NCBI GenBank assembly: GCA_029782355.1
Contig: JAKOUY010000016.1
Location: 496,001-560,000, forward strand
Source of the DNA: Actinomycetes bacterium
GTDB taxonomy: Bacteria > Actinomycetota > Acidimicrobiia > Acidimicrobiales > Ilumatobacteraceae
Direction of reading: 5' to 3'
DNA length: 64,000 nt
Shown here: positions 1 through 64,000 of the stretch, in pieces
Position numbering within the stretch: position 1 is the stretch's first letter
Layout of the letters: each line of letters starts with the position of its first letter
Program-made: the position numbers and the translations under genes
The notes under the pieces: generated by a model
Seen by the model: the letters and a program-made list of their open reading frames with translations, nothing else
The model's database searches: none
What the model was told of the DNA's origin: nothing

Positions 1-2
1 CG

Positions 3-1178
3 GGAGGCGCCGCCGCGGCCCTCGGTGCCGCAGGTGCGGCCGGTGCGAGTGGGGCAGGCCCCGGTGCGACCCGGACAGGTCCGGCCGGCACGGGTCCGGC
101 CGGTGCGGGTGCGGCGGCGCCGCCGACCCGGCCGACGACGCCGATCCGTCGACCCGGTGCCGAGCCACCCATCACCGAACCCACGGTGCGCCTGCCGGCT
201 GGTGCGGCCGGCGGCGCCGGGCCTGGTGGGCCACCGACCCGCCCGCTGCCTCCGGTGGGCCGACACCCGGCGGCGGTGCCCACCGTGGCCATGGCCCGGA
301 CCCAACCCCCGAGCGCGACGATTGCGGCCCAGCCCGTGGCGCCGCGCCGCGGCGCGGGACCGGGCCCGGCCGGCGAGGGTCGGCGCCTCGGGTTGTGGGC
401 CGCGCTGGCGCTGCTGATGGTCGGGGGCGGGGTGGCCCTCGGGCTGGTGCTGACCAATCAGCACTCGTCCACCACGGCGGTCACCACGGCCGCGACCGCC
501 ACGCCGCTGCCGACCGTTCCCCAACTGACGACCCCGACCACGAAGCACCGGACGCGCCGCACCACGACCACCACCACGCCCCCGACCACGCCCCCGACGG
601 CCCCGGCGACGACCCCGCCCACCACGCCGGCGACGACCCCGCCGACGACCCCGCCGACGACTCCGCCCACCACCCCGCCCACCACCCCGCCCACCACCCC
701 GCCCACGACGCCGTCGACGTCGCTGCTCGTCGAGTACGCCTCGGTGCCGGTCACGGCCACGGTGGTCGACGAGATGATCCCGCCGGCCGATCAATCGACG
801 CCCATCCCGGACGGCACCTACTTCGGTTCCGTGCAGCTCGCCGGCGGGAGCAGCGTGATCGCCCATCTCATCCCGACGTTCACGGGCGCGGCGTGCGAGA
901 CCCAGGCCTCACTGGCCGGCGCCGAGTGCCTCGACAACTTCTTCAGTCCCGGTGGCCCGGCCTACGGCGTGCCCCTGGCCGCTGATGCCACGGTGGCCGT
1001 CCAGTCCGGGATCCCGGCGACCGATCTGCGGATCAGCGTGGCCGAACTGCAGCGGCTGGTCAGCGGCCAGCCACCGTCGGCCGCCGCGCCGGCCGGCTAC
1101 GCCTTCCACCCCGACGCCTTCGTGGTCACGGTTGCCGGCGGCCAGGCCGTCGACGTCCAGCAGATCTTCACCCCGTAG
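3..1178 (+). CDS. membrane-anchored protein with Thr/Pro-rich linker (5' end outside window)
   Basis: The frame is open from the window edge, so the true start lies upstream; 391 residues are visible. The first ~125 are Gly/Ala/Pro-rich and look disordered. A single hydrophobic segment follows at about residues 130-152, then a Thr/Pro linker (about 157-240) made of TTPP-type repeats, then a ~150-residue C-terminal domain with two cysteines that could form a disulfide. The likely topology is a cytoplasmic N-terminal region (possibly a kinase or Hsp70-like domain lying upstream), one membrane pass and an extracellular domain. The Hsp70-like protein at 45712-49050 has the same linker style. The family of the C-terminal domain is not recognised. 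Coding is supported by GC-rich third positions and by the clear membrane segment. Confidence 0.7.
   Translation, partial: GGAAAALGAAGAAGASGAGPGATRTGPAGTGPAGAGAAAPPTRPTTPIRRPGAEPPITEPTVRLPAGAAGGAGPGGPPTRPLPPVGRHPAAVPTVAMARTQPPSATIAAQPVAPRRGAGPGPAGEGRRLGLWAALALLMVGGGVALGLVLTNQHSSTTAVTTAATATPLPTVPQLTTPTTKHRTRRTTTTTTPPTTPPTAPATTPPTTPATTPPTTPPTTPPTTPPTTPPTTPPTTPSTSLLVEYASVPVTATVVDEMIPPADQSTPIPDGTYFGSVQLAGGSSVIAHLIPTFTGAACETQASLAGAECLDNFFSPGGPAYGVPLAADATVAVQSGIPATDLRISVAELQRLVSGQPPSAAAPAGYAFHPDAFVVTVAGGQAVDVQQIFTP
663..706 (+). repeat. 12-bp tandem repeat encoding TPPT units
   Basis: About 3.7 copies of CCGCCCACCACC run in tandem inside the linker of the first gene. Less regular relatives of the unit extend upstream to about 560. 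The unit length is a multiple of three, so gain or loss of copies only changes linker length. Such arrays are prone to slippage. Confidence 0.8.
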
Positions 1179-1215
1179 CCCGCTCGGGCTCGGGCGAGCT
1201 GCCACACTGTCGGGC

Positions 1216-1743
1216 ATGGCTCGTCCCGCCGACCGCACCTCGGCCTCCACCAATCGGCTGCTCCTCTGGGTCGTCGGTCTGATCGCCCTGGGGGTGCTGT
1301 ACCTGCTGGCCGTCACGGCCGTACCGCGGTGGTGGGCGCGGCGGATCGGCAACGTGGTCAACGGGCGGATGACCGTCGGGGCGATCTCCGGGGTGGTCAT
1401 CGGCGTGCTGTTCACCGTCCTCCCGCTCCTCGTGCTGTGGCTGGCGTGGCGGATGCGCGACGGGTGGCGACGTGGCCTGTGGTTCGTGGTCGGTGCCGCG
1501 CTGCTGGCCGCACCGAACCTGGCCACCTTGGGCATCGTGTGGGGCACGGGGAACGCGGCCCACGCCGGGGAGCGGACCCTCGACGTCGACGGGCCGGGGT
1601 TCCGCGGCGGATCGCTGGTCGGGTTCGTCGCCGGCGTGGCGCTGGTGGTCTGGGTCGCCTGGCTGGCTGGCTCCCGGCGGCGCCACCGCGACCTCGCCCA
1701 CGGGCTGCGCGACGAGCTGCGCCGCCGCCCGTCGGGCAGCTGA
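1216..1743 (+). CDS. small multi-spanning membrane protein of unknown function
   Basis: This 175-residue protein has four hydrophobic segments, roughly residues 16-38, 52-80, 92-112 and 133-152, and a basic C-terminal tail rich in Arg. The ATG at 1216 is chosen because a CACACT hexamer (1203-1208) sits 7 nt before it, the spacing seen for likely leaderless genes in this window. Only 37 nt separate it from the preceding gene. No family motif or catalytic residues are recognised, and the role is unknown. Confidence 0.7.
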   Translation: MARPADRTSASTNRLLLWVVGLIALGVLYLLAVTAVPRWWARRIGNVVNGRMTVGAISGVVIGVLFTVLPLLVLWLAWRMRDGWRRGLWFVVGAALLAAPNLATLGIVWGTGNAAHAGERTLDVDGPGFRGGSLVGFVAGVALVVWVAWLAGSRRRHRDLAHGLRDELRRRPSGS

Positions 1744-1804
1744 GCGCCACCGGCGGCGAGGCCATCACGTAACGTGGTTGGCCGGCTGGACCGATTCGGG
1801 GTGG

Positions 1805-2062
1805 GTGGTCGGGTCGAACACGTCGGCCGGCAGGATCCGCCTGACGACCGGTCCGCTGCAGATCGTGATCCGTTCGACGAAGCGGGAGCCGCGCCGGCCG
1901 CCGGCCGCCGTCACCCCGCCTGCTCCGCCCCCGATCCGGCGGGCTGCCCCGGCGGCACTCCCGGCCACCGGTTCGGCGTCCACCACGCTGGCAGTGCTGG
2001 CCGCGGCGGTGCTGTCGGTCGGTGTGTCGCTGGCGGTCGTCGCCCGGCGGCGCGTCGCCTGA
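1805..2062 (+). CDS. small protein with LPATG cell-wall sorting signal
   Basis: The C-terminus has a textbook sortase signal: LPATG (codons at 1958-1972), about 22 hydrophobic residues and a final ARRRVA tail. The preceding ~50 residues are Pro/Ala/Arg-rich. No signal peptide is visible and the start is uncertain: GTG 1805 is used here, and TTG 1778 is also in frame. A TAACGT hexamer lies at 1770-1775. Third codon positions are GC-rich across the C-terminal half, supporting a real gene. Either a short surface protein lacks an obvious export signal, or this is the 3' part of a decayed gene. No sortase gene lies in the window. Confidence 0.45.
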   Translation: MVGSNTSAGRIRLTTGPLQIVIRSTKREPRRPPAAVTPPAPPPIRRAAPAALPATGSASTTLAVLAAAVLSVGVSLAVVARRRVA

Positions 2063-2104
2063 GCGGGCACCGGCTCGGCCCGCGTCCGTGCACCTGCGGC
2101 ACGG

Positions 2105-2797
2105 TCACGTCGTCGCCGACAGCCACCCCGGGACCTGGGTGATCGAGGCCAGCTCGACCACGTGCTCGTCGTGGTCGACGTGCTCCAGCTCCCACAGCAG
2201 CGGGTACGGGATGTGCACGGCCGTGCCCCCGAGGGCCAGCACCGGCAGCACGTCGCTGCGCACGCTGTTGCCGATCATCAGGAACCGGTCGGGGGCCACG
2301 CCCACCTCGGACAGCAACCGGGCGTAGGTCGGCGGGTCCTTCTCCAGCACCACCTCGACGTGGGCGAAGTGGTGGGCGATGCCGCTGGTCTCGATCTTGT
2401 GGGTCTGGTGGATCAGGTCGCCCTTGGTGATCAGCGCCAGCGGAACCGTACCGGACAGCGCGGCGAGGACCTCGGCGACGTGCGGGAGCAGGCGGACCGG
2501 CTCGCTGAGCTGGGCGCGCACGCCGGCCAGGATCGCGCCGATCACCTCGTTCGGGACGGTGCCGCCGGAGATGCTGATGGCCGCTTCCACCGCCGACAGC
2601 CCGAAGGCCTTGACCCCGTAGCCGTAGGTTCGGAGATTGGCTCGCTCCACCGCGGTCAGCGCGGCCTTGACGTCGACGCCGGCGGGCGCATAGGGGGTGA
2701 GCAGCTCGACGAAGCGCTGCTCGCCGGCGTGGAACGAGTCCTCGCTGTGCCACAGGGTGTCGTCGGCGTCGAAGGCGACCAGGTCGAAGCGGCTCAC
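2105..2797 (-). CDS. HAD-superfamily hydrolase
   Basis: This 230-residue protein has all four haloacid-dehalogenase motifs: motif I DADDTLW near residue 9-15 (Asp nucleophile), motif II as ALITKGD near 122, the Lys of motif III in the EKDPP stretch near 152, and motif IV around IGNSVRSD near 175, where the usual acidic pair is reduced. HAD enzymes are mostly cytosolic phosphatases; the substrate cannot be read from sequence. Its ATG overlaps the stop of the HTH gene by 4 nt (ATGA), so it is the last gene of a three-gene minus-strand operon (3401 to 2105). Confidence 0.85.
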   Translation of the reverse strand: MSRFDLVAFDADDTLWHSEDSFHAGEQRFVELLTPYAPAGVDVKAALTAVERANLRTYGYGVKAFGLSAVEAAISISGGTVPNEVIGAILAGVRAQLSEPVRLLPHVAEVLAALSGTVPLALITKGDLIHQTHKIETSGIAHHFAHVEVVLEKDPPTYARLLSEVGVAPDRFLMIGNSVRSDVLPVLALGGTAVHIPYPLLWELEHVDHDEHVVELASITQVPGWLSATT

Positions 2798-3159
2798 CGG
2801 TGCAGGGCGTTAAGGTAGTTGTAGACCGTGATCCGGCTGACGCCCATGGCGTCGGCCACGTCTTCCACGGCGCGGCGCAGCGTGAACGCGCCGCGCTCGT
2901 CGAGCAGCCGGATGGCCTGCTGCTTGTGCTCCCGCGTCAGAGTGGGCAGGGGACCGCCGAGCTCGCGCTCGACCTGATCGATCAGCCGGTCGAGGGCGCC
3001 GTGGAGCGGCGCCATACGCACCGCGGCGACGGTCTGGCCCTCCCAGCGCAGCGGCAGGTCGCCGGGCTCGCGTTCCTCGGCCGCCACCATGGTCGCCCCG
3101 AGCGCCTCGATCACCGGCTTGACGGCCAACACCAGCGGGTGCCGTGGCAGCTTGTTCAT
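2794..3159 (-). CDS. YheO/DauR-like helix-turn-helix regulator
   Basis: A 121-residue protein whose last ~35 residues, from FTLRRAVEDVADAMGVSRIT onwards, match the C-terminal HTH of the YheO/DauR family (HTH_22). The N-terminal ~80 residues would correspond to a short sensor part, smaller than the PAS-like domain of full YheO proteins (about 240 residues). It overlaps both neighbours by 4 nt, so the thiamine-binding-like protein, this regulator and the HAD enzyme are translationally coupled. DNA binding follows from the family; the ligand and targets are unknown. Confidence 0.65.
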   Translation of the reverse strand: MNKLPRHPLVLAVKPVIEALGATMVAAEEREPGDLPLRWEGQTVAAVRMAPLHGALDRLIDQVERELGGPLPTLTREHKQQAIRLLDERGAFTLRRAVEDVADAMGVSRITVYNYLNALHR

Positions 3160-3401
3160 CCGCGGCTCCCGCCGAGCTGCTCGGCGTGCAGGCTGACGTG
3201 CGTCGCCCCGTTGGACAGCGCCGCCTGGATGACCGCCCCGGCCACCGCCGCGGCCCGCTCCACCGCCACCCGGCAGGCCGAGCCGAACGGGCCGAACTCG
3301 ATGGCCGCGCCCAGGGCCTCGGCGGCCTCGACCGCTGCGGTCACGTGCGGTCCGGGTGCGCCGTCGACGAACGGCTCGATGGTGAACTCGAGCAGCACCA
3401 T
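3156..3401 (-). CDS. thiamine-binding-like protein (MTH1187/YkoF type)
   Basis: An 81-residue protein with the alternating beta-alpha pattern of the MTH1187/YkoF/DUF77 family, small ferredoxin-like folds that bind thiamine or pyrimidine precursors. It begins MVLLEFTIEP and holds the conserved-looking stretch EALGAAIEFGPFGSACR at about residues 28-44. ATG 3401 is chosen because TACGCT on the minus strand (3410-3415) lies 8 nt upstream, suggesting a leaderless start. It is the first gene of the operon with the HTH regulator and HAD hydrolase. The family call is from pattern only; a generic ferredoxin-fold protein is the alternative. Confidence 0.55.
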   Translation of the reverse strand: MVLLEFTIEPFVDGAPGPHVTAAVEAAEALGAAIEFGPFGSACRVAVERAAAVAGAVIQAALSNGATHVSLHAEQLGGSRG

Positions 3402-3451
3402 GGACCAGGAGCGTAGTCGGGGTGGAGCCGGTGGGCGCCCGGACGGCGAGC

Positions 3452-3727
3452 TCAGCGGGCGACCGCCCCCATCACCCGGGCCAGCTCGGCGCTGCGGGTG
3501 ATGCAATCGGCACCGGCCGTGTCGAAGGCCGTCTTCAGCCGTTCCAGGGCGGTCTTGAACGAACCGGACCACTGCTGGGCGAAGGCGTCGTGGGCCGGGC
3601 CGACCCAGACGGTGTTGGCCAGTGCGGAGTTGACCGTCGAGATGACCTGGTCGATGGCGGTGATCTGCCCCTTCATCGACCGGCCGAGGCCGGCGAGCTG
3701 CTCGGGATTGGCGCCGTACATGGTCAT
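3452..3727 (-). CDS. WXG100/ESAT-6-like protein
   Basis: A 91-residue, mostly helical protein with the central turn WVG followed by a long second helix, the layout of WXG100 proteins secreted by ESX/type VII systems. An upstream in-frame ATG exists, but GAGGAG lies 6 nt before ATG 3727, so that start is preferred and gives the usual family length. No EccC, EccD or partner WXG100 gene is present nearby, so the secretion machinery must be encoded elsewhere or the protein acts otherwise. A C-terminal YxxxD/E export motif is not evident. Confidence 0.7.
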   Translation of the reverse strand: MTMYGANPEQLAGLGRSMKGQITAIDQVISTVNSALANTVWVGPAHDAFAQQWSGSFKTALERLKTAFDTAGADCITRSAELARVMGAVAR

Positions 3728-3798
3728 GGAGTGCTCCTCGTCGTCCGTGGTGCCCGGGAGAGGACGACGAGGTCGCCCCGGTGGCATACGCTCCGGCG

Positions 3799-5022
3799 AT
3801 GGACGTCGACACCCTGCGCGAGGAGGCTCGCGAGCTGCTGGACGACACCGTCGCCCTGCGGCGGCGGCTGCATCGCTGGCCGGAGCTCGGCAACGACCTG
3901 CCGGTCACCCGCGAGCAGGTGCTCGAGTCGCTCGACGGCCTGCCGTTGACCGTGACCCGCCACGAGACGACCAGCGGGTTGGCCGCCGTGCTGGACGGTG
4001 GTCGGCCCGGGCCGACCGTGCTGCTGCGCGGCGACATGGACGCCCTGCCGATGCCCGAGGACACGGGCGAACCGTTCGCCTCGGCGGTCGACGGGGCGAT
4101 GCACGCCTGCGGCCACGACGCCCACACGGCCATGTTGGTCGGCGCCGCCCGGTTGCTGTCGTCCCGCCGGGCCGAACTTCCGGGCCGGGTGTTGTTCATG
4201 TTCCAGCCGGGCGAGGAGGGTCACGGCGGCGCCGATCTGATGTTGGCCGAAGGGCTGCTGGACGTCGGTGACCGTGCCGATGGGTCGTCCTCGCCGATCA
4301 CCGGGGCCTATGCCCTGCACATCACCACGATGCTGCCCACCGGCACCATCGCCACCCGCCGCGGCCCGCTGATGGCCTCGGCCGACACGGTGACCATCGT
4401 GGTGACGGGCCGTGGAGGTCACGCCAGTGCGCCGCACCAGGCGCTCGATCCGATCCCGGTCGCCTGCGAGATCGTCCTGGCCCTGCAGACCATGATCACC
4501 CGGCGGGTCAGCGTGTTCGATCCGGCGGTGATCACCGTCGGGCGGATCAGCGCCGGGACCACCAACAACGTGATCCCGGAGACGGCCACGATCGAGGCGA
4601 CGATCCGGGCGGTCAGCGCCTCCACCCGACGGGCGGTGCACGACTCGATCCGCCGCGTGGCCGACGGCATCGCCGTGGCCCACGGGGCGGCCGCCGAGTT
4701 GCTGTTCACCGACGGGTACCCGGTCACGGTCAACGCCGATGCCGGCGCCGATCACGCCGTGGCGGTGAGCCGCGAGTTGCTCGGCGAGGCGCAGACGGTG
4801 GTCATGCCGAACCCGATCATGGGAGCCGAGGACTTCAGCTACGTGCTCGAACGGCTACCCGGGGCGATGTCGTTCCTCGGGGCGACCCCGCTCGATCGCG
4901 ATCCGCTGACCGCCGCCCCCAACCACAGCAACCGGGTGGTGTTCGACGAGCAGGCCATGGTCGACGGCATGGCCATGTATGCCGGCCTGGCCATCCGCCA
5001 CCTGAGCCCCGCCGGGCGCTGA
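3799..5022 (+). CDS. M20 family metal-dependent amidohydrolase
   Basis: This 407-residue protein belongs to the M20D group (hippurate hydrolase, N-acyl-amino-acid and IAA-amino-acid amidohydrolases). Visible metal and catalytic motifs are RGDMDALPM (about residue 81), MHACGHDAHT (about 103), PGEEG with the catalytic Glu (about 138), and HALHITT-type and AEDFSY stretches later. It would hydrolyse an amide bond in an acylated amino acid or small peptide in the cytosol. ATG 3799 is preceded by TACGCT (3787-3792) at 6 nt, suggesting leaderless transcription. The gene ends 142 nt from the convergent esterase gene. Confidence 0.88.
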   Translation: MDVDTLREEARELLDDTVALRRRLHRWPELGNDLPVTREQVLESLDGLPLTVTRHETTSGLAAVLDGGRPGPTVLLRGDMDALPMPEDTGEPFASAVDGAMHACGHDAHTAMLVGAARLLSSRRAELPGRVLFMFQPGEEGHGGADLMLAEGLLDVGDRADGSSSPITGAYALHITTMLPTGTIATRRGPLMASADTVTIVVTGRGGHASAPHQALDPIPVACEIVLALQTMITRRVSVFDPAVITVGRISAGTTNNVIPETATIEATIRAVSASTRRAVHDSIRRVADGIAVAHGAAAELLFTDGYPVTVNADAGADHAVAVSRELLGEAQTVVMPNPIMGAEDFSYVLERLPGAMSFLGATPLDRDPLTAAPNHSNRVVFDEQAMVDGMAMYAGLAIRHLSPAGR

Positions 5023-5050
5023 CGCCCGCCTCGCACCCACCCCCAGCCCG

Positions 5051-5099
5051 TTCTTGTCGTGACAAGATCGGCACGTTCGGTTCTTGTCACGACAAGAAC
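5051..5099. repeat. two tandem palindromes between convergent genes
   Basis: TTCTTGTC-GT-GACAAGA (5051-5067) and GTTCTTGTC-AC-GACAAGAAC (5080-5099) are near-identical dyads whose centres are 30 bp apart, about three helical turns. They lie between the 3' ends of the M20 hydrolase and the esterase. A bidirectional terminator pair or a dispersed palindrome family is more likely here than an operator, since no promoter faces either gene. Confidence 0.75.
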
Positions 5100-5164
5100 G
5101 AGCGGGGTCGGCACGGGTGCTGCGGCCGGTTGGTCGGGCGCCGGGGCGGCCCGGGCGTCTCCGG

Positions 5165-6328
5165 TCAGCCGTCGATGATCCGGCAGGCGGTGTCGATCAG
5201 TCGCTGGGCGCGGACGTCGGCGGCCAGGTTCGGCGCCATCTGGTTCATCACGTAGGCCATCGCCAGGCGCCGTGACGGCTGGGCGAAGGCCACCGACCCG
5301 CCGGCGCCGGGGTGGCCGTAGCTGCCCGGACCGGCGTAGGGGCTGAATCGCTCGTGGGTCATGAAGCCCATGCCGAACGCCGTGGGCATGACCAGGCACA
5401 GGTCACCCTCGTTGGGTGGCGTCACGCGGCTGCTGGCCACGGTGATCGTGTCCTCGTCGACCAGGCGGACGCCGTCGACCTCGCCCATCGTCGCCGCGTA
5501 CATCCGGGCCAGGTCGCCGGCGCGGGTGATGGCGTTGGCTGCCGGGATCGAGGCCGCGTGCACCTCGCGGCGGTTGAACACACCCTCCTGGCTGAACGCT
5601 CCGCTCATCGTCAGGGCGCGCCCGGCGCGGGTGCCGGGCCCCATGAAGGCGTCGAGCATCGCCTTCACCGCCGGGTCGACCGAGGTGGTGTCCATCACGG
5701 CGCCGATCAGCGGGGCGACGCGGTGCTCCTCGTCGGTCGGGAGCCCGATCCACAGGTCGAGGCCGAGCGGGGAGGCGATCTCCTCGCTGACGAACTGCCC
5801 GAACGGGCGGCCGTCCACCCGGCGGACCAGCTCGCCCGCCAGCCACCCGTAGGACAGCGCGTGGTAGCCGTGGCCCGTGCCGATCGGCCAATCGGGTGCC
5901 TGGGCGGCGAGCTTGGCGGTCACCGTGTCCCACTGCAGGCACTCGTCGAGGGTGATCCCGTCGACGGTGATCAGCCCGCACTGGTGGCTGAGCAGCTGGG
6001 CGACGGTGGCGTCCTGCTTGCCGGCCACGGCGAACTCCGGCCAGTAGCGGGCCACCGGCTCGGCGTAGTCGAGCAGGCCGCGCTGCACGCACATCGCCAC
6101 GGCGACGGCGGTGACCCCCTTGGTGGTGCTGAACACCAGCTGCAGGTGGTCGTGGGTGTACGGCTGGCTGCGTTCCCGGTCGACGTGACCGGCGGCGACG
6201 TTCACCGTGCAGCGGCCGTCGTGATACACGGCGACCGTGCCGCCGAGGTCGTCGCCGGCAGCGATGCTGGCGTGCAGCTGGTCGGCGACGGGCTCCCAGC
6301 CCGGCTCGACAAGATCGGTGGGACTCAA
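5165..6328 (-). CDS. beta-lactamase-fold serine hydrolase/esterase
   Basis: A 387-residue class C beta-lactamase-like protein (EstB/LACTB family). The nucleophile motif is STTK (in FSTTKGV, about residue 70), the Tyr motif is in HALSYGW, and a late Gly-rich GHPGAGG segment corresponds to the third motif. It probably cleaves esters or peptides rather than antibiotics; no signal peptide is seen. TTG 6328 is chosen because GGAGGAGG lies 6 nt before it and it overlaps the mannosidase stop by 4 nt (TTGA). The frame stays open far upstream, but that part is a shadow of the mannosidase gene. The two genes form an operon. Confidence 0.85.
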   Translation of the reverse strand: MSPTDLVEPGWEPVADQLHASIAAGDDLGGTVAVYHDGRCTVNVAAGHVDRERSQPYTHDHLQLVFSTTKGVTAVAVAMCVQRGLLDYAEPVARYWPEFAVAGKQDATVAQLLSHQCGLITVDGITLDECLQWDTVTAKLAAQAPDWPIGTGHGYHALSYGWLAGELVRRVDGRPFGQFVSEEIASPLGLDLWIGLPTDEEHRVAPLIGAVMDTTSVDPAVKAMLDAFMGPGTRAGRALTMSGAFSQEGVFNRREVHAASIPAANAITRAGDLARMYAATMGEVDGVRLVDEDTITVASSRVTPPNEGDLCLVMPTAFGMGFMTHERFSPYAGPGSYGHPGAGGSVAFAQPSRRLAMAYVMNQMAPNLAADVRAQRLIDTACRIIDG

Positions 6329-9300
6329 CGGGTGCCTCCTCCAGGTCGCGGCCGCAGCCGCAGGGTGAGCAGTTCGAACGGGCGGACGGTCATCGAGACG
6401 ACGCCGTCGGTGATGTCGATCGCACCGCCGGGCGTCGGGTCTTCCAGCAGGTCGCAGCGGGTGGCCGCGAGCACCGGCCAGGGCGTGGTCAGGGTCACCG
6501 TCGCCCGCGCCCCGCACGCCTCGTAGCACCGCACCACCAGGTCGCCGGAGCCGTCGTCGGCGGCCTTCACCGCGCTGAGTTGGATGGCCGGATGATCGAT
6601 GGTGACGACCGGCGGCGGGACCGCCGCGGCCCGACCCGGCACGGCGCGCAACGGCAGGTTCAGCGCCTCGGCCTCGGCCAGCACCTCGTGCAGCCCGGCG
6701 CCGTGGGCCAGCACCGCCAGGCGAACCCGGTGGACGCCCTGATCGGCGGTCGGGTCCGGATACTTCGGCGCCCGGACCAGCGAGACGGTCAGCCCACCGA
6801 GCTGGAGGCAGTGCCCGTAGCGCCCGTCGTTGAGCACGGCGACGCCGAAGTCGGGCTCGGACAGGTCGACGTACCGCTGGGCGCAGACCTCGAACTTGGC
6901 GTCGTCCCACGAGGTACTCGCATGGGTCGGGCGCATGACGTGACCGAACTGGATGTCGCAGGCCGCCTCCCGGGCCCGGGTGTCCACCGGGAGGTGCCAC
7001 GACAGCAGCTGCTCGTCCTCGTGCCAGTCGATCTGCAGGTCGAGATCGACCCGGGCCGACCCGGCGCGCAGGGTGAGCACCTGGGTGATCGTCGAGCCGT
7101 TGCGACCCACGTCGCGCACGCTGCGCACCCGGGCCAGCAGCGGCCCATGGTCGAGGATCTCGACCGAGCGGGCACCCGGCACCGGCCGCCCACCGAAGCG
7201 CGTCCAGGCGTCGATGTCCCAGGCGTCGTAGACCACCGGGTGATCGTCGGCCAGCAGGAACCCGGCCGTGGTCCCGGCGGGCAGCACCTCCCGGCCGTGG
7301 TCGAGGGCGATGATCGACGTCAGGTCGCCATCGAGGTTCCAGCTCACCGCCACGTGGCGATTGGCCATCGAGTGCTCGGTGGTGACCACCCGGTCCGCTT
7401 CGGGCAGGGCTCCGAACCCGCCGACCCCGCTGCCCGGGGCGTGGGCCACGACGGCGAACGTGCCGTCGGACAGCGGCTGGTACGGCACCGCCGCGCCGGG
7501 GTCGGCCGACTCGGGCTCCCGCTCGACCACGATCACCTCGGTGCGCGCCGCGGTGGCGGCATTGGCCACCGCCGCCGGCGGGCAGCACGCCTCGAGCAGC
7601 TCGGTGACGATGGCGTCCAGTCGATCGGCCACGGCACCGAGCTGGGCCTCGGCGTCGTGGTGCACCCAGGCGATCGAGCTGCCGGGCAGGATGTCGTGGA
7701 ACTGGTTGACCAGCACCGTCTTCCACAGCTCGTCGAGGTCGGCTGCGTACTCGGCGCTCCGCCCGGCGGCCACGGCCCACAGCTCGGCCTGGCGGGCCAG
7801 GAGCTCGCAGCGGCGGTTGAGCGTCTTGGTGCGCAACTGGCTGGTGAGCGTGCCGCGATGCATCTCGAAGTACAGCTCGCCGTCCCACACCGGCACTCGC
7901 CGCCCGGCCGCGGCGACTTCGGCCTCGATCCGCTCGAAGAACCCGTCGACCGTGCCGATCTCGACCCGGGCCAGGCCGTCGAGGTCGGCCATTCGGCGGG
8001 CGCGCTCGACCATCTCCCGGGTCGGTCCGCCACCGCCGTTGCCGTGGCCGAAGGGCACCAGTGACCAGTCGCTCCAGCCGTGGTCGGCGAAGTGGTGCTC
8101 GGCGTGGGCGATCTCGTCGGGCTGGATCTTGGCGTTATAGGTGTCCACCGAGGGGAAGTGGCTGAGCACCTCCGAGCCGTCCAGACCGCGCCACACGAAC
8201 GTGCTGTGCGGGAACCGGTTCTGCTGGTTCCAGTTGAGCTTCTGGGTGACGAAGCGGGTGCAGCCGCCGGCGCGGAAGATCTGCGGCAGCGATGCCGGGT
8301 ACCCGAACACGTCCGGGATCCAGATCTCGTTGCAGCGGGCACCGAAGCGCGACTCGAAGTACCGCTGGCCGTGGATCAGCTGGCGGGCGATCGACTCGCC
8401 GCTGGTCAGGTTCATGTCCGGCTCGACCCACATGCCGCCCACGGTCTCCCACCGACCCTCGGCCACCCGGCGGGTGATCTCGGCGAAGATCGCCGGGTGC
8501 TGCTCCTCGACCCAGCGGTACTGGGCGGCCTGGGAGCAGACGAAGCGGTAGTCGGCCAGGTCGGCCATCAGCCGGACGGCCGAGGCGAAGGTCCGGGCAC
8601 ACTTGCGCTGCGTCTCGCGCAGCGGCCACAGCCAGGCGGTGTCGATGTGGGCATGACCGACGGCGACGATCCGGTGGCTGCTGCCCTTGGCCGGGACGGC
8701 CAGCGCCGGGGCCAGGACGGCTCGGCAGGCCACGGCGGTGGCGGTGACGTCGCGCGGGTCGAGGGTGTCGAAGGCGTCGGCCAGCGTGGCCTGCAGGCGG
8801 CGGCGGCGCTGCTCGTCGAGCCGGGACTCCGTCATCGTGCCCATCAGCACCTCGAGGTCGAGCAGCAGGCCATAGACCTCTCGGTCGCGCAGCCCGATCG
8901 AGGCCTGACGGAAGCGGTAGATCGGGGCGGTCCCGGCGGTGGCCAGATCGCCGAGGGCCGAGGGGACGAAGTTCGGGAAGGTCGGGTTGGCCGCCGCTTC
9001 GATCAGCAGGTGGACCTCACCCCGACGTGTGCCGAGGGGGATCGCCTGGCGACGGGGATGGACGCCCTGGAGGGCCGTGCCGTCCGGTGTCCAGACCATG
9101 CCCTCGGCCTGGAACCCGGCCGACTTCTCGATGAACCCGAGGTCGACGACCACCTCGACGTCGTAGCGGTCGTCGAGTTCGTCCCACCCCGGCGGGATCC
9201 GCCCGTCGAGCCGGAACCAGGTGGTGCCCCACGGCCGGCCCCACTCGGTGCCGACGGAGACGGGGCGGAACGGGGCGGCGGCGGCCTCGGCGACGGGGAC

Positions 9301-9426
9301 CGGCTCACCGGGCGTGTCCCAGGCGGCGATGTCCAGCGGGACCTGCTCGCGGTACATGGCCGGGAGCACCCGCTCCCACAGGAGCCGGCGGAACCTGGCC
9401 TCCTGGACGGCGTGGTCGTCGTGCAC
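6325..9426 (-). CDS. GH38 alpha-mannosidase
   Basis: A 1033-residue glycoside hydrolase family 38 enzyme, which removes alpha-linked mannose with retention using a Zn ion. Zn-site and core motifs are visible: GHAHIDTAWLWP (about residue 258), WIPDVFGYP holding the Asp nucleophile (about 370), and the later HGNGGGGPT. N-terminal accessory and C-terminal beta-sandwich domains are present, as usual for the family. No signal peptide is seen, so it may act on imported oligosaccharides. GTG 9426 has TAGGCT on the minus strand (9433-9438) 6 nt upstream, a probable leaderless start. It is followed, with a 4-nt overlap, by the esterase gene. Confidence 0.93.
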   Translation of the reverse strand: MHDDHAVQEARFRRLLWERVLPAMYREQVPLDIAAWDTPGEPVPVAEAAAAPFRPVSVGTEWGRPWGTTWFRLDGRIPPGWDELDDRYDVEVVVDLGFIEKSAGFQAEGMVWTPDGTALQGVHPRRQAIPLGTRRGEVHLLIEAAANPTFPNFVPSALGDLATAGTAPIYRFRQASIGLRDREVYGLLLDLEVLMGTMTESRLDEQRRRRLQATLADAFDTLDPRDVTATAVACRAVLAPALAVPAKGSSHRIVAVGHAHIDTAWLWPLRETQRKCARTFASAVRLMADLADYRFVCSQAAQYRWVEEQHPAIFAEITRRVAEGRWETVGGMWVEPDMNLTSGESIARQLIHGQRYFESRFGARCNEIWIPDVFGYPASLPQIFRAGGCTRFVTQKLNWNQQNRFPHSTFVWRGLDGSEVLSHFPSVDTYNAKIQPDEIAHAEHHFADHGWSDWSLVPFGHGNGGGGPTREMVERARRMADLDGLARVEIGTVDGFFERIEAEVAAAGRRVPVWDGELYFEMHRGTLTSQLRTKTLNRRCELLARQAELWAVAAGRSAEYAADLDELWKTVLVNQFHDILPGSSIAWVHHDAEAQLGAVADRLDAIVTELLEACCPPAAVANAATAARTEVIVVEREPESADPGAAVPYQPLSDGTFAVVAHAPGSGVGGFGALPEADRVVTTEHSMANRHVAVSWNLDGDLTSIIALDHGREVLPAGTTAGFLLADDHPVVYDAWDIDAWTRFGGRPVPGARSVEILDHGPLLARVRSVRDVGRNGSTITQVLTLRAGSARVDLDLQIDWHEDEQLLSWHLPVDTRAREAACDIQFGHVMRPTHASTSWDDAKFEVCAQRYVDLSEPDFGVAVLNDGRYGHCLQLGGLTVSLVRAPKYPDPTADQGVHRVRLAVLAHGAGLHEVLAEAEALNLPLRAVPGRAAAVPPPVVTIDHPAIQLSAVKAADDGSGDLVVRCYEACGARATVTLTTPWPVLAATRCDLLEDPTPGGAIDITDGVVSMTVRPFELLTLRLRPRPGGGTR

Positions 9427-9469
9427 GCTCGCAGCCTAGGAGTCGCCCGCCCGCCGATGTCGGCCCGGG

Positions 9470-10282
9470 TCAGGGCTGGGGGCGGACCGCCTCGCCGAAG
9501 AGCATCTCCATGACCGGGGTCAGGTTCGGTCCACGGCGCAGGGTGTGCCCGCCGTCGACGCCGATGCACTGCCCGGTGATCCACGAGGCGTCGTCGTCGA
9601 GCAGGAAGCGAACCAACGCAGCCACGTCGTCCTCCGTGCCCACCCGCCCGAGCGGCATCTGCTGGTGGTAGTCGTCGACCATCATCTCCATCGACATCAT
9701 CCCGGCCGTGGCGTCGGTGGGCACCAACCCGGGCCGGACGGCATTGGCCCGCACGCCGCTGCTGCCCAGCTCGTCGGCCACCTGGCGGACCAGCATCTCC
9801 AGGCCGGCCTTGCTGACGCAGTACGGCGTCATGAACCGGTGGGTGAGCGGTCCGGCGATCGAGGACACGGCCACGATCGACCCGCCACCGGCCGCCACCA
9901 GGTGACCGACGGCGTGCTTCATGGTCAGGAAGGCACCCGTCAGGTTGGTGCCGAGCACGGCGTTCCAGTCGTCGAGGGTGATCGAATGGAACGGCCCGCC
10001 GTTGCCGAACCCGGCGTTGGCCACGCACATGGTGAACCGTCCGGCGCCGGCTGCGGCCTGGCAGGCCGCAGCGACCGCCGCTTCGTCGGTGACGTCGCAG
10101 ACCACCGTGCGCACGTCCGCTCCGGACTCGCGCAACCCGGCGGCGGCGGCGTCGAGCCGCTCGAGGTGGCGGCCTGCCAGCACGACGGTGGCCCCGTCGG
10201 CGGCCAGTCGCCGGGCGCAGCCGAGGCCGAGGCCGCTGCCGCCGCCGGTGATGAGGGCGCTCTGTCCGTGGAGATCGTGCAT
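9470..10282 (-). CDS. short-chain dehydrogenase/reductase (SDR)
   Basis: A 270-residue classical SDR: TGGGSGLG nucleotide-binding motif near residue 12, NAG at about 90, catalytic Ser in VAVSSIAG, and YCVSK holding Tyr and Lys near 155. The Asp in VVCDVTD and the Arg-containing AGRHLER stretch suggest NAD(P) binding; the cofactor choice is not certain. The substrate is unknown, with alcohol or 3-ketoacyl oxidoreduction typical. TAGGGT on the minus strand (10289-10294) is 6 nt before the ATG. It is divergent from the DNA ligase gene, only 42 nt away. Confidence 0.9.
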   Translation of the reverse strand: MHDLHGQSALITGGGSGLGLGCARRLAADGATVVLAGRHLERLDAAAAGLRESGADVRTVVCDVTDEAAVAAACQAAAGAGRFTMCVANAGFGNGGPFHSITLDDWNAVLGTNLTGAFLTMKHAVGHLVAAGGGSIVAVSSIAGPLTHRFMTPYCVSKAGLEMLVRQVADELGSSGVRANAVRPGLVPTDATAGMMSMEMMVDDYHQQMPLGRVGTEDDVAALVRFLLDDDASWITGQCIGVDGGHTLRRGPNLTPVMEMLFGEAVRPQP

Positions 10283-10324
10283 GGCCGAACCCTACGACCT
10301 GGCCGATCCCCTACGGTGGGTCGG

Positions 10325-11221
10325 GTGCCGTTGACCTTCCCGGTGGATCCGATGAAGGCCGTGCTCGGCGGCCTGCCCGCCGATGATGCCGGTTGGGCCT
10401 ACGAGATCAAGTGGGACGGCTACCGCACGCTGGCCCACGTCGACGGCGGCCGGCTGCGCGTCCAGAGCCTCGGCGGCCATGACGTCACCGCCACCTACCC
10501 CGAGCTGGGCGGACTGACCGAGGCCATCAACGCCCGCTCGGCGATCGTCGATGGTGAGCTGGTGGTCCTGGACGGCGCCGGCCGCCCACGCTTCGAGTTG
10601 ATCCAGCAGCACCGCACCCCGGCGGTGCTGTACCTGTTCGACGTGCTCTCAGTGGACGGCACCGACACCGTCGGGCTGCCCTACGAGTACCGCCGCCGCC
10701 TGCTCGATGCGCTGGTCGAGCCCGGGCCCAACTGGCTGGTGCCCAGCTCCCAGATCGGCGATGGTGCCGCGCTACTCGACGTGGTCACCGCCCAGGGACT
10801 GGAAGGCATCGTCGCCAAGCGGCCGGCCAGCACCTACCTGCCCGGCAAGCGGTCACCGGCGTGGCGCAAGATCAAGGTTCGCCGCCCGGCCCGGCTGGTG
10901 GTCGGCGGCTACACGGCGGGCACCGGCAGCCGGGCCGGCACCTTCGGTGCCCTGCTGGTCGGCGTGCCCGAGGACGGCCGGCTGCGCTTCGCTGGCGGGG
11001 TGGGCACCGGGTTCGACCAGCGCACCCTCGACCGGCTCGCCGCCACGTTGCGGGCCCGGCGGGTCGAGCGCTGCCCGTTCGATCCGCCCCCGCCCGGCGC
11101 GGTGGTCCGCGGGGCAACCTGGGTCCGCCCCGACCTGCTGGTCGACGCCGAGATCACCGAGTTCACCAACGACGGGTTGGTCCGCCACGCCAGCTACCTC
11201 GGGCTGGTCGAGGGCGGCTGA
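10325..11221 (+). CDS. ATP-dependent DNA ligase (LigD/LigC ligase-domain type)
   Basis: This 298-residue enzyme has the adenylation motif I EIKWDGYR (Lys ~22 forms the AMP adduct), motif III-like LYLFDVL, motif IV EGIVAKR, motif V WRKIK and an OB-fold C-terminal half. Length and layout fit the stand-alone ligase domain related to LigC or LigD, used in end joining or base-excision repair, rather than the replicative NAD-dependent LigA. No Ku gene is nearby. GTG 10325 is preceded by TACGGT (10312-10317) at 7 nt, so the start is probably leaderless; the frame is open upstream but overlaps the SDR gene there. Confidence 0.88.
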   Translation: MPLTFPVDPMKAVLGGLPADDAGWAYEIKWDGYRTLAHVDGGRLRVQSLGGHDVTATYPELGGLTEAINARSAIVDGELVVLDGAGRPRFELIQQHRTPAVLYLFDVLSVDGTDTVGLPYEYRRRLLDALVEPGPNWLVPSSQIGDGAALLDVVTAQGLEGIVAKRPASTYLPGKRSPAWRKIKVRRPARLVVGGYTAGTGSRAGTFGALLVGVPEDGRLRFAGGVGTGFDQRTLDRLAATLRARRVERCPFDPPPPGAVVRGATWVRPDLLVDAEITEFTNDGLVRHASYLGLVEGG

Positions 11222-11227
11222 GCGGAG

Positions 11228-13039
11228 TCAGCCGCCGGTGCCCCCGGGCGGTGCGGTCCCGGCCGGCGCGGTGGCGCCGGGCGTCGGCGACAGGTCGGTG
11301 GCCGGCTGGATGTTGACGTTGGTCGAGTCGATGCGCGTGTTGTTGATGGTCAGGATGATGCCCCACACGCCGGGCACGTTCAGCGGGAGGTTGGCCGACT
11401 TGGGCAGCAGCGCCCGGCCGGCACCGTGCAACGGCACGTGCAGCTCCACCGCGTTGCCGTCCGAGCCGGCCGGCGGGGTGAACTTGACGACCACGTTCTG
11501 CAGGCCGGACTTCGGCTTGGTGATCTCGACCAGCACGGCATTGGGCCCTACCTGCTCGCTGAGCCGGACCGTGGCGGCGACCTCCTGTGCCGAACTGGCC
11601 AGGGCGTGCGGCGGACCGAGCTGATCCTCGTTGGCAGCAGCGACCGACTTGGTCAGTCCACCCGGCGCCAGGCTGGTCAGCCAGGCGGTGAGCGCCAGCA
11701 CCAGGACCGCCACCATCGCCTCCGCCGACACGGCGCGCTGCAGCCGGGCGGCCATCGGCGTGGACAGGGAGTCGACGCGCGTCAATCGGCTGCGGACGAA
11801 CTCGCGGGATGCCAGGCCGAGGAAGATCAGCCCGCCCACGGCCAGGATCTTCAGGATCGCCACCTTGCCGTGGCCGGTGCCGAGCAGGTGGTGCCAGTCG
11901 AGCTCGTAGGTGATGGCCAGCCCGGACATCACCGTCAGCAGGATGGCCAGCAGGGAGAAGCGCTGATAGCCGCGCACCGCGTGGACCAGGTCCTCCTCGC
12001 CCGGCCCGGTCAGCACGACGCGGGCCAGGAGGGCCAGGCCACCGAACCACACCGACATCGACAGGACGTGGACCATCGCGGCCAACACGCCGACGAGCCC
12101 TGGCGCCGTGCCGCGGGTGAACGCCAGGGTCAGGACGGCCAGCCCGGGGATCGCCAATGAGGGGGTCTGCTGGGTGGGGTCGTTGATCCGGTCGGGGCGG
12201 GCCACCACCCAGACGCAGCCGACCGCCAGCAGCAACCGGAGCAGGGCGGCCGTCCCCCCGGTGAGGTCGGTGAGGTCGGTCCAGCCGCCAGGGGAAAGCC
12301 CGTCGGTGAGCCCGCCGCCGTGGGTCCGCCCGGCCAGGATCACCACGGTCAGCAGCGAGCCGAGGATCCCGAGCGCCGTGGCGGCGCGCAGGAAGCGCAC
12401 GGTCAGGACGTAGTCGACGCCCTCCGGCCAGGCCAGGACGATCAGCACCAGGGCCCCGAACAACGCACCGAGGCCGATGTTGGCGATCAGCCGCGACAGG
12501 GCCAGCAATCCGTTGAGCCCGCCCGACGGCGCCGAGGCCCCGCCCGTGGCGGTGGCCGTGCCGGCGTCGATCGGTGCGATGGTGCCGGTGGTGGTGGTGC
12601 CGGGCAGGGTCGAGGTGGTGGTGGTCTGGGCAGCCCCGGCCATGCGGAACCCGATGCGGCCGTCAGCCCCGAGGGTGCCGTCGGGATTGCTGACCCGGTA
12701 GGTCACCGTGCACGAGCTCCCGGGTGCGAGGTCCTGGGTGATGGTGAACACGACGGACTTGAGGTCCTCGCCGATCTGCGGGGCGTTGGTCGGGATGACC
12801 GTGCCGTCGCACGACAGCGCCACCTGGGCCACCACCCCCAACTGGTCGCGGAACAGCAGCTGGAAGGTCTTCGGGGAGCTGGGCAGCGTGGCACCGTCGG
12901 GCGGGGTCGAGCTGACCAGGGCGTTGTCCGCCAGGGCGGGCCGGGATCCCACCACGCACCACGCGGCAATGGCGACCAGGATCACCCGCCACATCGTGCG
13001 CAACCGGGAACGACGATGGTCGAGGCGGGTGGCCGACAT
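11228..13039 (-). CDS. CopC/CopD-type copper-handling membrane protein
   Basis: This 603-residue protein joins three parts: a signal peptide and CopC-like beta-sandwich (about residues 25-150), a Thr-rich spacer, a CopD-like multi-span region (about 190-480), and a C-terminal YtkA/FixH-like beta domain (about 500-590). CopC normally binds Cu(II) through the N-terminal His of the mature chain. Here the mature chain would start around DNALVSSTPPDGA, with Asp/Asn in place of the usual His, so that site looks altered. Starts at 13039 (used) and 12994 are both possible. It is divergent from dnaX and may affect copper supply for haem-copper oxidases. Confidence 0.8.
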   Translation of the reverse strand: MSATRLDHRRSRLRTMWRVILVAIAAWCVVGSRPALADNALVSSTPPDGATLPSSPKTFQLLFRDQLGVVAQVALSCDGTVIPTNAPQIGEDLKSVVFTITQDLAPGSSCTVTYRVSNPDGTLGADGRIGFRMAGAAQTTTTSTLPGTTTTGTIAPIDAGTATATGGASAPSGGLNGLLALSRLIANIGLGALFGALVLIVLAWPEGVDYVLTVRFLRAATALGILGSLLTVVILAGRTHGGGLTDGLSPGGWTDLTDLTGGTAALLRLLLAVGCVWVVARPDRINDPTQQTPSLAIPGLAVLTLAFTRGTAPGLVGVLAAMVHVLSMSVWFGGLALLARVVLTGPGEEDLVHAVRGYQRFSLLAILLTVMSGLAITYELDWHHLLGTGHGKVAILKILAVGGLIFLGLASREFVRSRLTRVDSLSTPMAARLQRAVSAEAMVAVLVLALTAWLTSLAPGGLTKSVAAANEDQLGPPHALASSAQEVAATVRLSEQVGPNAVLVEITKPKSGLQNVVVKFTPPAGSDGNAVELHVPLHGAGRALLPKSANLPLNVPGVWGIILTINNTRIDSTNVNIQPATDLSPTPGATAPAGTAPPGGTGG

Positions 13040-13131
13040 AGGACGGCATAAGGGTAGCGAGGCGACCCTCGCCGCACGCGACAGGGCGCCCCGAGGAGTC
13101 CGCCCGGCGGTGGCCGTTAGCATCGGCGACG

Positions 13132-14997
13132 ATGGCCACGCAGTCGCTCTACCGCCGCTACCGGCCACGTCGCTTCGCCGAGGTCAAGGGCCAGGATCAC
13201 GTGGTGCGGGCTCTGCGCAACGCAGTGATCCACCAGCGCGAGGGACAGGCGTACCTGTTCTCCGGCCCTCGCGGCACGGGCAAGACCACCTCGGCGCGGA
13301 TCCTCGCCAAGGTGCTGAACTGCGAGCGGCCGGTCGACGGGGAGCCGTGCTGCGAGTGCGAGTCGTGCATCGCCGTCGAGCGCGGCACCAGCTACGACGT
13401 CCACGAGCTCGACGCCGCCAGCAACAGCGGCGTCGAGGCGATGCGCGACCTGATCGAGAAGACCGCCCTGGGCACGCCCGGGCGTCACAAGGTGTACATC
13501 CTCGACGAGGTCCACATGCTCTCGAAGGCCGCCGAGGCGGCGTTGCTGAAGACCCTCGAGGAGCCACCGCCCCATGTGGTCTTCGTCCTGGCGACGACCG
13601 ACCCGCAGAAGGTCAGTGAGACGATCCGCAGCCGGACCCAGCACCTCGCCTTCCACCTGCTGCCCATGGACGTGCTCGAGGAGCACATCCGCTGGCTGGC
13701 CGACGACGCCGGGATCGCACTGGACGACGCCGCCCTCGAGCGCGTCCTGCGCCGTGGGGCGGGCTCGGCACGCGACACCGTGTCGGCCCTGGAGGTCGTC
13801 GCCGCCGGCGGAGGCGACGCGCTGGAGACGTTGCCGCTCGACGAGTTCCTCGAAGCCGTGGTCGAGCACGATCCGGCCCGCGGCCTGACCCTGGTGGCCC
13901 ACGCCGTGCAGAACGGTCGCGAGCCACGGGTGCTGACCGAGGATCTCCTCCGGCTGCTGCGTGACTGCTTCCTGTCGCTGATGGCCCCCGAGTTGGTGCA
14001 GCTGCCCACCACCCGCCAGGGCGAGGTGGCCGCGTTGGCCCAGCGGGTCGGCGCCGGCCAGCTGGTCCGGGCAATGGAGCGCCTCGGCGAGATCCTCGTC
14101 GAGATGCGCCACGCCCCGGACCCGCGGATCCTCCTCGAGGTGGCCGTGGTCCAGCTCACCCACCGCAGCCTGGGTGCCGACCTGTCGTCGATCAGCGAGC
14201 GGCTGGAACGCATCGAGCAGGCCGTCGCCGCCGGGGCCACGTCCGCCGTCGCCGCGCCGGTCGATCCGACCACGGGGCGGGCCGTGCTGGGCGGCCGGGC
14301 CCAACGGGCGGCCGCCCGCACCGGCGAGACGGCGTCGCGCGGCATCCCCCGCCCGCCCGTCGCGGCCGACGACGCCGGTCCGGCCGGCTCCGCCCCGACC
14401 GATCCTGGCGCGGCGCCGGCTCCGCCGGCTCCGACGCGCCCGGCGAGCCCTCGCCCGGTGAGCCCTCGCCAGTCGACGCCTCGGCCGGCCACCACCCGGT
14501 CGGAGTCGGCCGGTTCGCCCGCACCACCGGCCGATCGATCGGGCACGCCTGCCGCCCCGTCCGAGCCGCCGGCCGCGGCCGACGACGACAGCCTGGCGCG
14601 TCGGGCGATCGCCGACTGGCCGGCGATCCGCGCCACGCTGAAAGCGCTGGCCCGGGCGTTCTTCGCCAAGTCGCAGGCCGCCGGTCACCGCGATGGAGCG
14701 ATCCTGCTGACCGCGCCCAACGAGGCCCACCTGGCCAAGTGTCAGGAGGTGCGCGGCGACGTCGAGCGGGCCATCGCCGCCCACGTCGGCGGTGCGGTGC
14801 CGGTGGTCATGGTCCTCGGTGCCGCGCCCGACGACGACGATCTGGCCGCCGTCGTCCCGTTGCGGCCCACCCCGGTGCAGGCCGACGAGGAGATCGACCC
14901 CGACGACGTCCTCGACGACGACGGGGTCGGCCCGATCGTGTCCGGCGTCGAGCTGTTCAAGCAGACCTTCCCCGGCTCCACCGAGGTCGACGGGTAG
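13132..14997 (+). CDS. dnaX: DNA polymerase III subunit gamma/tau
   Basis: A 621-residue clamp-loader subunit. The AAA+ region shows the opening LYRRYRPRRF, Walker A GPRGTGKTT (about residue 45), the zinc-binding cysteines in CCECESC (about 78), DEVHML Walker B (about 125) and the SRT sensor region. After about residue 370 comes a long Pro/Ala/Thr-rich linker and a C-terminal tau-like domain. It loads the beta clamp and links polymerase to helicase. TAGCAT (13118-13123) lies 8 nt before the ATG. recR follows after 3 nt; the ybaB/ebfC gene usually found between them is absent. Confidence 0.95.
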   Translation: MATQSLYRRYRPRRFAEVKGQDHVVRALRNAVIHQREGQAYLFSGPRGTGKTTSARILAKVLNCERPVDGEPCCECESCIAVERGTSYDVHELDAASNSGVEAMRDLIEKTALGTPGRHKVYILDEVHMLSKAAEAALLKTLEEPPPHVVFVLATTDPQKVSETIRSRTQHLAFHLLPMDVLEEHIRWLADDAGIALDDAALERVLRRGAGSARDTVSALEVVAAGGGDALETLPLDEFLEAVVEHDPARGLTLVAHAVQNGREPRVLTEDLLRLLRDCFLSLMAPELVQLPTTRQGEVAALAQRVGAGQLVRAMERLGEILVEMRHAPDPRILLEVAVVQLTHRSLGADLSSISERLERIEQAVAAGATSAVAAPVDPTTGRAVLGGRAQRAAARTGETASRGIPRPPVAADDAGPAGSAPTDPGAAPAPPAPTRPASPRPVSPRQSTPRPATTRSESAGSPAPPADRSGTPAAPSEPPAAADDDSLARRAIADWPAIRATLKALARAFFAKSQAAGHRDGAILLTAPNEAHLAKCQEVRGDVERAIAAHVGGAVPVVMVLGAAPDDDDLAAVVPLRPTPVQADEEIDPDDVLDDDGVGPIVSGVELFKQTFPGSTEVDG

Positions 14998-15000
14998 TCG

Positions 15001-15624
15001 ATGGCCGCCGTGTACACCGCGCCGGTGCAGGCGCTGATCGACGAGCTCGGACGGCTGCCGGGCATCGGCCTGAAGTCGGCCCAGCGCATCGCCTTCCACC
15101 TGCTGAAGCTCCCCGCCGCCGACGTCCATCGTCTGTCGGCGGCGATCAACGACGCCAAGGCCCGGGTGCGGTTCTGCCAGCGATGCTTCAACGTCGCCGA
15201 CGGCGAGTGGTGCCCGATCTGCCTCGACGAGCGCCGCGACACGCGGGTGCTCTGCGTGGTCGAGGAGTCCCGCGACATCGTCGCCCTCGAGCGGACCGGC
15301 GAGTTCCGCGGTCGGTACCACGTCCTGCTCGGGGCGATGAGCCCCCTGGAAGGGATCGGGCCCGAGGACCTGAAGATGAAGGAGCTGTTCGCCCGGCTCG
15401 AACCGGAGGGGGTGACCGAGGTGATCCTCTGCACCAACCCGAACACCGAGGGCGAGGTCACGGCCCTGTACATTGCGCGGATGTTACGGCCGTTCGGCAT
15501 CCGCGTCACCCGCATCGCCAGTGGGCTGCCGGTGGGCGGTGACCTGGAGTACGCCGACGAGCTGACCCTCGGGCGAGCACTCGAAGGTCGCCGGGAGTTC
15601 GCCACCGACCCCGCGGCCCCTTGA
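15001..15624 (+). CDS. recR: recombination mediator RecR
   Basis: This 207-residue protein has the RecR layout: helix-hairpin-helix [20 protein letters not shown] (about residues 16-35), C4 zinc finger CQRC...CPIC (about 58-75) and a Toprim domain starting LCVVEE (about 83) with [14 protein letters not shown]. RecR helps RecO and RecF load RecA on SSB-coated DNA. It lies 3 nt after dnaX, so the two are co-transcribed. Two hairpins follow (15682-15742 and 15813-15852). Confidence 0.95.
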
Positions 15625-15681
15625 TCGCCCCCTGATCGCCCTGCTCAGGCCCGGTGCATCGGGTTCGGCCGGGAACATGAC

Positions 15682-15742
15682 TGAGGCACCACCCAGGAGG
15701 TCGGTAGCGGGCGGACGGGCCGGCTTCCCAGGTGGTGCCTCA
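15682..15742. terminator. long-loop inverted repeat after recR
   Basis: TGAGGCACCACC (15682-15693) pairs perfectly with GGTGGTGCCTCA (15731-15742) across a 37-nt loop. It lies in the convergent gap between recR and the thiolase gene. No U-run follows, so it may terminate by another mechanism or protect mRNA 3' ends. Confidence 0.5.
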
Positions 15743-15812
15743 GAGCGTTGACGAGGTCATCCGCAGCACTCCGACTGAGAAATGACGTTCGTGTATGTTG
15801 CGATCAGATTAC

Positions 15813-15852
15813 AGAACCGGGCGGCGCTCGTCAACCGGTGAGGCCCGGTTCT
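15813..15852. terminator. hairpin between recR and thiolase gene
   Basis: AGAACCGGGC (15813-15822) and GCCCGGTTCT (15843-15852) form a 10-bp stem with a 20-nt loop, in the convergent gap. The surrounding ~60 nt are A/T-richer than the window average. A bidirectional terminator is the simplest reading. Confidence 0.5.
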
Positions 15853-15882
15853 TACCCGATCCTTACCATCACACCGTTGACA

Positions 15883-17064
15883 TCACACCGTGCGCACGAC
15901 GATGGCGTCGCCCTGGCCGCCCCCGCCGCACAGCGCCGCGGCGCCCAGCCCGCCGCCGCGGCGGCGCAGCTCGTGGAGCAGGGTCAGGGCGAGGCGGTTG
16001 CCGCTCATGCCGATCGGGTGACCGAGGGCGATGGCCCCACCGTTGACGTTGACGATCTCGTCGGAGATCCCGAGATCGCGCATCGAGGCGATCCCCACGG
16101 CGGCGAAGGCCTCGTTGATCTCGAACAGGTCGACATCGCTCACCTGCTTGCCGGCGCGATCGAGGGCCGCACGGATCGCCGCACTCGGCTGGTGCAGCAG
16201 TGAGGCACTGTCCGGACCGGCGACCATGCCGTAGGAGACGATCTGGCCGAGCGGGGCGACGCCGCGGGCATCGACGGCCCGCTGGCTCATCACCACCACC
16301 GCCGAGCCACCGTCGCTGATCTGCGAGGCGTTGGCGGCGGTGATCGTGCCGGCCTTGTCGAAGGCCGGCTTCAGCGAGGCCAGGGTGTCCATCGTGGTCT
16401 CGGCGCGCACGCCCTCGTCGGTACCGACCACCTTCGGCTCGCCCTTGCGCTGGGGGATCGAGACCGGGACGATCTCGTCGGCCAGACGACCCTCGGCGAT
16501 GGCCGCCGCGGCCCGCTGGTTGGACTTCATCGCCAGGTCGTCCTGCTCCTCGCGGGTGATGCCGCCGGCGGTGTAGCGCTCGGTGCCGAGGCCCATCAGG
16601 CAGGCGTCGAAGGCGCACCACAGCCCGTCCCGGATGATCGCATCGGCCAGCTCGGTGTTGCCGTAGCGGAACCCGCCACGGGCGCCGGCAGCGAGATACG
16701 GGGCATTGGTCATGCTCTCCATGCCACCGGCGACGACGATGTCGGCCTCGCCGGCCTGGATCATCTGGTCGGCCAGGTAGATGGCGTTGAGCCCGGACAG
16801 GCAGACCTTGTTGATGTTCACCGACGGGACGCGCATCGGGATCCCGGCCTTGACTGCCGCCTGCCGGGCGGGAACCTGGCCCTGCCCGGCCATCAACACC
16901 TGGCCGACGATCACGTGCTCGACCTCGTCGGGGGCCACGCCGGCCCGGTCGAGTGCCGCGGCGATGGCGAAGCCGCCGAGATCGGCGGCGCTGAAGCCGG
17001 CCAGTGCACCGCTCATCTTGCCGATCGGGGTGCGGGCTCCGGCGACGATGTACGAGCCAGACAT
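15883..17064 (-). CDS. acetyl-CoA C-acetyltransferase (thiolase)
   Basis: A 393-residue thiolase with all catalytic residues: nucleophilic Cys in NKVCLSGLN (about residue 88), NEAF, His in GHPIGMSG (about 350) and the second Cys in CGGGGQG near the end. Biosynthetic thiolases condense two acetyl-CoA to acetoacetyl-CoA; degradative ones run in reverse. With ccr and the CoA epimerase in the same window it could feed the ethylmalonyl-CoA pathway. GGAGGA lies 5 nt before ATG 17064. Confidence 0.92.
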   Translation of the reverse strand: MSGSYIVAGARTPIGKMSGALAGFSAADLGGFAIAAALDRAGVAPDEVEHVIVGQVLMAGQGQVPARQAAVKAGIPMRVPSVNINKVCLSGLNAIYLADQMIQAGEADIVVAGGMESMTNAPYLAAGARGGFRYGNTELADAIIRDGLWCAFDACLMGLGTERYTAGGITREEQDDLAMKSNQRAAAAIAEGRLADEIVPVSIPQRKGEPKVVGTDEGVRAETTMDTLASLKPAFDKAGTITAANASQISDGGSAVVVMSQRAVDARGVAPLGQIVSYGMVAGPDSASLLHQPSAAIRAALDRAGKQVSDVDLFEINEAFAAVGIASMRDLGISDEIVNVNGGAIALGHPIGMSGNRLALTLLHELRRRGGGLGAAALCGGGGQGDAIVVRTV

Positions 17065-17161
17065 GGTGTTCCTCCAGATGCGTCAGCTGCTGGACCCCAG
17101 CGTACGCCCAACCCGGTTACCGCCCAGTAACCGGGTCGTCACGAACCGTCCCGGTCGATGG

Positions 17162-18076
17162 TCAGCGCTGCCAGCGGGTGGAGAGGTCGGCTCGCCACGG
17201 CGGGTCGGCACCCACTCGCTGGCAGGTCATCGCCGCCACCTCCTGGGCCGCAGCCGTGGCCGTCGCCACGCGGTCCAGCTCTCCCAGCTCCGCCGCCCCG
17301 TGACCGCCGTCCAGCCACCAGGTCAGGAAGGCCCCGCCGAAGGAGTCGCCGGCACCGATGGTGTCGACCACCGTGATCGACGGCGGCACCAGTTCGGCCT
17401 CGCCGGCGGCGGTGACCGCCCAGGTGCTGGCCCCGCCGCCGGTGATCAGCACGGCGCGCGGGCCGCGGGCCAGCACCTCGCGGGCGTACTGGCGAGGGTC
17501 GGTGCCGGGCGACAGGTAGGCGATGTCGTCGTCGCTGACCTTGACCACGTGGGCCCTGCGGTATGCGGCGTCGACCCGGTCCAGGTAGGCGGCCCGGTCG
17601 GGGATGATGCTCGGCCGGCAGTTGGGGTCGAACATCACGACCGTGTCGACCGGGAGGCCGGCCAGGTAGCCGAGCACCGTGTCGGCCATCGGTTGGAGGA
17701 CCAGCCCGAGGGTGCCGACGTGGACGGCCACCGGGGTCGACCAGCCCGGCGGGACGGTGGTCAGCGCCGGTGCCGAGGTCCCGGCCGTGTAGAACCGGTA
17801 GCTCGCCGCACCCCGCCCGTCCAGCTCGGCCACGGCCAGCGTCGTGGGCAGCTCGGTCAGCAAGCTGTCGTCGTGCCCGGCGCCGTCGTCGGTCAGCTGG
17901 CGGCGGAAGTCACGCCCGAAGCGGTCGACCGAGAGCATGCCGAGGAAGTTGACCGATCGGCTGAGACGGCCGATGGTCCGGGCCACGTTGTACGGTCCCC
18001 CGCCCAGCTTGGCGTCGACCGAGCCGTCGTCGCGGGTGACCAGATCGACCAATGCCTCGCCGGCGACCACGATCAT
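17162..18076 (-). CDS. PfkB-family sugar kinase (fructokinase-like)
   Basis: This 304-residue ribokinase/PfkB protein has the early substrate motif GGGPYNVARTIGRL (about residue 25) and the anion-hole and catalytic motif DTIGAGDSFGGAF (about residue 240), whose Asp is the base. It would phosphorylate the sugar imported by the adjacent frc-type ABC transporter, most likely fructose. It lies 42 nt after frcA on the same strand, but TACCCT on the minus strand (18084-18089) 7 nt before its ATG suggests an extra leaderless promoter of its own. Confidence 0.85.
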   Translation of the reverse strand: MIVVAGEALVDLVTRDDGSVDAKLGGGPYNVARTIGRLSRSVNFLGMLSVDRFGRDFRRQLTDDGAGHDDSLLTELPTTLAVAELDGRGAASYRFYTAGTSAPALTTVPPGWSTPVAVHVGTLGLVLQPMADTVLGYLAGLPVDTVVMFDPNCRPSIIPDRAAYLDRVDAAYRRAHVVKVSDDDIAYLSPGTDPRQYAREVLARGPRAVLITGGGASTWAVTAAGEAELVPPSITVVDTIGAGDSFGGAFLTWWLDGGHGAAELGELDRVATATAAAQEVAAMTCQRVGADPPWRADLSTRWQR

Positions 18077-18118
18077 GGCGGGCAGGGTAGTGCTCGGTGG
18101 GGCGGCCGGGCCGACCGG

Positions 18119-18922
18119 TCAGACCGGCGCGGCGCCGGTCATGATCGCCACCGCCTCGTTGGGCGTGTGGGTCTGCGGGGTGACGACGGCGACCCGCCGG
18201 CCGAGCCGCTGGATGTGGATCCGGTCGGCCACCTCGAACACGTGCGGCATGTTGTGGCTGATCAGGATCACGGGCAGGCCGCGCTGGCGGAGTTCGAGGA
18301 TCGTGTCGAGCACTCGACGGGACTCCTTGACACCCAGCGCCGCGGTGGGCTCGTCGAGGATGACCACCCGGCTGCCGAACGCCGCGGCGCGAGCCACGGC
18401 GACACCCTGGCGCTGCCCCCCGCTCAAGGTCTCCACCGGTTGGGTGATGGTCTGGATGGTCATCAGCCCGAGCTCGGACATCCGCGCCCGGGACATCGCC
18501 CGCATGGCCGCGTAGTCGAGCTTGCGGAACACCCGCCCGGCCAGGCCGGGCTTGCGCATCTCCCGGCCGAGGAACAGGTTGTCGCTGATGTCCATCGCCG
18601 GGCAGACCGCCAGGTTCTGGTAGACGGTCTCGACGCCGGCGGCACGGGCCTCCAGCGTGCTGCGGAACCGAACCGGCTCGCCGTCGAGGAACACCTCACC
18701 CTCGTCGGCCAGGTCGGCGCCGGACAGGCACTTGATCAGGCTCGACTTGCCGGCACCGTTGTCGCCGATGACCGCCAGGATCTCGCCGGGTTCGAGGTCG
18801 AAGTCGGCACCGTTGAGGGCCACGACCCGGCCGAAGCGGCGGACCAGGTTGCGTGCCGACAGGATCGGTCGTCGCCCGGCGGGCGGGTCGCCGGCGGTCG
18901 ATGCCTGGGTCGGCGTGTTCAC
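18119..18922 (-). CDS. frcA: fructose-type ABC transporter ATPase
   Basis: A 267-residue single-domain sugar ABC ATPase, resembling FrcA rather than the two-domain RbsA. It has Walker A GDNGAGKSS (about residue 54), Q-loop in VYQNLAV, signature LSGGQRQGVAVARAAAFGSR, Walker B VVILDEPTAALG and the switch His in LISHNMPHVF. It powers uptake with frcC and frcB. GTG 18922 overlaps the frcC stop by 4 nt (GTGA), which fixes the start. The sugar (fructose) is inferred from strong resemblance to rhizobial FrcA and from the kinase next door. Confidence 0.88.
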   Translation of the reverse strand: MNTPTQASTAGDPPAGRRPILSARNLVRRFGRVVALNGADFDLEPGEILAVIGDNGAGKSSLIKCLSGADLADEGEVFLDGEPVRFRSTLEARAAGVETVYQNLAVCPAMDISDNLFLGREMRKPGLAGRVFRKLDYAAMRAMSRARMSELGLMTIQTITQPVETLSGGQRQGVAVARAAAFGSRVVILDEPTAALGVKESRRVLDTILELRQRGLPVILISHNMPHVFEVADRIHIQRLGRRVAVVTPQTHTPNEAVAIMTGAAPV

Positions 18923-19944
18923 CGGGCCACCTTGCGGACCCACTGGTCGATCAGGACCGCGGCCAGGATCAGCACGCCGATGGCGAAGTCCTTCCAGATG
19001 TCGGACACGCCCGCCAGCGGCAGGCCGCTGCGGAACACGCCGATGGTCAGCGCCCCGATCAGCGTGCCGAGGATCCGACCGCGCCCGCCGAACAGGCTCG
19101 TGCCACCGATGACGACGGCCACGATGCTGTCGAGGTTGTAGTCCTTGGTGACGGCCTGCGGGTCGCCGCCCTGATTTCGCCCGATCAGGATCCAGCCGGC
19201 CAGGGCGCAGAACAGCCCGCACAGCAGGTAGACGCTGAGCAGGACGCGGTTGGTGCGGATGCCGGCCAGTCGGGCCGATTCGCGGTCGTCGCCGGTGGCG
19301 TAGACGTGACGCCCCCACGCCGTCTGGCGCAGGGCGTACGCCATCGCGGCGAAGGCAGCCAGCATGATGATGGCGCCGTAGGGGATCTGGGTCGTGCCGA
19401 GGTGGATGGTGTTGCCGGTCCACTTGAGCACCGGCGAGATGTCGGTCCCGCGCACGTTGGCGCTGCGGCTGTACCACAGCTCCAGCGCCTTGTAGACGTA
19501 GAGCGCGGCCAGCGTGACGATGAACGGCTGCAGCCGGAATCGGGTGACGAAGAACCCGATCAGCGCCCCGCAGACCAACCCGACGACGAAGCCGATCAGC
19601 AGGGCCAGCACCCCGTTGGTGCCGCCGGCGCTGAGCTTGGCCATCGCCATCATCGAGATCGTCATCGTCGAGCCGACGGCGAGGTCCACGCCACTGGTGA
19701 GCACCACCAAGGTCTGGCCGATGCCGATGGTGGCCACCACCATGCTCTGCTGGAGGATGAGCGAGAAGTTGTTGAAGGCGAAGAAGTGGTCGCTGACGAC
19801 GGCGAAGACCACGATCGAGAGGACCAGCACGCTGAGCGGTCCGAGCACTGCCCGAGCGTGCAGCTGGGCGCGGACCCGGTCGACGAGCCGCTCCGGCATG
19901 CCGAAGTCGGCGTGGGCGTCGGCGGCGGCAGTGGCGGCGGCCAT
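18919..19944 (-). CDS. frcC: fructose-type ABC transporter permease
   Basis: This 341-residue inner-membrane permease of the ribose/fructose (BPD_transp_2) class has about nine hydrophobic segments and the conserved stretches TLVVLTSGVDLAVGS (about residue 77) and GGTSLFGGRGRILGTLIGA (about 275), which contact the ATPase. It overlaps frcA by 4 nt. A 15-bp perfect hairpin (19997-20033) separates it from frcB, which probably sets a lower expression level than the binding protein. Confidence 0.88.
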   Translation of the reverse strand: MAAATAAADAHADFGMPERLVDRVRAQLHARAVLGPLSVLVLSIVVFAVVSDHFFAFNNFSLILQQSMVVATIGIGQTLVVLTSGVDLAVGSTMTISMMAMAKLSAGGTNGVLALLIGFVVGLVCGALIGFFVTRFRLQPFIVTLAALYVYKALELWYSRSANVRGTDISPVLKWTGNTIHLGTTQIPYGAIIMLAAFAAMAYALRQTAWGRHVYATGDDRESARLAGIRTNRVLLSVYLLCGLFCALAGWILIGRNQGGDPQAVTKDYNLDSIVAVVIGGTSLFGGRGRILGTLIGALTIGVFRSGLPLAGVSDIWKDFAIGVLILAAVLIDQWVRKVAR

Positions 19945-19996
19945 CGGGCATCCTCCTTCGTGGGATCGTTGACGGAATTGGACCGGGGGTGGTGCT

Positions 19997-20033
19997 CCTG
20001 CCGGGGCGACCGGGCACGGGTCGCCCCGGCAGG
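19997..20033 (-). promoter_or_regulatory. intercistronic hairpin between frcB and frcC
   Basis: Perfect 15-bp arms, CCTGCCGGGGCGACC (19997-20011) and its complement (20019-20033), enclose a 7-nt loop. It follows the frcB stop within the operon and has no U-run, so it more likely stabilises the frcB mRNA or partly attenuates the downstream genes than fully terminates. Confidence 0.65.
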
Positions 20034-20067
20034 TCTCTTGGGGAGAGAGGTCAGCCGGGCGGGAGCG

Positions 20068-21171
20068 TCAGCCCCAGCACAGCTCGGTGCCCTTGGCCGA
20101 GTCGAGCGAGTCGACGCCGGTCGCCGGCTTGTCGGTGATCAGGTTGACGCCGGTGTTGAAGAACGTCAGTCCGTCACTGACGGTCGGCTTGGTGCCGTCC
20201 TTGGCGTACTGGACGATGGCGTCGACCCCCTTGGAGGCCATCAGCAGCGGGTACTGCTGCGAGGTGGCGCCGATGACGCCGTCCTTGACGCTCTGCACGC
20301 CGGGGCAGCCGCCGTCGACGGAGACGATCAACGCCTGCTTGTCCTTGCCGGCGGCCTTCAGTGCCTCGTAGGCACCCTGGGCGGCCGGTTCGTTGATCGT
20401 GTACACGAGGTTGATGTCGCCGTTCTTCTGCAGCAGGTTCTCCATCGCGGTGCGGCCGCCGTCGACCGAACCGTCGGTGTAGTCGTTGCCGACGATCCGC
20501 GGGTCGGCCTCGTCTCCCATCTTCTGGCCGTCCTTGACGTCGACGCCGAAGCCTTCCAGGAAGCCCTGATCGCGGGCCACGTCGACGCTGATCTGGTTGG
20601 CGTTCAGGTCGAGCAGGGCGATCTTGGCGTCCTTGGCGGCGTCGCCCATGGTGGCGGCGGCCCACTTGCCGATGAGCTGTCCGGCCAGGCGGTTGTCGGT
20701 GGCGAAGGTGATGTCCACCGCGTCGGCGGGCTCGGTGGGCGTGTCCAGGGCGATGACCAGGATGCCGGCGTCGCGCGCCTTCTGGATCGAGGGGACGATC
20801 GCCTTGGAGTCACTCGGCGTGATCAGGATGCCCTTGGCTCCGGCCTGGATCAGCGTCTCGATGGCCTGCGCCTGGGTCTCGTTGTCGCCGTCCTTGGTGC
20901 CGGCGAAGGCGCGCAGCTCGGCACCCACTCGCTTGGCCTCGGCGTCGGCGCCCTCCTTCATCTTGACGAAGAACGGGTTGGTGTCGGTCTTGGTGATCAG
21001 TCCGATGATCATGCCTGCGCCGTCGGTGGGTCCGAGGGTGGCGGGCGTCGGTGTGGTCCCGGCCGACGTCGGCGGGGTGGTCGCCGTCGTGGTGGCCGCC
21101 ACGGCCAGGACGGAGGCAGCGGTGATCCCGATGGCCAGGGCGGCCCTCCGGGTGCGGGTGGTGGTGAGCAT
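20068..21171 (-). CDS. frcB: sugar ABC transporter substrate-binding protein
   Basis: A 367-residue periplasmic-binding-protein-4 family protein, the FrcB/RbsB counterpart. An N-terminal signal peptide (about residues 1-28) and a Thr/Pro-rich spacer lead to the two-lobed domain beginning [12 protein letters not shown] (about 57). Later motifs include [11 protein letters not shown] and [10 protein letters not shown]. There is no lipobox Cys, unusual for a cell expected to have no outer membrane. It is the first gene of the frcBCA operon; GAGGGGG precedes the ATG, and two LacI-type operators lie 50-77 nt upstream. Confidence 0.88.
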
Positions 21172-21221
21172 GGTCCCCCTCAGGTGTCGGTGGCGGTGGT
21201 GGTCCGACCACGGAACGTTCT

Positions 21222-21248
21222 GACAACGTTGTCGGTGACAACGTTGTC
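21222..21248. promoter_or_regulatory. two LacI-family operators upstream of frcB
   Basis: GACAACGTTGTC occurs twice, at 21222-21233 and 21237-21248. Each is a perfect palindrome with the central CG typical of LacI-family sites. Centres are 15 bp apart. They sit 51-77 nt upstream of the frcB start, where a promoter is expected. Confidence 0.85.
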
Positions 21249-21339
21249 AGCAGTGTGCCCGAAGTCATCCGGTCTGTCAAGCGGTTGAACGCCGCCGGAT
21301 CGCTGCGGGTTCCGCGCATCGCCCGGGCAGGGCTGGGTT

Positions 21340-21364
21340 GACAACGTTGGCTTGACAACGTTGA
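21340..21364. promoter_or_regulatory. two LacI-family operators upstream of the lacI-type gene
   Basis: TTGACAACGTTGGC and TTGACAACGTTGAC (core ACAACGTTG at 21341-21349 and 21355-21363) repeat the same half-sites just before the regulator gene, whose GTG is at 21386. The last one ends about 22 nt before the start codon, a good place for autorepression. Confidence 0.8.
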
Positions 21365-21385
21365 CCGGTCCGTGCATGGTGAGGC

Positions 21386-22444
21386 GTGGTGAGCCATCCC
21401 GGGCCCGATCTCGAGCACCCAGCCGGTCACGCCACGATCCGCCACGTCGCCGAGCTGGCCGGGGTCAGCGTGAAATCGGTGTCGCGCGTCGTCAACGGGG
21501 AGGCCGGCGTGCGCCCCGAGCTGGCCGAGCGGGTCACCGCGGCCATCGAACAACTCGGCTACCGCCGCAACCTGGCCGCCAGCACCCTGCGGCGACGCGG
21601 CCAGCGCACCGGATCGATCGGGGTGGTCATCCAGGACGTGGCCAACCCCTTCGCCGCGACGTTGCTGCGCGCCGTCGAGGAGGTCGCTCAGCGGCGCGGC
21701 GTCGTCGTGCTGGCCTCCAGCATCGACGGCGACGCCGAGCGGGAAGCGCGAGCCGTGGCCGAGCTGGTCCGCCGGCGGGTCGACGGGATGATCCTGATGC
21801 CCACCTCGGCTCAGCACGGCTCCCTCGCCGAGGAGCAGCGGCTCGGCATGCACGTCGTCTTCGTCGACCGTCCACCCGTGGGTCTCGACGCCGACTACGT
21901 GGGGGCGGACAACGCCGGCGGGGCGCGCACCGCGGTCCGGGCCCTGCTCGACCGCGGCCATCGCCGGATCGCCTACCTCGGCGACACCCGGACGATCTCC
22001 ACCGCGGTCGAGCGACTGGCCGGGTACCGCCAGGCCTTCGTCGACGCCGGTGTCGAGACCGACGAGGAGCTGATCGTCCACGACCTGAACGTGTCGCGCC
22101 ATGCCCGCGCCGCGGCGGCCGAGCTGCTCAGCAGGCGAGACCGGCCGACCGCCTTGTTCACCGCCCAGAACCTGATCACCATCGCTGCCCTGCACGTGCT
22201 GCGCGGCCTCGAACTGCGCCAGCGAGTCGCCCACATCGGCTTCGACGACGTCGAGCTCGGCGATCTGCTGACACCCGGTGTGTCGGTGGTCCGCCAGGAC
22301 CCGACGGCCATCGGCCGGACCGCCGCCGAGCTGCTGTTCGGCCGCCTCGACGGCGACGACGGCCCCGTGCGGCGCGTCATCCGACCCGTGGAGCTGGTCG
22401 AGCGCGGCTCTGGTGAGCTCGCACCCCTAGCCTTCGAGGGGTGA
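21386..22444 (+). CDS. LacI-family transcriptional regulator of the frc operon
   Basis: This 352-residue protein begins its DNA-binding domain with ATIRHVAELAGVSVKSVSRV (about residues 16-35) and has the hinge LAASTLRRR (about 63-71). A periplasmic-binding-like sensor domain follows (about 75-345). It is divergent from frcB, and four matching GACAACGTTGTC-type operators fill the shared gap, so it most likely represses both itself and frcBCA until the sugar, or its phosphate, binds. GTG 21386 is used; GTG 21389 is the next codon. Its stop overlaps the methyltransferase GTG by 4 nt. Confidence 0.9.
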   Translation: MVSHPGPDLEHPAGHATIRHVAELAGVSVKSVSRVVNGEAGVRPELAERVTAAIEQLGYRRNLAASTLRRRGQRTGSIGVVIQDVANPFAATLLRAVEEVAQRRGVVVLASSIDGDAEREARAVAELVRRRVDGMILMPTSAQHGSLAEEQRLGMHVVFVDRPPVGLDADYVGADNAGGARTAVRALLDRGHRRIAYLGDTRTISTAVERLAGYRQAFVDAGVETDEELIVHDLNVSRHARAAAAELLSRRDRPTALFTAQNLITIAALHVLRGLELRQRVAHIGFDDVELGDLLTPGVSVVRQDPTAIGRTAAELLFGRLDGDDGPVRRVIRPVELVERGSGELAPLAFEG

Positions 22445-23616
22445 CGCCGGCCCTGACCCTGCGGCCGGGGCGGGAGCGGTCCGTCCTGCGTCGTCACCCG
22501 TGGATCTTCAGCGGTGCGGTGCAGTCGGTGGAGGGCGACCCGGCGCCCGGCGACACGGTCATGGTCCGGTCGGCCACGGGCACCCGCTTGGGATCGGCGG
22601 CGTACAGCCCGGCTTCCCAGATCCGGGCGCGGATGTGGAGCTTCGACGACGAGGTGATCGACGAAGCAGTCATCGCCGGCCGCGTCGCTGCCGCGGCACG
22701 GCGCCGGGCCGGGTTGGCGACGGTGAGCGACGCCTGCCGGCTGGTGTACAGCGAGGCCGACGAGCTCCCCGGTGTCGTCGCCGATCGGTACGGCGAGGTG
22801 GTCGTGGTGCAGCTGACCACGGCCGGAGCCGAACGGTGGCGGGAGCCGCTGGCCGACGCCATCGCTGCGCTGCCCGGCGTGCGCTGCGTCTACGAGCGCA
22901 GTGATGCCGACGTTCGCCAGCGGGAGGGGTTGGCGGCGCGCACCGGGGTCCTGCGCGGTGCGCTCGGCGACCGGGAGCTGACGATCGTCGAGCACGGGCT
23001 GCGCTACGCGGTCGACGTCGCCGGCGGGCACAAGACCGGCTTCTACCTCGACCAGCGCGACGCCCGCTGGCTGGTCGGCGTGCTCGCCGCCGATCGCCAC
23101 GTCCTCAACGTGTTCGGCTACACCGGGTCGATGAGCGTGGCGGCCGCAGCCGGTGGCGCTCGCTCGGTGTGCACCATCGACTCGTCCGGGCCGGCGCTGG
23201 ACGGGGCGCGGCGCAACGCCGCGCTGAACGGCGTCGACGGTGGCGAGTTGATCGAGGCCGACGCCTTCACCGAGCTGCGCCGGATGCGTGACCGGGCCCG
23301 GCACTTCGACCTGATCTTCCTCGACCCCCCGAAGCTGGCTGCCACCGAGGGCCAGCTCGACAAGGCCACCCGGGCCTACAAGGACCTCAACCTGCTGGCC
23401 ATCAAGCTGCTCGCCCCGGGCGGCACGCTCCTGACCTGGTCGTGCAGCGGAGCGATGACCATGGACCTGTTCCAGAAGGTCGTCGCCGGCGCCGCCCTCG
23501 ACGCCCGCCGGTCGGTCACCATCACCGGCCGCCTGCACCAGCCGAGCGATCACCCCGTGCCCCTCGCCTTCCCCGAAGCCGAGTACCTCACAGGCCTCGT
23601 CCTCCGCGCCACGTAA
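22441..23616 (+). CDS. class I SAM-dependent rRNA methyltransferase (RlmI-like)
   Basis: A 391-residue protein with an N-terminal PUA-like domain (begins LRPGRERSVLRRHPWIFSGA) and a Rossmann methyltransferase domain with VLNVFGYTGSMSVAAA (SAM motif I, about residue 222), an IDSS acidic loop and the catalytic-type motif DLIFLDPPK (about 290). RlmI methylates a cytosine (m5C) of 23S rRNA; the exact target here is not provable from sequence. GTG 22441 overlaps the lacI stop (GTGA), so the two are translationally coupled although functionally unrelated. Confidence 0.88.
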   Translation: MTPALTLRPGRERSVLRRHPWIFSGAVQSVEGDPAPGDTVMVRSATGTRLGSAAYSPASQIRARMWSFDDEVIDEAVIAGRVAAAARRRAGLATVSDACRLVYSEADELPGVVADRYGEVVVVQLTTAGAERWREPLADAIAALPGVRCVYERSDADVRQREGLAARTGVLRGALGDRELTIVEHGLRYAVDVAGGHKTGFYLDQRDARWLVGVLAADRHVLNVFGYTGSMSVAAAAGGARSVCTIDSSGPALDGARRNAALNGVDGGELIEADAFTELRRMRDRARHFDLIFLDPPKLAATEGQLDKATRAYKDLNLLAIKLLAPGGTLLTWSCSGAMTMDLFQKVVAGAALDARRSVTITGRLHQPSDHPVPLAFPEAEYLTGLVLRAT

Positions 23617-23691
23617 CCCGCCCCCTCCCACCCCCACCCCCACGCCCACCCCTCCCACCGAGCCCCCCCTCCCGCCCCCCACCAAGGGAGG

Positions 23692-23732
23692 TGATCAGCG
23701 AATGTCGGCATTGCGTCGACATTCGCTGATCA
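23692..23732. repeat. palindromic repeat, copy 1
   Basis: TGATCAGCGAATGTCG (23692-23707) and its exact complement (23717-23732) flank a 9-nt loop. The right arm includes the stop codon of the AbiEi/DUF559 gene. A second copy lies at 24680-24720, just upstream of the same gene. It may also terminate transcription from both sides. Confidence 0.8.
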
Positions 23733-24641
23733 GCAGGCGAGGTTGAGGGCGATGCGCAGCATCGACACCACCCACTCCGGCCGGCGGGTGACGTCGTCGT
23801 AGGTGAAGGTCAGGACGCGCAGGCCGGCCAGGGTGAGCTCGGTGCGGCGCTGCTCGTCGATCTGGCGCTGCCGGCGGGTGCTGTGGGTGCCGTGCCCGGC
23901 CAACTCGACGACCAGGTCGGACCCGAATCGGGCATCGACGCGCGCCACGACCCGACCGTTGCTCCGGTAGGTGACCTGCAGGGTTGGCCGAGGGAGTCCG
24001 GCGCGGCGGACGAGCCTCAGGAACGTTCGCTCCAGATAGCTCTCGCCACCGGTGTCGATCAAGGCGTCCAGCAGGGCCCGGGCTCCACGGCGCCCGGGTC
24101 GGTGATTGGCGAGCACTCGTTGGCGCAGCCGGTCCTCGGCGACCAGGCGAAGCCGGATCGCCGAGTCGATCGCATTGGTGATCTCACTCGGGGTGAAGTG
24201 GAAGATCGGCGCATCGAGGATCAGCCGCTCCGGTGTTGCGACCCGCAGTCCCTCACGGATGCGCACGTCCGTCGGGCCGATCGGCTGGCGGGTGGTGCGG
24301 ACCACGGCTCGCCCGGCCGAGGTCATCCGGTTGGCGTACGGGACGAGGATCTCGAGCGCATCGGTCGTGAAGCCGTCGAGCCCGTACAGGCGTGCCGCGC
24401 TGCGACCGTCGACGAACCCGCTGGGCGCAGTGTCTGCTGCGGCCGCGGCCAGGTCGCGCATCCAACCGGGCGCCGAACCCGCCATCGTGAACGACCGTGG
24501 CCCGAGGCGGACCAGCCAACCCTTCTGCGTCCACTCGTACCGCAACCAACGGTCGACGCCCAATCGGTCGAGCTCGGGGAGGGGAATGACGGAGTGATGC
24601 CCGCTGGCGTACGCAGCGACGCGGATGAGGCGTTCGTTCAT
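23730..24641 (-). CDS. AbiEi-type / DUF559 (PD-(D/E)XK fold) protein
   Basis: This 303-residue protein has an N-terminal winged-helix region like AbiEi antitoxins (WLRYEWTQKGWLVRLGPRSF, about residues 31-50), a middle region with EILVPYANR and TPERLILDAP, and a C-terminal Vsr-like DUF559 domain with ESYLERTFLRLVRRAGL, then VDARFGSDLVVELAG (Asp and Glu of the nuclease core) and RRTELTLAGLRVLTFTYDDV. Such proteins are common single genes in actinobacteria and are annotated as antitoxin-domain proteins, though no AbiEii toxin is next to it. Copies of one palindrome flank the gene on both sides, which hints at mobility or shared terminators. Confidence 0.75.
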   Translation of the reverse strand: MNERLIRVAAYASGHHSVIPLPELDRLGVDRWLRYEWTQKGWLVRLGPRSFTMAGSAPGWMRDLAAAAADTAPSGFVDGRSAARLYGLDGFTTDALEILVPYANRMTSAGRAVVRTTRQPIGPTDVRIREGLRVATPERLILDAPIFHFTPSEITNAIDSAIRLRLVAEDRLRQRVLANHRPGRRGARALLDALIDTGGESYLERTFLRLVRRAGLPRPTLQVTYRSNGRVVARVDARFGSDLVVELAGHGTHSTRRQRQIDEQRRTELTLAGLRVLTFTYDDVTRRPEWVVSMLRIALNLAC

Positions 24642-24679
24642 GCCCCCGGTGAGGACACCACCCCAACCGATCCGGCAGG

Positions 24680-24720
24680 TGATCAGCCAGTGTCGGCGTC
24701 ATGCCGACATTCGCTGATCA
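24680..24720. repeat. palindromic repeat, copy 2
   Basis: TGATCAGCCAGTGTCGGC (24680-24697) and GCCGACATTCGCTGATCA (24703-24720) form an 18-bp stem with two mismatches and a 5-nt loop. The right arm is the same sequence as in copy 1 (23717-23732). It lies between the epimerase stop and the AbiEi/DUF559 start. Confidence 0.8.
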
Positions 24721-24740
24721 GTGAGGAGGTGTGGTCGGGG

Positions 24741-25160
24741 TCAGTGCGGGGTGGTCGGGTTCTCCTGGACCAGCTCGATCAGCGTGCCGAAGCTGCCCTT
24801 GGGGTGGATGAACGCCACGGTGGTGCCGCGGCTGCCCGGGCGAGGGGCGCGGTCGATGGGGGTGGCACCCGCCGCGATCATCGCGTCGAGGGCCGCCTGG
24901 CAGTCGGCGACCCGGTAGCCGACGTGATGCAGGCCCTCGCCGCGCTTGTCGATCGCCTTGGCGATCGGGCTGTCCGGGCGGGTGGCCGCGGTGAGCTGGA
25001 TGTAGCTGTCGGCCACCTTCACCAGGGCCTCCTCGACGCCGTCGGAGTCGACCACCTCACGGTGGTGCACGGTGGCGCCGAAGGCAGCGGCGTAGTACTG
25101 GATGGCCGCCTCGAGGTCACGGACGGCGATGGCGATGTGGTCGATCTCGGTCAGCAGCAT
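24741..25160 (-). CDS. mce: methylmalonyl-CoA (ethylmalonyl-CoA) epimerase
   Basis: A 139-residue vicinal-oxygen-chelate protein: opening IDHIAIAVRDLEAAIQYY with the metal His, LHHVGYRVADCQAAL with a second His (about residue 77), and FIHPKGSFGTLIELVQ with the terminal Glu ligand. The enzyme interconverts the 2R and 2S forms of methylmalonyl-CoA and, in ethylmalonyl-CoA pathway organisms, ethylmalonyl-CoA. ccr lies about 800 nt upstream on the same strand, across one oppositely oriented gene, supporting the pathway. TTCACT on the minus strand (25167-25172) is 6 nt before the ATG, a probable leaderless start. Confidence 0.9.
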   Translation of the reverse strand: MLLTEIDHIAIAVRDLEAAIQYYAAAFGATVHHREVVDSDGVEEALVKVADSYIQLTAATRPDSPIAKAIDKRGEGLHHVGYRVADCQAALDAMIAAGATPIDRAPRPGSRGTTVAFIHPKGSFGTLIELVQENPTTPH

Positions 25161-25285
25161 GATCCCAGTGAAACCCGCCGGCCGAGCGGAACCAAACCCG
25201 GCCCGGTGCCCATGGGAGGAGCGCACGGTCGCGGCCGAGACCCGGGTGCTCAGCGGGAGCGGGGTCGGGCGGCGATGATGGAGGG

Positions 25286-25984
25286 ATGCGACGTTCACTC
25301 GTGATCGCCTCGATCGGCATCGCCGCGCTCGGTCTCGCCGACTCGGGGTCAGCGCTGGACATCCGTCGAACCACCCCCGGGACCACTCCCGGAACCGCGC
25401 CCGGGACCACGCCCGCCGACACCACCGTGTACCGCACGGTGGCCAGCGTGATCCAGACGGGGGGCAATCCCCCGATGATCGCCTTCGTCATCGGCGAGTC
25501 GTATCCGCCCACCGGCGGCGACATCGTCCTCCACGACTTCTCGTGGGATCAGCTCGACGGCGAGCAGACCGAGAGCGACACCACGTGGCTCGACGGCGTC
25601 GAACTGGTCGGCCAGCGGGCGCCTGACGGTGGGTTCACCCTCACGCAGCCGCCGAAGCTCGGTGAGCCGCCGCTGTCGCCGCTGACCTACGACAACCTCA
25701 CACCGAACTGCGACGAAGCCACCTTCGGGCCGATGCTGACCAAGCTCGACACGCTCGACCCCGAGCGGATCGGGCTGGTGTCCTCCAACGAGTACACCTT
25801 CGACGGGCATTGCGGGGTCGTGCTGACGGTCACCTTCGATACGCCGGAACTGCGCACCACGGTCGACCGCCTGCTCGGCCCCGGGGCGGACGTCAGCTAC
25901 GACCCGATGTTCCAGCCCGCCGACCAGGCCGCTGCCGGCTCAGCGGCGGAACCAGTGCAGACGGTCCCCAACTCGAGCCCGTAG
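25286..25984 (+). CDS. secreted protein of unknown function
   Basis: This 232-residue protein has a clear signal peptide (MRRSLVIASIGIAALGLADS..., cleavage near residue 24) and a short Thr/Pro/Gly repeat (TTPGTTPGTAPGTTP). The rest is a folded-looking domain with many acidic residues and two cysteines in the second half. No known family is recognised; the Cys pair might form a disulfide outside the cell. Its last 45 nt overlap the 3' end of ccr on the opposite strand, so transcription of the two converges. Confidence 0.7.
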   Translation: MRRSLVIASIGIAALGLADSGSALDIRRTTPGTTPGTAPGTTPADTTVYRTVASVIQTGGNPPMIAFVIGESYPPTGGDIVLHDFSWDQLDGEQTESDTTWLDGVELVGQRAPDGGFTLTQPPKLGEPPLSPLTYDNLTPNCDEATFGPMLTKLDTLDPERIGLVSSNEYTFDGHCGVVLTVTFDTPELRTTVDRLLGPGADVSYDPMFQPADQAAAGSAAEPVQTVPNSSP

Positions 25985-27268
25985 CTCCGGGTCGGTCACG
26001 CCGAGCCCTTCCTCGGGGGCCAGGCACAGCACGCCGAGCTTGCCCTCGTGGACGTTGTGGTGGACCTGGTAGGCGGCCTCGCCGGTCTGCTCCAGCGGGA
26101 ACACCTGGGACATCACCGGCTGGATGCGGCCCTGGGCGATCAGCCGGTTGGCTTCCCAGGCCTCCTTGTAGTTGGCGAAGTGGCTGCCCACCAGGTTCTT
26201 CAACCGCATCCAGAAGTGTCGGTTGTCGAACTCCATCATGAAGCCGCTGGTCGCCGCGCAGGTCACGACGGTGCCGCCGCGCTTGGCGACGTACATCGAC
26301 GCGGCGAAGGTCTGCCGGCCGGGGTGCTCGAAGACGATGTCCGGGTCCTCGCCGACGAGGGCGCGGATGTCCTTGCCGAGGCGGCGCCACTCGCTCTCGT
26401 CGTGCTCGCCGTTGTCGTTCCAGAACCGGTAGCCGGCGGCGGCGCGGTCGATGATCGCCTCGACGCCCATCGTGCGCAGGATCGCCGCCTTGTCCGGGCT
26501 GGACACCACGCACACCGGGATCCCGCCGCCGTTGAGGACGAACTGGGTGGCGTAGGCGCCGATCCCGCCCGTGGCTCCCCAGATCAGCACGACGTCGCCC
26601 TGCTTCATCCGTGCCCCGTTGCGCCCCACCAGCATGCGGTAGCTGGTCGAGTTGCACAGGGCGTTGACCGCGGCTTCCTCCCAGGTCAGGTGTTTCGGCT
26701 TGGGCATCAGCTGGTTGGCCTTGACCACGCAGAGGTCGGCGAGGCCGCCGAAGTTGGTCTCGTACCCCCAGATCCGCTGGTTGGCGGCCATCATCGAGTC
26801 GTCGTGTGCCGTCTGGTCCTGGTCGTCGACGTGGTTGCAGTGCACGGTGACCCGGTCGCCCGGCTTCCAGTTGCGCACGGCCGACCCGATCCGCAGCACC
26901 ACGCCCGCGGCATCGCTGCCCAGCACCTGGTACGGCTGGTCGTGACGCTTGGCCCACTCGCTCTCGCGGGCCAGTCGGGTCAGCGCGCCGAAGGTGGAGA
27001 TCGGCTCGAAGATGCTGCTCCACACGGTGTTGAAGTTGATGCTGCTGGCCATGACGGCGAGGTAGACCTCGTCGGGCGCCAGTTCGGGTGTGGGCACCTC
27101 GCCGACGTGCACGGTGCGCCGGGGGTCCTTGTCCCGGCTGGGCACGCCGGCCCACAGGTCCTGCTCGGTCTTGAGGATGTGCGCGGCGCGGTACGACTCG
27201 GGGATCTCCAGGTGGGCGATCTCCTCGCTGCTCGCATCGGCGGTGATGGCGTCGAGGATCTGTCGCAT
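25940..27268 (-). CDS. ccr: crotonyl-CoA carboxylase/reductase
   Basis: This 442-residue medium-chain reductase converts crotonyl-CoA, CO2 and NADPH to ethylmalonyl-CoA, the committing step of the ethylmalonyl-CoA pathway for acetate assimilation. CCR hallmarks are INFNTVWSSIFEP (about residue 63), GYETNFGGLADL (about 163) and FEHPGRQTF (about 345), positions that hold the CO2-pocket Asn, Phe-Glu and His of characterised CCRs. The cofactor loop is WGATGGIGAYA. A plain acrylyl- or crotonyl-CoA reductase without carboxylation is less likely. TACCCT on the minus strand (27275-27280) is 6 nt before the ATG. Confidence 0.92.
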   Translation of the reverse strand: MRQILDAITADASSEEIAHLEIPESYRAAHILKTEQDLWAGVPSRDKDPRRTVHVGEVPTPELAPDEVYLAVMASSINFNTVWSSIFEPISTFGALTRLARESEWAKRHDQPYQVLGSDAAGVVLRIGSAVRNWKPGDRVTVHCNHVDDQDQTAHDDSMMAANQRIWGYETNFGGLADLCVVKANQLMPKPKHLTWEEAAVNALCNSTSYRMLVGRNGARMKQGDVVLIWGATGGIGAYATQFVLNGGGIPVCVVSSPDKAAILRTMGVEAIIDRAAAGYRFWNDNGEHDESEWRRLGKDIRALVGEDPDIVFEHPGRQTFAASMYVAKRGGTVVTCAATSGFMMEFDNRHFWMRLKNLVGSHFANYKEAWEANRLIAQGRIQPVMSQVFPLEQTGEAAYQVHHNVHEGKLGVLCLAPEEGLGVTDPELRARVGDRLHWFRR

Positions 27269-27337
27269 TACCCCAGGGTAACTTGTCGGTCGGCTCCGGC
27301 TCCAGTGCGCGCTGCCGGCCGTGCCACGCTGGCGGCC

Positions 27338-28360
27338 GTGCCGAGGATGAAGCTCGACGTGACCCTGGCCTACTCGGTGCACGACGCCGCCCGCCGGGCT
27401 CCGCAGCTGGAAGCCCTCGGCGTCGACGGCGTGTTCAGCTTCGAGAACGCCCACGACGTGTTCTTCCCGCTGGTGGCCGCAGCGCCGGTCTGCAACCTGG
27501 AGCTGACCACCAACGTGGCCATGGCGTTCCCGCGCAGCCCGATGCACCTGGCGGTGGCGGCCAACGACCTCCAGACCCTCTCGCAGGGCCGCTTCCGCCT
27601 CGGTCTCGGCAGCCAGGTCCGAGCCCACATCGAGAAGCGCTACGGCGCCCGCTGGCACCACCCGGTGGCGCAGATGCGCGAGTGGGTCGAGGCCACCATC
27701 GCCATCCTCGACGCCTGGCAGCAGGGCGCACGGGTCGACTTCCGTGGCCAGTACACCCGGCACACGCTGATGACTCCCAACTTCACCCCGCCGCCCAACC
27801 CGTACGGGCGCCCGCCCGTGCTGGTCGGCGCGCTGGGGCCGAGGATGACCGAGATGGCCGCCGAGGTGGCCGACGGGATCCTGGTGATGCCGTTCAACAG
27901 CGAGCGGCACATGACCGAGCGGACGGTGCCGGCCATCGCACGTGGGCTGGCAACCGCCGGGCGGGCCGCCGCCGACTTCGAGGTGACGGTGGAGGTCATC
28001 GTGGCCGTCGGGCGCACCGACGAGGAGCGAGCCCGGGCGATGGCCGTCCGCAGCCTGCTGGCCTTCTACGGCTCGACCCCGAGTTACCGACCGGTGCTGG
28101 ACGTCGAGGGGTGGGGGCCGCTGCAGGACGAGCTCAACGTCCTGTCCAAGCAGGGCCGCTGGGCGGAGATGACCGGCTTGATCACCGACGAGATGATCCA
28201 CACCCTCGCCGTGGTCGGCACGCCGGCGCAGTGTGCGGCCGAGATCGTCCGCCGCTACGAAGCCCACGCCTCACGGGTCTGCGCCTACTTCCCCGGGTAC
28301 GAGGTGGGCGACGATCTGCTCGGCGAGTTCGTCGAGGCGCTGCGGGTGGCGTCGTCGTGA
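27338..28360 (+). CDS. LLM-class F420-dependent oxidoreductase
   Basis: A 340-residue luciferase-like (alpha/beta barrel) protein resembling the mycobacterial F420-dependent group: MKLDVTLAYSVHDAARRAPQ near the start, TNVAMAFPRSPMHLAVAAND (about residue 61), RFRLGLGSQV (about 87) and GALGPRMTEMAAEVADG (about 166). It probably reduces or oxidises a small molecule with F420 or FMN. GTG 27338 is preferred because CACGCT (27325-27330) lies 7 nt upstream; ATG 27347 is three codons later. Its stop overlaps the next gene by 4 nt (GTGA), so they form an operon. Confidence 0.85.
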   Translation: MPRMKLDVTLAYSVHDAARRAPQLEALGVDGVFSFENAHDVFFPLVAAAPVCNLELTTNVAMAFPRSPMHLAVAANDLQTLSQGRFRLGLGSQVRAHIEKRYGARWHHPVAQMREWVEATIAILDAWQQGARVDFRGQYTRHTLMTPNFTPPPNPYGRPPVLVGALGPRMTEMAAEVADGILVMPFNSERHMTERTVPAIARGLATAGRAAADFEVTVEVIVAVGRTDEERARAMAVRSLLAFYGSTPSYRPVLDVEGWGPLQDELNVLSKQGRWAEMTGLITDEMIHTLAVVGTPAQCAAEIVRRYEAHASRVCAYFPGYEVGDDLLGEFVEALRVASS

Positions 28361-29160
28361 CCGCCGACGCCCAGGCGACCCGGTTCGAGGTCACCGACGA
28401 CGGCGTGGCCGTGATCACCCTGCACCGGCCTGAGGTTCGTAACGCGTTCAACGCCCGGATGGCCACCGAGCTGGCCGAGTGCTACCGGTACTGCGACGAG
28501 ACGGACGCGGTGCGCGTGGTGGTGCTGACCGGGGAGCCGCCGGCGTTCTGCTCAGGAGCCGACCTGAGCCGTGGTGCGGATACGTTCGTCGGTGACCAGC
28601 AGGGCATCGACGCCCGAGCCCTGCACGTGCCGGCCTTCCGGGTGCGCAAGCCGGTGATTGCCGCGGTCAACGGCCACGCCATCGGGGTCGGGTTCACCAT
28701 GACGCTGCAGTGCGACCTGCGGATCATGGCGCTCGACGCCCGCTACGGCGCGGTGCAGGTGCGCCGTGGCGTGCTGGGTGACGCCTACGCCCACTGGACG
28801 CTGCCCCGACTGGTCGGCCACTCGGCGGCCGCCGAGATCCTGCTGACGGGAGCCACCTTCGACGGCCGTCGAGCGCTGGAGCTGGGCCTGTGCAGCCGGG
28901 CGCTGCCGAACGACGAGGTGGTGCCGGCGGCGATGGAGCTGGCCACCGACATGGCCCGGTACGGCGCGCCGCTGTCGATGGCGGCCAGCAAGCGGATCCT
29001 GTGGACGACATGGGACCTGGGGGCCGAGGCCGTGGCCGACGCCGAATCGGCCGCCCACGGCGTGGTCATGCGTCACCCCGATGCCCGGGAGGCGATGCAG
29101 GCCTACGCCGAGCGCCGCCGACCACGCTTCACCGGCTCGGTCAGCACGGACCTCGACTAG
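28357..29160 (+). CDS. enoyl-CoA hydratase/isomerase family protein
   Basis: This 267-residue crotonase-fold protein begins with VAVITLHRPEVRNAFNARM (about residue 18) and has the oxyanion-hole motif PAFCSGADL (about 58) and AVNGHAIGVGF (about 100). Of the two catalytic Glu of true hydratases, one is kept (in AAAEILLTG, about 152). The other position, in YGAVQVRRG, appears to be Gln, so it may be an isomerase, thioesterase or another crotonase rather than a hydratase. GTG 28357 overlaps the LLM stop. Its stop overlaps the convergent ABC exporter stop. Confidence 0.85.
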   Translation: MTADAQATRFEVTDDGVAVITLHRPEVRNAFNARMATELAECYRYCDETDAVRVVVLTGEPPAFCSGADLSRGADTFVGDQQGIDARALHVPAFRVRKPVIAAVNGHAIGVGFTMTLQCDLRIMALDARYGAVQVRRGVLGDAYAHWTLPRLVGHSAAAEILLTGATFDGRRALELGLCSRALPNDEVVPAAMELATDMARYGAPLSMAASKRILWTTWDLGAEAVADAESAAHGVVMRHPDAREAMQAYAERRRPRFTGSVSTDLD

Positions 29161-30890
29161 CGCAGGACGCCGCCCTCCAGGTGGAGCACCTGGTCGGCAC
29201 GCTCGAAGGCGACGGCGCGGTGGGAGACGGCCAGCACGGTCATGCCGGCATCGGCCAGGTTGTCCCACAGGCGGACCTCGGTCTCGACGTCGAGGGCGCT
29301 GGACAGGTCGTCGAGCACCACCAGCTCGGGCAGGTGGACCAGCGCCCGGGCGGTGGCCACCCGCTGGCGCTGCCCGCCGGACAGGCGCAGGCCGCGTGGC
29401 CCGATCAGCGTCGACGTCCCGGCCCCCATGGCGGCGATGTCGTGCTCCAGTTCGGCCAGGTGCAGGGCGTGGGCCAGGACCTCGTCGGTCACCGAGCCGA
29501 GGGCGATGTTGTCGGCCAGGGTGTCGCTGATCAGCTGGGGAACCTGGGGCAGGAAGGCGGCGTTGGGCGGCACCAGGAAGGCGGCGCGGTCGTCGAGGGT
29601 TCGCCCGTTCCAACGGACCTCGCCGGACATCGACGTGTTGGTGGCGATGCCGAGCAGGGCGCGCAGCAGCGTGGTCTTGCCCGACCCGATCGGCCCGGTG
29701 ACCACGGTGAAGCTGGCCCGCGGCAGGCTGAGACTGACCGGACCGACGCCGCTGCCGCCGGGGAACCGGGCGCTGAGGTCGATGACGTCGAGACGCTCCA
29801 GGGAGACCCGCTCCGGTCGACGTGGCCGCCGGCGTGGCCGGTCCTGATGGGCCTCGATGGGCAGGTCCTGGTCGAGCACCAGGTTGGCGGACTCGTTGCG
29901 GGCGACCAGCCAGCTCATCCGTTCGATGGCCACGCCGGCCTGCTTGCGCCGGGCCATCACCCGCCCGGCGATGCGCGGCACGAAGCTCAGCCAGCCGAGG
30001 TAGCCGACCATCACGGCCATCTGCGGCGCGCCGAACCGCCCCTCGCTGAGCGCCTTGGCGCTGACCAGCAGGGCCAGTCCGAAGGCCACGTTGCTGACCC
30101 CGCGCCCGAGGGCCTGGACGCCCTCGTCGAGCACGCGGTCGCGCACGGCCGTGTGCCGGCGGACCTCGGTGAGGGTTGCCAGGCGGGCGGTGACCGCATC
30201 GGTGGCGGCGTTGACCTTGACCGTGGTGGCTGCGGCCATCAGGTCGCCGACCAGGCCGGTCACGGCGCTGGCCGCGGCCCGGTCCAGGGCCCGGTAGCGC
30301 TTGATCCGCCCGTCGAGCAGGCGGGCTCCGACGCCGATCGCCAGCAGCGGCAGGACCAGCGCCGCGGTGGCCGGGGCGTTCATCCGGGCGAGGATGAACG
30401 AGCCGATGGCCAAGAAGACCAGCCCGTAGGAGAGATCGAGCGCGCCGTCGATCAGCTGGATGACGTCGTCGACGTCGTCACGGAAGTGGGGGATCGCCTC
30501 GCGGGCCGACCCAGCCGGGGTGCCGGCCAGCGCCCCGCCGCTGACCAGCTGGGCTTCGAGCATGTTGGCCCGCAGGAACGTCGCCATGTGCGACATGCTG
30601 CGAACCCAGCCGAGTACCCCGATGTACAGCGAGGCCATCCGGCACGACTCGGCCACCGCCAACCCGGCGGCGATGGCGTAGACCCGTCCGGTGCTGCCGT
30701 GCTCGAGCGCCCGGAACCCACGGCCGAGCAGCCACCCGGAGACCAGCGGCGTCATGAAGAACCCGCCGAAGAACAGGTAGCCGCGCCAGAAGCTGCGCGG
30801 GTGGTGCATGGACACTCGCCAGATGAACCGGCCGAGCCCGATCGGTCGGCCAGCCGCATGCCCGCCGCGTTGCTCAGCCGACCGTGTCAC
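29157..30890 (-). CDS. ABC exporter half-transporter with Asp in Walker B
   Basis: This 577-residue protein is a six-helix transmembrane domain (about residues 25-310) fused to an ATPase with Walker A GPIGSGKTT (about 372), signature LSGGQRQ and Walker B LVVLDDLSSALD. The catalytic Glu after the Walker B Asp is replaced by Asp, as in the degenerate site of heterodimeric exporters. GTG 30890 is chosen because GGAGGT lies 6 nt before it; it overlaps the partner gene by 17 nt. It should pair with the product of 30874-32613 to export a lipid, peptide or drug; the substrate is not evident. Confidence 0.88.
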   Translation of the reverse strand: MTRSAEQRGGHAAGRPIGLGRFIWRVSMHHPRSFWRGYLFFGGFFMTPLVSGWLLGRGFRALEHGSTGRVYAIAAGLAVAESCRMASLYIGVLGWVRSMSHMATFLRANMLEAQLVSGGALAGTPAGSAREAIPHFRDDVDDVIQLIDGALDLSYGLVFLAIGSFILARMNAPATAALVLPLLAIGVGARLLDGRIKRYRALDRAAASAVTGLVGDLMAAATTVKVNAATDAVTARLATLTEVRRHTAVRDRVLDEGVQALGRGVSNVAFGLALLVSAKALSEGRFGAPQMAVMVGYLGWLSFVPRIAGRVMARRKQAGVAIERMSWLVARNESANLVLDQDLPIEAHQDRPRRRPRRPERVSLERLDVIDLSARFPGGSGVGPVSLSLPRASFTVVTGPIGSGKTTLLRALLGIATNTSMSGEVRWNGRTLDDRAAFLVPPNAAFLPQVPQLISDTLADNIALGSVTDEVLAHALHLAELEHDIAAMGAGTSTLIGPRGLRLSGGQRQRVATARALVHLPELVVLDDLSSALDVETEVRLWDNLADAGMTVLAVSHRAVAFERADQVLHLEGGVLR

Positions 30891-32613
30891 GGTCCACCTC
30901 CAGGCCGACACGCAGCAGGCGGGCGAAGTGCGAGTCGTGGTCGGCGGCCAGCGCGCTGCGTTCGCCGTGCTCGACCACCCGGCCGTCGTCGACCACCACG
31001 ATGCGATCGACGTCGGACAGCGTGCTGAGCCGGTGGGCGATGATCACCACGGTTCGTCCGTGGCACAGCTCGGCCACGGCGGCGTTGATCCGCGCCTCGG
31101 TCTGCGGGTCGATGCGCGCCGTCGCTTCGTCGAGCACGATGAGGTCGGGATTGCGCAGCCACACCCGGGCGAGGGCGATCAGCTGGGCCTCGCCGGCGGA
31201 CAGCCCGGTGCCGCCGGCGGCCAGCGGGCGGTCGAGATCGGTGGCCAGTTCGGGGAGCCCGGCGCGGCGCAGTGCCTCGGCCACGTCGGCGTCGTCGGCG
31301 GCGGCGAACAAGGTGACGTTGTCTCGCACCGTCCCGCCGAACAGCTCGACCTCCTGAGGGATCAGGGCGACGTGGCCGCGCAGCTCGGCCAGCGGGAGGT
31401 CGGCGATGGGCACCCCACCCAGGCGAACCTCGCCGGTGGTCGCCTCGACCAGGCGCAGCACCAGCCGTGACAGCGTGGTCTTGCCGCTTCCGCTGCGGCC
31501 GACCACGCCGACGGTCTGCCCGGCGGGCAGCACCAGGTCGACCTGTTCGAGGACGGCCTCGTCGTCGCCGGCGTAGCGGAGGCTGACGTCGCCGAACTCG
31601 ATGGTCGGCGCGCCGGGCGGCCACGGGGTGGTACCGGTGTCGGCGATCGTCGACTGCCGCTCGAGCAGGTCGACGACGCGGATCATGGCCCCGCTGGCCT
31701 TCTGGACGACCTCGAGCTGGTTGATCATGTCGGCCAGCGGGCGCTCCATCAGGTCGACGTACTGCAGCAGGAGGAACGCCGTACCCAGGGTGATGGTGCC
31801 GCGTGGGACGAGGATCGCAGCGGTGACCAAGGCGATCACGTGACCGACGCTGAGTGCGCCCTGTATCCGCCACCACAGGCCGATGAACGCCCGTTCCGAG
31901 TTGACCGACGTGGCCATGGCACCGGCGCTCTCGTCGACGAAGCGCGACATGGCGTGCTGGCTGGCGCCGAGTGCGCGGAGGTCTTCGGAGGCGGTCAACC
32001 GTTCCTCGATGCCGCCGTAGAGCTTGGCGAGGGCGCTCATCTCGTCCTGCATCTCGCGCACCGCCCGGTGCCGGCCGCGCCGCAGGGTGACCGCCAACCC
32101 GGCCAGGTACCCGAGGGCCCCGATGGCCAGGCGCCAGTCGAGCACGGCCAGCACGCCGACCATGCCGGTGACGAGGAACAGCGCGCCGAGTGCCTTGGGC
32201 ACCACCAGGCTGAGGAAGTTGCTGACCGCGGTGACGTCGCCGTCGACCCGTTGGATCAGCTCGCCGGGCGTGTGCGTCCGGTGGAACTCGTGGTCGAGCC
32301 CGAGGACGTGGCGGGCCATCGTGACGCGGATCCCGTTGGTGGTCTTCCACGCCGAGGTGGTGGCCGCCCACACGCCGCCCAGGTCGAGGATCTGGGCCAC
32401 CGCGGCGAGGATCAGGTACAGGCCGGCCATCCAGGCCAAGGTGCTGACCGTGGCGCCATGGGACGCCTGGTCGATGATCCGCCGGACCACCAGCGGGCCG
32501 GCCAGCCCCAGCGCCGCGGCCGCGGCGACGAGCGCGCCGAGGACGACCCACCTGCGCAGGTCGGGCCGGAGCAGCGCCCCGAGGGCGCGCCATCGCGTGC
32601 GTGGTTCGGACAT
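30874..32613 (-). CDS. ABC exporter half-transporter with non-canonical signature
   Basis: This 579-residue partner has a six-helix membrane domain (about residues 20-320) and an ATPase with Walker A GRSGSGKTT (about 370), Walker B LIVLDEATARID with intact Glu, and the switch His in IIAHRLSTL. Its signature is LSAGEAQ instead of LSGGQ. That deviation, with the Asp Walker B of the second subunit, gives one active and one degenerate ATP site, the pattern of heterodimeric exporters such as TM287/288. It is the first gene of the pair; ATG 32613 begins MSEPRTRW. Confidence 0.88.
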   Translation of the reverse strand: MSEPRTRWRALGALLRPDLRRWVVLGALVAAAAALGLAGPLVVRRIIDQASHGATVSTLAWMAGLYLILAAVAQILDLGGVWAATTSAWKTTNGIRVTMARHVLGLDHEFHRTHTPGELIQRVDGDVTAVSNFLSLVVPKALGALFLVTGMVGVLAVLDWRLAIGALGYLAGLAVTLRRGRHRAVREMQDEMSALAKLYGGIEERLTASEDLRALGASQHAMSRFVDESAGAMATSVNSERAFIGLWWRIQGALSVGHVIALVTAAILVPRGTITLGTAFLLLQYVDLMERPLADMINQLEVVQKASGAMIRVVDLLERQSTIADTGTTPWPPGAPTIEFGDVSLRYAGDDEAVLEQVDLVLPAGQTVGVVGRSGSGKTTLSRLVLRLVEATTGEVRLGGVPIADLPLAELRGHVALIPQEVELFGGTVRDNVTLFAAADDADVAEALRRAGLPELATDLDRPLAAGGTGLSAGEAQLIALARVWLRNPDLIVLDEATARIDPQTEARINAAVAELCHGRTVVIIAHRLSTLSDVDRIVVVDDGRVVEHGERSALAADHDSHFARLLRVGLEVDRDTVG

Positions 32614-32685
32614 GGTTCGGACCAGTCTGCTCCGCGGCGAGGATGTGGTTCGGGCGAATTGTCGTGGCCGCCTACGCTCGGCGGG

Positions 32686-33171
32686 ATGGCGCGCTGGAAC
32701 GCCTGGGAGGTGCTGGCCGCCGTCGTGTTCGTCGGTGGGCTCGGTTGGTTGAGTTGGATCGACGCCCGGACCAAGCGGCTGCCCCGCCGGCTCATCTACG
32801 CCACTGCCGTCGTGGTGGCGGTACTCCTGGTGGTCGGTGCGCTGGCCCGCCACGAGCCGCGCCGGTTGGGCGGGGCGGCGCTGTCGGCCGTGGTCGCCGT
32901 GGCCGTGTTGCTCGTGATGTACGTCGCTAGCCGTGGCGGCTTCGGCGACGGCGATGTCCGCCTCGGCGGCCTGATCGGCCTGATGCTCGGCTACGTCGGC
33001 TGGCGGGTCGTGGCCGTCGGGCTGACCCTCGGGTTCATGCTCGGTGCGATCGGTGGTCTGGTGGCCGTGGCGCTGCGCAAGGCGACGATGCGTACGCCGA
33101 TCCCGTTCGGCCCCTTCCTCGCCCTCGGTGCCGTCGTCGCCCTCCTCGCCCACCGAGCCTTCGTCCCGTGA
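32686..33171 (+). CDS. A24 prepilin-type peptidase
   Basis: A 161-residue, multi-span aspartic peptidase of the A24 (PilD C-terminal/TadV) family: first catalytic Asp in SWIDARTKRLPRRL (about residue 27) and second in GFGDGDVRLGGLIG (about 88), matching the GxGD hallmark. It lacks the N-terminal methylase domain of full PilD, like peptidases of Tad/Flp pili. It would cleave prepilin leaders at the inner face of the membrane, but no pilus genes are in the window. TACGCT (32673-32678) lies 7 nt before the ATG. Confidence 0.85.
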   Translation: MARWNAWEVLAAVVFVGGLGWLSWIDARTKRLPRRLIYATAVVVAVLLVVGALARHEPRRLGGAALSAVVAVAVLLVMYVASRGGFGDGDVRLGGLIGLMLGYVGWRVVAVGLTLGFMLGAIGGLVAVALRKATMRTPIPFGPFLALGAVVALLAHRAFVP

Positions 33172-33217
33172 CGGCCGGGGCGCAGCAGGCCCCAGGTTGG
33201 GCCAAGATGGGCGGCTC

Positions 33218-34099
33218 ATGAAGGTCCATCTGGTCGACGGCACCTACGAGCTGTTCCGTCAGCACTTCGGCAACGCCGCCCGGCACGACGATCCGCCGCC
33301 GTTCGCCGCTGCGCTGGGTGTGCTCGGCTCGACCCTGCAGCTGGTGGCCGACGGTGCCACGAACGTCGGGGTGGCCAGCGACCACGTCATCGAGAGCTTC
33401 CGCAACGACCTGTGGCCGGGCTACAAGACCAGCGCCGGCATGGACCCGGTACTGCTCGAACAGATCCCGGTGATGGAGGAGTTGCTCGCCGCCGCCGGGT
33501 TCACCGTGTGGCCGATGGTCGAGTACGAGGCCGACGACGCCCTCGGTGCCGCCGCTGCCGTTGCCGACGCCGACGAGCGGGTCGAGCTGGTGGTCATCGT
33601 CACCCCGGACAAGGACCTCGGCCAGTGCGTGCGCGGCGGCCGGGTTGTGCAGTACGACCGACGCAAGGGCGAGTTCACCGACGAAGCCGGCGTGACCGCC
33701 AAGTTCGGTGTTCCCCCGGCGTCGATCGCCGACTACCTGGCGCTGGTCGGAGACTCGGCCGATGGCTATCCGGGGCTTCCCGGCTGGGGAGCCAAGGGCG
33801 CATCGACGGTGCTGGCCAAGTTCGGCTCGATCGAGCGCATCCCGACGTCGTCCGGTGAGTGGGGGCTGGCGGGGTTGCGCGGCGCCGAGAAGCTGGCGGT
33901 CACGCTGCGCGACCAGCTCGACCTGGCCCTGCTGTTCAAGCGCATCGCCACCGTCGAGACCGACGTCGAGGTCGGCACCGTCGATGCGTGGGAGTGGCGC
34001 GGCCCAACCCCGCTCCTGGCCTCGCTGGTGGACGGGCTCGGCGCTCCCGAGCTGGCCGAACGAGCCGAGCGACTGGCGCACCGCCGCCGGGCTCGCTGA
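33218..34099 (+). CDS. 5'-3' exonuclease / FEN-like nuclease
   Basis: This 293-residue protein has the layout of the polymerase-I-type 5' nuclease domain: MKVHLVDGTYELFRQHF with the first Asp, YEADDALGAAAA (about residue 103), TPDKDLGQCV (about 129), DYLALVGDSADGYPGLPGWG with metal Asp residues and the start of the H3TH (about 172). No polymerase domain follows, so it is a stand-alone nuclease for RNA-primer or flap removal. CAAGAT (33203-33208) lies 9 nt before the ATG. It converges with the SRP RNA gene, 38 nt away. Confidence 0.87.
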   Translation: MKVHLVDGTYELFRQHFGNAARHDDPPPFAAALGVLGSTLQLVADGATNVGVASDHVIESFRNDLWPGYKTSAGMDPVLLEQIPVMEELLAAAGFTVWPMVEYEADDALGAAAAVADADERVELVVIVTPDKDLGQCVRGGRVVQYDRRKGEFTDEAGVTAKFGVPPASIADYLALVGDSADGYPGLPGWGAKGASTVLAKFGSIERIPTSSGEWGLAGLRGAEKLAVTLRDQLDLALLFKRIATVETDVEVGTVDAWEWRGPTPLLASLVDGLGAPELAERAERLAHRRRAR

Positions 34100-34137
34100 G
34101 TCTTGGTCGAGCGGCGGCACGCCACGGCCCGCCGACT

Positions 34138-34249
34138 GAGGTGATGGCCAGGCAACCTGCGGCACACAGTCGCTACCGTTGAAGGCTGCTACCTCCCGGT
34201 CCTGACCTGGTTCCCGGGCGACCGTCGCACAGGACCCGACCACCACCTC
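34138..34249 (-). ncRNA. ffs: signal recognition particle RNA (4.5S-type)
   Basis: Read on the minus strand, the region contains the universal SRP domain IV: CAGGTCAGGACCGGGAGG followed by TAGCAGCC, with the tetraloop GGGA (GNRA type) at the tip. The ends pair: GAGGTGGTGGTCGGG at the 5' side with CCTGGCCATCACCTC at the 3' side, allowing G-U pairs. This gives a ~112-nt small SRP RNA typical of actinobacteria. It binds Ffh and targets ribosomes to the membrane. It is divergent from tRNA-Ser, 62 nt away. Ends are set by the terminal pairing and may be off by several nt. Confidence 0.9.
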
Positions 34250-34311
34250 ACTCGGCGGGCCGAGCAGGTGTGGCCCAGACTACCGGCGGCGCTACCCTGG
34301 CGGCTCACCCG

Positions 34312-34396
34312 GGAGGGGTGCGAGAGCGGCCGAATCGGCACGCTTGGAAAGCGTGTGAGGGGCAACCCTCCGTGGGTTCGAATCCCACCCCCTCCG
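34312..34396 (+). tRNA. tRNA-Ser(GGA)
   Basis: This 85-nt class II tRNA has acceptor GGAGGGG (34312-34318) pairing with CCCCTCC (34389-34395) and discriminator G 34396, anticodon loop TTGGAAA with anticodon GGA at 34346-34348, a long variable arm (GAGGGGCAACCCTC region) and T-loop TTCGAAT between GTGGG and CCCAC. It reads UCC/UCU serine codons. The CCA end is not encoded. Confidence 0.97.
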
Positions 34397-34561
34397 CTCC
34401 GAACACACGTTGGCTGGACGTCAAACTCATGGGCAGGCGATGTTCTCGAAGGGGTCATGACGGACTGCATGTCGACTCGTTGACCGTGCACGAGTGGTTA
34501 CTCGGAAGCGTCGGCGGCCGGACGAGTTCCGAGTACGGTTCCGAGTAAGACGGGTTCGGCC

Positions 34562-35914
34562 GAGTCGCTGCTGCGACGTCATGAAGACAAGACGCTGGAG
34601 TTCAAACGGGACCTCTCCTCGCCCGATCGCGTCCTCGCGACGTTGATTGCCTTCGCCAACGCGTCGGGCGGCACGCTCGTCATCTGCGTCGACGATGCGT
34701 CGCGCAATGTGCTGGGTCTCAAGGATCCCACGTCGGTGGAGGAACGACTCGCGAACCTTGTTTCCGATCGGATTGCGCCTGCGCTGCTGGTCGACATCTC
34801 GATCATGCCGTGGCGCGAGCACCACCTCGTCGTCGCCGAGGTCTACCCGAGCGTGCGGCGACCTCATCATGACCGCCGACTCGGGCAAGGCCGCGGCACG
34901 TTCGTGCGCGTCGGCTCCTCGAACCGTCTGGCGGACGAACCACTGCGCGCCGAGCTGGCACACGGCTTGGGCGGTAGCTACGACGAGACGCCGCTCAACG
35001 GGGCAACGATGAGGGACCTCGATCCGACATACGCCGCCGAGCGCCTTCGTCGCAGGCCACCGCTCTCCGAGGGTGACCTCGTCGCTCTGCGAGCAGTCGA
35101 GCGTCAAGGGCAGCGTCGACGCGTCACGGTGGGCGGTTACCTGCTGTTCCGCTCACAGACTGAACCCCGACTCATGCCGGACGCTGGGTGCACGCAGGTC
35201 GATTCACGAGCGTCGATCGCACGCAGATCGCCGATTCCAAGCGGATAGATGGGCGGTTGACGGAGCTCGTTCAGCAGGTCTTCCAGTTCCTCGACCGCGC
35301 GCTCGACTCATCGGTCGTGGTTGCTGGCACTACGGCACAGTCGACGGTGCGTCCCGTCCCGATGAGTGCACGGCGCGAGGCTGTCGTGAACGCCGTGGTA
35401 CATGCGGACTACCGGCAACAGGGCGCTCCGATTACCGTCCGGGGTCTACCCGGACAGAATCGAGATCGAGAATCCCGGAATGCTCCTTCCGGGGCTCACC
35501 ATCCCCGACCTGTTCGCCGGTACCTCGAGGCTTCGCAATCGAATGATCGGGCGCATCTTTGCCGAGCTCGGCTACATCGAACAGTGGGGCAGCGGTGTGC
35601 GGCGAATGGTCGACGAGTGCACGAAGGCAGGCAACCATCCGCCGGTTATCGAGGAAGTTGCCGGACGCGTGCGGGTGACGTTCGCGTTCGGGCAAGTCGG
35701 ATCGCAGGAGCTCACGCCCCGCGACCGAGAGCTGCTGGCCCGGCTGGGCGCCGATGGAATGACGTCGGCGATGGCGGCCACACTCCTCGGCGTTTCGGAT
35801 CGCACTGCACGCAAGACACTCGCCGCGTTGGTTGATCGAGGTCTCGTCGTGGTGATCGGCAGTTCACCAAACGATCCACACCGACGATACGTCACGACGC
35901 TGCCCTCGACGTGA
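34562..35914 (+). pseudogene. decayed AlbA_2 / HATPase transcriptional regulator (Schlafen-AlbA type)
   Basis: The translation follows a well-known regulator type: N-terminal AlbA_2 domain (TLEFKRDLSSPDRVL, FANASGGTLVI), then an ATPase-like domain (REAVVNAVVHADYR, IEIENPGMLLPGL, RNRMIGRIFAELGYIEQWGS) and a C-terminal winged helix. Reading it needs two frame changes: one base missing near 35183-35185 and one extra G in the run 35441-35444, which cancel each other. No ATG, GTG or TTG lies in frame between the stop at 34481 and TTG 34643, so the start is also lost. The gene directly follows tRNA-Ser and is less GC-rich than its neighbours, suggesting a remnant of an integrated element. Sequencing error in the two runs cannot be excluded. 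Confidence 0.75.
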
Positions 35915-36253
35915 CGGCCTTCGAGTTCGAACGCGCTCGCAAACTCTCCGCTCCGAGGAGTGAGTTGGACACGGAGTCCGACTCCCGGTGCCGCCACCGT
36001 CCGCCGGCGGCGAGTGTCCTGTCCTGCGTTCCGTTCGCCTGAACCGCACTGCCAGCGACGTCGACATCGTGGCGAACCTGGCGGGGAGGCTCGCTGAGTG
36101 CGTCCCGAGTCGGCAACGGGCACGAACGACCGTGCTCGTCGATGCGGGGTCGTCATGACCGATCCGGGAGCCCAACGGTGCGGCGCCGTCGGTGCCTGCC
36201 GTTGGGCAGGAGGCGGGCGCCATCGACCGTCGTGGTGACGCCCAGCTGGCAAG
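35915..36253. other. gene-free gap of 339 bp after the decayed regulator
   Basis: No convincing gene or RNA is seen. Base composition is closer to the decayed regulator than to the flanking core genes. A stretch near 35978-36000 (GGAGTCCGACTCCCGG) faintly resembles a tRNA T-arm but does not fold into a tRNA. It may be the far edge of the integrated remnant. Confidence 0.4.
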
Positions 36254-36262
36254 ATGCCTGCC

Positions 36263-36484
36263 GTGTCGGCGCGCCCAGCCCATCTTCCCCGGTATCGCCT
36301 GTTGACCGGACCTGACGACGATCAGTTCTGCCGGCGGGTGAGTGAGGCCCTCGACCTCGGTTACGTGCTCCACGAGGGTCCGGCGCTGACGGTCAACGGC
36401 TCGACGGTGATCGCCGGCCAGGCGGTGGTGTGGCCCGACGACACGTCCGAGACCTTGCGCTCACTCAGCACGCTCGGCGGCTGA
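36263..36484 (+). CDS. DUF1737-domain protein
   Basis: This 73-residue protein matches the small DUF1737 family: YRLLTGPDDDQFCRRVSEAL near the start and LGYVLHEGPALTVNG after it. Function is unknown; members are found mostly as single small genes. GTG 36263 is preferred because a CAAGAT hexamer lies 7 nt before it (36250-36255); ATG 36254, in frame and three codons earlier, overlaps that hexamer and is the alternative. Confidence 0.7.
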   Translation: MSARPAHLPRYRLLTGPDDDQFCRRVSEALDLGYVLHEGPALTVNGSTVIAGQAVVWPDDTSETLRSLSTLGG

Positions 36485-36506
36485 GCGCGCCTGGCAGCAT
36501 GTCGGC

Positions 36507-36878
36507 ATGGCCGACCTGAACGCCACGCTGCGCTTCACCGTCACGGCGGACGACACCGCCGTCGCCGTCGGGTCGGGCAGCCTGGCCGTGCTGGGTACGC
36601 CACGACTGCTGGCATGGTGCGAGGCGGCAACCTGTTCGGCCCTCGCCGCAGCACTGGCCGACGGCGCAACCAGCGTCGGGACGTTGGTCCACCTCGAACA
36701 CGTTGCCGCCAGCCCGGTGGGCGCGCAGATCGAGGTCACGGCATCGGTGACGTCGATCGAGGGACGCACCCACCGGTTCTCGGTCACGGCTGCCGACGTG
36801 CGGTCGGGCACGGTGGTCGGCCGCGCTGAGATCACCCGGGTGGTCGTCGACGCTCAGCGGTTCATGGCCCGTCTCTGA
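36507..36878 (+). CDS. FlK-like hot-dog thioesterase
   Basis: This 123-residue protein resembles the fluoroacetyl-CoA thioesterase (FlK) family of hot-dog folds: VLGTPRLLAWCEAATCSALA (about residues 29-48), TSVGTLVHLEHVAASPVG with the conserved Thr and Glu/His positions (about 57-74) and a C-terminal RVVVDAQRF. It probably hydrolyses an acyl-CoA; fluoroacetyl specificity should not be assumed. CAGCAT (36495-36500) lies 6 nt before the ATG. It is 22 nt downstream of the DUF1737 gene. Confidence 0.75.
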   Translation: MADLNATLRFTVTADDTAVAVGSGSLAVLGTPRLLAWCEAATCSALAAALADGATSVGTLVHLEHVAASPVGAQIEVTASVTSIEGRTHRFSVTAADVRSGTVVGRAEITRVVVDAQRFMARL

Positions 36879-36886
36879 GCGGCGGT

Positions 36887-37402
36887 TCACGCCACGGAGT
36901 GCGCCCGGCGGTCGAGGATCATCTCGCGCAGGATGTCGGCGTGGCCGCAGTGCTGGGCCAGTTCGCGGAGCAGGTGCAGGTACACCCAGCGTAACGGCAA
37001 CGGTCCGCGCCGGTTCCCGGTGACCACGTCGTCGAGGTCGAGGCCGGCTGCCAGGCGGCGCGATTCGTCGCACGCATCGGAGTAGCTCGAGCGGACCGAG
37101 TCCACGGTGTCGTCGGTGGCGATGTCGAACGACTCGTCCGGGCTCGCCGCCACGCCCAACTCGCCACGTGGTCGGTGGGCGATGGCTTCCCCGAACCACA
37201 CCTGCTCGACGAAGGTGGCGTGCTTCACCAAGCCGAGCAGCGTCGTCTTCGACCCGACCAGCTGGAGTCTGGCCTCCTCCTCACTCAGCGAGTCGAGGCA
37301 CCCATCCAGCATTCGGCGGTGCTCGTCGAGGAAGACCTCGAACTGCTCGCGCAACGGTTGGGTGAACGTGTCGGGGTCGAAGGTGGTTCGTTCGTCGGCC
37401 AT
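36887..37402 (-). CDS. DinB-family protein (DUF664)
   Basis: A 171-residue four-helix-bundle protein of the DinB/YfiT superfamily. Putative metal His residues are in LLGLVKHATFVEQVWFGEA (about residue 55) and LAQHCGHADILREMI near the C-terminus; the RWVYLHLLREL helix is typical of DUF664. Relatives include bacillithiol- and mycothiol-dependent transferases; the role here is unknown. ATG 37402 has GACACT on the minus strand (37409-37414) 6 nt upstream. It converges with the thioesterase gene. Confidence 0.82.
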   Translation of the reverse strand: MADERTTFDPDTFTQPLREQFEVFLDEHRRMLDGCLDSLSEEEARLQLVGSKTTLLGLVKHATFVEQVWFGEAIAHRPRGELGVAASPDESFDIATDDTVDSVRSSYSDACDESRRLAAGLDLDDVVTGNRRGPLPLRWVYLHLLRELAQHCGHADILREMILDRRAHSVA

Positions 37403-37433
37403 CGCACCAGTGTCGCCCACCGCTGGTGAGCGG

Positions 37434-37904
37434 TCACGACGGAATCGGGAATGAGCGCATCCCACCCTCGTCGGCGGTGCGTGCCAGGGAGGAGTAGTCG
37501 CGGCGAGTGAAACGCCAGGTCCCGTCGACGATCGCATAGCGGTCCTCGTACAAGCCGTAGGCGACGGTCCAGTGACGGCCTGCGTCATGGCGCAGTTCCT
37601 GGATGTACAACCGCGCCGCCCCGGACTCGGAGTCCCCGACGGTGACGGCGCTGTTGACGATGGTGAAGGCGAAGAAGGTGAAGCGCTCGATGGCGCTGGC
37701 GATGAAGTCGGCGACCGCACGCCCGCCCTCCAGGTGTCGAGCGACGCCGTCGCGCAGATCCAGGGAGACCGGGCAGCCCGGCGCGAACATCCCTGCGACC
37801 TCGTCCCAGGCCCGGCGGGTCACTGCGTCGCCGTAGCGGCTCTGCAGGCTGCGGATCGCAACCTCGGCCGCCAGCCGGCCCAAGTCGTCGGTCGCAGCGT
37901 TCAC
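37434..37904 (-). CDS. SnoaL-like (NTF2-fold) protein
   Basis: This 156-residue protein has the cone-like NTF2/SnoaL_4 pattern: AIRSLQSRYGDAVTRRAWDE (about residues 17-36), an acidic MFAPGCPVSLDL stretch, HLEGGRAVADFI and a terminal TWRFTRRDYSS strand. Members include polyketide cyclases, dehydratases and binding proteins; no catalytic set can be named. GTG 37904 has TAACGT on the minus strand (37912-37917) 7 nt upstream. The gene stands alone between the DinB and helical-protein genes. Confidence 0.75.
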   Translation of the reverse strand: MNAATDDLGRLAAEVAIRSLQSRYGDAVTRRAWDEVAGMFAPGCPVSLDLRDGVARHLEGGRAVADFIASAIERFTFFAFTIVNSAVTVGDSESGAARLYIQELRHDAGRHWTVAYGLYEDRYAIVDGTWRFTRRDYSSLARTADEGGMRSFPIPS

Positions 37905-37914
37905 CCGCCAGACG

Positions 37915-38376
37915 TTACGACGCGGTGTCCGGCCCCGTGCCAGTGGAGTCGTTGCGACGGCCCTTCGTGAACTCCGTCTTGACGGTCTGGAACAGATCGC
38001 TGAGGTCGTCGACCAGGGAGTCGACGGTGTGCGAGAGCGCGCCGCTGAGCGACTTGCCGGCCTGACGGGCCTGCGAGCGGATCTCCTCGCTGTGGGTGAT
38101 GTCCGAGGCCCGCTCGCTGAGATCCTTGGCGGCGGCGATCAGGGAATCGAAGGCCTTGCGGAAGGCGTCGGCCGGGTCGGTGCCCGAGGACTTCGGCTCG
38201 GATGCGGGGCGGATGGTCGATGCGGCACCAGGAGCCGGGGTGACTGCCGTCTCCTCGCTGCCGCCGGCGCGCTCGCGGTACCGATCGCGCACCAACCGGG
38301 CCAGCTTGGTGAAGCCGTCGCCGACCTCGTCCCAGGCGGCCTTCATCGGATCGGTGGTGTGGGTGGGTTCGGACAT
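37915..38376 (-). CDS. helical protein of unknown function
   Basis: This 153-residue protein is soluble and mostly helical: an N-terminal helix (AAWDEVGDGFTKLARLVRDR), a Pro/Ser/Ala-rich linker (about residues 42-68) and two long amphipathic helices towards the C-terminus (DAFRKAFDSLIAAAKDLSER; VDSLVDDLSDLFQTVKTEF). It resembles stress or membrane-associated CsbD/apolipoprotein-like helical proteins only in general style; no family is claimed. AAGGAG lies 5 nt before ATG 38376. Confidence 0.65.
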   Translation of the reverse strand: MSEPTHTTDPMKAAWDEVGDGFTKLARLVRDRYRERAGGSEETAVTPAPGAASTIRPASEPKSSGTDPADAFRKAFDSLIAAAKDLSERASDITHSEEIRSQARQAGKSLSGALSHTVDSLVDDLSDLFQTVKTEFTKGRRNDSTGTGPDTAS

Positions 38377-38491
38377 GGTGACTCCTTCGTCGAACGAACG
38401 ATCCCTGGCTACCCGCCGAACGCCACCGGAAACGCCACATCCTCAATGGGGTTGGTGACATCCATCGCATCGCCAACCCGTCCAGCCACCC

Positions 38492-38512
38492 TGACCGAAC
38501 GCTTGTTCGTCA
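38492..38512. promoter_or_regulatory. operator-like palindrome in the alkB-type promoter
   Basis: TGACCGAAC (38492-38500) and GTTCGTCA (38505-38512) form an imperfect palindrome around GCTT. It lies just upstream of TACGAT (38519-38524), the probable -10 of the oxygenase gene, so a bound repressor would block it. Confidence 0.4.
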
Positions 38513-38531
38513 GCCTGATACGATCGGCGGC

Positions 38532-39125
38532 GTGATCCAGCCCACCCTGCTGCCCCAGCCGGCGACCGTCGAGCGCGTCCACCTCGGCGACGGTGCCTGG
38601 GTGGACATCGGCCGAGGGTGGCTGGCCGACGACGGCGGGTTGTTCGAGCGACTGTGCGAGCACGTCCCCTGGCGTCACGAGCGGCGGCCGATGTACGACC
38701 GGATCGTCGATGTGCCGCGGCTCGTCGCCCACTACGAGGCCGGCGAGCCGTGGCCCGACCCGATGCTGTACGACCTGCGCGACCGACTCAACCTGCGCTA
38801 CGCCGGCGAGATCGGGGAAGACCTGGTCACCTGTGGTCTGTGCCGCTATCGGACCGGGCAGGACTCGGTGGCCTGGCACGGCGACACCATCGGGCGGGCC
38901 CGCCACGACGACACGGTGGTGGCGGTGCTCTCGCTCGGCGCCGAGCGGACCTTCGCCCTGCGCCGGCGGGGTGGCGGACCGTCGATGCGCGTCCGCCCGG
39001 GCCACGGCGACCTGTTGGTCATGGGTGGCACGTGCCAGCGGACGTGGGAGCACGCCGTGCCGAAGACCGCCCGAGCGGTGGGCCAACGGCTGAGCGTCCA
39101 GTTCCGAACTCATGGGGTGCGCTGA
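38532..39125 (+). CDS. AlkB-like 2-oxoglutarate/Fe(II) dioxygenase
   Basis: This 197-residue protein shows the AlkB dioxygenase triad: WHGDTIGRARHDD with the HxD pair (about residues 119-121), the distal His in WEHAVPK (about 177) and the 2-oxoglutarate Arg in LSVQFRTH near the end. The NLRYAGEIGE and TCGLCRYRTG stretches fit the nucleotide-recognition lid. It probably removes alkyl groups from DNA or RNA bases. GTG 38532 follows TACGAT (38519-38524) by 7 nt, so the mRNA is likely leaderless, and an operator-like palindrome precedes it. Confidence 0.85.
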   Translation: MIQPTLLPQPATVERVHLGDGAWVDIGRGWLADDGGLFERLCEHVPWRHERRPMYDRIVDVPRLVAHYEAGEPWPDPMLYDLRDRLNLRYAGEIGEDLVTCGLCRYRTGQDSVAWHGDTIGRARHDDTVVAVLSLGAERTFALRRRGGGPSMRVRPGHGDLLVMGGTCQRTWEHAVPKTARAVGQRLSVQFRTHGVR

Positions 39126-39203
39126 ACGATCCCGCCGACGTCACGCTCCACCGGGTCGCGACGCTGCGGGGTCCTTGGGTACGACCCTGGTCGGCCCCCC
39201 GTC

Positions 39204-40565
39204 CTAGCCGGCCAGCCCCGCCAGGGCCAGTGCCTCGGGCAGGGTGGCCGCCCGGATGGTCTCGATCCCGGCCACCCCGTTGGCGGAGTTGGCCGGGATG
39301 ATGGCCCGGCGGAACCCCAGCCGAGCGGCCTCGGCCAGGCGCCGGCGGGCATGGCCCACCTGGCGCAGCTCGCCGGCCAGGCCGACCTCGCCGAACAGCA
39401 CCACATCGCCGGGAACGGCGACGTCCAGGGCTGCGCTGGCCAGGGCGGCGCAGATGGCCAGATCGACACCGGGCTCGGCCAGGCGCACGCCTCCCACCGC
39501 TGAGGCGAACACCTCGTGCGCCGACAGCCGCAGCCCGGCGCGCCGCTCGAGCACCGCCAGCAGCAGGGCCAGTCGCCCGCTGTCCAACCCCTGGGCGCTG
39601 CGCCGGGCCGGCACATCGGGACGCATCCGGTTGGTCAGCGCCTGGATCTCGACCAGCAGGGGGCGCTGCCCGTCCAGGGTTGGCGTGACGGTGGACCCGG
39701 CGATGCCCGTGCGCCGGTCGGCGAGGAACATCGAGCTGGCGTCGGGTACGGCGACCAGGCCGCGCTCGGACATCTCGAACACGCCGAGGTCGTTGGTCGG
39801 CCCGAAGCGGTGCTTGACGGCGCGCAGCAGGCGCAAGGCGTGATCACGGTCCCCCTCGAAGCTGAGGACGGTGTCGACGAGATGCTCGAGGACCCGAGGC
39901 CCGGCCAAGGAGCCCTCTTTGGTGACGTGGCCGACGAGCACCATCGACACCCGCCGGGCCTTGGCCTCGGCGACCAACCGGTGGGCGCAGGCCCGCACTT
40001 GGACCACCGATCCGGGCGCCGAGCCGACGTCGGCATCGGCCACCGTCTGGATGCTGTCGACCACGACCACTTGCGGGTCGACGCGCTCGATGGCGGCGAC
40101 GATGCCGGCGATCGACGTCTCCGCGAGCAGCCACAGATCGGGCTGTCCGACACCGAGGCGGTCGGCACGCAGGCGGATCTGCTGGGCGCTCTCCTCGGCA
40201 CTGACGTACAGCGTGCGGCCCGGCCACAGCTGGAGCAGCTGCAGCAGCAGCGTGCTTTTGCCGATCCCCGGCTCGCCGCCGAGGAGGGTCACCGAGCCGG
40301 GAACCAACCCGCCACCCAGCACCCGGTCGAGTTCGTCGAGGCCGGTGGGGTACGGCGTCCCGGCCATCAGGTCGACCTCGTGGAGCGGGATGGGAGCGGC
40401 GGCAGCGACCCCGCCGAGTGACGGCGCCGGTGCGGGGGCGGCGTCCTCGACGTCCTCGATCAGGCTGTTCCAGGCCCCGCAGGACGGGCAGCGCCCGGCC
40501 CACTTCGGTTGGTCGGCGGCACACTCGGTGCAGCGGTAGACGACGCGCAGCTTCACCGCTGGCAC
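39204..40565 (-). CDS. radA: DNA repair protein RadA/Sms
   Basis: A 453-residue branch-migration ATPase: N-terminal C4 zinc finger CTEC...CPSC (about residues 12-30), Walker A GEPGIGKST (about 97), the RecA-like core, and a C-terminal Lon-protease-like domain with a GEVGLAGELRQV segment. The RadA signature, usually KNRFG, reads KHRFG here (about residue 253). It works with RecA in processing recombination intermediates. GTG 40565 is used; a GTG three codons later is possible. Confidence 0.93.
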   Translation of the reverse strand: MPAVKLRVVYRCTECAADQPKWAGRCPSCGAWNSLIEDVEDAAPAPAPSLGGVAAAAPIPLHEVDLMAGTPYPTGLDELDRVLGGGLVPGSVTLLGGEPGIGKSTLLLQLLQLWPGRTLYVSAEESAQQIRLRADRLGVGQPDLWLLAETSIAGIVAAIERVDPQVVVVDSIQTVADADVGSAPGSVVQVRACAHRLVAEAKARRVSMVLVGHVTKEGSLAGPRVLEHLVDTVLSFEGDRDHALRLLRAVKHRFGPTNDLGVFEMSERGLVAVPDASSMFLADRRTGIAGSTVTPTLDGQRPLLVEIQALTNRMRPDVPARRSAQGLDSGRLALLLAVLERRAGLRLSAHEVFASAVGGVRLAEPGVDLAICAALASAALDVAVPGDVVLFGEVGLAGELRQVGHARRRLAEAARLGFRRAIIPANSANGVAGIETIRAATLPEALALAGLAG

Positions 40566-40602
40566 GGTACGCCGGGGGTGCGCGCCGGATGGCCGCTCGG
40601 GC

Positions 40603-41448
40603 CTACAGGTTGCGGGCCCGGTGGGCCATCAGGACCGCCCGGCGCTGCGCCCGGCGGCGCCGGACGCGCACCACCTGGGCGGTGATCGCGCCGACGAGGG
40701 CCAGCCAGCCGACGAGCAGCAGCAGGAACAGCCACGACAGCACTCGCCAGAACCCGCCTCCTCCGCCGTCACCGCCGGCAGCGCCGCCGGCACCGACCAC
40801 GGCCGAGCTGGCCACCTGGAGGGCATCGCCGCCGTTGGGCACCGTCCAGGTGAGCCGGTCACCGTCGCGGCGGGCGGCGCTGGTCACCGCGCCAGGAAGC
40901 TTCACCGTGAACGTCGCCGACACCGCGCCGGCCCGTTCCGCCGGCGACAGCTTGTCGGCCCACGGCGTCTTGCCCAAGCTGTTGACCAGGGTGGTGTCGG
41001 CGAAGGCCACCAGATCGCCGTCGATGCGCAGGGCGCCGGTGAGCTGGAAGGTGGCCCGGCCCGAGGCGACGCTGCGGGTCAGGCTGAGCCCGTGCAGGGG
41101 GCCGTTGGGTCCGTTGATGTACTGCAGCAGGGTGGTCGCGTCCTTGACGGTGGCGAACGGGTGGGTGAGCACCACGCGCAGACCGCCATCGGTGGTGGAC
41201 GCCGGGCCCTCCACCACCCACCCGGCACGCTGGGCATCGGCCAGGCGGAGATCGTTGGCCAACCCGGGGGCGTTGTCGACCACGGCCCGGTCGGCCACGG
41301 CCGTGAGCGTCAGGACCCCGCTGCCGTCGGCGTGGACGTCGAGGTCGATGGTGGTGTCGACCCGGCAGCCGGGCAGCACCACCAGTGCCAGGACGGCCAG
41401 CAGCGCGGCGACGGCGCGGCGGATCACGATCGACCCCGAACGACCCAC
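40603..41448 (-). CDS. LppM-like lipoprotein with C-terminal membrane anchor
   Basis: This 281-residue protein starts with a lipoprotein signal (LAVLALVVLPGC, Cys about residue 28), has an extracellular beta-rich domain beginning CRVDTTIDLDVHADGSG, then a Gly-rich stretch and a C-terminal transmembrane helix (WRVLSWLFLLLLVGWLALVG, about 232-251) with a basic cytoplasmic tail. This layout matches mycobacterial LppM/DUF3153-type proteins. It lies 37 nt from radA and 58 nt from clpC, on the same strand. Function is not established by sequence. Confidence 0.72.
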   Translation of the reverse strand: MGRSGSIVIRRAVAALLAVLALVVLPGCRVDTTIDLDVHADGSGVLTLTAVADRAVVDNAPGLANDLRLADAQRAGWVVEGPASTTDGGLRVVLTHPFATVKDATTLLQYINGPNGPLHGLSLTRSVASGRATFQLTGALRIDGDLVAFADTTLVNSLGKTPWADKLSPAERAGAVSATFTVKLPGAVTSAARRDGDRLTWTVPNGGDALQVASSAVVGAGGAAGGDGGGGGFWRVLSWLFLLLLVGWLALVGAITAQVVRVRRRRAQRRAVLMAHRARNL

Positions 41449-41481
41449 CCGTTCAGTGTGTCAGCCGCCGCCCGCCGATGA

Positions 41482-41501
41482 CGCCATTCGGGTGAATGGC
41501 G
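41482..41501. terminator. hairpin downstream of clpC
   Basis: CGCCATTC (41482-41489) and GAATGGCG (41494-41501) form an 8-bp stem with loop GGGT, between the clpC stop and the lipoprotein gene. It is followed by GCTGATCAG, a 9-mer also found at the ends of the palindromic repeats at 23692 and 24680. Confidence 0.55.
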
Positions 41502-41506
41502 GCTGA

Positions 41507-44089
<2,583 letters not shown>

Positions 44090-44177
44090 AGGGGGAGTGT
44101 ATCGGCGGGCTTGTGTGCCGACGTGGGCAGCGCGTAGCGTGTCCCTCCCCCTGCCGGTCGAGTCCGGCTTGGCCGGA

Positions 44178-44609
44178 TCAGGTCGACTTGGTCGGGAAGG
44201 ACGTGACGCACGAGACCGCCGAGGCCATGGCCGCCTTTGCGGCGTCCGACACCCCGGCGGGCTCCGTCTTCAGCGCCGGATCCGTTGCGAACGCGGCAAG
44301 GATCTTGTCGAGGTCGGCGGGTGGGATCTTGGCCATCTTCTCGTTCACGCAGGCCTCGTCGAACTTGGCGCCGGCGGACTGTCCGGCGGCGATGAAGGCC
44401 TTGGCCAGCTGGGCGGCCTTCCCGCCGTCCGGGCTGGCATTGGCATTCGCCGCGGTGGTCCCACCTGGTGCCGCGGTCGTGCCGGCACCGGTGGTGGCGC
44501 TGGCCTTGGTGGTCGAGGTGGCCGGCTCGTCGTCGTCACCGCATCCGGCGAGCAGTGCGCAGCTCGCCGTCAGGATCGTTGCCGCGGTCAATCGATGGAT
44601 CCGTCGCAT
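44178..44609 (-). CDS. small lipoprotein of unknown function
   Basis: This 143-residue protein has a lipobox ([12 protein letters not shown], Cys about residue 23) followed by an acidic [11 protein letters not shown] stretch, a Thr/Ala/Gly-rich spacer and a compact C-terminal domain with two cysteines (EACVNEK and SAVSCVTSF), possibly a disulfide. AGGGGG lies 5 nt before ATG 44609. It is divergent from the polyprenyl synthase gene. No family is recognised. Confidence 0.72.
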
Positions 44610-44738
44610 GGTTGCCCCCTGGAGTGCCCCGTCTGATCGGCGGTCCGACGTTCCGCCGACCGCAACCGTACTCCGCCGGATGACCAGGGGACGCGGACCG
44701 GGGCGGGGATGATCGCCTCGGTCACGTAGCCTGGCCCG

Positions 44739-45710
44739 GTGACCTCGGCGACGATGTTCGTGCTTCCTGGGCAGGACAGCGTGCTGGCGCGGATCGAGTC
44801 TGCGTTGGTGGCGTCCGTCGAGGTCGAGGACCGCTACCTCAACGAAATTGCCTCGCACCTCGTCGTCGCTGGCGGGAAGCGTCTCCGGCCACTGCTCACG
44901 GTCGTCGCCGCCCAGGTGGGCGGGGAGCCGTACGGCGAGGCGGCCCTGCAGGGCGGGGTGGCCTGCGAACTGGTGCAGACCGGCTCGCTGTACCACGACG
45001 ACGTCATGGACGAGGCACCCACCCGGCGTGGCGTCGAGACGGTGAACGCCAAGTGGGGCAACCTGCAGGCCATCCTGGCCGGTGACTTCCTGCTGGCTCG
45101 GGCTAGTGAGATCGCCGCGTCACTGGGGACCGAGGTTGCCGGGTTGCTGGCGCGCACGATCGGCCGGCTGTGCGAGGGGCAGATCGACGAGTTGCGCCAT
45201 ACGTACAACCCGGCTCGCCCGGAGGCGTCGTACGTGTCGTCGATCGGTGGCAAGACCGCCGCGCTGTTCGCCACCTCGGCGCGCATCGGCGGGATCGTGG
45301 CCGGCCTCGATCGTGCCGTCATCGACATCTTGACGGCCTACGGCGACGCCTACGGCATGGTGTTCCAGGTGGTCGACGATCTGCTCGACCTGACCGCCAC
45401 CGGAGAGAAGCTGGGCAAACCGGCCGGGCACGACATGGTCGAGGGTGTCTACACCCTGCCGGTCCTGCGAACCCTGCAGGGCGGTGGAGTGGCCGCGGCC
45501 GAGTTGCTCTCGTTGCTCGGCAAGCCGCTGGACGTGGCCGAGCGGGACAAGGCGCTCGGAATCGTCCGCGACAACGGCGGCCTGGAGTCAGCGATGGTGA
45601 CGGCCAGGGAGTGGGCGGCGCGAGCCGAGCAGCTGTGCGACTCGCTGCCCGCTGGTGCGGCCACCGACGTCCTGCGCGCCGCACCCGGGCAGCTGTTGGC
45701 AACGCTCTGA
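44739..45710 (+). CDS. polyprenyl diphosphate synthase
   Basis: A 323-residue trans-isoprenyl diphosphate synthase: VAGGKRLRPLL (about residue 43), first Asp-rich motif DDVMDEAPTRRG (about 88), GDFLLARA, and the second motif FQVVDDLLD (about 211). It extends allylic diphosphates with isopentenyl diphosphate; small residues before the first Asp motif suggest a medium or long product such as a menaquinone side chain. GTG 44739 has TAGCCT (44727-44732) 6 nt upstream. It converges with the Hsp70-like gene, with stops 1 nt apart. Confidence 0.9.
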   Translation: MTSATMFVLPGQDSVLARIESALVASVEVEDRYLNEIASHLVVAGGKRLRPLLTVVAAQVGGEPYGEAALQGGVACELVQTGSLYHDDVMDEAPTRRGVETVNAKWGNLQAILAGDFLLARASEIAASLGTEVAGLLARTIGRLCEGQIDELRHTYNPARPEASYVSSIGGKTAALFATSARIGGIVAGLDRAVIDILTAYGDAYGMVFQVVDDLLDLTATGEKLGKPAGHDMVEGVYTLPVLRTLQGGGVAAAELLSLLGKPLDVAERDKALGIVRDNGGLESAMVTAREWAARAEQLCDSLPAGAATDVLRAAPGQLLATL

Positions 45711-45711
45711 G

Positions 45712-48700
45712 TCAGGTCGCCGCCGAGGTGTCGGGCGCGATCGCACCGGCTGGGATCGTGACGTCGACGGTACCGACGGGTGGCGTGTTGCCGGCCTGGA
45801 TCTGCAGCTGGTAGGCACCGTCGCCGGGCGCCTGGAGCCCGGTGAAGCAGATCAGGCTGTGATGGAGCCGTTCGTTGCTTCCGAAGATGCTGTCGAGTCC
45901 GTTCGCCGCTTCGAGTGAACTGCCGTCTGGCAGCTTCAGTCGGGTGAAACCGCCGGTGATGTGGTCGATGGTCAATCCCCCGACCGGCACGGCGCCGGAG
46001 ACAAACTCGCCCTCGACGATCAGCGACCACTCGTCAGCGCGCCCGTTGGCGAAGCTGATCCTCGCGTCGCCGCCGGAGCAGGCCCACGGCACGATCTCGG
46101 CGCCGGTGACCGTGTAGGCGATGCCGGATCCGGTGGTCGCCGTCCCCTTGATCGTCACCGGCACGGGCGCCAGGTCCTCGACGACGGTGCCGTCCAGTCT
46201 CACCACCGCCTGGTGGTTTCCCGACTGCCCGAAGATCAACTGCGCCGACTTCGGGTCGAAGCCGTCCGGGAGCGAGGAGGTGCGCAGCACGAAGCGGCTC
46301 GAGGCGTTGGTGTCATCGACCGAGCCCACGGTGCGGGCGTCGAGCGCCACGTCGGAACCGCCCGTGCGGACCGCGATCGGCTCGCGGAACCCGTCGAACC
46401 GGTTGCGCGACAGGTTGGTGACCGTGCCGGTGACCCGCAACGTCTTGTTCGCCGCGTCGGCCTGGATGCTGTCGATGTCCCAGCGCCCGCCCGCCCAGAA
46501 CACGGTGTTGACCTTGGACGGGTCGGTGACCTGATCTGGCGCCACAGAGGCCGCGGCGGGTGTGTCGGCCACGATTGCGCCGGCCGGGACGGTGATGTCG
46601 ATGGTGCCCACTGGACCGTCGGGCCCGGCCTGGATCTGGAGCTGGTAGGCGCCATCGCCCGGTGCCTGCAGCCCGCTGAAGCAGATCACGCCGTCGCGGT
46701 GCCGTTCGTTCGGTCCGAAGACGTCGTCGATCGTGGTCGACGCTTCCAGGGCGAACCCGTCGGGCAGCTTCAGCCGGGTGAATCCATGGGTGATGCCAGT
46801 GATGGTCGTCCCGCCGACCGGTGTTGCCCCCGTCTTGAGATCACCGACGATCATCATCGACCACTCGCCCTTGGGCGAGCTCGACAGGGTGAAGTTGCCG
46901 CTTCCGCCGGCGCACTCCAGTGGGATGATCGCCGCGCTGACCGCTTTGAAGGTGACACCGGATGCGGTGGTCGCCGTCCCGGCGATCGTCAGCGGGACGG
47001 GCGCCAGGTCTTCGAGAACCTTGCCGGTACCCAGGTCGACCACGGCTTGATGGTCGCCGGCGCGGCCCATGATCAGTTGGGCCTTGGCGATGTCGAAGTT
47101 CGGGGGCAGCGAGTTCGACGACAAGGTCACTGCGCTGGTCGACCGCTCGCCGGCGAGGTCGCCCGGCACGTCGACGTCGAGCCCGAAATCGGAGCCCTCA
47201 AAGCGAATCGAGTACGGGTCGTCGAGCACCTCGACCCGGCCGCGAACCCGGCTGGTCACCTTGCCGGTCACCGCGATGGTCCCGGCCTGCGGATCGACGG
47301 CGAGGTGGTTGAGGTCCCACTCGAGACTGCCGACGAACAGCTTGGCTGCGAGGGCCCGGTCGACGGCCGCCGGCGGGGTCGTGGGGGGCGAAGTGAGGGG
47401 CGTCGTCGCCGGCGTCGTGACCGGGGTGGTCACGGGGGGCTGGGTGGCGGCCACCGGTGTGGTGCCGGTGACCGTGGGGGCGACGATCGGGGTGGACGAC
47501 GGGTTGGGCGCCACAGATGCGCTTGGCGTGGTCGCTGGGTTGGTGGCTGGGTTGACGACCGGGTTCGTGGCCAGCGGCGGGACGACGGCCGTGAGTGGCG
47601 GTGGCTGGGAGGGGGACTGCACGGCCGGCGGATTGGTGGCCACCGTGGTGTTGCGTGACGAGTTGCCTGGCGAGGTCGCCGTCTTGTCCGTGCCACCGGA
47701 CAGGGCGATGATCGCGGCGATCACCGCACCGATCGCCAGCACGGCGCCGGCGATCAGCAGGTTGCGCTTCGAGCCCGCCGCGGTGGACGGCGGCGGGCCG
47801 ACCGGGACCGGGGGCATCACGCTGGTGGGGGGTGTACCGCCGGCTGCCGTCGGCAACGGCTCGGTGGACGGGGCGGCTGGCGCAGCCATTCCACCGGCCG
47901 CCACGCCCGTGGCCACACCGGCGACGGCACCGGCGGCTGCGCCCGTGGCGACACCCGCTGGCTTCGGCGTCGGCTCGGTGGTCGGCCCGGATGCGTCGAC
48001 TGGTGCGATCGGCGACGCCGCGCCGACGCAGATGGCCGTCTTCGGATCGATGTCGGCGGTGACCGGCAGGCCGAGGGTCGTGCGGATCGTGTCGGCCACG
48101 AGGGGCAGCCGCGACGATCCGCCCACCAGGAGCACCCGGTCGACGTCGGCGGTCTGTACCCCGGAGTTGCGGATGACCCGCTGGAGGACCTCGATCGTCT
48201 CCATCACCCGCGGCCGGATCATGGCCGACAGGTCGGCGCGCAGGATCCGCACCCGGTCGGACTCGGCCGGGATCCCCAGCACCACGGTGGCCTCGTCGTC
48301 GGTGGCCAGAGCCTCCTTGGCGTCGCGAGCTCGCTGCCGAAGGGCGATGACGTCGGCCGGGTTGGCCGCTGCCGGATCGACGACGCCGGCCCGGTCGACG
48401 ACGCTCTCGAACATCAGCTGGTCGACATCCACGCCACCGAGCCGGTCGATGCCGTCGGCTGCGCCGAGGAGGGCGAAGCCACCGGTGGACGTGCGCCGCA
48501 CCAGGGCGGCGTCGAACGTGCCACCTCCGAAGTCGTAGACGGCGACCACCTTGCCGGGCTCGATGGTCGCCTTGCGGGCGTAGGCGGTGGCCGCAGCCTG
48601 CGGTTCGGTGAGCAGCCGGGCGTTGGCGACATCGGCTAGGCGGGCGACCTCGCCCATCAGCTGAACCTTGTACGGGCCGAACGCTGCGGGGTGAGTGAGG

Positions 48701-49050
48701 ACCACCTCGTCCGGGGCGCGGTCCTCGATGCGGGTCACCTCACGAACCACCCAACGGAGCACGTGGGCCATCAGCTGCTCGGGACTGTACGGCTGGCCGG
48801 ACAACACCAGCGGCGTCGTGTCACCCAGGCGGCGCTTGAACTCGCGGGCCACCGCAGTGGGATCGGACGCGGCCCGACGTTCGGCCTGCTCGCCGACCAG
48901 CACCTGGCCGTCGGGCAGCACGGCGACCACCGTTGGCACGGACGCCGTCCGGTTGCCCAACGTGCAGGGCGTGACCGTCTGGCCGCGGCCGACCGCCGCG
49001 GCGGTGAACGTCGTGCCGATGTCGACACCCAGGATGTACGGCTCCGACAT
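45712..49050 (-). CDS. Hsp70-like ATPase fused to a membrane anchor and duplicated extracellular domains
   Basis: This 1112-residue protein begins with an Hsp70/actin-type ATPase (about residues 1-345): GVDIGTTFTAAAVG, VYDFGGGTFDAALV and LLVGGSSRLPLV. The substrate-binding domain of DnaK is missing. Instead come an Ala/Pro/Thr-rich region, one transmembrane segment (NLLIAGAVLAIGAVIAAIIA, about 437-456), a long Pro/Thr linker and two homologous ~270-residue domains, each ending with GLQAPGDGAYQLQIQAG. The tail should be extracellular. AAGGGG lies just before ATG 49050. Actinobacterial Hsp70-like proteins with membrane anchors are known, but I do not recognise the duplicated domain. Confidence 0.85.
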   Translation of the reverse strand: MSEPYILGVDIGTTFTAAAVGRGQTVTPCTLGNRTASVPTVVAVLPDGQVLVGEQAERRAASDPTAVAREFKRRLGDTTPLVLSGQPYSPEQLMAHVLRWVVREVTRIEDRAPDEVVLTHPAAFGPYKVQLMGEVARLADVANARLLTEPQAAATAYARKATIEPGKVVAVYDFGGGTFDAALVRRTSTGGFALLGAADGIDRLGGVDVDQLMFESVVDRAGVVDPAAANPADVIALRQRARDAKEALATDDEATVVLGIPAESDRVRILRADLSAMIRPRVMETIEVLQRVIRNSGVQTADVDRVLLVGGSSRLPLVADTIRTTLGLPVTADIDPKTAICVGAASPIAPVDASGPTTEPTPKPAGVATGAAAGAVAGVATGVAAGGMAAPAAPSTEPLPTAAGGTPPTSVMPPVPVGPPPSTAAGSKRNLLIAGAVLAIGAVIAAIIALSGGTDKTATSPGNSSRNTTVATNPPAVQSPSQPPPLTAVVPPLATNPVVNPATNPATTPSASVAPNPSSTPIVAPTVTGTTPVAATQPPVTTPVTTPATTPLTSPPTTPPAAVDRALAAKLFVGSLEWDLNHLAVDPQAGTIAVTGKVTSRVRGRVEVLDDPYSIRFEGSDFGLDVDVPGDLAGERSTSAVTLSSNSLPPNFDIAKAQLIMGRAGDHQAVVDLGTGKVLEDLAPVPLTIAGTATTASGVTFKAVSAAIIPLECAGGSGNFTLSSSPKGEWSMMIVGDLKTGATPVGGTTITGITHGFTRLKLPDGFALEASTTIDDVFGPNERHRDGVICFSGLQAPGDGAYQLQIQAGPDGPVGTIDITVPAGAIVADTPAAASVAPDQVTDPSKVNTVFWAGGRWDIDSIQADAANKTLRVTGTVTNLSRNRFDGFREPIAVRTGGSDVALDARTVGSVDDTNASSRFVLRTSSLPDGFDPKSAQLIFGQSGNHQAVVRLDGTVVEDLAPVPVTIKGTATTGSGIAYTVTGAEIVPWACSGGDARISFANGRADEWSLIVEGEFVSGAVPVGGLTIDHITGGFTRLKLPDGSSLEAANGLDSIFGSNERLHHSLICFTGLQAPGDGAYQLQIQAGNTPPVGTVDVTIPAGAIAPDTSAAT

Positions 49051-49120
49051 GACCCCTTCGTCCCCCTTCGTGCCCCAGAGCACGTTAGTGGTGCCGGTGA
49101 TACTCCGGGACCCAGTTGGC

Positions 49121-50383
49121 TCAGGCGTTCGGAGCCAGCTTGACGAGCTTCGCCGCGGCTCGGTAGGCCAGCTCCGCCGGGCCGGTCTCCTCCGGTCGCA
49201 GCAGATTCGCCATGATCCGCAGGACCCACTCCATCAGCGTTCGGCTGTGCATCCCGACGCGGGTCAGCTCGCGCATCAACGTTGGGCGGCCGATGACCCG
49301 GGCGAACAGCCGGGCGACCTTGAAGTACTCGCCGTAGGTGTCCTGAAGCTGCTGGGGATAGCGCTGCAGGGCGGCTGGGTCTCGATCGGTCAGCGCCTGG
49401 TGGAGCACGTCGGCGGCCAGCCGAGCGGTCTCGTAGGCGTAGTCGATGCCCTCGCCGTTGAACGGGTTGACGCTGCCGGCGGCGTCGCCGACGACCAGGA
49501 ACGTCGGCCCGGCCTTGGGTCCGACGGATCCGCCCATGGGGATGCGCCCGCTGGTCGGCCGGCACTCGGGTGCCGCTGGATCGATCTCCCAGCGCTCGGC
49601 GATCTGGTGGGCGTAGGCGTCGAGTAGGTGGGTGGTGTTGACCGCCTTGAAGTCGCGGAACGTGCTGAGCAGGCCGACCCCCACGTTGACGGTTCCGTCG
49701 CCCACCGGGAAGATCCAGCCATAGCCCGGCATCGGATGCCCGTTGCGGTCCTGGACGTCGAGCGCCGATTCGATCCACGGCTCGGCGTGGCGGGGTGAGG
49801 TCCAATAGGTGCGGATCGCCGTGCCGTACGGCCACTCCCTGGTCCGGAACGTGCCGAGGGCCCGACCGAAGCGGCTGTTGGCGCCGTCGGCGACCACGAC
49901 GTACCGGGCGTTGATCGACACCTCCGTCCCGTCGTACCGGCGGACGAGCGCACCGCGCACGAACCCGCGATCGAGCAGCGGCTCGACGGCCTCGTGGCCC
50001 TGCAGGACGGTTGCCCCGGCGGCGGCGGCGTTGTCGGCCACCATCCGGTCGAGGTCCCGCCGGCGCACGACGAACCCGTGCGACGGATACACCGGGTGGC
50101 TGGGCCAGGCCAGCTCGAGCTCCCGGCCCATGCCCGTGGCCCGCAGGCCCTGGTACCGGTGGAAGCGCTCGAGACCCGGTCCGAGGCCCATCTCCTCCAG
50201 CTGGTGCACGGCCCGCGGCGTCAGTCCGTCGCCGCACGTCTTGTCGCGCGGGAAGGTCTTGCGCTCGACCACGGTGGCCTGGTGGCCGTGGCGGGCCAGC
50301 CAGTACCCGGCCGCCGCACCCGCCGGCCCGCCACCGACGATCAGCACGTCGGTGGACAGCGAGGAGGACGCGGAGGCAGCCAC
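49121..50383 (-). CDS. geranylgeranyl reductase family FAD-dependent oxidoreductase
   Basis: This 420-residue flavoprotein has the FAD motif LIVGGGPAGAAAGYWLARHG (about residues 14-33), CGDGLTPRAV (about 50) and the late FAD contact VVGDAAGSVNPFNGEGIDYA (about 300). The family saturates isoprenoid chains; actinobacterial members such as MenJ reduce a double bond of the menaquinone side chain, which would suit the polyprenyl synthase gene nearby. GTG 50383 is preferred because CACACT on the minus strand (50392-50397) is 8 nt upstream; GTG 50410 is an in-frame alternative. Confidence 0.85.
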   Translation of the reverse strand: MAASASSSLSTDVLIVGGGPAGAAAGYWLARHGHQATVVERKTFPRDKTCGDGLTPRAVHQLEEMGLGPGLERFHRYQGLRATGMGRELELAWPSHPVYPSHGFVVRRRDLDRMVADNAAAAGATVLQGHEAVEPLLDRGFVRGALVRRYDGTEVSINARYVVVADGANSRFGRALGTFRTREWPYGTAIRTYWTSPRHAEPWIESALDVQDRNGHPMPGYGWIFPVGDGTVNVGVGLLSTFRDFKAVNTTHLLDAYAHQIAERWEIDPAAPECRPTSGRIPMGGSVGPKAGPTFLVVGDAAGSVNPFNGEGIDYAYETARLAADVLHQALTDRDPAALQRYPQQLQDTYGEYFKVARLFARVIGRPTLMRELTRVGMHSRTLMEWVLRIMANLLRPEETGPAELAYRAAAKLVKLAPNA

Positions 50384-50545
50384 GGCCCCCCAGTGTGCCT
50401 CCCCGAACACGCCGTCCCTCCCGGCCCTGCGCCCGACGCTCGCCGGCGACCCGACGGCACCAGGCGGGCAGTCAGGCCCGCGGAGTCGCGCCGAGCGGGT
50501 GGTCTGGCTTGGCGGGACCGAGGCGCCCGAGGGCGGGCGGCGAGG

Positions 50546-51358
50546 TTACTTGGTGGCGGTGGTGCCCGGCTTGGGGGTGCTGCCGATCTCCAGGGCGCCG
50601 TCGACCTTGGTGCCGAGCTCGGCGATCGACGTGCCGCCCTCGGCGGCGACCCAGGCCGGGGACGAGGGCGAACACCACTTGTCCCACTCGTCGCCACTCT
50701 GTTCGATGCCGCCGAGCGCGAACCGCTCGTGGCACACGACGGCAAGGAGCTGTGCGCTCGAAAGCTTCGTTCCCTGGGCCGGCATCAGACCGTTGGTGCC
50801 GACGACATGAGGACCGCCGGCGCGGTTGGGGTCTCCTGCGATGCGAATACCGGCGTCCGCATAGGCCTTGGTCCCAAACGAGACCCAACGAAGCTGATCC
50901 TCGATGTGCGGGAACGTTGTCACCGCGTCGGACTTGAGGAAGGAGTATGCCCCTCCGGCGGCGCCGGACCCGTCGGCCATGTGGCAGCCCGAGCACTCGC
51001 TCGCGTAGACCTTGGCGCCGATGCCGAGGGGCCCCTGGACGACCTTCTTCTCCGGGGTCAGGGCCTGGGCGTACATGAACCCCCACACGGGGAGGATGGC
51101 CAGGCCGAGCATGGCCCAGATCGGCACCTTCTTGCGCGCCTTGTACGCCGCCACCACCGGGCTGTCCGGCTTGACCACGGGCGCCGCCGGCTTCACCGGT
51201 GCGGCGGGGGCGGCCGGCTTGGCCGGAGCTGCGGCGCCGTCCGCCTTGGCAACGGCGGTGGCCGGGGCGTCCGATGCACCCGCCGCGGGCTCCTCGCCGC
51301 CGGCCTTGGCCCGCGCCGCCTTGCTGCGCTTCAGCAGATGCTCGGGAATCTCGGTCAC
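50546..51358 (-). CDS. membrane-anchored monohaem cytochrome c
   Basis: This 270-residue protein has a cytoplasmic N-terminal tail starting TEIPEHLLKR, an Ala/Pro/Lys-rich spacer, one transmembrane helix (about residues 83-105) and a class I cytochrome c domain with haem motif ECSGCH (about 125). MPAQGTKLSS (about 200) probably carries the axial Met. The tail is nearly identical to that of the subunit-IV-like protein at 53308, on the divergent strand. GTG 51358 begins exactly with that shared tail. It would carry electrons between the bc complex and a terminal oxidase. Confidence 0.85.
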   Translation of the reverse strand: MTEIPEHLLKRSKAARAKAGGEEPAAGASDAPATAVAKADGAAAPAKPAAPAAPVKPAAPVVKPDSPVVAAYKARKKVPIWAMLGLAILPVWGFMYAQALTPEKKVVQGPLGIGAKVYASECSGCHMADGSGAAGGAYSFLKSDAVTTFPHIEDQLRWVSFGTKAYADAGIRIAGDPNRAGGPHVVGTNGLMPAQGTKLSSAQLLAVVCHERFALGGIEQSGDEWDKWCSPSSPAWVAAEGGTSIAELGTKVDGALEIGSTPKPGTTATK

Positions 51359-51593
51359 GCTGTGACGATAGACGCGGCACGGCTCGGAAGCGGAAATCGC
51401 ATCGAACGGTCGGGGCCCCGGGGGCGGCGCACGAATGCACAACCTCGCCGGTCTCGCGCCGGCCGCGTGGTAGACCGGTCAGCGCCGCGTGCCGTGCGAC
51501 GGGAGCAGTCTGCGAACTGGTCCCGATCGGATGGTGGGTGACTACAGTTCGTGCAGCACTTCACGAGACCTCGACTCGAAGGACGCCAGCCCA
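51359..51593. promoter_or_regulatory. divergent intergenic region of the respiratory cluster
   Basis: This 235-bp gap separates the cytochrome c gene from the start of the plus-strand respiratory run and must hold both promoters. TACAGT at 51543-51548 is a possible -10 for the plus strand. No clear operator or riboswitch is visible. Confidence 0.4.
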
Positions 51594-52076
51594 GTGATCG
51601 CGATCGACATCCTCAAATGGCCGGGGGTGAACCAGGCATTCCTGTTCTCCTTCCTCCTGGCGTCGGCCATGGGGTTGGCGGCCATCCCGTACGCCAAGCG
51701 GCGCCCGGCGGGCAAGCCGACGTCGTGGGGTGAGGCCATGTTGGCCGCCTGCTACGTGTTCGGCGCCATGTTCCTGGCCTTCGGCGTCGCCCCCCACCAG
51801 TTCATCGACCATGCCGACAAGAACCTCGGCTGGAACAAGACCAAGATCATCTACGGACCCTTCGACCTGTTGAAGCCGCAGTCGATGGGCGGGCACTTCC
51901 CGATGACCATCCCGTACGAGGCCCTGCGCGACATCGTCGTGGTCCTGATCCACGCCTGGTTCTTCGGGCTGATCATCTGGTTGTGGAAGGTCTGGCAGTC
52001 CCGGGGCGCCCAGCAGTCGGCGTCGACCAAGGCGATCGAGAGCTCCTATGGCCGCCCGTTGGTGAAGAAGGTCTGA
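51594..52076 (+). CDS. small membrane protein opening the respiratory operon
   Basis: This 160-residue protein has three hydrophobic segments (about residues 12-30, 43-65 and 110-132). Between the second and third is a polar stretch, APHQFIDHADKNLGW, with two His, then KIIYGPFDLLKP. GTG 51594 begins VIAIDILKWPG; the frame is open further upstream without support. It is 4 nt from the ferredoxin gene, so the products probably work together. No known family is recognised; an accessory subunit or membrane dock for the ferredoxin is possible. Confidence 0.7.
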   Translation: MIAIDILKWPGVNQAFLFSFLLASAMGLAAIPYAKRRPAGKPTSWGEAMLAACYVFGAMFLAFGVAPHQFIDHADKNLGWNKTKIIYGPFDLLKPQSMGGHFPMTIPYEALRDIVVVLIHAWFFGLIIWLWKVWQSRGAQQSASTKAIESSYGRPLVKKV

Positions 52077-52080
52077 TTCC

Positions 52081-52494
52081 GTGGCTCGGACCGACGCCAA
52101 CCCGCCGCTGATGCCCTTCACCGACGACTACACGCTCGTCGAGGTCGATGCGGACTACCTGACCAAGGCGGTGAAGCCCAAGCAGTTCATCCACATCGAC
52201 CAGACCGAGTGCATCATGTGCGAGGGATGCGTCGACATCTGCCCGTGGAAGTGCATCCACATGGTGACGCCGGATGCCATCGACGCGGCGACCAACACCG
52301 AACGGCCCGGCATCGACCCCAGCGACCACGTGGTGTTCATCATCGACGACGACATCTGCACCCGGTGCGCCCTGTGCGTCGATCGGTGCCCCACCGGCGT
52401 GATCATCTTGGGCAAGGCGGGTGCGCCGGGTAACACTGGGGACTCGCACACCCGCACCAACAACCACGGCTACGCCTACGGCATGCGGTTCTAG
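52081..52494 (+). CDS. 2[4Fe-4S] ferredoxin-type protein
   Basis: This 137-residue protein has two classical cluster motifs, CIMCEGCVDICP (about residues 44-55) and CTRCALCVDRCP (about 93-104), separated by an unusually long ~35-residue insert. N- and C-terminal extensions are about 40 and 30 residues. It would carry electrons at low potential in the cytoplasm or form the cytoplasmic cluster subunit of the membrane complex. GTG 52081 lies 4 nt after the membrane protein; cytochrome b follows after 11 nt. NuoI also has two such clusters but a different surrounding sequence. Confidence 0.88.
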   Translation: MARTDANPPLMPFTDDYTLVEVDADYLTKAVKPKQFIHIDQTECIMCEGCVDICPWKCIHMVTPDAIDAATNTERPGIDPSDHVVFIIDDDICTRCALCVDRCPTGVIILGKAGAPGNTGDSHTRTNNHGYAYGMRF

Positions 52495-52505
52495 AGGAAG
52501 ACGAC

Positions 52506-53291
52506 ATGGCACAGACGCTCGACGACACCCCGACGCCGACGATGAAGGACCGCGTCAACAAGCTGGTCGACTCCACCCAGGGCAGCCAGGTGTGGAGCAG
52601 CATCTTCCGGCCCGGCTCGATCTTCCGCAAGGGCTACACCGACAGCCCGCGCAACCGCAGCTACGTGATCATGAACTCGGTGCTGTACCACCTGCACCCG
52701 GTGAAGGTGAAGCGCCACGCGGTGAAGGTCAGCTACACGCTGTGCCTCGGCGGGCTCAGCTTCTTCCTGTTCATCCTGCTCACGGTGACCGGCATCTTCC
52801 TGATGTTCTTCTACCGGCCCACCGACGTCTCGGCCTGGCAGGACATCTCCGACCTGCAGACCTCCGTGACCTTCGGCCTGCTGGTCCGCAACATGCATCG
52901 ATGGGGCGCCCACCTGATGGTGCTCAGCGTCTTCCTGCACATGGCCCGGGTCTTCTACCACGGGGCCTACAAGCCGCCGCGTGAGTTCAACTGGGTGATC
53001 GGCGTGGTGCTGCTGATGCTGACGCTGCTGCTCAGCTTCACCGGTTACCTGCTGCCGTGGGACCAGCTGTCGATGTGGGCCGTGGCGGTGGGCACGAACA
53101 TGATGGGCTACTCACCGGTGATCGGGACCCAGGTCCGATTCGTCCTGCTTGGTGGCAAGGAGATCAGCTCGGAGACGTTGCTGCGATGGTACGTGCTGCA
53201 CGTGTTGATGCTCCCGTTCGTCATCATCATCTTCATGGCCATCCACTTCTGGCGTGTCCGCAAGGACGGCGGCATCTCGGGACCGTTGTGA
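52506..53291 (+). CDS. cytochrome b6-like subunit (N-terminal cytochrome b)
   Basis: This 261-residue, four-helix dihaem protein aligns along its length with cytochrome b6, down to the ending GGISGPL. Haem b ligands are two His 14 residues apart (MHRW...FLHM) and two His 15 apart (LHVL...IHFW), the b6-type spacing. Cys80, in TLCLGG, falls at the position of the cysteine that binds the extra haem (ci/cn) in b6f complexes and Bacillus QcrB. An N-terminal extension of about 45 residues precedes the b6 core. AGAGGAAG precedes the ATG. The protein holds the quinone-reducing and part of the quinol-oxidising site. Confidence 0.92.
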   Translation: MAQTLDDTPTPTMKDRVNKLVDSTQGSQVWSSIFRPGSIFRKGYTDSPRNRSYVIMNSVLYHLHPVKVKRHAVKVSYTLCLGGLSFFLFILLTVTGIFLMFFYRPTDVSAWQDISDLQTSVTFGLLVRNMHRWGAHLMVLSVFLHMARVFYHGAYKPPREFNWVIGVVLLMLTLLLSFTGYLLPWDQLSMWAVAVGTNMMGYSPVIGTQVRFVLLGGKEISSETLLRWYVLHVLMLPFVIIIFMAIHFWRVRKDGGISGPL

Positions 53292-53307
53292 TCGGGGGAC
53301 GTGACGA

Positions 53308-54087
53308 ATGACCGAAATCCCTGAACACCTGCTGAAGCGGGCCCAGGCCGCCCGGGAGAAGGCTGCGGCCGAGGCACCGGCCAGTGCCGCGCCGGCCGAG
53401 ACCACGGCGGCCGCCGCATCCGACCCGCGGATCCCCGCCCATCTGCTCGAGCGCAGCCGGGCCGCCAAGGCCAAGGCCGAGGGCGGCGAGGCCACCGCGT
53501 CCGGCGGCGGCGTGGCCGTGGCCGACAAGGTGGCCAGCGTGGTGGCCGCCCCGCCGAGCGCCGCGGGCGTACCCACCGGCGCCGGCCCCGGCGGTCACAC
53601 CCAGCGACTGCTCACCGTGGTCAAGAGCGGGTCGATCCAGGACGTCAAGGCCACCCCGGTCGACAAGGTGCACACCTGGCCGCACCTGCTGGCCGTCGAG
53701 TTCGTCGCCGCCCTGGCGTGCCTGGGCTTCACCTTCCTGTTCTCGATCTGGGTGAACGCCCCGCTGCAGCGGATGGCCAACCCGAACCAGACGCCGAACC
53801 CGTCGAAGGCCCCGTGGTACTTCCTCGGCCTGCAGGAGCTGCTGACGATGTTCCACCCGATGGTCGCCGGGGTGACCATTCCGGGTGTCGGCCTGATCCT
53901 GCTGATCTTCGCCCCGTACATCGACAAGAACCCGTCGAACAAGCCCGAGGACCGCAAGTTCGCCATCTCGCTGATGACCATCCACCTGATGTTCTGGGCC
54001 ACGCTGGTCATCATCGGCTCGTTCTTCCGTGGACCAGGCTTCAACTTCACGCTCCCGTGGCGTGACGGCATCTTCTTCGAGCTGTGA
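53308..54087 (+). CDS. subunit-IV-like protein (C-terminal cytochrome b)
   Basis: This 259-residue protein has a cytoplasmic N-terminal tail of ~120 residues and then three transmembrane helices like b6f subunit IV. The quinol-site motif, PEWY in b6f, reads APWY here (KAPWYFLGLQE, about residue 168), preceded by NPNQTPNPS. The tail starts TEIPEHLLKR, as in the divergent cytochrome c, and repeats a variant (PRIPAHLLERSRAAKAKA) about 40 residues on. It lies 16 nt after the b6-like gene. Splitting cytochrome b in two is typical of b6f-type, not of actinobacterial QcrB. Confidence 0.9.
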   Translation: MTEIPEHLLKRAQAAREKAAAEAPASAAPAETTAAAASDPRIPAHLLERSRAAKAKAEGGEATASGGGVAVADKVASVVAAPPSAAGVPTGAGPGGHTQRLLTVVKSGSIQDVKATPVDKVHTWPHLLAVEFVAALACLGFTFLFSIWVNAPLQRMANPNQTPNPSKAPWYFLGLQELLTMFHPMVAGVTIPGVGLILLIFAPYIDKNPSNKPEDRKFAISLMTIHLMFWATLVIIGSFFRGPGFNFTLPWRDGIFFEL

Positions 54088-54094
54088 GCATCAC

Positions 54095-54952
54095 ATGAGC
54101 CCCGCTGCCATCATCTCCATCGTCATCGTCGCCCTGGTGGCCTTGGCTGCCGTGGTGCTGCTCACCGCGGCGCGTCGGGCCGACGTGCGCGGCGCCGGCG
54201 CGCTGAGCCGGGAGACCACCCGGCGCGACAAGGATTCCGAGATCGACCGGCCGATGCCACTGACCGGTCGCCAGGTCGAGGCCGAGGCCAGCCAGGCTCG
54301 CCACGGCGGCTTGGCCACCACGGTGGCCGCCCCGCCGCAGATCTGGGTCAAGCCGGATGCCGACGTGGTCGGCTTCAACCGGCGGCAGTTCCTCAACCGG
54401 GCGACGGTCACCCTGATGACCGCCGGGCTCGGGGCGTTCGCCGCAGCCGCTTTCACGGCGTTCCTGTGGCCGTTCAAGGTCTCCGGGTTCGGCGGCAAGG
54501 TCGCTGCCGGGAAGCTCGACGACATCGTCGCCGGCATCCGCAGCGGCCGCGGGTTCCTGTACAACTCCACGGCCCGCAGCTGGCTGACGGCGTACCCGTC
54601 CGACGCGCTGCCGAAGGCCAAGGGCGTCCACACCTACGCGCCGGTGCTGGCCGGCATGGAGGCCGGGTTGGTCGCCCTCTACCAGAAGTGCCCGCACCTC
54701 GGGTGCCGGGTGCCGTCGTGCGAGTCCAGCCAGTGGTTCGAGTGCCCGTGCCACGGGTCGCAGTACAACCGGGTCGGCGAGAAGAAGGGTGGCCCGGCGC
54801 CGCGCGGCATGGACCGCTTCGCCATCAGCGTCTCGGCCACCGGCGACGTCACCATCGACACCGCCACCGTGTTCGAGGGTCCGCCGATCGGCACCAACAC
54901 CACCGGCCAGGAGGCCGAGGGTCCGCACTGCGTGAGCGGAGGCCACCACTGA
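54095..54952 (+). CDS. Rieske iron-sulfur subunit
   Basis: This 285-residue protein has an N-terminal membrane helix (about residues 3-24), a second hydrophobic segment after the Arg-rich NRRQFLNR (about 95-130), and a Rieske fold with both cluster boxes, CPHLGC (about 202) and CPCHGS (about 219). The RRQFLNRATVTL stretch resembles a Tat-type motif. It moves electrons from quinol to the c-type cytochromes outside the membrane. ATG 54095 lies 7 nt after the subunit-IV gene; its stop overlaps the next ATG (TGATG). Confidence 0.92.
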   Translation: MSPAAIISIVIVALVALAAVVLLTAARRADVRGAGALSRETTRRDKDSEIDRPMPLTGRQVEAEASQARHGGLATTVAAPPQIWVKPDADVVGFNRRQFLNRATVTLMTAGLGAFAAAAFTAFLWPFKVSGFGGKVAAGKLDDIVAGIRSGRGFLYNSTARSWLTAYPSDALPKAKGVHTYAPVLAGMEAGLVALYQKCPHLGCRVPSCESSQWFECPCHGSQYNRVGEKKGGPAPRGMDRFAISVSATGDVTIDTATVFEGPPIGTNTTGQEAEGPHCVSGGHH

Positions 54953-56073
54953 TGCTCGCTACGTTCCTGGTCGCCTCGTCGGCCACCACCATCGCCTGGG
55001 TGCTGGTCGCCGTCCTGACCGTCGGCTTCCTGCTGTTCTGGCTGTTCAACACCGCTGCGGCCCGCCACGAGCTGGGCTCGGAGATCGAACTGGCCCCCAA
55101 CCGCAAGCCGTACTACGACGACGAGACGCTGGAGGGCTCTCGCCTCGAGCGCATGCAGATCCTGGCCGTGCTCCTGCTGGTGGTCATGGTCGTCGGGCTC
55201 CCGCTGTACTGGATCCTCGAACCCAGCCGCCAGGCCGGGGCCAAGGCCAAGCAGGCCGATCGCTTCGTGGCCTGGGGGTCGGCGCTGTTCGAGACCACGG
55301 CCAACGGTGGCTTCAACTGCGCCGGCTGCCACGGCGGCATGAAGGCCACCGGCGGCTCGGCTCCGTACACCTACACCGACGTCAAGACCGGCCAGGTCTC
55401 GGCGCTGCAGTGGAAGGCCCCGGCGCTGAACACGGTGTTCTACCGGTACAGCGACGACGAGGTCCGCTTCATCCTGCAGTACGGACGGCCGTTCTCGCCG
55501 ATGCAGGCGTGGGGCACGGTCGGCGGTGGGCCGATGAACGCCCAGCAGATCGACACGCTGATCTCGTACCTGCACTTCATCCAGGTCCCCCGCGAGGGCT
55601 GCGCGGCCAACGAGAAGGACCCGCTGACCTGTCCCTCCGGGCACCTGCCCACCGACGCCACGGACGTGGCCCGGACTCAGACCCAGATCGCCCAGGCCGC
55701 CGACCAGGCCGCCGAGGCCCTGGTGAAGGCCGGTAAGTACGCCACCAAGGACGAGGCGATGGGTGAGGCGCTGTTCAACCTCGACCTCGACAGCGGGGCC
55801 TACAGCTGCGCCCGCTGCCACACCCGCGGCTGGAGCATCGACCAGCCGGGCGTCAGCGGCCAGGGTGCCTTCGGGTGGAACCTCACCGGCGGGAACACCG
55901 TCGCCGCGTTCCCCAACGAGGCCGACATGATCACCTTCGTCAAGAATGGCTCGAACTACGGCCAGAAGTACGGCACGCAGGGCCAGGGCATGGGACGCAT
56001 GCCCGGGTTCGGCGGCCTGCTGACCGACGCCCAGGTCAAGGCCATCGTCGAATACGTGAGGAACCACCTGTGA
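54952..56073 (+). CDS. membrane-bound dihaem cytochrome c
   Basis: This 373-residue protein has two transmembrane helices near the N-terminus (about residues 5-32 and 65-85) and two cytochrome c domains with haem motifs CAGCH (about 122) and CARCH (about 287). The second domain ends with GMGRMPGFGGLL, which could supply the axial Met. It is larger than a QcrC and has a different membrane layout. ATG 54952 overlaps the Rieske stop by 1 nt and its stop overlaps the next GTG. It would accept electrons from the Rieske protein. Confidence 0.9.
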   Translation: MLATFLVASSATTIAWVLVAVLTVGFLLFWLFNTAAARHELGSEIELAPNRKPYYDDETLEGSRLERMQILAVLLLVVMVVGLPLYWILEPSRQAGAKAKQADRFVAWGSALFETTANGGFNCAGCHGGMKATGGSAPYTYTDVKTGQVSALQWKAPALNTVFYRYSDDEVRFILQYGRPFSPMQAWGTVGGGPMNAQQIDTLISYLHFIQVPREGCAANEKDPLTCPSGHLPTDATDVARTQTQIAQAADQAAEALVKAGKYATKDEAMGEALFNLDLDSGAYSCARCHTRGWSIDQPGVSGQGAFGWNLTGGNTVAAFPNEADMITFVKNGSNYGQKYGTQGQGMGRMPGFGGLLTDAQVKAIVEYVRNHL

Positions 56074-56891
56074 GTGCCCTGCTGGCCATCAACTGGGAGC
56101 CGCAGCTGCGCGGCATCCTCATCGTCATCATCGCCGTGACCGTGCTGTGCGGCAGCATCTTCCTGATCCTGGCCACCAACATGGGCGTGCGCCTCGGGTT
56201 CCTCGTGGCCCTCGCCGGCCTGTTCGGCTGGATGTTCCTGATGGGCGGGATCTGGTGGAGCTACGGCAAGGGGCTCCTGGGCAAGGACCCCTCGTGGAAG
56301 CCGGTCCCCGCCGCAGGCATCCTGCAGACGCCGGCCGCGCTGACCGAGGTCGGTCCGTTGAACGGGCCGGTGTCGGTGGCAGCCGGTGCCACGTCGACCG
56401 AAGTCGCCACTGCGGTGCGCACCGCGTTGGAGTCCAACGGGTGGAAGGCGCTCGACTCGGCACTGCCGTCCTACCAGCAGGCCGGGGCCGCTGCCACGGT
56501 GATGCTGGAGGAGAACGGCGTGTTCAAGGCCGGCGAGGCCCAGATCGTCCAGGTCTACGACAAGGGCGGTCAGCGCAGCCCGCAGCTGTTCGGCGGCAAG
56601 GTCGACTTCCTGGCGTTCTTCCACAAGCCGCACTACTCGCTGGTCGAGGTGGCACCGCTGGTGCCCCAACGCGACGAGGCCGGCCGGGCGCCGGCGGCGC
56701 CGGTCATCGACACCAGCCGACCGCACCAGTACGTGTACATGATCCGCGACCTGGGCAACAAGCGGGTGCCGGCGGCGATCATCTGCCTCAGCTCGCTGGC
56801 GATCTTCCTGGTGCTGTGCTGGTTGCTGCACCGCCGCGACCGCATCGTCGCACTGAACCGCGCCGCCAAGGCGTTGCCCGCCGGAGCCTGA
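56070..56891 (+). CDS. membrane protein of the bc cluster, function unknown
   Basis: This 273-residue protein has two or three N-terminal membrane helices (about residues 9-60, including LIVIIAVTVLCGSIFLILAT), a soluble middle domain (about 70-225) and a final transmembrane helix (AAIICLSSLAIFLVLCWLLH). GTG 56070 overlaps the dihaem cytochrome stop (GTGA), and nuoA starts 4 nt after its end, so it sits between the bc and NADH-dehydrogenase modules. No family is recognised; a structural subunit or assembly factor is plausible. Confidence 0.72.
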   Translation: MSALLAINWEPQLRGILIVIIAVTVLCGSIFLILATNMGVRLGFLVALAGLFGWMFLMGGIWWSYGKGLLGKDPSWKPVPAAGILQTPAALTEVGPLNGPVSVAAGATSTEVATAVRTALESNGWKALDSALPSYQQAGAAATVMLEENGVFKAGEAQIVQVYDKGGQRSPQLFGGKVDFLAFFHKPHYSLVEVAPLVPQRDEAGRAPAAPVIDTSRPHQYVYMIRDLGNKRVPAAIICLSSLAIFLVLCWLLHRRDRIVALNRAAKALPAGA

Positions 56892-56895
56892 CCGC

Positions 56896-57360
56896 GTGCG
56901 TCAATACCTGCCGGTCGTCGCCCTGCTGGTGCTGGCGGTCCTGTTCGGCGCGCTGAGCTTCCTGGCGTCCCGCTTGCTGGCCCCGCGGCGCCCGTCGGCG
57001 GCCAAGCAGGCTCCCTACGAGTGCGGCATCGTGCCCAGCCGGGACAACCCGGAGCGGTTCCCGGTCACCTTCTACGTCGTGGCGATGCTCTTCATCATGT
57101 TCGACATCGAGCTGATCTTCATCTACCCCTTCGCCGTCAACCGCGCCGGTCTGGGTGCCTACGCCCTGTGGGAGATGGTCGCCTTCTCGGCGGTGTTCGT
57201 GCTGGCGTTCGTCTACGTCGTGGCCCGCGGCGCGCTGGACTGGGGTCCGCTCAGCCGCCAGCGGCGCCTCGACGGACCGGTGTCGGTGGAGCGCACCTCG
57301 ACCTCGACGATCCGCCGGGTCGGCCTCGACGGCCGGCTCGACGAGGGCACCGCCGCATGA
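56896..57360 (+). CDS. nuoA: NADH-quinone oxidoreductase subunit A
   Basis: This 154-residue, three-helix subunit of complex I has the hallmark YECGI (about residue 41) and [20 protein letters not shown] (about 59-78), and an extended basic C-terminal tail. It is part of the membrane arm at the quinone-site junction. GTG 56896 starts the nuo genes; its stop overlaps nuoB by 4 nt (ATGA). Confidence 0.95.
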
Positions 57361-57941
57361 GCCTGCTGCAGAACATCGCCGACGACGGGCTCGGCGGCAT
57401 CCCGCACAACGCCCTCACCGGTCGGATCGAGGACCTGATCAATTGGGCGCGCAGCCGCAGCAGCTGGCCGGCGTCGTTCGGGCTGGCCTGCTGCGCGATC
57501 GAGATGATGGGCGCCGGCGGCGCCCACTACGACCTGGCCCGCTTCGGCATGGAGGTGTTCCGCGCCTCGCCGCGCCAGGCCGACATCATGATCGTCGCCG
57601 GGCGGGTCAGCCAGAAGATGGCTCCCGTGCTGCGCCAGGTCTACGACCAGATGATGGAACCCAAGTGGGTCATCTCCATGGGCGTGTGCGCCAGCAGCGG
57701 CGGGATGTTCAACAACTACGCCATCGTCCAGGGTGTCGACCAGGTGGTGCCGGTCGACGTCTACGCCCCGGGCTGCCCGCCAACGCCGGAGACGCTCATC
57801 CACGCCATCGAGACCCTCCACGGGCTGATCGAATCCGGCCAGCTGATGAAGCGGCGGGCCGAGACGGGCGCCGGCGCCGGCGTGCACGTCCAGGAGATCC
57901 CGGCCGGTTCGCAGCCCGTCACCATGTCGGGGTCGCGCTGA
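57357..57941 (+). CDS. nuoB: NADH-quinone oxidoreductase subunit B
   Basis: This 194-residue subunit holds cluster N2 next to the quinone site. The ligands are visible: tandem Cys in [10 protein letters not shown] (about residue 39), [11 protein letters not shown] (about 104) and [12 protein letters not shown] (about 134). ATG 57357 overlaps the nuoA stop; nuoC begins 1 nt after its stop codon. Confidence 0.96.
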
Positions 57942-57942
57942 C

Positions 57943-58469
<527 letters not shown>

Positions 58470-58473
<4 letters not shown>

Positions 58474-59834
58474 GCGTCGACGTGTCCACCCCGGCCAGCA
58501 GCGACATCGTCTCGGTGATCCGCGCCGGGAGCGACCCGGCCCAAGAGCTCAGGCCGCGCAGCGAGTTGACCGCCCGGGAGCTGCTGCGCAACTCGGGCGC
58601 GGTGCTGCGGATGAGCGAAGCCGAGGCCGCCAAGCTCGGCGACCTGCCGGCGGACCCGGACGAGGACCAGACCATGGTCATCAACATGGGCCCGCAGCAC
58701 CCCAGCACCCATGGCGTGCTGCGCCTGATGCTGGAGCTGAAGGGCGAGGAGGTGCTGCGCTGCAAGCCGATCATCGGCTACCTGCACACCGGGATGGAGA
58801 AGACCGGTGAGCAACTGACCTACCTGCAGGGTGGCACCAACGTGACCCGGATGGACTACGTCAGCCCGTTGAACAACGAGCTGGTGTTCTCGATGGCCAC
58901 CGAGAAGCTGCTCGGCATCGACGGCGACATCCCCGAGCGGGCCACGTGGATGCGCATGCTGCTCAGCGAGCTGAACCGGATGAGCAGCCACCTCCTGTTC
59001 CTCGCCACCAATGGCATGGACATCGGTGCGGTGGGGATGATGATCTACGGCTGGCGCGAGCGCGAGGAGGTGCTGCGCTTCTTCCAGAAGGTGACCGGCC
59101 TGCGGATGAACCACAACTTCATCCGCCCGGGCGGGGTCGCCGCCGATCTCCCTCCGGGCTGGCGTGACGACGTGCTTCGCCTGCTCGACCTGATCCCACC
59201 GCGCCTCGACGAGTACGACCAGCTGCTGACCGGCCAGCCGATCTGGCGGGAGCGGCTCCAGGGCGTCGGGGTGATCACCGCCCAGGAGGCCCAGGCCCTC
59301 GGCGCCACCGGCCCGATCATGCGCAGCACCGGCACGCCGTGGGACCTGCGCCGGGACATGCCGTACCTGCGGTACCCGGAGGTCGACTTCGACGTGATCG
59401 TCGGCTCGTACGGCGACGCCTTCGACCGCTATGCCATCCGGCTGAACGAGGTCCGCGAATCGATGCGCATCGTCCGTCAGATCCTGGAGCGGATGCCGGC
59501 CGGGGACGTGCGCATCCAGAACAAGAAGGTCACTCCGCCGCCACGAGCACGCATCGACGAGTCGATGGAGGCCCTGATCCATCACTTCAAGATCTTCACC
59601 GAGGGGTTCAAGGTGCCCGAGGGCGAGGTCTACGTGGCCATCGAGAGCCCGCGTGGCGAGATCGGCTGCTACATCGCCAGCGACGGCTCGGCCACGCCGT
59701 ACCGCATGCACGTCCGAGCCCCGAGCTTCGTCAACATCCAGTGCCTCCCGCACATGCTGCGCGGCGGGCTGGTGGCCGACGCGATCGCCGTGATCAGCTC
59801 GGTCGACCCGGTGCTGGGGGAGGTGGACCGGTAA
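58470..59834 (+). CDS. nuoD: NADH-quinone oxidoreductase subunit D
   Basis: This 454-residue 49-kDa-type subunit forms the quinone pocket with NuoB. Motifs are NMGPQHPSTHGVLR (about residue 71, quinone-site His), RMDYVSPLNNE, GGVAADLP and ESPRGEIGCYI. GTG 58470 overlaps the nuoC stop, giving a ~65-residue N-terminal extension; an ATG inside at 58611 is closer to the usual family start but lacks coupling. Its stop overlaps the nuoE ATG (TAATG). Confidence 0.95.
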
Positions 59835-60421
59835 TGGCCCGCCTCACCGATGCCAACGTGGTGGTCGCCAAGGAGATCATCGCTCGCTTCCCGCGGCCGA
59901 AGAGTGCGCTGATCCCGCTCCTGCACCTGGCCCAGGAGCAGGACGGCTTCCTGGCCAACGACGCCATGGCGCACGTGGCCGAGCTGGTCGGGGTCACCGC
60001 GGCCGAGGTCTACGGCACGGCCACCTTCTACGAGATGTTCAAGTTCGAGCGGGTCGGGCGCTACTGCCTGAACGTCTGCACCGGGATCTCCTGCCATCTG
60101 ATGGGGGCATGGGAGCTGCTGGAGCACGCCGAGGAGCTGCTCGGGGTGAAGGCCGGCAGCACCACCGAGGACCTGCTGTTCACCATCGAGGGCGTCGAGT
60201 GCATCGCCGCCTGCACCGAGGCGCCGGCGGTCAGCGTCAACCACCGGTACCGCTACCGGGTCACGCCCGAGGACATGGACCGCCTGATCGACGACCTGCG
60301 CCACGACCGGTTGGGCGGGGAGTTCCCGGCCCACGGGGTCCTCGCCCGGGTCCGCCAGCGCACGCCCGACAACTGGGCCGGGACCGGCGCTGCAGCCCAG
60401 CAGGCGGTGGACGCCCGATGA
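59834..60421 (+). CDS. nuoE: NADH-quinone oxidoreductase subunit E
   Basis: This 195-residue thioredoxin-like subunit binds the 2Fe-2S cluster N1a. Ligands are the Cys pair in CTGISC (about residue 81) and the pair in ECIAACTEAP (about 120). A short extra C-terminal tail follows. ATG 59834 overlaps the nuoD stop by 1 nt, and its stop overlaps nuoF by 4 nt. Confidence 0.95.
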   Translation: MARLTDANVVVAKEIIARFPRPKSALIPLLHLAQEQDGFLANDAMAHVAELVGVTAAEVYGTATFYEMFKFERVGRYCLNVCTGISCHLMGAWELLEHAEELLGVKAGSTTEDLLFTIEGVECIAACTEAPAVSVNHRYRYRVTPEDMDRLIDDLRHDRLGGEFPAHGVLARVRQRTPDNWAGTGAAAQQAVDAR

Positions 60422-61827
60422 GCGATGCCACCGTCCCGCCCACGCCGCCCGATTACACCCAGCCGGGCCGGGTGCCCACCGGTCCGAAGCTGATCACGAC
60501 CCGGTTCGACCAACCCGACGGGTACACCTACGACGGGTACGTGCGCACCGGCGGGTACACCGCGCTGCGCAAGGCGCTGACCGAGATGACCCCGGAGCAG
60601 GTCCACCAGGAGGTCAAGACCAGCGAGATGCAGGGTCGCGGCGGAGCCGGGTTCCCGGCCGGGACGAAGTGGGGCTTCCTGCCGCCCGACGTGTTCCCGC
60701 GCTACCTGGTGATCAACGGCGACGAGAGCGAGCCGGGCACCTACAAGGACCGCAAGCTGATGGAGCTCGATCCGCACCAGCTGATCGAGGGCGTGGTCAT
60801 CGCTGCCTATGCGGTGCGTGCCGCCCAGGCCTTCCTGTACGTGCGTGGCGAGATGGCTCTGGCCCAGGAGCGCCTGGCCCAGGCGCTCAACGACGCCTAC
60901 GCCCACAACCTGATCGGCCGCAACATCCTCGGCACGGACTTCAGCGTCGACGTCGTGCTGACCTGGGGCGCCGGGGCCTACATCGTCGGCGAGGAGACCG
61001 CGCTGATCGAGAGCCTCGAGGGCGAGCGGGGCATGCCCCGGCTGAAGCCCCCGTACTTCCCGGCCAGCAAGGGCCTGTACCTGCAGCCCACGATCGTCAA
61101 CAACGTCGAGACCCTGTCCAACGTCCCGTGGATCGTCAACCAGAGCGGCCAGGCCTTCCACGACCTCGGGGCCCCCACCAGCACAGGCATGCGCATCTTC
61201 GCCGTCAGCGGTCACGTCAACCACCCGGGCGTGTTCGAGGTGCCCAACGGCATCACCACGTTCCGGATGCTGTTCGACGCGCCGGAGTACTGCGGTGGCG
61301 TGCGCGACGGCCGCTCGGTCAAGGCCTTCATCCCCGGCGGGGCCAGCGCGATGTGGTTCTTCGACGAGCACCTCGACCTGCCACTGGACAAGCCCACCAT
61401 CGACAAGGCCGGCTCGATGCTGGGGTCGGGGGCCATCGTCGTCATGGACGACACCACCGACATGGTCGCGGCGTGCTGGAACGTGGTGAACTTCTTCAGC
61501 CGGGAGAGCTGCGGGAAGTGCACGCCGTGCCGCGAGGGCACCACCTGGCTGCAGCGGATCCTCAAGCGGATCCTGGCCGGCGACGGCCGCCCGGAGGACA
61601 TCGATCTGCTGATGGACGTCAGCGAATCGATCAGCCCCGGCATCGCCTGGCCGCCGCGCCAGACCACGATCTGCCCGCTGGGTCCGTCGGCGGTCAGCCC
61701 GATCGCCTCGGCGGTGCGCCGCTTCCGCCACGAGTTCGAGCACTACATCCAGCACGGCCGGGCCGTCGACGGTGTGGTCACCCCGCCGATCCATGGGGTC
61801 CACGGGGGAGCGCGGATCCATGTCTGA
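60418..61827 (+). CDS. nuoF: NADH-quinone oxidoreductase subunit F
   Basis: This 469-residue subunit binds NADH, FMN and cluster N3. Motifs are GRGGAGFPAGTKWG (about residue 74), NGDESEPGTYKDR (about 101), GAGAYIVGEETALIESLEG (about 183) and the 4Fe-4S box ESCGKCTPCREG (about 363) with the fourth Cys in TTICPLGPSAV. ATG 60418 overlaps the nuoE stop; its 3' end overlaps nuoG by 8 nt. Confidence 0.96.
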   Translation: MSDATVPPTPPDYTQPGRVPTGPKLITTRFDQPDGYTYDGYVRTGGYTALRKALTEMTPEQVHQEVKTSEMQGRGGAGFPAGTKWGFLPPDVFPRYLVINGDESEPGTYKDRKLMELDPHQLIEGVVIAAYAVRAAQAFLYVRGEMALAQERLAQALNDAYAHNLIGRNILGTDFSVDVVLTWGAGAYIVGEETALIESLEGERGMPRLKPPYFPASKGLYLQPTIVNNVETLSNVPWIVNQSGQAFHDLGAPTSTGMRIFAVSGHVNHPGVFEVPNGITTFRMLFDAPEYCGGVRDGRSVKAFIPGGASAMWFFDEHLDLPLDKPTIDKAGSMLGSGAIVVMDDTTDMVAACWNVVNFFSRESCGKCTPCREGTTWLQRILKRILAGDGRPEDIDLLMDVSESISPGIAWPPRQTTICPLGPSAVSPIASAVRRFRHEFEHYIQHGRAVDGVVTPPIHGVHGGARIHV

Positions 61828-64000
61828 CGTGAAGACCGACGCCCCGGCCGACGCCGCGCCCGAGCCGCCGAAGAAGACCACGCTGTCGATCACCGTCGAC
61901 GGTCGGGCGCACGAGGCCCAGCCGGGCCAGCTGGTCATCGACGCCTGCGAGGACGCCGGGACCTACGTGCCGCGGTTCTGCTACCACCACCGGATGAACC
62001 CGGTGGGCATGTGCCGGCAGTGCCTGGTGGAGGTCGAGGGGCCGCGAGGGCCGATGATGGTGGTCAGCTGCATGACCCCGGTGGCCGAGGGCCAGGTGGT
62101 GCGGACCGAGACGCCCGGCGTCAAGCGTGCCCAGGAGGGCGTGCTGGAGATGCTGCTGGCCAACCACCCGCTCGACTGCCCGGTGTGCGACAAGGGCGGC
62201 GAGTGCCCGCTGCAGGACCAGGCCTTCAGCCACGGACCAGGCGAGAGCCGGTACGTGGAGGAGAAGCGGCACTACGAGAAGCCGATCCCGATCAGCGATC
62301 TGGTGCTGCTGGACCGCGAGCGGTGCATCCTGTGCGACCGCTGCACCCGGTTCGCCGACGAGGTGGCCGGCGACAAGCTGATCCACTTCATCAGCCGGGG
62401 CAACGCCACCCAGGTCAACACCTTCCCTGACGAGCCGTTCGCCAGCTACTTCAGTGGCAACACCGTGCAGATCTGCCCGGTGGGTGCACTGACCGCCACG
62501 CCCTACCGGTTCAAGGCCCGCCCGTGGGACCTGACCCAGGTGGAGAGCACCTGCACGACCTGCGCCGTGGGCTGCCGCATCGTCGTGCAGGGCAGTCGCG
62601 ACCAGCTGCTGCGCTACCAGGGGGTCGACAGCGATCCGGTCAACTGGGGCTGGCTGTGCGACCGCGGCCGGTTCAACTTCGAGGCGGTCAACAGTGACCA
62701 GCGGCTCGGCACCCCACTGGTGCGCGAGCAGGGCGAGCTCCGCCCGACCGGGTGGAGCGAGGCCCTGGCCCGGGCGGCCCAGCTGATCCGCGAGGCCGTG
62801 GACGCCGGTGGTCCCGGCAGCGTGGCCGTGCTGGGTGGAGCGCGCGGCACCAACGAGGATGCCTTCGCCTGGGCCCGGCTGGCCCACGACGTGATCGGCA
62901 CCCCGCACGTCAGCGCCCAGCTGGGTGACGGCATGCCGGTCGGCCTCCTGGCGCTCAACCGGGCGACGATCGACGAGGCCGCGTCGGCCTCCACCATCGT
63001 GCTCCTCGGACCGGACCTCAAAGAAGAGCTGCCCGTGCTGTACCTCCGACTGCGCGACGCGGCCGAGAAGCGGCGCAGCCGGATCCTGGAGTTCACCCCC
63101 AAGCCGGGCGGGATGACCCGCTACGCCTGGAAGTCGATCGGGTACGAGCCGGGCACCCAGGTGGGCGCGGTGCACGCCGCGCTGGCCAACGACGAGATCG
63201 CCCAGCAGCTGGGCGCTGGCAACGTGGTCATCGTGGCCGGGCGGGCCAACCTGGCCGAGACCTCGGCCGCCCAGGTGGCGGCGCTCGGCGAGCTGCTGGC
63301 CGCTGTTCCCGGCGCGAAGGTGCTCCCGGCCCTGCGCCGCGGCAACGTGGTCGGTGCCGTCCAGCTGGGGATGCGCCCGGGCAAGGACGGCATGGACAGC
63401 CGGGCGGCGCTGGCCGCTGCGGCTGACGGCACGGTCGAGTGCCTGATCCTGGTGGGCAGCGATCCGCTCAGCGACGTTCCCGACGCCGATCTGGCCCGCC
63501 GAGCGATGGCCGGCGCCCGCCGGATCATTGCCGTGGACGCGCTGCCGTCGCCGTCGACGGCCCTCGCCGACGTGGTCCTGGCCGCAGCGGCGTTCGCCGA
63601 GAAGTCCGGAACGACCACCAACCTCGAAGGCCGGGTGACGACGGTCGGTCAGAAGGTCACGGCCCGCCACACGGCCCGGCCGGACTGGATGATCGCCGCC
63701 CAGCTGGCCGCGGCACTCGGCACCGACCTCGGCCTGGAGTCCGAAGCGGACGTGCTGGCGGCGATGGCCGAGCTCAACGACAGCTACGCCGAGATCAGCG
63801 CTGCGGCCCTGGCCGCCGCCCCGGACGGCGTGCTGGCCCACGTGCCGACGACGCTGGACCCGATCAATCCCCCCACCGTGGCCGTGCCCGATCGCAACAG
63901 CTACGACTTCCGGCTGGTCGTCAGCCGCAAGCTGTACGACGCCGCCGTCGGCACGGCGCATTCACCGTCGCTGGCCCATCTGGCCGGTGGCGCGACGATC
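61820..64000 (+). CDS. nuoG: NADH-quinone oxidoreductase subunit G (3' end outside window)
   Basis: About 727 residues are visible and no stop is reached. The N-terminal 2Fe-2S box is C-x10-C-x2-C ending MCRQC (about residue 64), followed by the HPLDCPVCDKGGECPLQD segment of cluster N5 (about 114) and the 4Fe-4S box CILCDRCTRF with CPVGAL (about 173-225). A further CTTCAVGC...WLCDRGRF set (about 239-285) could bind cluster N7. The rest is the molybdopterin-oxidoreductase-like domain. ATG 61820 lies inside the nuoF end (8-nt overlap). Confidence 0.95.
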   Translation, partial: MSDVKTDAPADAAPEPPKKTTLSITVDGRAHEAQPGQLVIDACEDAGTYVPRFCYHHRMNPVGMCRQCLVEVEGPRGPMMVVSCMTPVAEGQVVRTETPGVKRAQEGVLEMLLANHPLDCPVCDKGGECPLQDQAFSHGPGESRYVEEKRHYEKPIPISDLVLLDRERCILCDRCTRFADEVAGDKLIHFISRGNATQVNTFPDEPFASYFSGNTVQICPVGALTATPYRFKARPWDLTQVESTCTTCAVGCRIVVQGSRDQLLRYQGVDSDPVNWGWLCDRGRFNFEAVNSDQRLGTPLVREQGELRPTGWSEALARAAQLIREAVDAGGPGSVAVLGGARGTNEDAFAWARLAHDVIGTPHVSAQLGDGMPVGLLALNRATIDEAASASTIVLLGPDLKEELPVLYLRLRDAAEKRRSRILEFTPKPGGMTRYAWKSIGYEPGTQVGAVHAALANDEIAQQLGAGNVVIVAGRANLAETSAAQVAALGELLAAVPGAKVLPALRRGNVVGAVQLGMRPGKDGMDSRAALAAAADGTVECLILVGSDPLSDVPDADLARRAMAGARRIIAVDALPSPSTALADVVLAAAAFAEKSGTTTNLEGRVTTVGQKVTARHTARPDWMIAAQLAAALGTDLGLESEADVLAAMAELNDSYAEISAAALAAAPDGVLAHVPTTLDPINPPTVAVPDRNSYDFRLVVSRKLYDAAVGTAHSPSLAHLAGGATI

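Follow-up and report, generated by a model that had tools for sequence, protein, structure and literature searches.

A membrane-anchored Hsp70-type ATPase with duplicated, predicted Ig-like outer domains: a candidate receptor-like surface protein of Actinomycetota

Actinobacterial receptor Ser/Thr kinases such as PknB, PknD, and PknH combine a cytoplasmic nucleotide-using domain, a linker, one membrane helix, a stalk, and varied outer domains, propellers among them. We describe a protein with this same layout, shared by most of the family around it, in which the inner position is held by an Hsp70-type ATPase; the protein itself gives no kinase match at E up to 1, and within the family the likeness extends to propeller outer parts and to one match, below cut-off, to PknH_C. 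The DnaK/Hsp70 chaperones (PF00012) share its nucleotide-binding domain (NBD) and ATP-site residues but differ from it in their interdomain linker motif and substrate-binding domain, which it lacks, and in J-protein docking residues, which are changed in it; a membrane helix and outer domains stand there instead. In the accessible text of Kaur et al. (2020; PMC7159879), an HSP70 without a peptide-binding domain occurs in actinobacterial GTPase-centred conflict systems (GAP1-N2). Our ATPase, likewise actinobacterial, is also without that domain, but neither of the two genes flanking it codes for a GTPase, GAP1, or GrpE, and the same text mentions no membrane helix or outer domain for the HSP70.

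The architecture is not reported in the literature searched, which comprised open-licence papers and is weak evidence of novelty. PMC11019930 deals with DnaK duplication and, in its accessible part, does not describe a membrane-anchored Hsp70 architecture; the architecture of our protein is likewise not described in the accessible parts of PMC8195603, PMC5587647, and PMC1262709, the last of which has a single fusion of kinase and HSP70, from Pirellula. The explanation that we favor, giving it about an even chance of being right, is a one-pass receptor-like surface protein with the Hsp70-type ATPase as its inner switch module; its look-alikes with different outer domains suggest a type of surface receptor not yet described in bacteria.

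Gene, domain order, and topology

The gene lies on the minus strand of the window (the whole stretch of 64,000 nucleotides analysed), where an open reading frame of 1112 amino acids begins with an ATG at 49050 and closes with a stop whose last base is 45712 (45712..49050); the plus strand is interrupted by stops. The coordinates given by the first-pass annotation were thus correct, and the strand is now added. A GTG 11 codons upstream, at 49083, is an alternative start. There is a coding signal throughout, GC content peaking at the third codon position in all six segments of the gene (0.82-0.95).

All features lie on the minus strand. By Pfam and a residue check, the NBD with its ATP-site residues kept occupies residues 1-346 (48013..49050). 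It is followed by a Pro/Ala-rich juxtamembrane linker, defined by composition (residues 347-428; 47767..48012), at the position of the interdomain linker and substrate-binding domain of DnaK. The protein has one strong hydrophobic segment, the core of a single transmembrane helix (residues 432-450; 47701..47757; mean Kyte-Doolittle 2.85), beyond which composition marks a Pro/Thr-rich stalk (residues 451-560; 47371..47700), ∼70% of residues 470-570 being P, T, S, or A. The remainder consists of two copies of an outer domain, D1 (residues 561-845; 46516..47370) and D2 (residues 846-1112; 45715..46515), placed by their mutual similarity and the alignment of their family, with a model in addition for D2. 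Pfam, hydropathy, composition, and the identity between the copies therefore bear out the order that had been read from the letters: Hsp70 ATPase, membrane helix, Pro/Thr stalk, duplicated domain.

Hydropathy, flanking charges, and the relatives of the tail domain all fit a bitopic, N-inside protein with one helix and an outer C-terminal domain. Among the 22 family members with the order NBD-helix-outer part, the NBD side is the more positive in net charge in 20 and tied in two. An outside location of the tail domain is well supported by sequence comparison, since other proteins that carry it are lipoproteins or have it after a TIR domain and a helix.

An ATPase domain lacking chaperone-coupling features

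Residues 6-345 match Pfam HSP70 (E 1e-42) over profile positions 1-369 of 599. The match ends there, no substrate-binding domain was found in the protein, and the helix and outer part follow, as the first-pass annotation had said of the replaced DnaK substrate domain. We checked key residues in 31 family members, a count made up of 30 ATPases and the divergent L067 (86 bits). The equivalents of DnaK K70, E171, D194, T199, and D201 are each kept in 30 of these, L067 being the single exception every time, and that of P143 in all 31; our protein keeps all six.

The features that couple DnaK to its clients and cochaperones are another matter. An alignment of sequences truncated at 360-375 residues leaves the linker columns empty but proves little, and the comparison was therefore made on the 80 residues after the NBD. 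A linker-like motif is absent from these in all 28 complete members, our protein and L067 included, and also from the remaining 16-35 residues of the three members cut by contig ends (L050, L056, and L057_12892). The 19 linker hits among 20 DnaKs of the comparison set are no independent control, since that set was chosen by its linker; in the twentieth, the script did not locate the end of the NBD. For J-protein docking, the accessible text of PMC8215388 gives roles to E206, D211, E217, and R167 of DnaK. The E206 position is R in our protein and in 23 of 31 members, and the column aligned with E217 is L in our protein and L, I, V, or M in 26 of 31. R167, a J-domain contact, is kept in our protein, yet in only five of the 31. 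The D211 loop was left unscored, being short in the compared DnaKs too. The DnaK linker, the substrate-binding domain, and the J-protein docking charges are lost, while the ATP-site residues are intact.

These observations bear on two alternatives. A membrane-tethered chaperone helper, whose NBD would act on envelope proteins either close to the translocation pore or together with partners of DnaK, would agree with the Hsp70 fold, the intact ATP site, and the retained R167; we consider it quite improbable for a protein without a substrate-binding domain or linker motif and with both the E206 and E217 positions changed. A decaying paralogue without present function might be argued from the long branch of the ATPase in the tree (1.06), a length that could mean relaxed constraint. 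That the 1112-codon frame is open and of coding-type composition, that the six ATP-site residues are kept, and that D1 and D2 carry many synonymous differences (different codons at 51 of 131 identical residues) make decay highly improbable. The original suggestion of an ATPase inside and paired domains outside, in something other than a chaperone, thus agrees with the N-inside charges, the tail-domain relatives, and the lost chaperone features.

The duplicated outer domain and its relatives

The two copies of ∼265 residues align over 263 columns with 50% identity (E 5e-89) and have two cysteines in common. The duplication proposed by the first-pass annotation, there put at ∼270 residues, holds and can be refined, since modeling suggests that each copy consists of two Ig-like lobes. 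A first profile scan of the genome contigs with the two copies gave no match, and neither did a scan of viral contigs with the lipoprotein alignment. With the tail alone, Pfam gives just two matches, neither of which reaches the cut-off (E 0.017 and 0.22). Searching for the domain by itself identified it in 22 other proteins: 18 carry it behind a lipobox signal, recognized by motif, and are predicted lipoproteins; two (L069 and L070) carry it behind a TIR domain and helix; and none is a kinase. The TIR proteins share with ours the outer domain and the predicted topology, and differ in having TIR inside where ours has the Hsp70 ATPase. In L049 the domain again follows an Hsp70 ATPase and helix (E 3.7e-13 with L049 excluded from the profile; next best, 0.092). 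Two further candidate relatives, L073 and L074 (E 0.005-0.006 with a two-row profile), look by eye like a WD-repeat-like protein and a reductase and were judged chance matches.

The model of D2 is poor overall (mean pLDDT 57.8) with a better first lobe, which gives generic Ig-like fold matches (Z up to 6.7). The lipoprotein relative L086 has a confident model of two Ig-like sandwiches, the second of which resembles Bacillus YcdA (4r4g; Z 11.3, rmsd 2.8 over 119 residues) and YjhA (3cfu; Z 10.1, rmsd 3.0 over 122 residues). The likeness to these proteins concerns one lobe, in the relative and not in a copy from the window, at 10%-12% identity and with no sequence-profile match. The sandwich of YcdA and YjhA is that of Pfam DUF4352; the corresponding profile is not among the matches of six proteins of the outer-domain family at E up to 1, and a sequence-profile search of solved structures returned nothing under E 0.2. 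The tail had been called unrecognised, and it indeed matches no common domain with a defined role: The entries of the best fold matches, all from Firmicutes, read "putative lipoprotein," "conserved hypothetical," or "functionally unknown," or give a gene name only. Hsp70, TIR, and lipoprotein surface proteins share, in this domain, an outer family for which Pfam has no model.

Ig-like folds might instead serve adhesion. In a structural or force-bearing anchor, an NBD of the actin/Hsp70 fold would assemble under the membrane and hold adhesive outer domains to the wall. The MreB_Mbl profile matches the same NBD region more weakly than HSP70 does (21 bits against a cut-off of 27 in our protein, above cut-off in many sister proteins), as a shared fold would give, and a Foldseek comparison of the L086 model gives a match to RbmA, a tandem scaffold protein of biofilms (E 1.8e-4), though with a TM-score of about 0.25. 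The FGE-like and propeller outer parts of the sisters would be odd for a mere anchor, which we regard as unlikely.

Family, neighborhood, and possible function

We found 30 ATPases of this family in 11 of 61 genomes searched (our own and 60 relatives), seven of them in our own genome. Outside these classified members, the same genome has two more HSP70 matches, both weak: one of 42 bits in a frame of 371 amino acids and one of 33 bits in a frame of 336. In a sample of the phylum the family occurs in at least five of 296 genomes, our own included, a lower bound given the threshold of E 1e-50 and the scoring of six candidates in each genome. Its distribution is thus rare and patchy. The order NBD-helix-outer part is found in 22 of the 28 complete members, with outer parts that include NHL/YncE propellers, BON, FGE, the PknH_C match (E 0.0021; 18.4 bits, where the cut-off is 27), and several unrecognised domains. 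An outer part of this kind is missing from two members with FHA domains and three with dynamin-like ones, and a receptor role therefore cannot hold for the whole family. That the protein has relatives with different outer domains emerged from genome comparison, beyond what a reading of the single sequence could show.

In the tree, the ATPase of the window groups with L010/L011 (98/90) and that of L049 with L013/L050 (99/94), which suggests that the two may have gained the outer domain separately; trees forcing the two together (p-AU 0.247), or holding together three PknH-like members (p-AU 0.308), were not rejected. Neither of two other outer domains, A6 and A7, was found on kinases in the 61 genomes: Elsewhere A6 was seen only in a protein with a helix ahead of it and a start that looks zinc-ribbon-like by eye, and A7 only in the three Hsp70s used to build its profile. 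With no kinases found to share the outer domains, what supports the parallel with receptor kinases is the architecture and the one PknH_C match.

Computation supports the domain order, the intact ATP-site residues, the loss of chaperone-coupling features, the outer location of the tail, and the variety of outer domains, and to these a receptor would add ligand binding, ATPase activity, an inward signal, and a partner, all of which we infer. The two tandem double Ig-like domains on the Pro/Thr stalk would bind a ligand, some component of the cell wall, or a second surface protein. The ATPase inside, free of control by J-proteins and a substrate domain, would act as a switch that depends on nucleotide; bringing the outer domains together might change the mutual placement of the ATPases or their bound nucleotide, a state that a cytoplasmic partner could read. 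More tentatively, and with somewhat less than even confidence, we propose that Hsp70-type ATPases make up a class of transmembrane receptors of their own in Actinomycetota, a counterpart of the receptor kinases. In this class the inner ATPase, no longer controlled by J-proteins, would stay constant, and the outer sensor domains would be exchanged with lipoproteins, TIR receptors, and membrane proteins with a zinc ribbon. If so, a surface receptor can have an Hsp70 ATPase as its inner switch and need neither a substrate domain nor a J-protein, the cycle of that ATPase is separable from protein folding, and the family, with its naturally varied outer parts, offers a defined set for testing transmembrane signaling by an actin-fold ATPase.

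The flanking genes match the geranylgeranyl reductase and polyprenyl synthase families; neither of these two is a GTPase, GAP1, GrpE, or J-protein gene. Among 30 reductase loci fetched (one being the window's own), four from other genomes have a convergent polyprenyl synthase gene in the flank, with ∼22-142 bases between the alignment ends of the two genes and no Hsp70 match between them; in the remaining 25, no synthase was seen within the fetched flank. The simplest reading is that our gene was inserted between the reductase and the synthase, loss elsewhere being possible. Because the flanking pair is adjacent without the gene in four other genomes, the neighbors are probably uninformative on function, and a functional link to these isoprenoid genes is unsupported. 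Co-conserved neighbors, which the first-pass annotation had proposed to map, did not emerge: Across 26 family loci we found no clearly conserved neighbor, although our crude, home-made gene caller makes the clustering weak evidence, and the analysis as a whole found no partner gene or ligand. Besides the Hsp70s it gave six small clusters, the largest of transporter-like ATPase genes at three loci and the other five at two loci each, some of these looking like frames antisense to Hsp70 genes.

A conflict or defense component, with the ATPase as switch and the surface part recognizing an invader, might also be considered. TIR domains precede the same outer domain; at three related loci an Hsp70-dynamin gene adjoins a kinase gene, and the kinase gene of L012 itself carries a fused dynamin-like domain; and the accessible text of PMC7159879 places a comparable HSP70 in GTPase-centred systems. 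The isoprenoid-type flanking genes argue against such a role, as does a PADLOC search whose single match (PDC-M61B, E 3e-5) covers nothing but the ATPase, and we judge it improbable. Nine plasmid records match the ATPase at 29%-33% identity and are annotated as Hsp70 family protein, as DnaK, or not at all.

Architecture of the gene and its family

The open frame at 45712-49050 on the minus strand encodes 1112 residues. The first-pass annotation had described an Hsp70 ATPase, a membrane helix, a Pro/Thr stalk and a duplicated tail domain, and this layout is borne out: Pfam HSP70 matches residues 6-345 (E = 1e-42; MreB_Mbl matches the same region below the cut-off), a single hydrophobic segment lies at 432-450, and the tail copies D1 (residues 561-845) and D2 (846-1112) align with 50% identity over 263 columns (E = 5e-89). 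The stalk is rich in Pro and Thr, and the tail has no Pfam match above the cut-off within the whole protein or when searched alone (E up to 1). The third codon position has the highest GC in six out of six segments of the gene, and the codons differ at 51 of the 131 residues common to D1 and D2. Given the HSP70 match, helix, stalk, copies, GC pattern and codon differences, the architecture is real and chance is excluded.

The gene is one of a family, not a single gene. Its own genome encodes one full DnaK (828 bits) and seven further Hsp70 ATPases, the window's included, whose HSP70 matches end at profile positions 369-376; besides these, there are two short weak HSP70 matches. Among 61 genomes (its own and 60 relatives) searched with the window's ATPase, 57 contain at least one match at E = 0.001, but 30 of the matches (39-100% identity, >220 bits) stand apart as a group and come from 11 genomes. 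The best match outside this group scores 143 bits, and the DnaKs show roughly 30% identity. In a tree of 54 ATPases, 20 DnaKs are split from 34 family members (support 100/99). In a phylum sample, a match at E = 1e-50 is present in at least five of 296 genomes, one of them its own (a lower bound, with six candidates scored per genome).

The window holds part of another member: the C-terminal 391 residues at 3-1178 on the plus strand, with a helix, a long Thr/Pro stalk and an outer part unlike that of the window protein. It is the second member of a tandem pair whose start lies outside the window. Three members stand in tandem in the L063 locus (3512-11265), two of them with FGE-sulfatase-like outer domains.

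Inner and outer modules across the family

We fetched 30 members besides the window's, of which three are cut by contig ends, leaving 28 complete members with the window protein. A nucleotide-binding domain (NBD), linker, one helix and outer part are found in 22 of the 28, with net charge higher on the NBD side of the helix in 20 of these and tied in two. The others comprise three Hsp70-dynamin fusions, two Hsp70-FHA proteins that lack a clear helix and one protein with its helix at the very C-terminus. Pfam matches in the outer parts are diverse: teneurin-NHL (E = 8e-7), YncE propeller (5e-9), BON (2e-6, and another below the cut-off at 7e-4), FGE-sulfatase (4e-38, 4e-32 and 2e-29) and, below the cut-off, PknH_C (0.0021). 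Several other outer parts have no Pfam match.

The fusions to a dynamin-like GTPase lie at L012 6950-12857, L059 7634-11513 and L062 7632-11439. The gene immediately after each fusion has a kinase part, with a match at all three loci; the one in L012 encodes a fusion of a Ser/Thr kinase and a dynamin-like domain. A minus-strand gene at L115 combines a start that by eye resembles a zinc ribbon, a helix and an outer domain common to two family members.

Thirty-one members, the group of 30 plus the divergent L067, were compared with 20 DnaKs from related genomes. Each of the equivalents of DnaK K70, E171, D194, T199 and D201 is retained by 30 of the 31, L067 being the exception each time, and that of P143 by all 31; E171, D194, T199 and D201 belong to the DnaK ATP site. 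According to PMC8215388, from which the roles of K70 and P143 are also taken, E206, D211, E217 and R167 act in J-domain docking. The E206 position is Arg in 23 out of 31 members, the window protein included, and the E217-aligned column is Leu, Ile, Val or Met in 26. None of the 28 complete members has a linker-like motif within the 80 residues that follow the NBD. R167 is kept in the window protein but in only five of the 31. On these residue and linker comparisons, the ATP site appears intact, whereas regulation through J-proteins and a substrate domain appears to be gone. L067 itself (2893-5955, plus strand), with an Hsp70-helix-FGE layout, lacks five of six checked ATP-site residues and is perhaps a pseudo-ATPase.

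Distribution and predicted fold of the outer domain

A single-sequence search found no copy of the window's outer domain in the 60 relatives; a two-row profile of D1 and D2 found distant relatives in seven of 395 class genomes, its own included (E = 0.01). Two candidates, L073 and L074, were dropped as chance matches. Among the others, L069 and L070 (1513-2928 and 1498-3186, minus strand) combine TIR (TIR_2, E = 2e-23 and 1e-11), a membrane helix and this outer domain, and are possible surface-sensing TIR receptors; L071 and L072 appear lipoprotein-like. The tail of L049, an Hsp70 family member from a related genome, is recognized by a profile built without it (E = 3.7e-13, against 0.092 for the runner-up in that set). 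The grown profile matches eight of 396 phylum and 14 of 395 class genomes, its own included in both (six candidates scored in each genome).

In 18 of 22 distinct non-Hsp70 carriers of the domain, an automatic motif finds a lipobox behind a hydrophobic stretch, and inspection by eye adds L077. L083 begins, by eye, with a signal-peptide-like segment that lacks cysteine, and the remaining two carriers are the TIR-helix proteins. The lipobox and TIR-helix relatives back the earlier claim that the tail is extracellular, and support an outside location better than hydropathy alone. One lipoprotein-like carrier (L089 2782-3786, plus strand) comes from a Chloroflexota MAG: either the domain extends beyond Actinomycetota or this MAG is mixed.

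Modeled with D1 as its sole relative, D2 comes out fair in its first lobe (pLDDT of 67-88 over ten-residue blocks as far as residue 110), which has generic Ig-like fold matches (Z up to 6.7), and poor in its second lobe (whole-model mean pLDDT 57.8). L086, a lipoprotein from a MAG of an uncultured Acidimicrobiaceae bacterium, was modeled with five further rows, D1 and D2 among them, and is predicted to be nearly all beta (mean pLDDT 92.0, pTM 0.84). The second lobe of this model aligns with Bacillus subtilis YcdA (4r4g; Z 11.3, rmsd 2.8, 119 residues), YjhA (3cfu; Z 10.1) and Listeria 4eae (Z 9.8), presumably all DUF4352-type proteins, with generic Ig matches lower (Z 6-7). Neither Pfam searches of the family proteins nor a profile search of solved structures gave a sequence-profile match confirming the DUF4352 assignment. 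From the D2 first-lobe and L086 models, the window tail most probably consists of four consecutive Ig-like lobes. Two second-lobe cysteines, common by eye to D1, D2 and L069 in the alignment, might pair extracellularly.

Genomic setting and possible function

By family match, a geranylgeranyl reductase-family gene lies upstream on the same strand and a convergent polyprenyl synthase gene downstream. Among 30 reductase loci, four other genomes have these two genes convergent, about 22-142 bases apart, with no Hsp70 match between them. The simplest explanation is insertion of the window gene between the two, and its flanking genes are probably uninformative about its function. Six neighbors were checked around four paralogue loci: one is without any match, and the other five hit unrelated enzyme families.

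Taken together, the parts point to a surface protein that crosses the membrane once, with its ATPase on the inner side and domains of a binding type on the outer side. The family as a whole follows a receptor pattern: the inner module is constant, the outer modules differ and the window's outer module is common to TIR proteins and lipoproteins; we infer that a signal passes to the inside. Less probable alternatives to this receptor reading are roles as a structural anchor or in a conflict system. The nearest published description we found is the account of HSP70 proteins in actinobacterial GTPase-centered systems (Kaur et al. 2020; PMC7159879), which like the window protein lack the peptide-binding domain.
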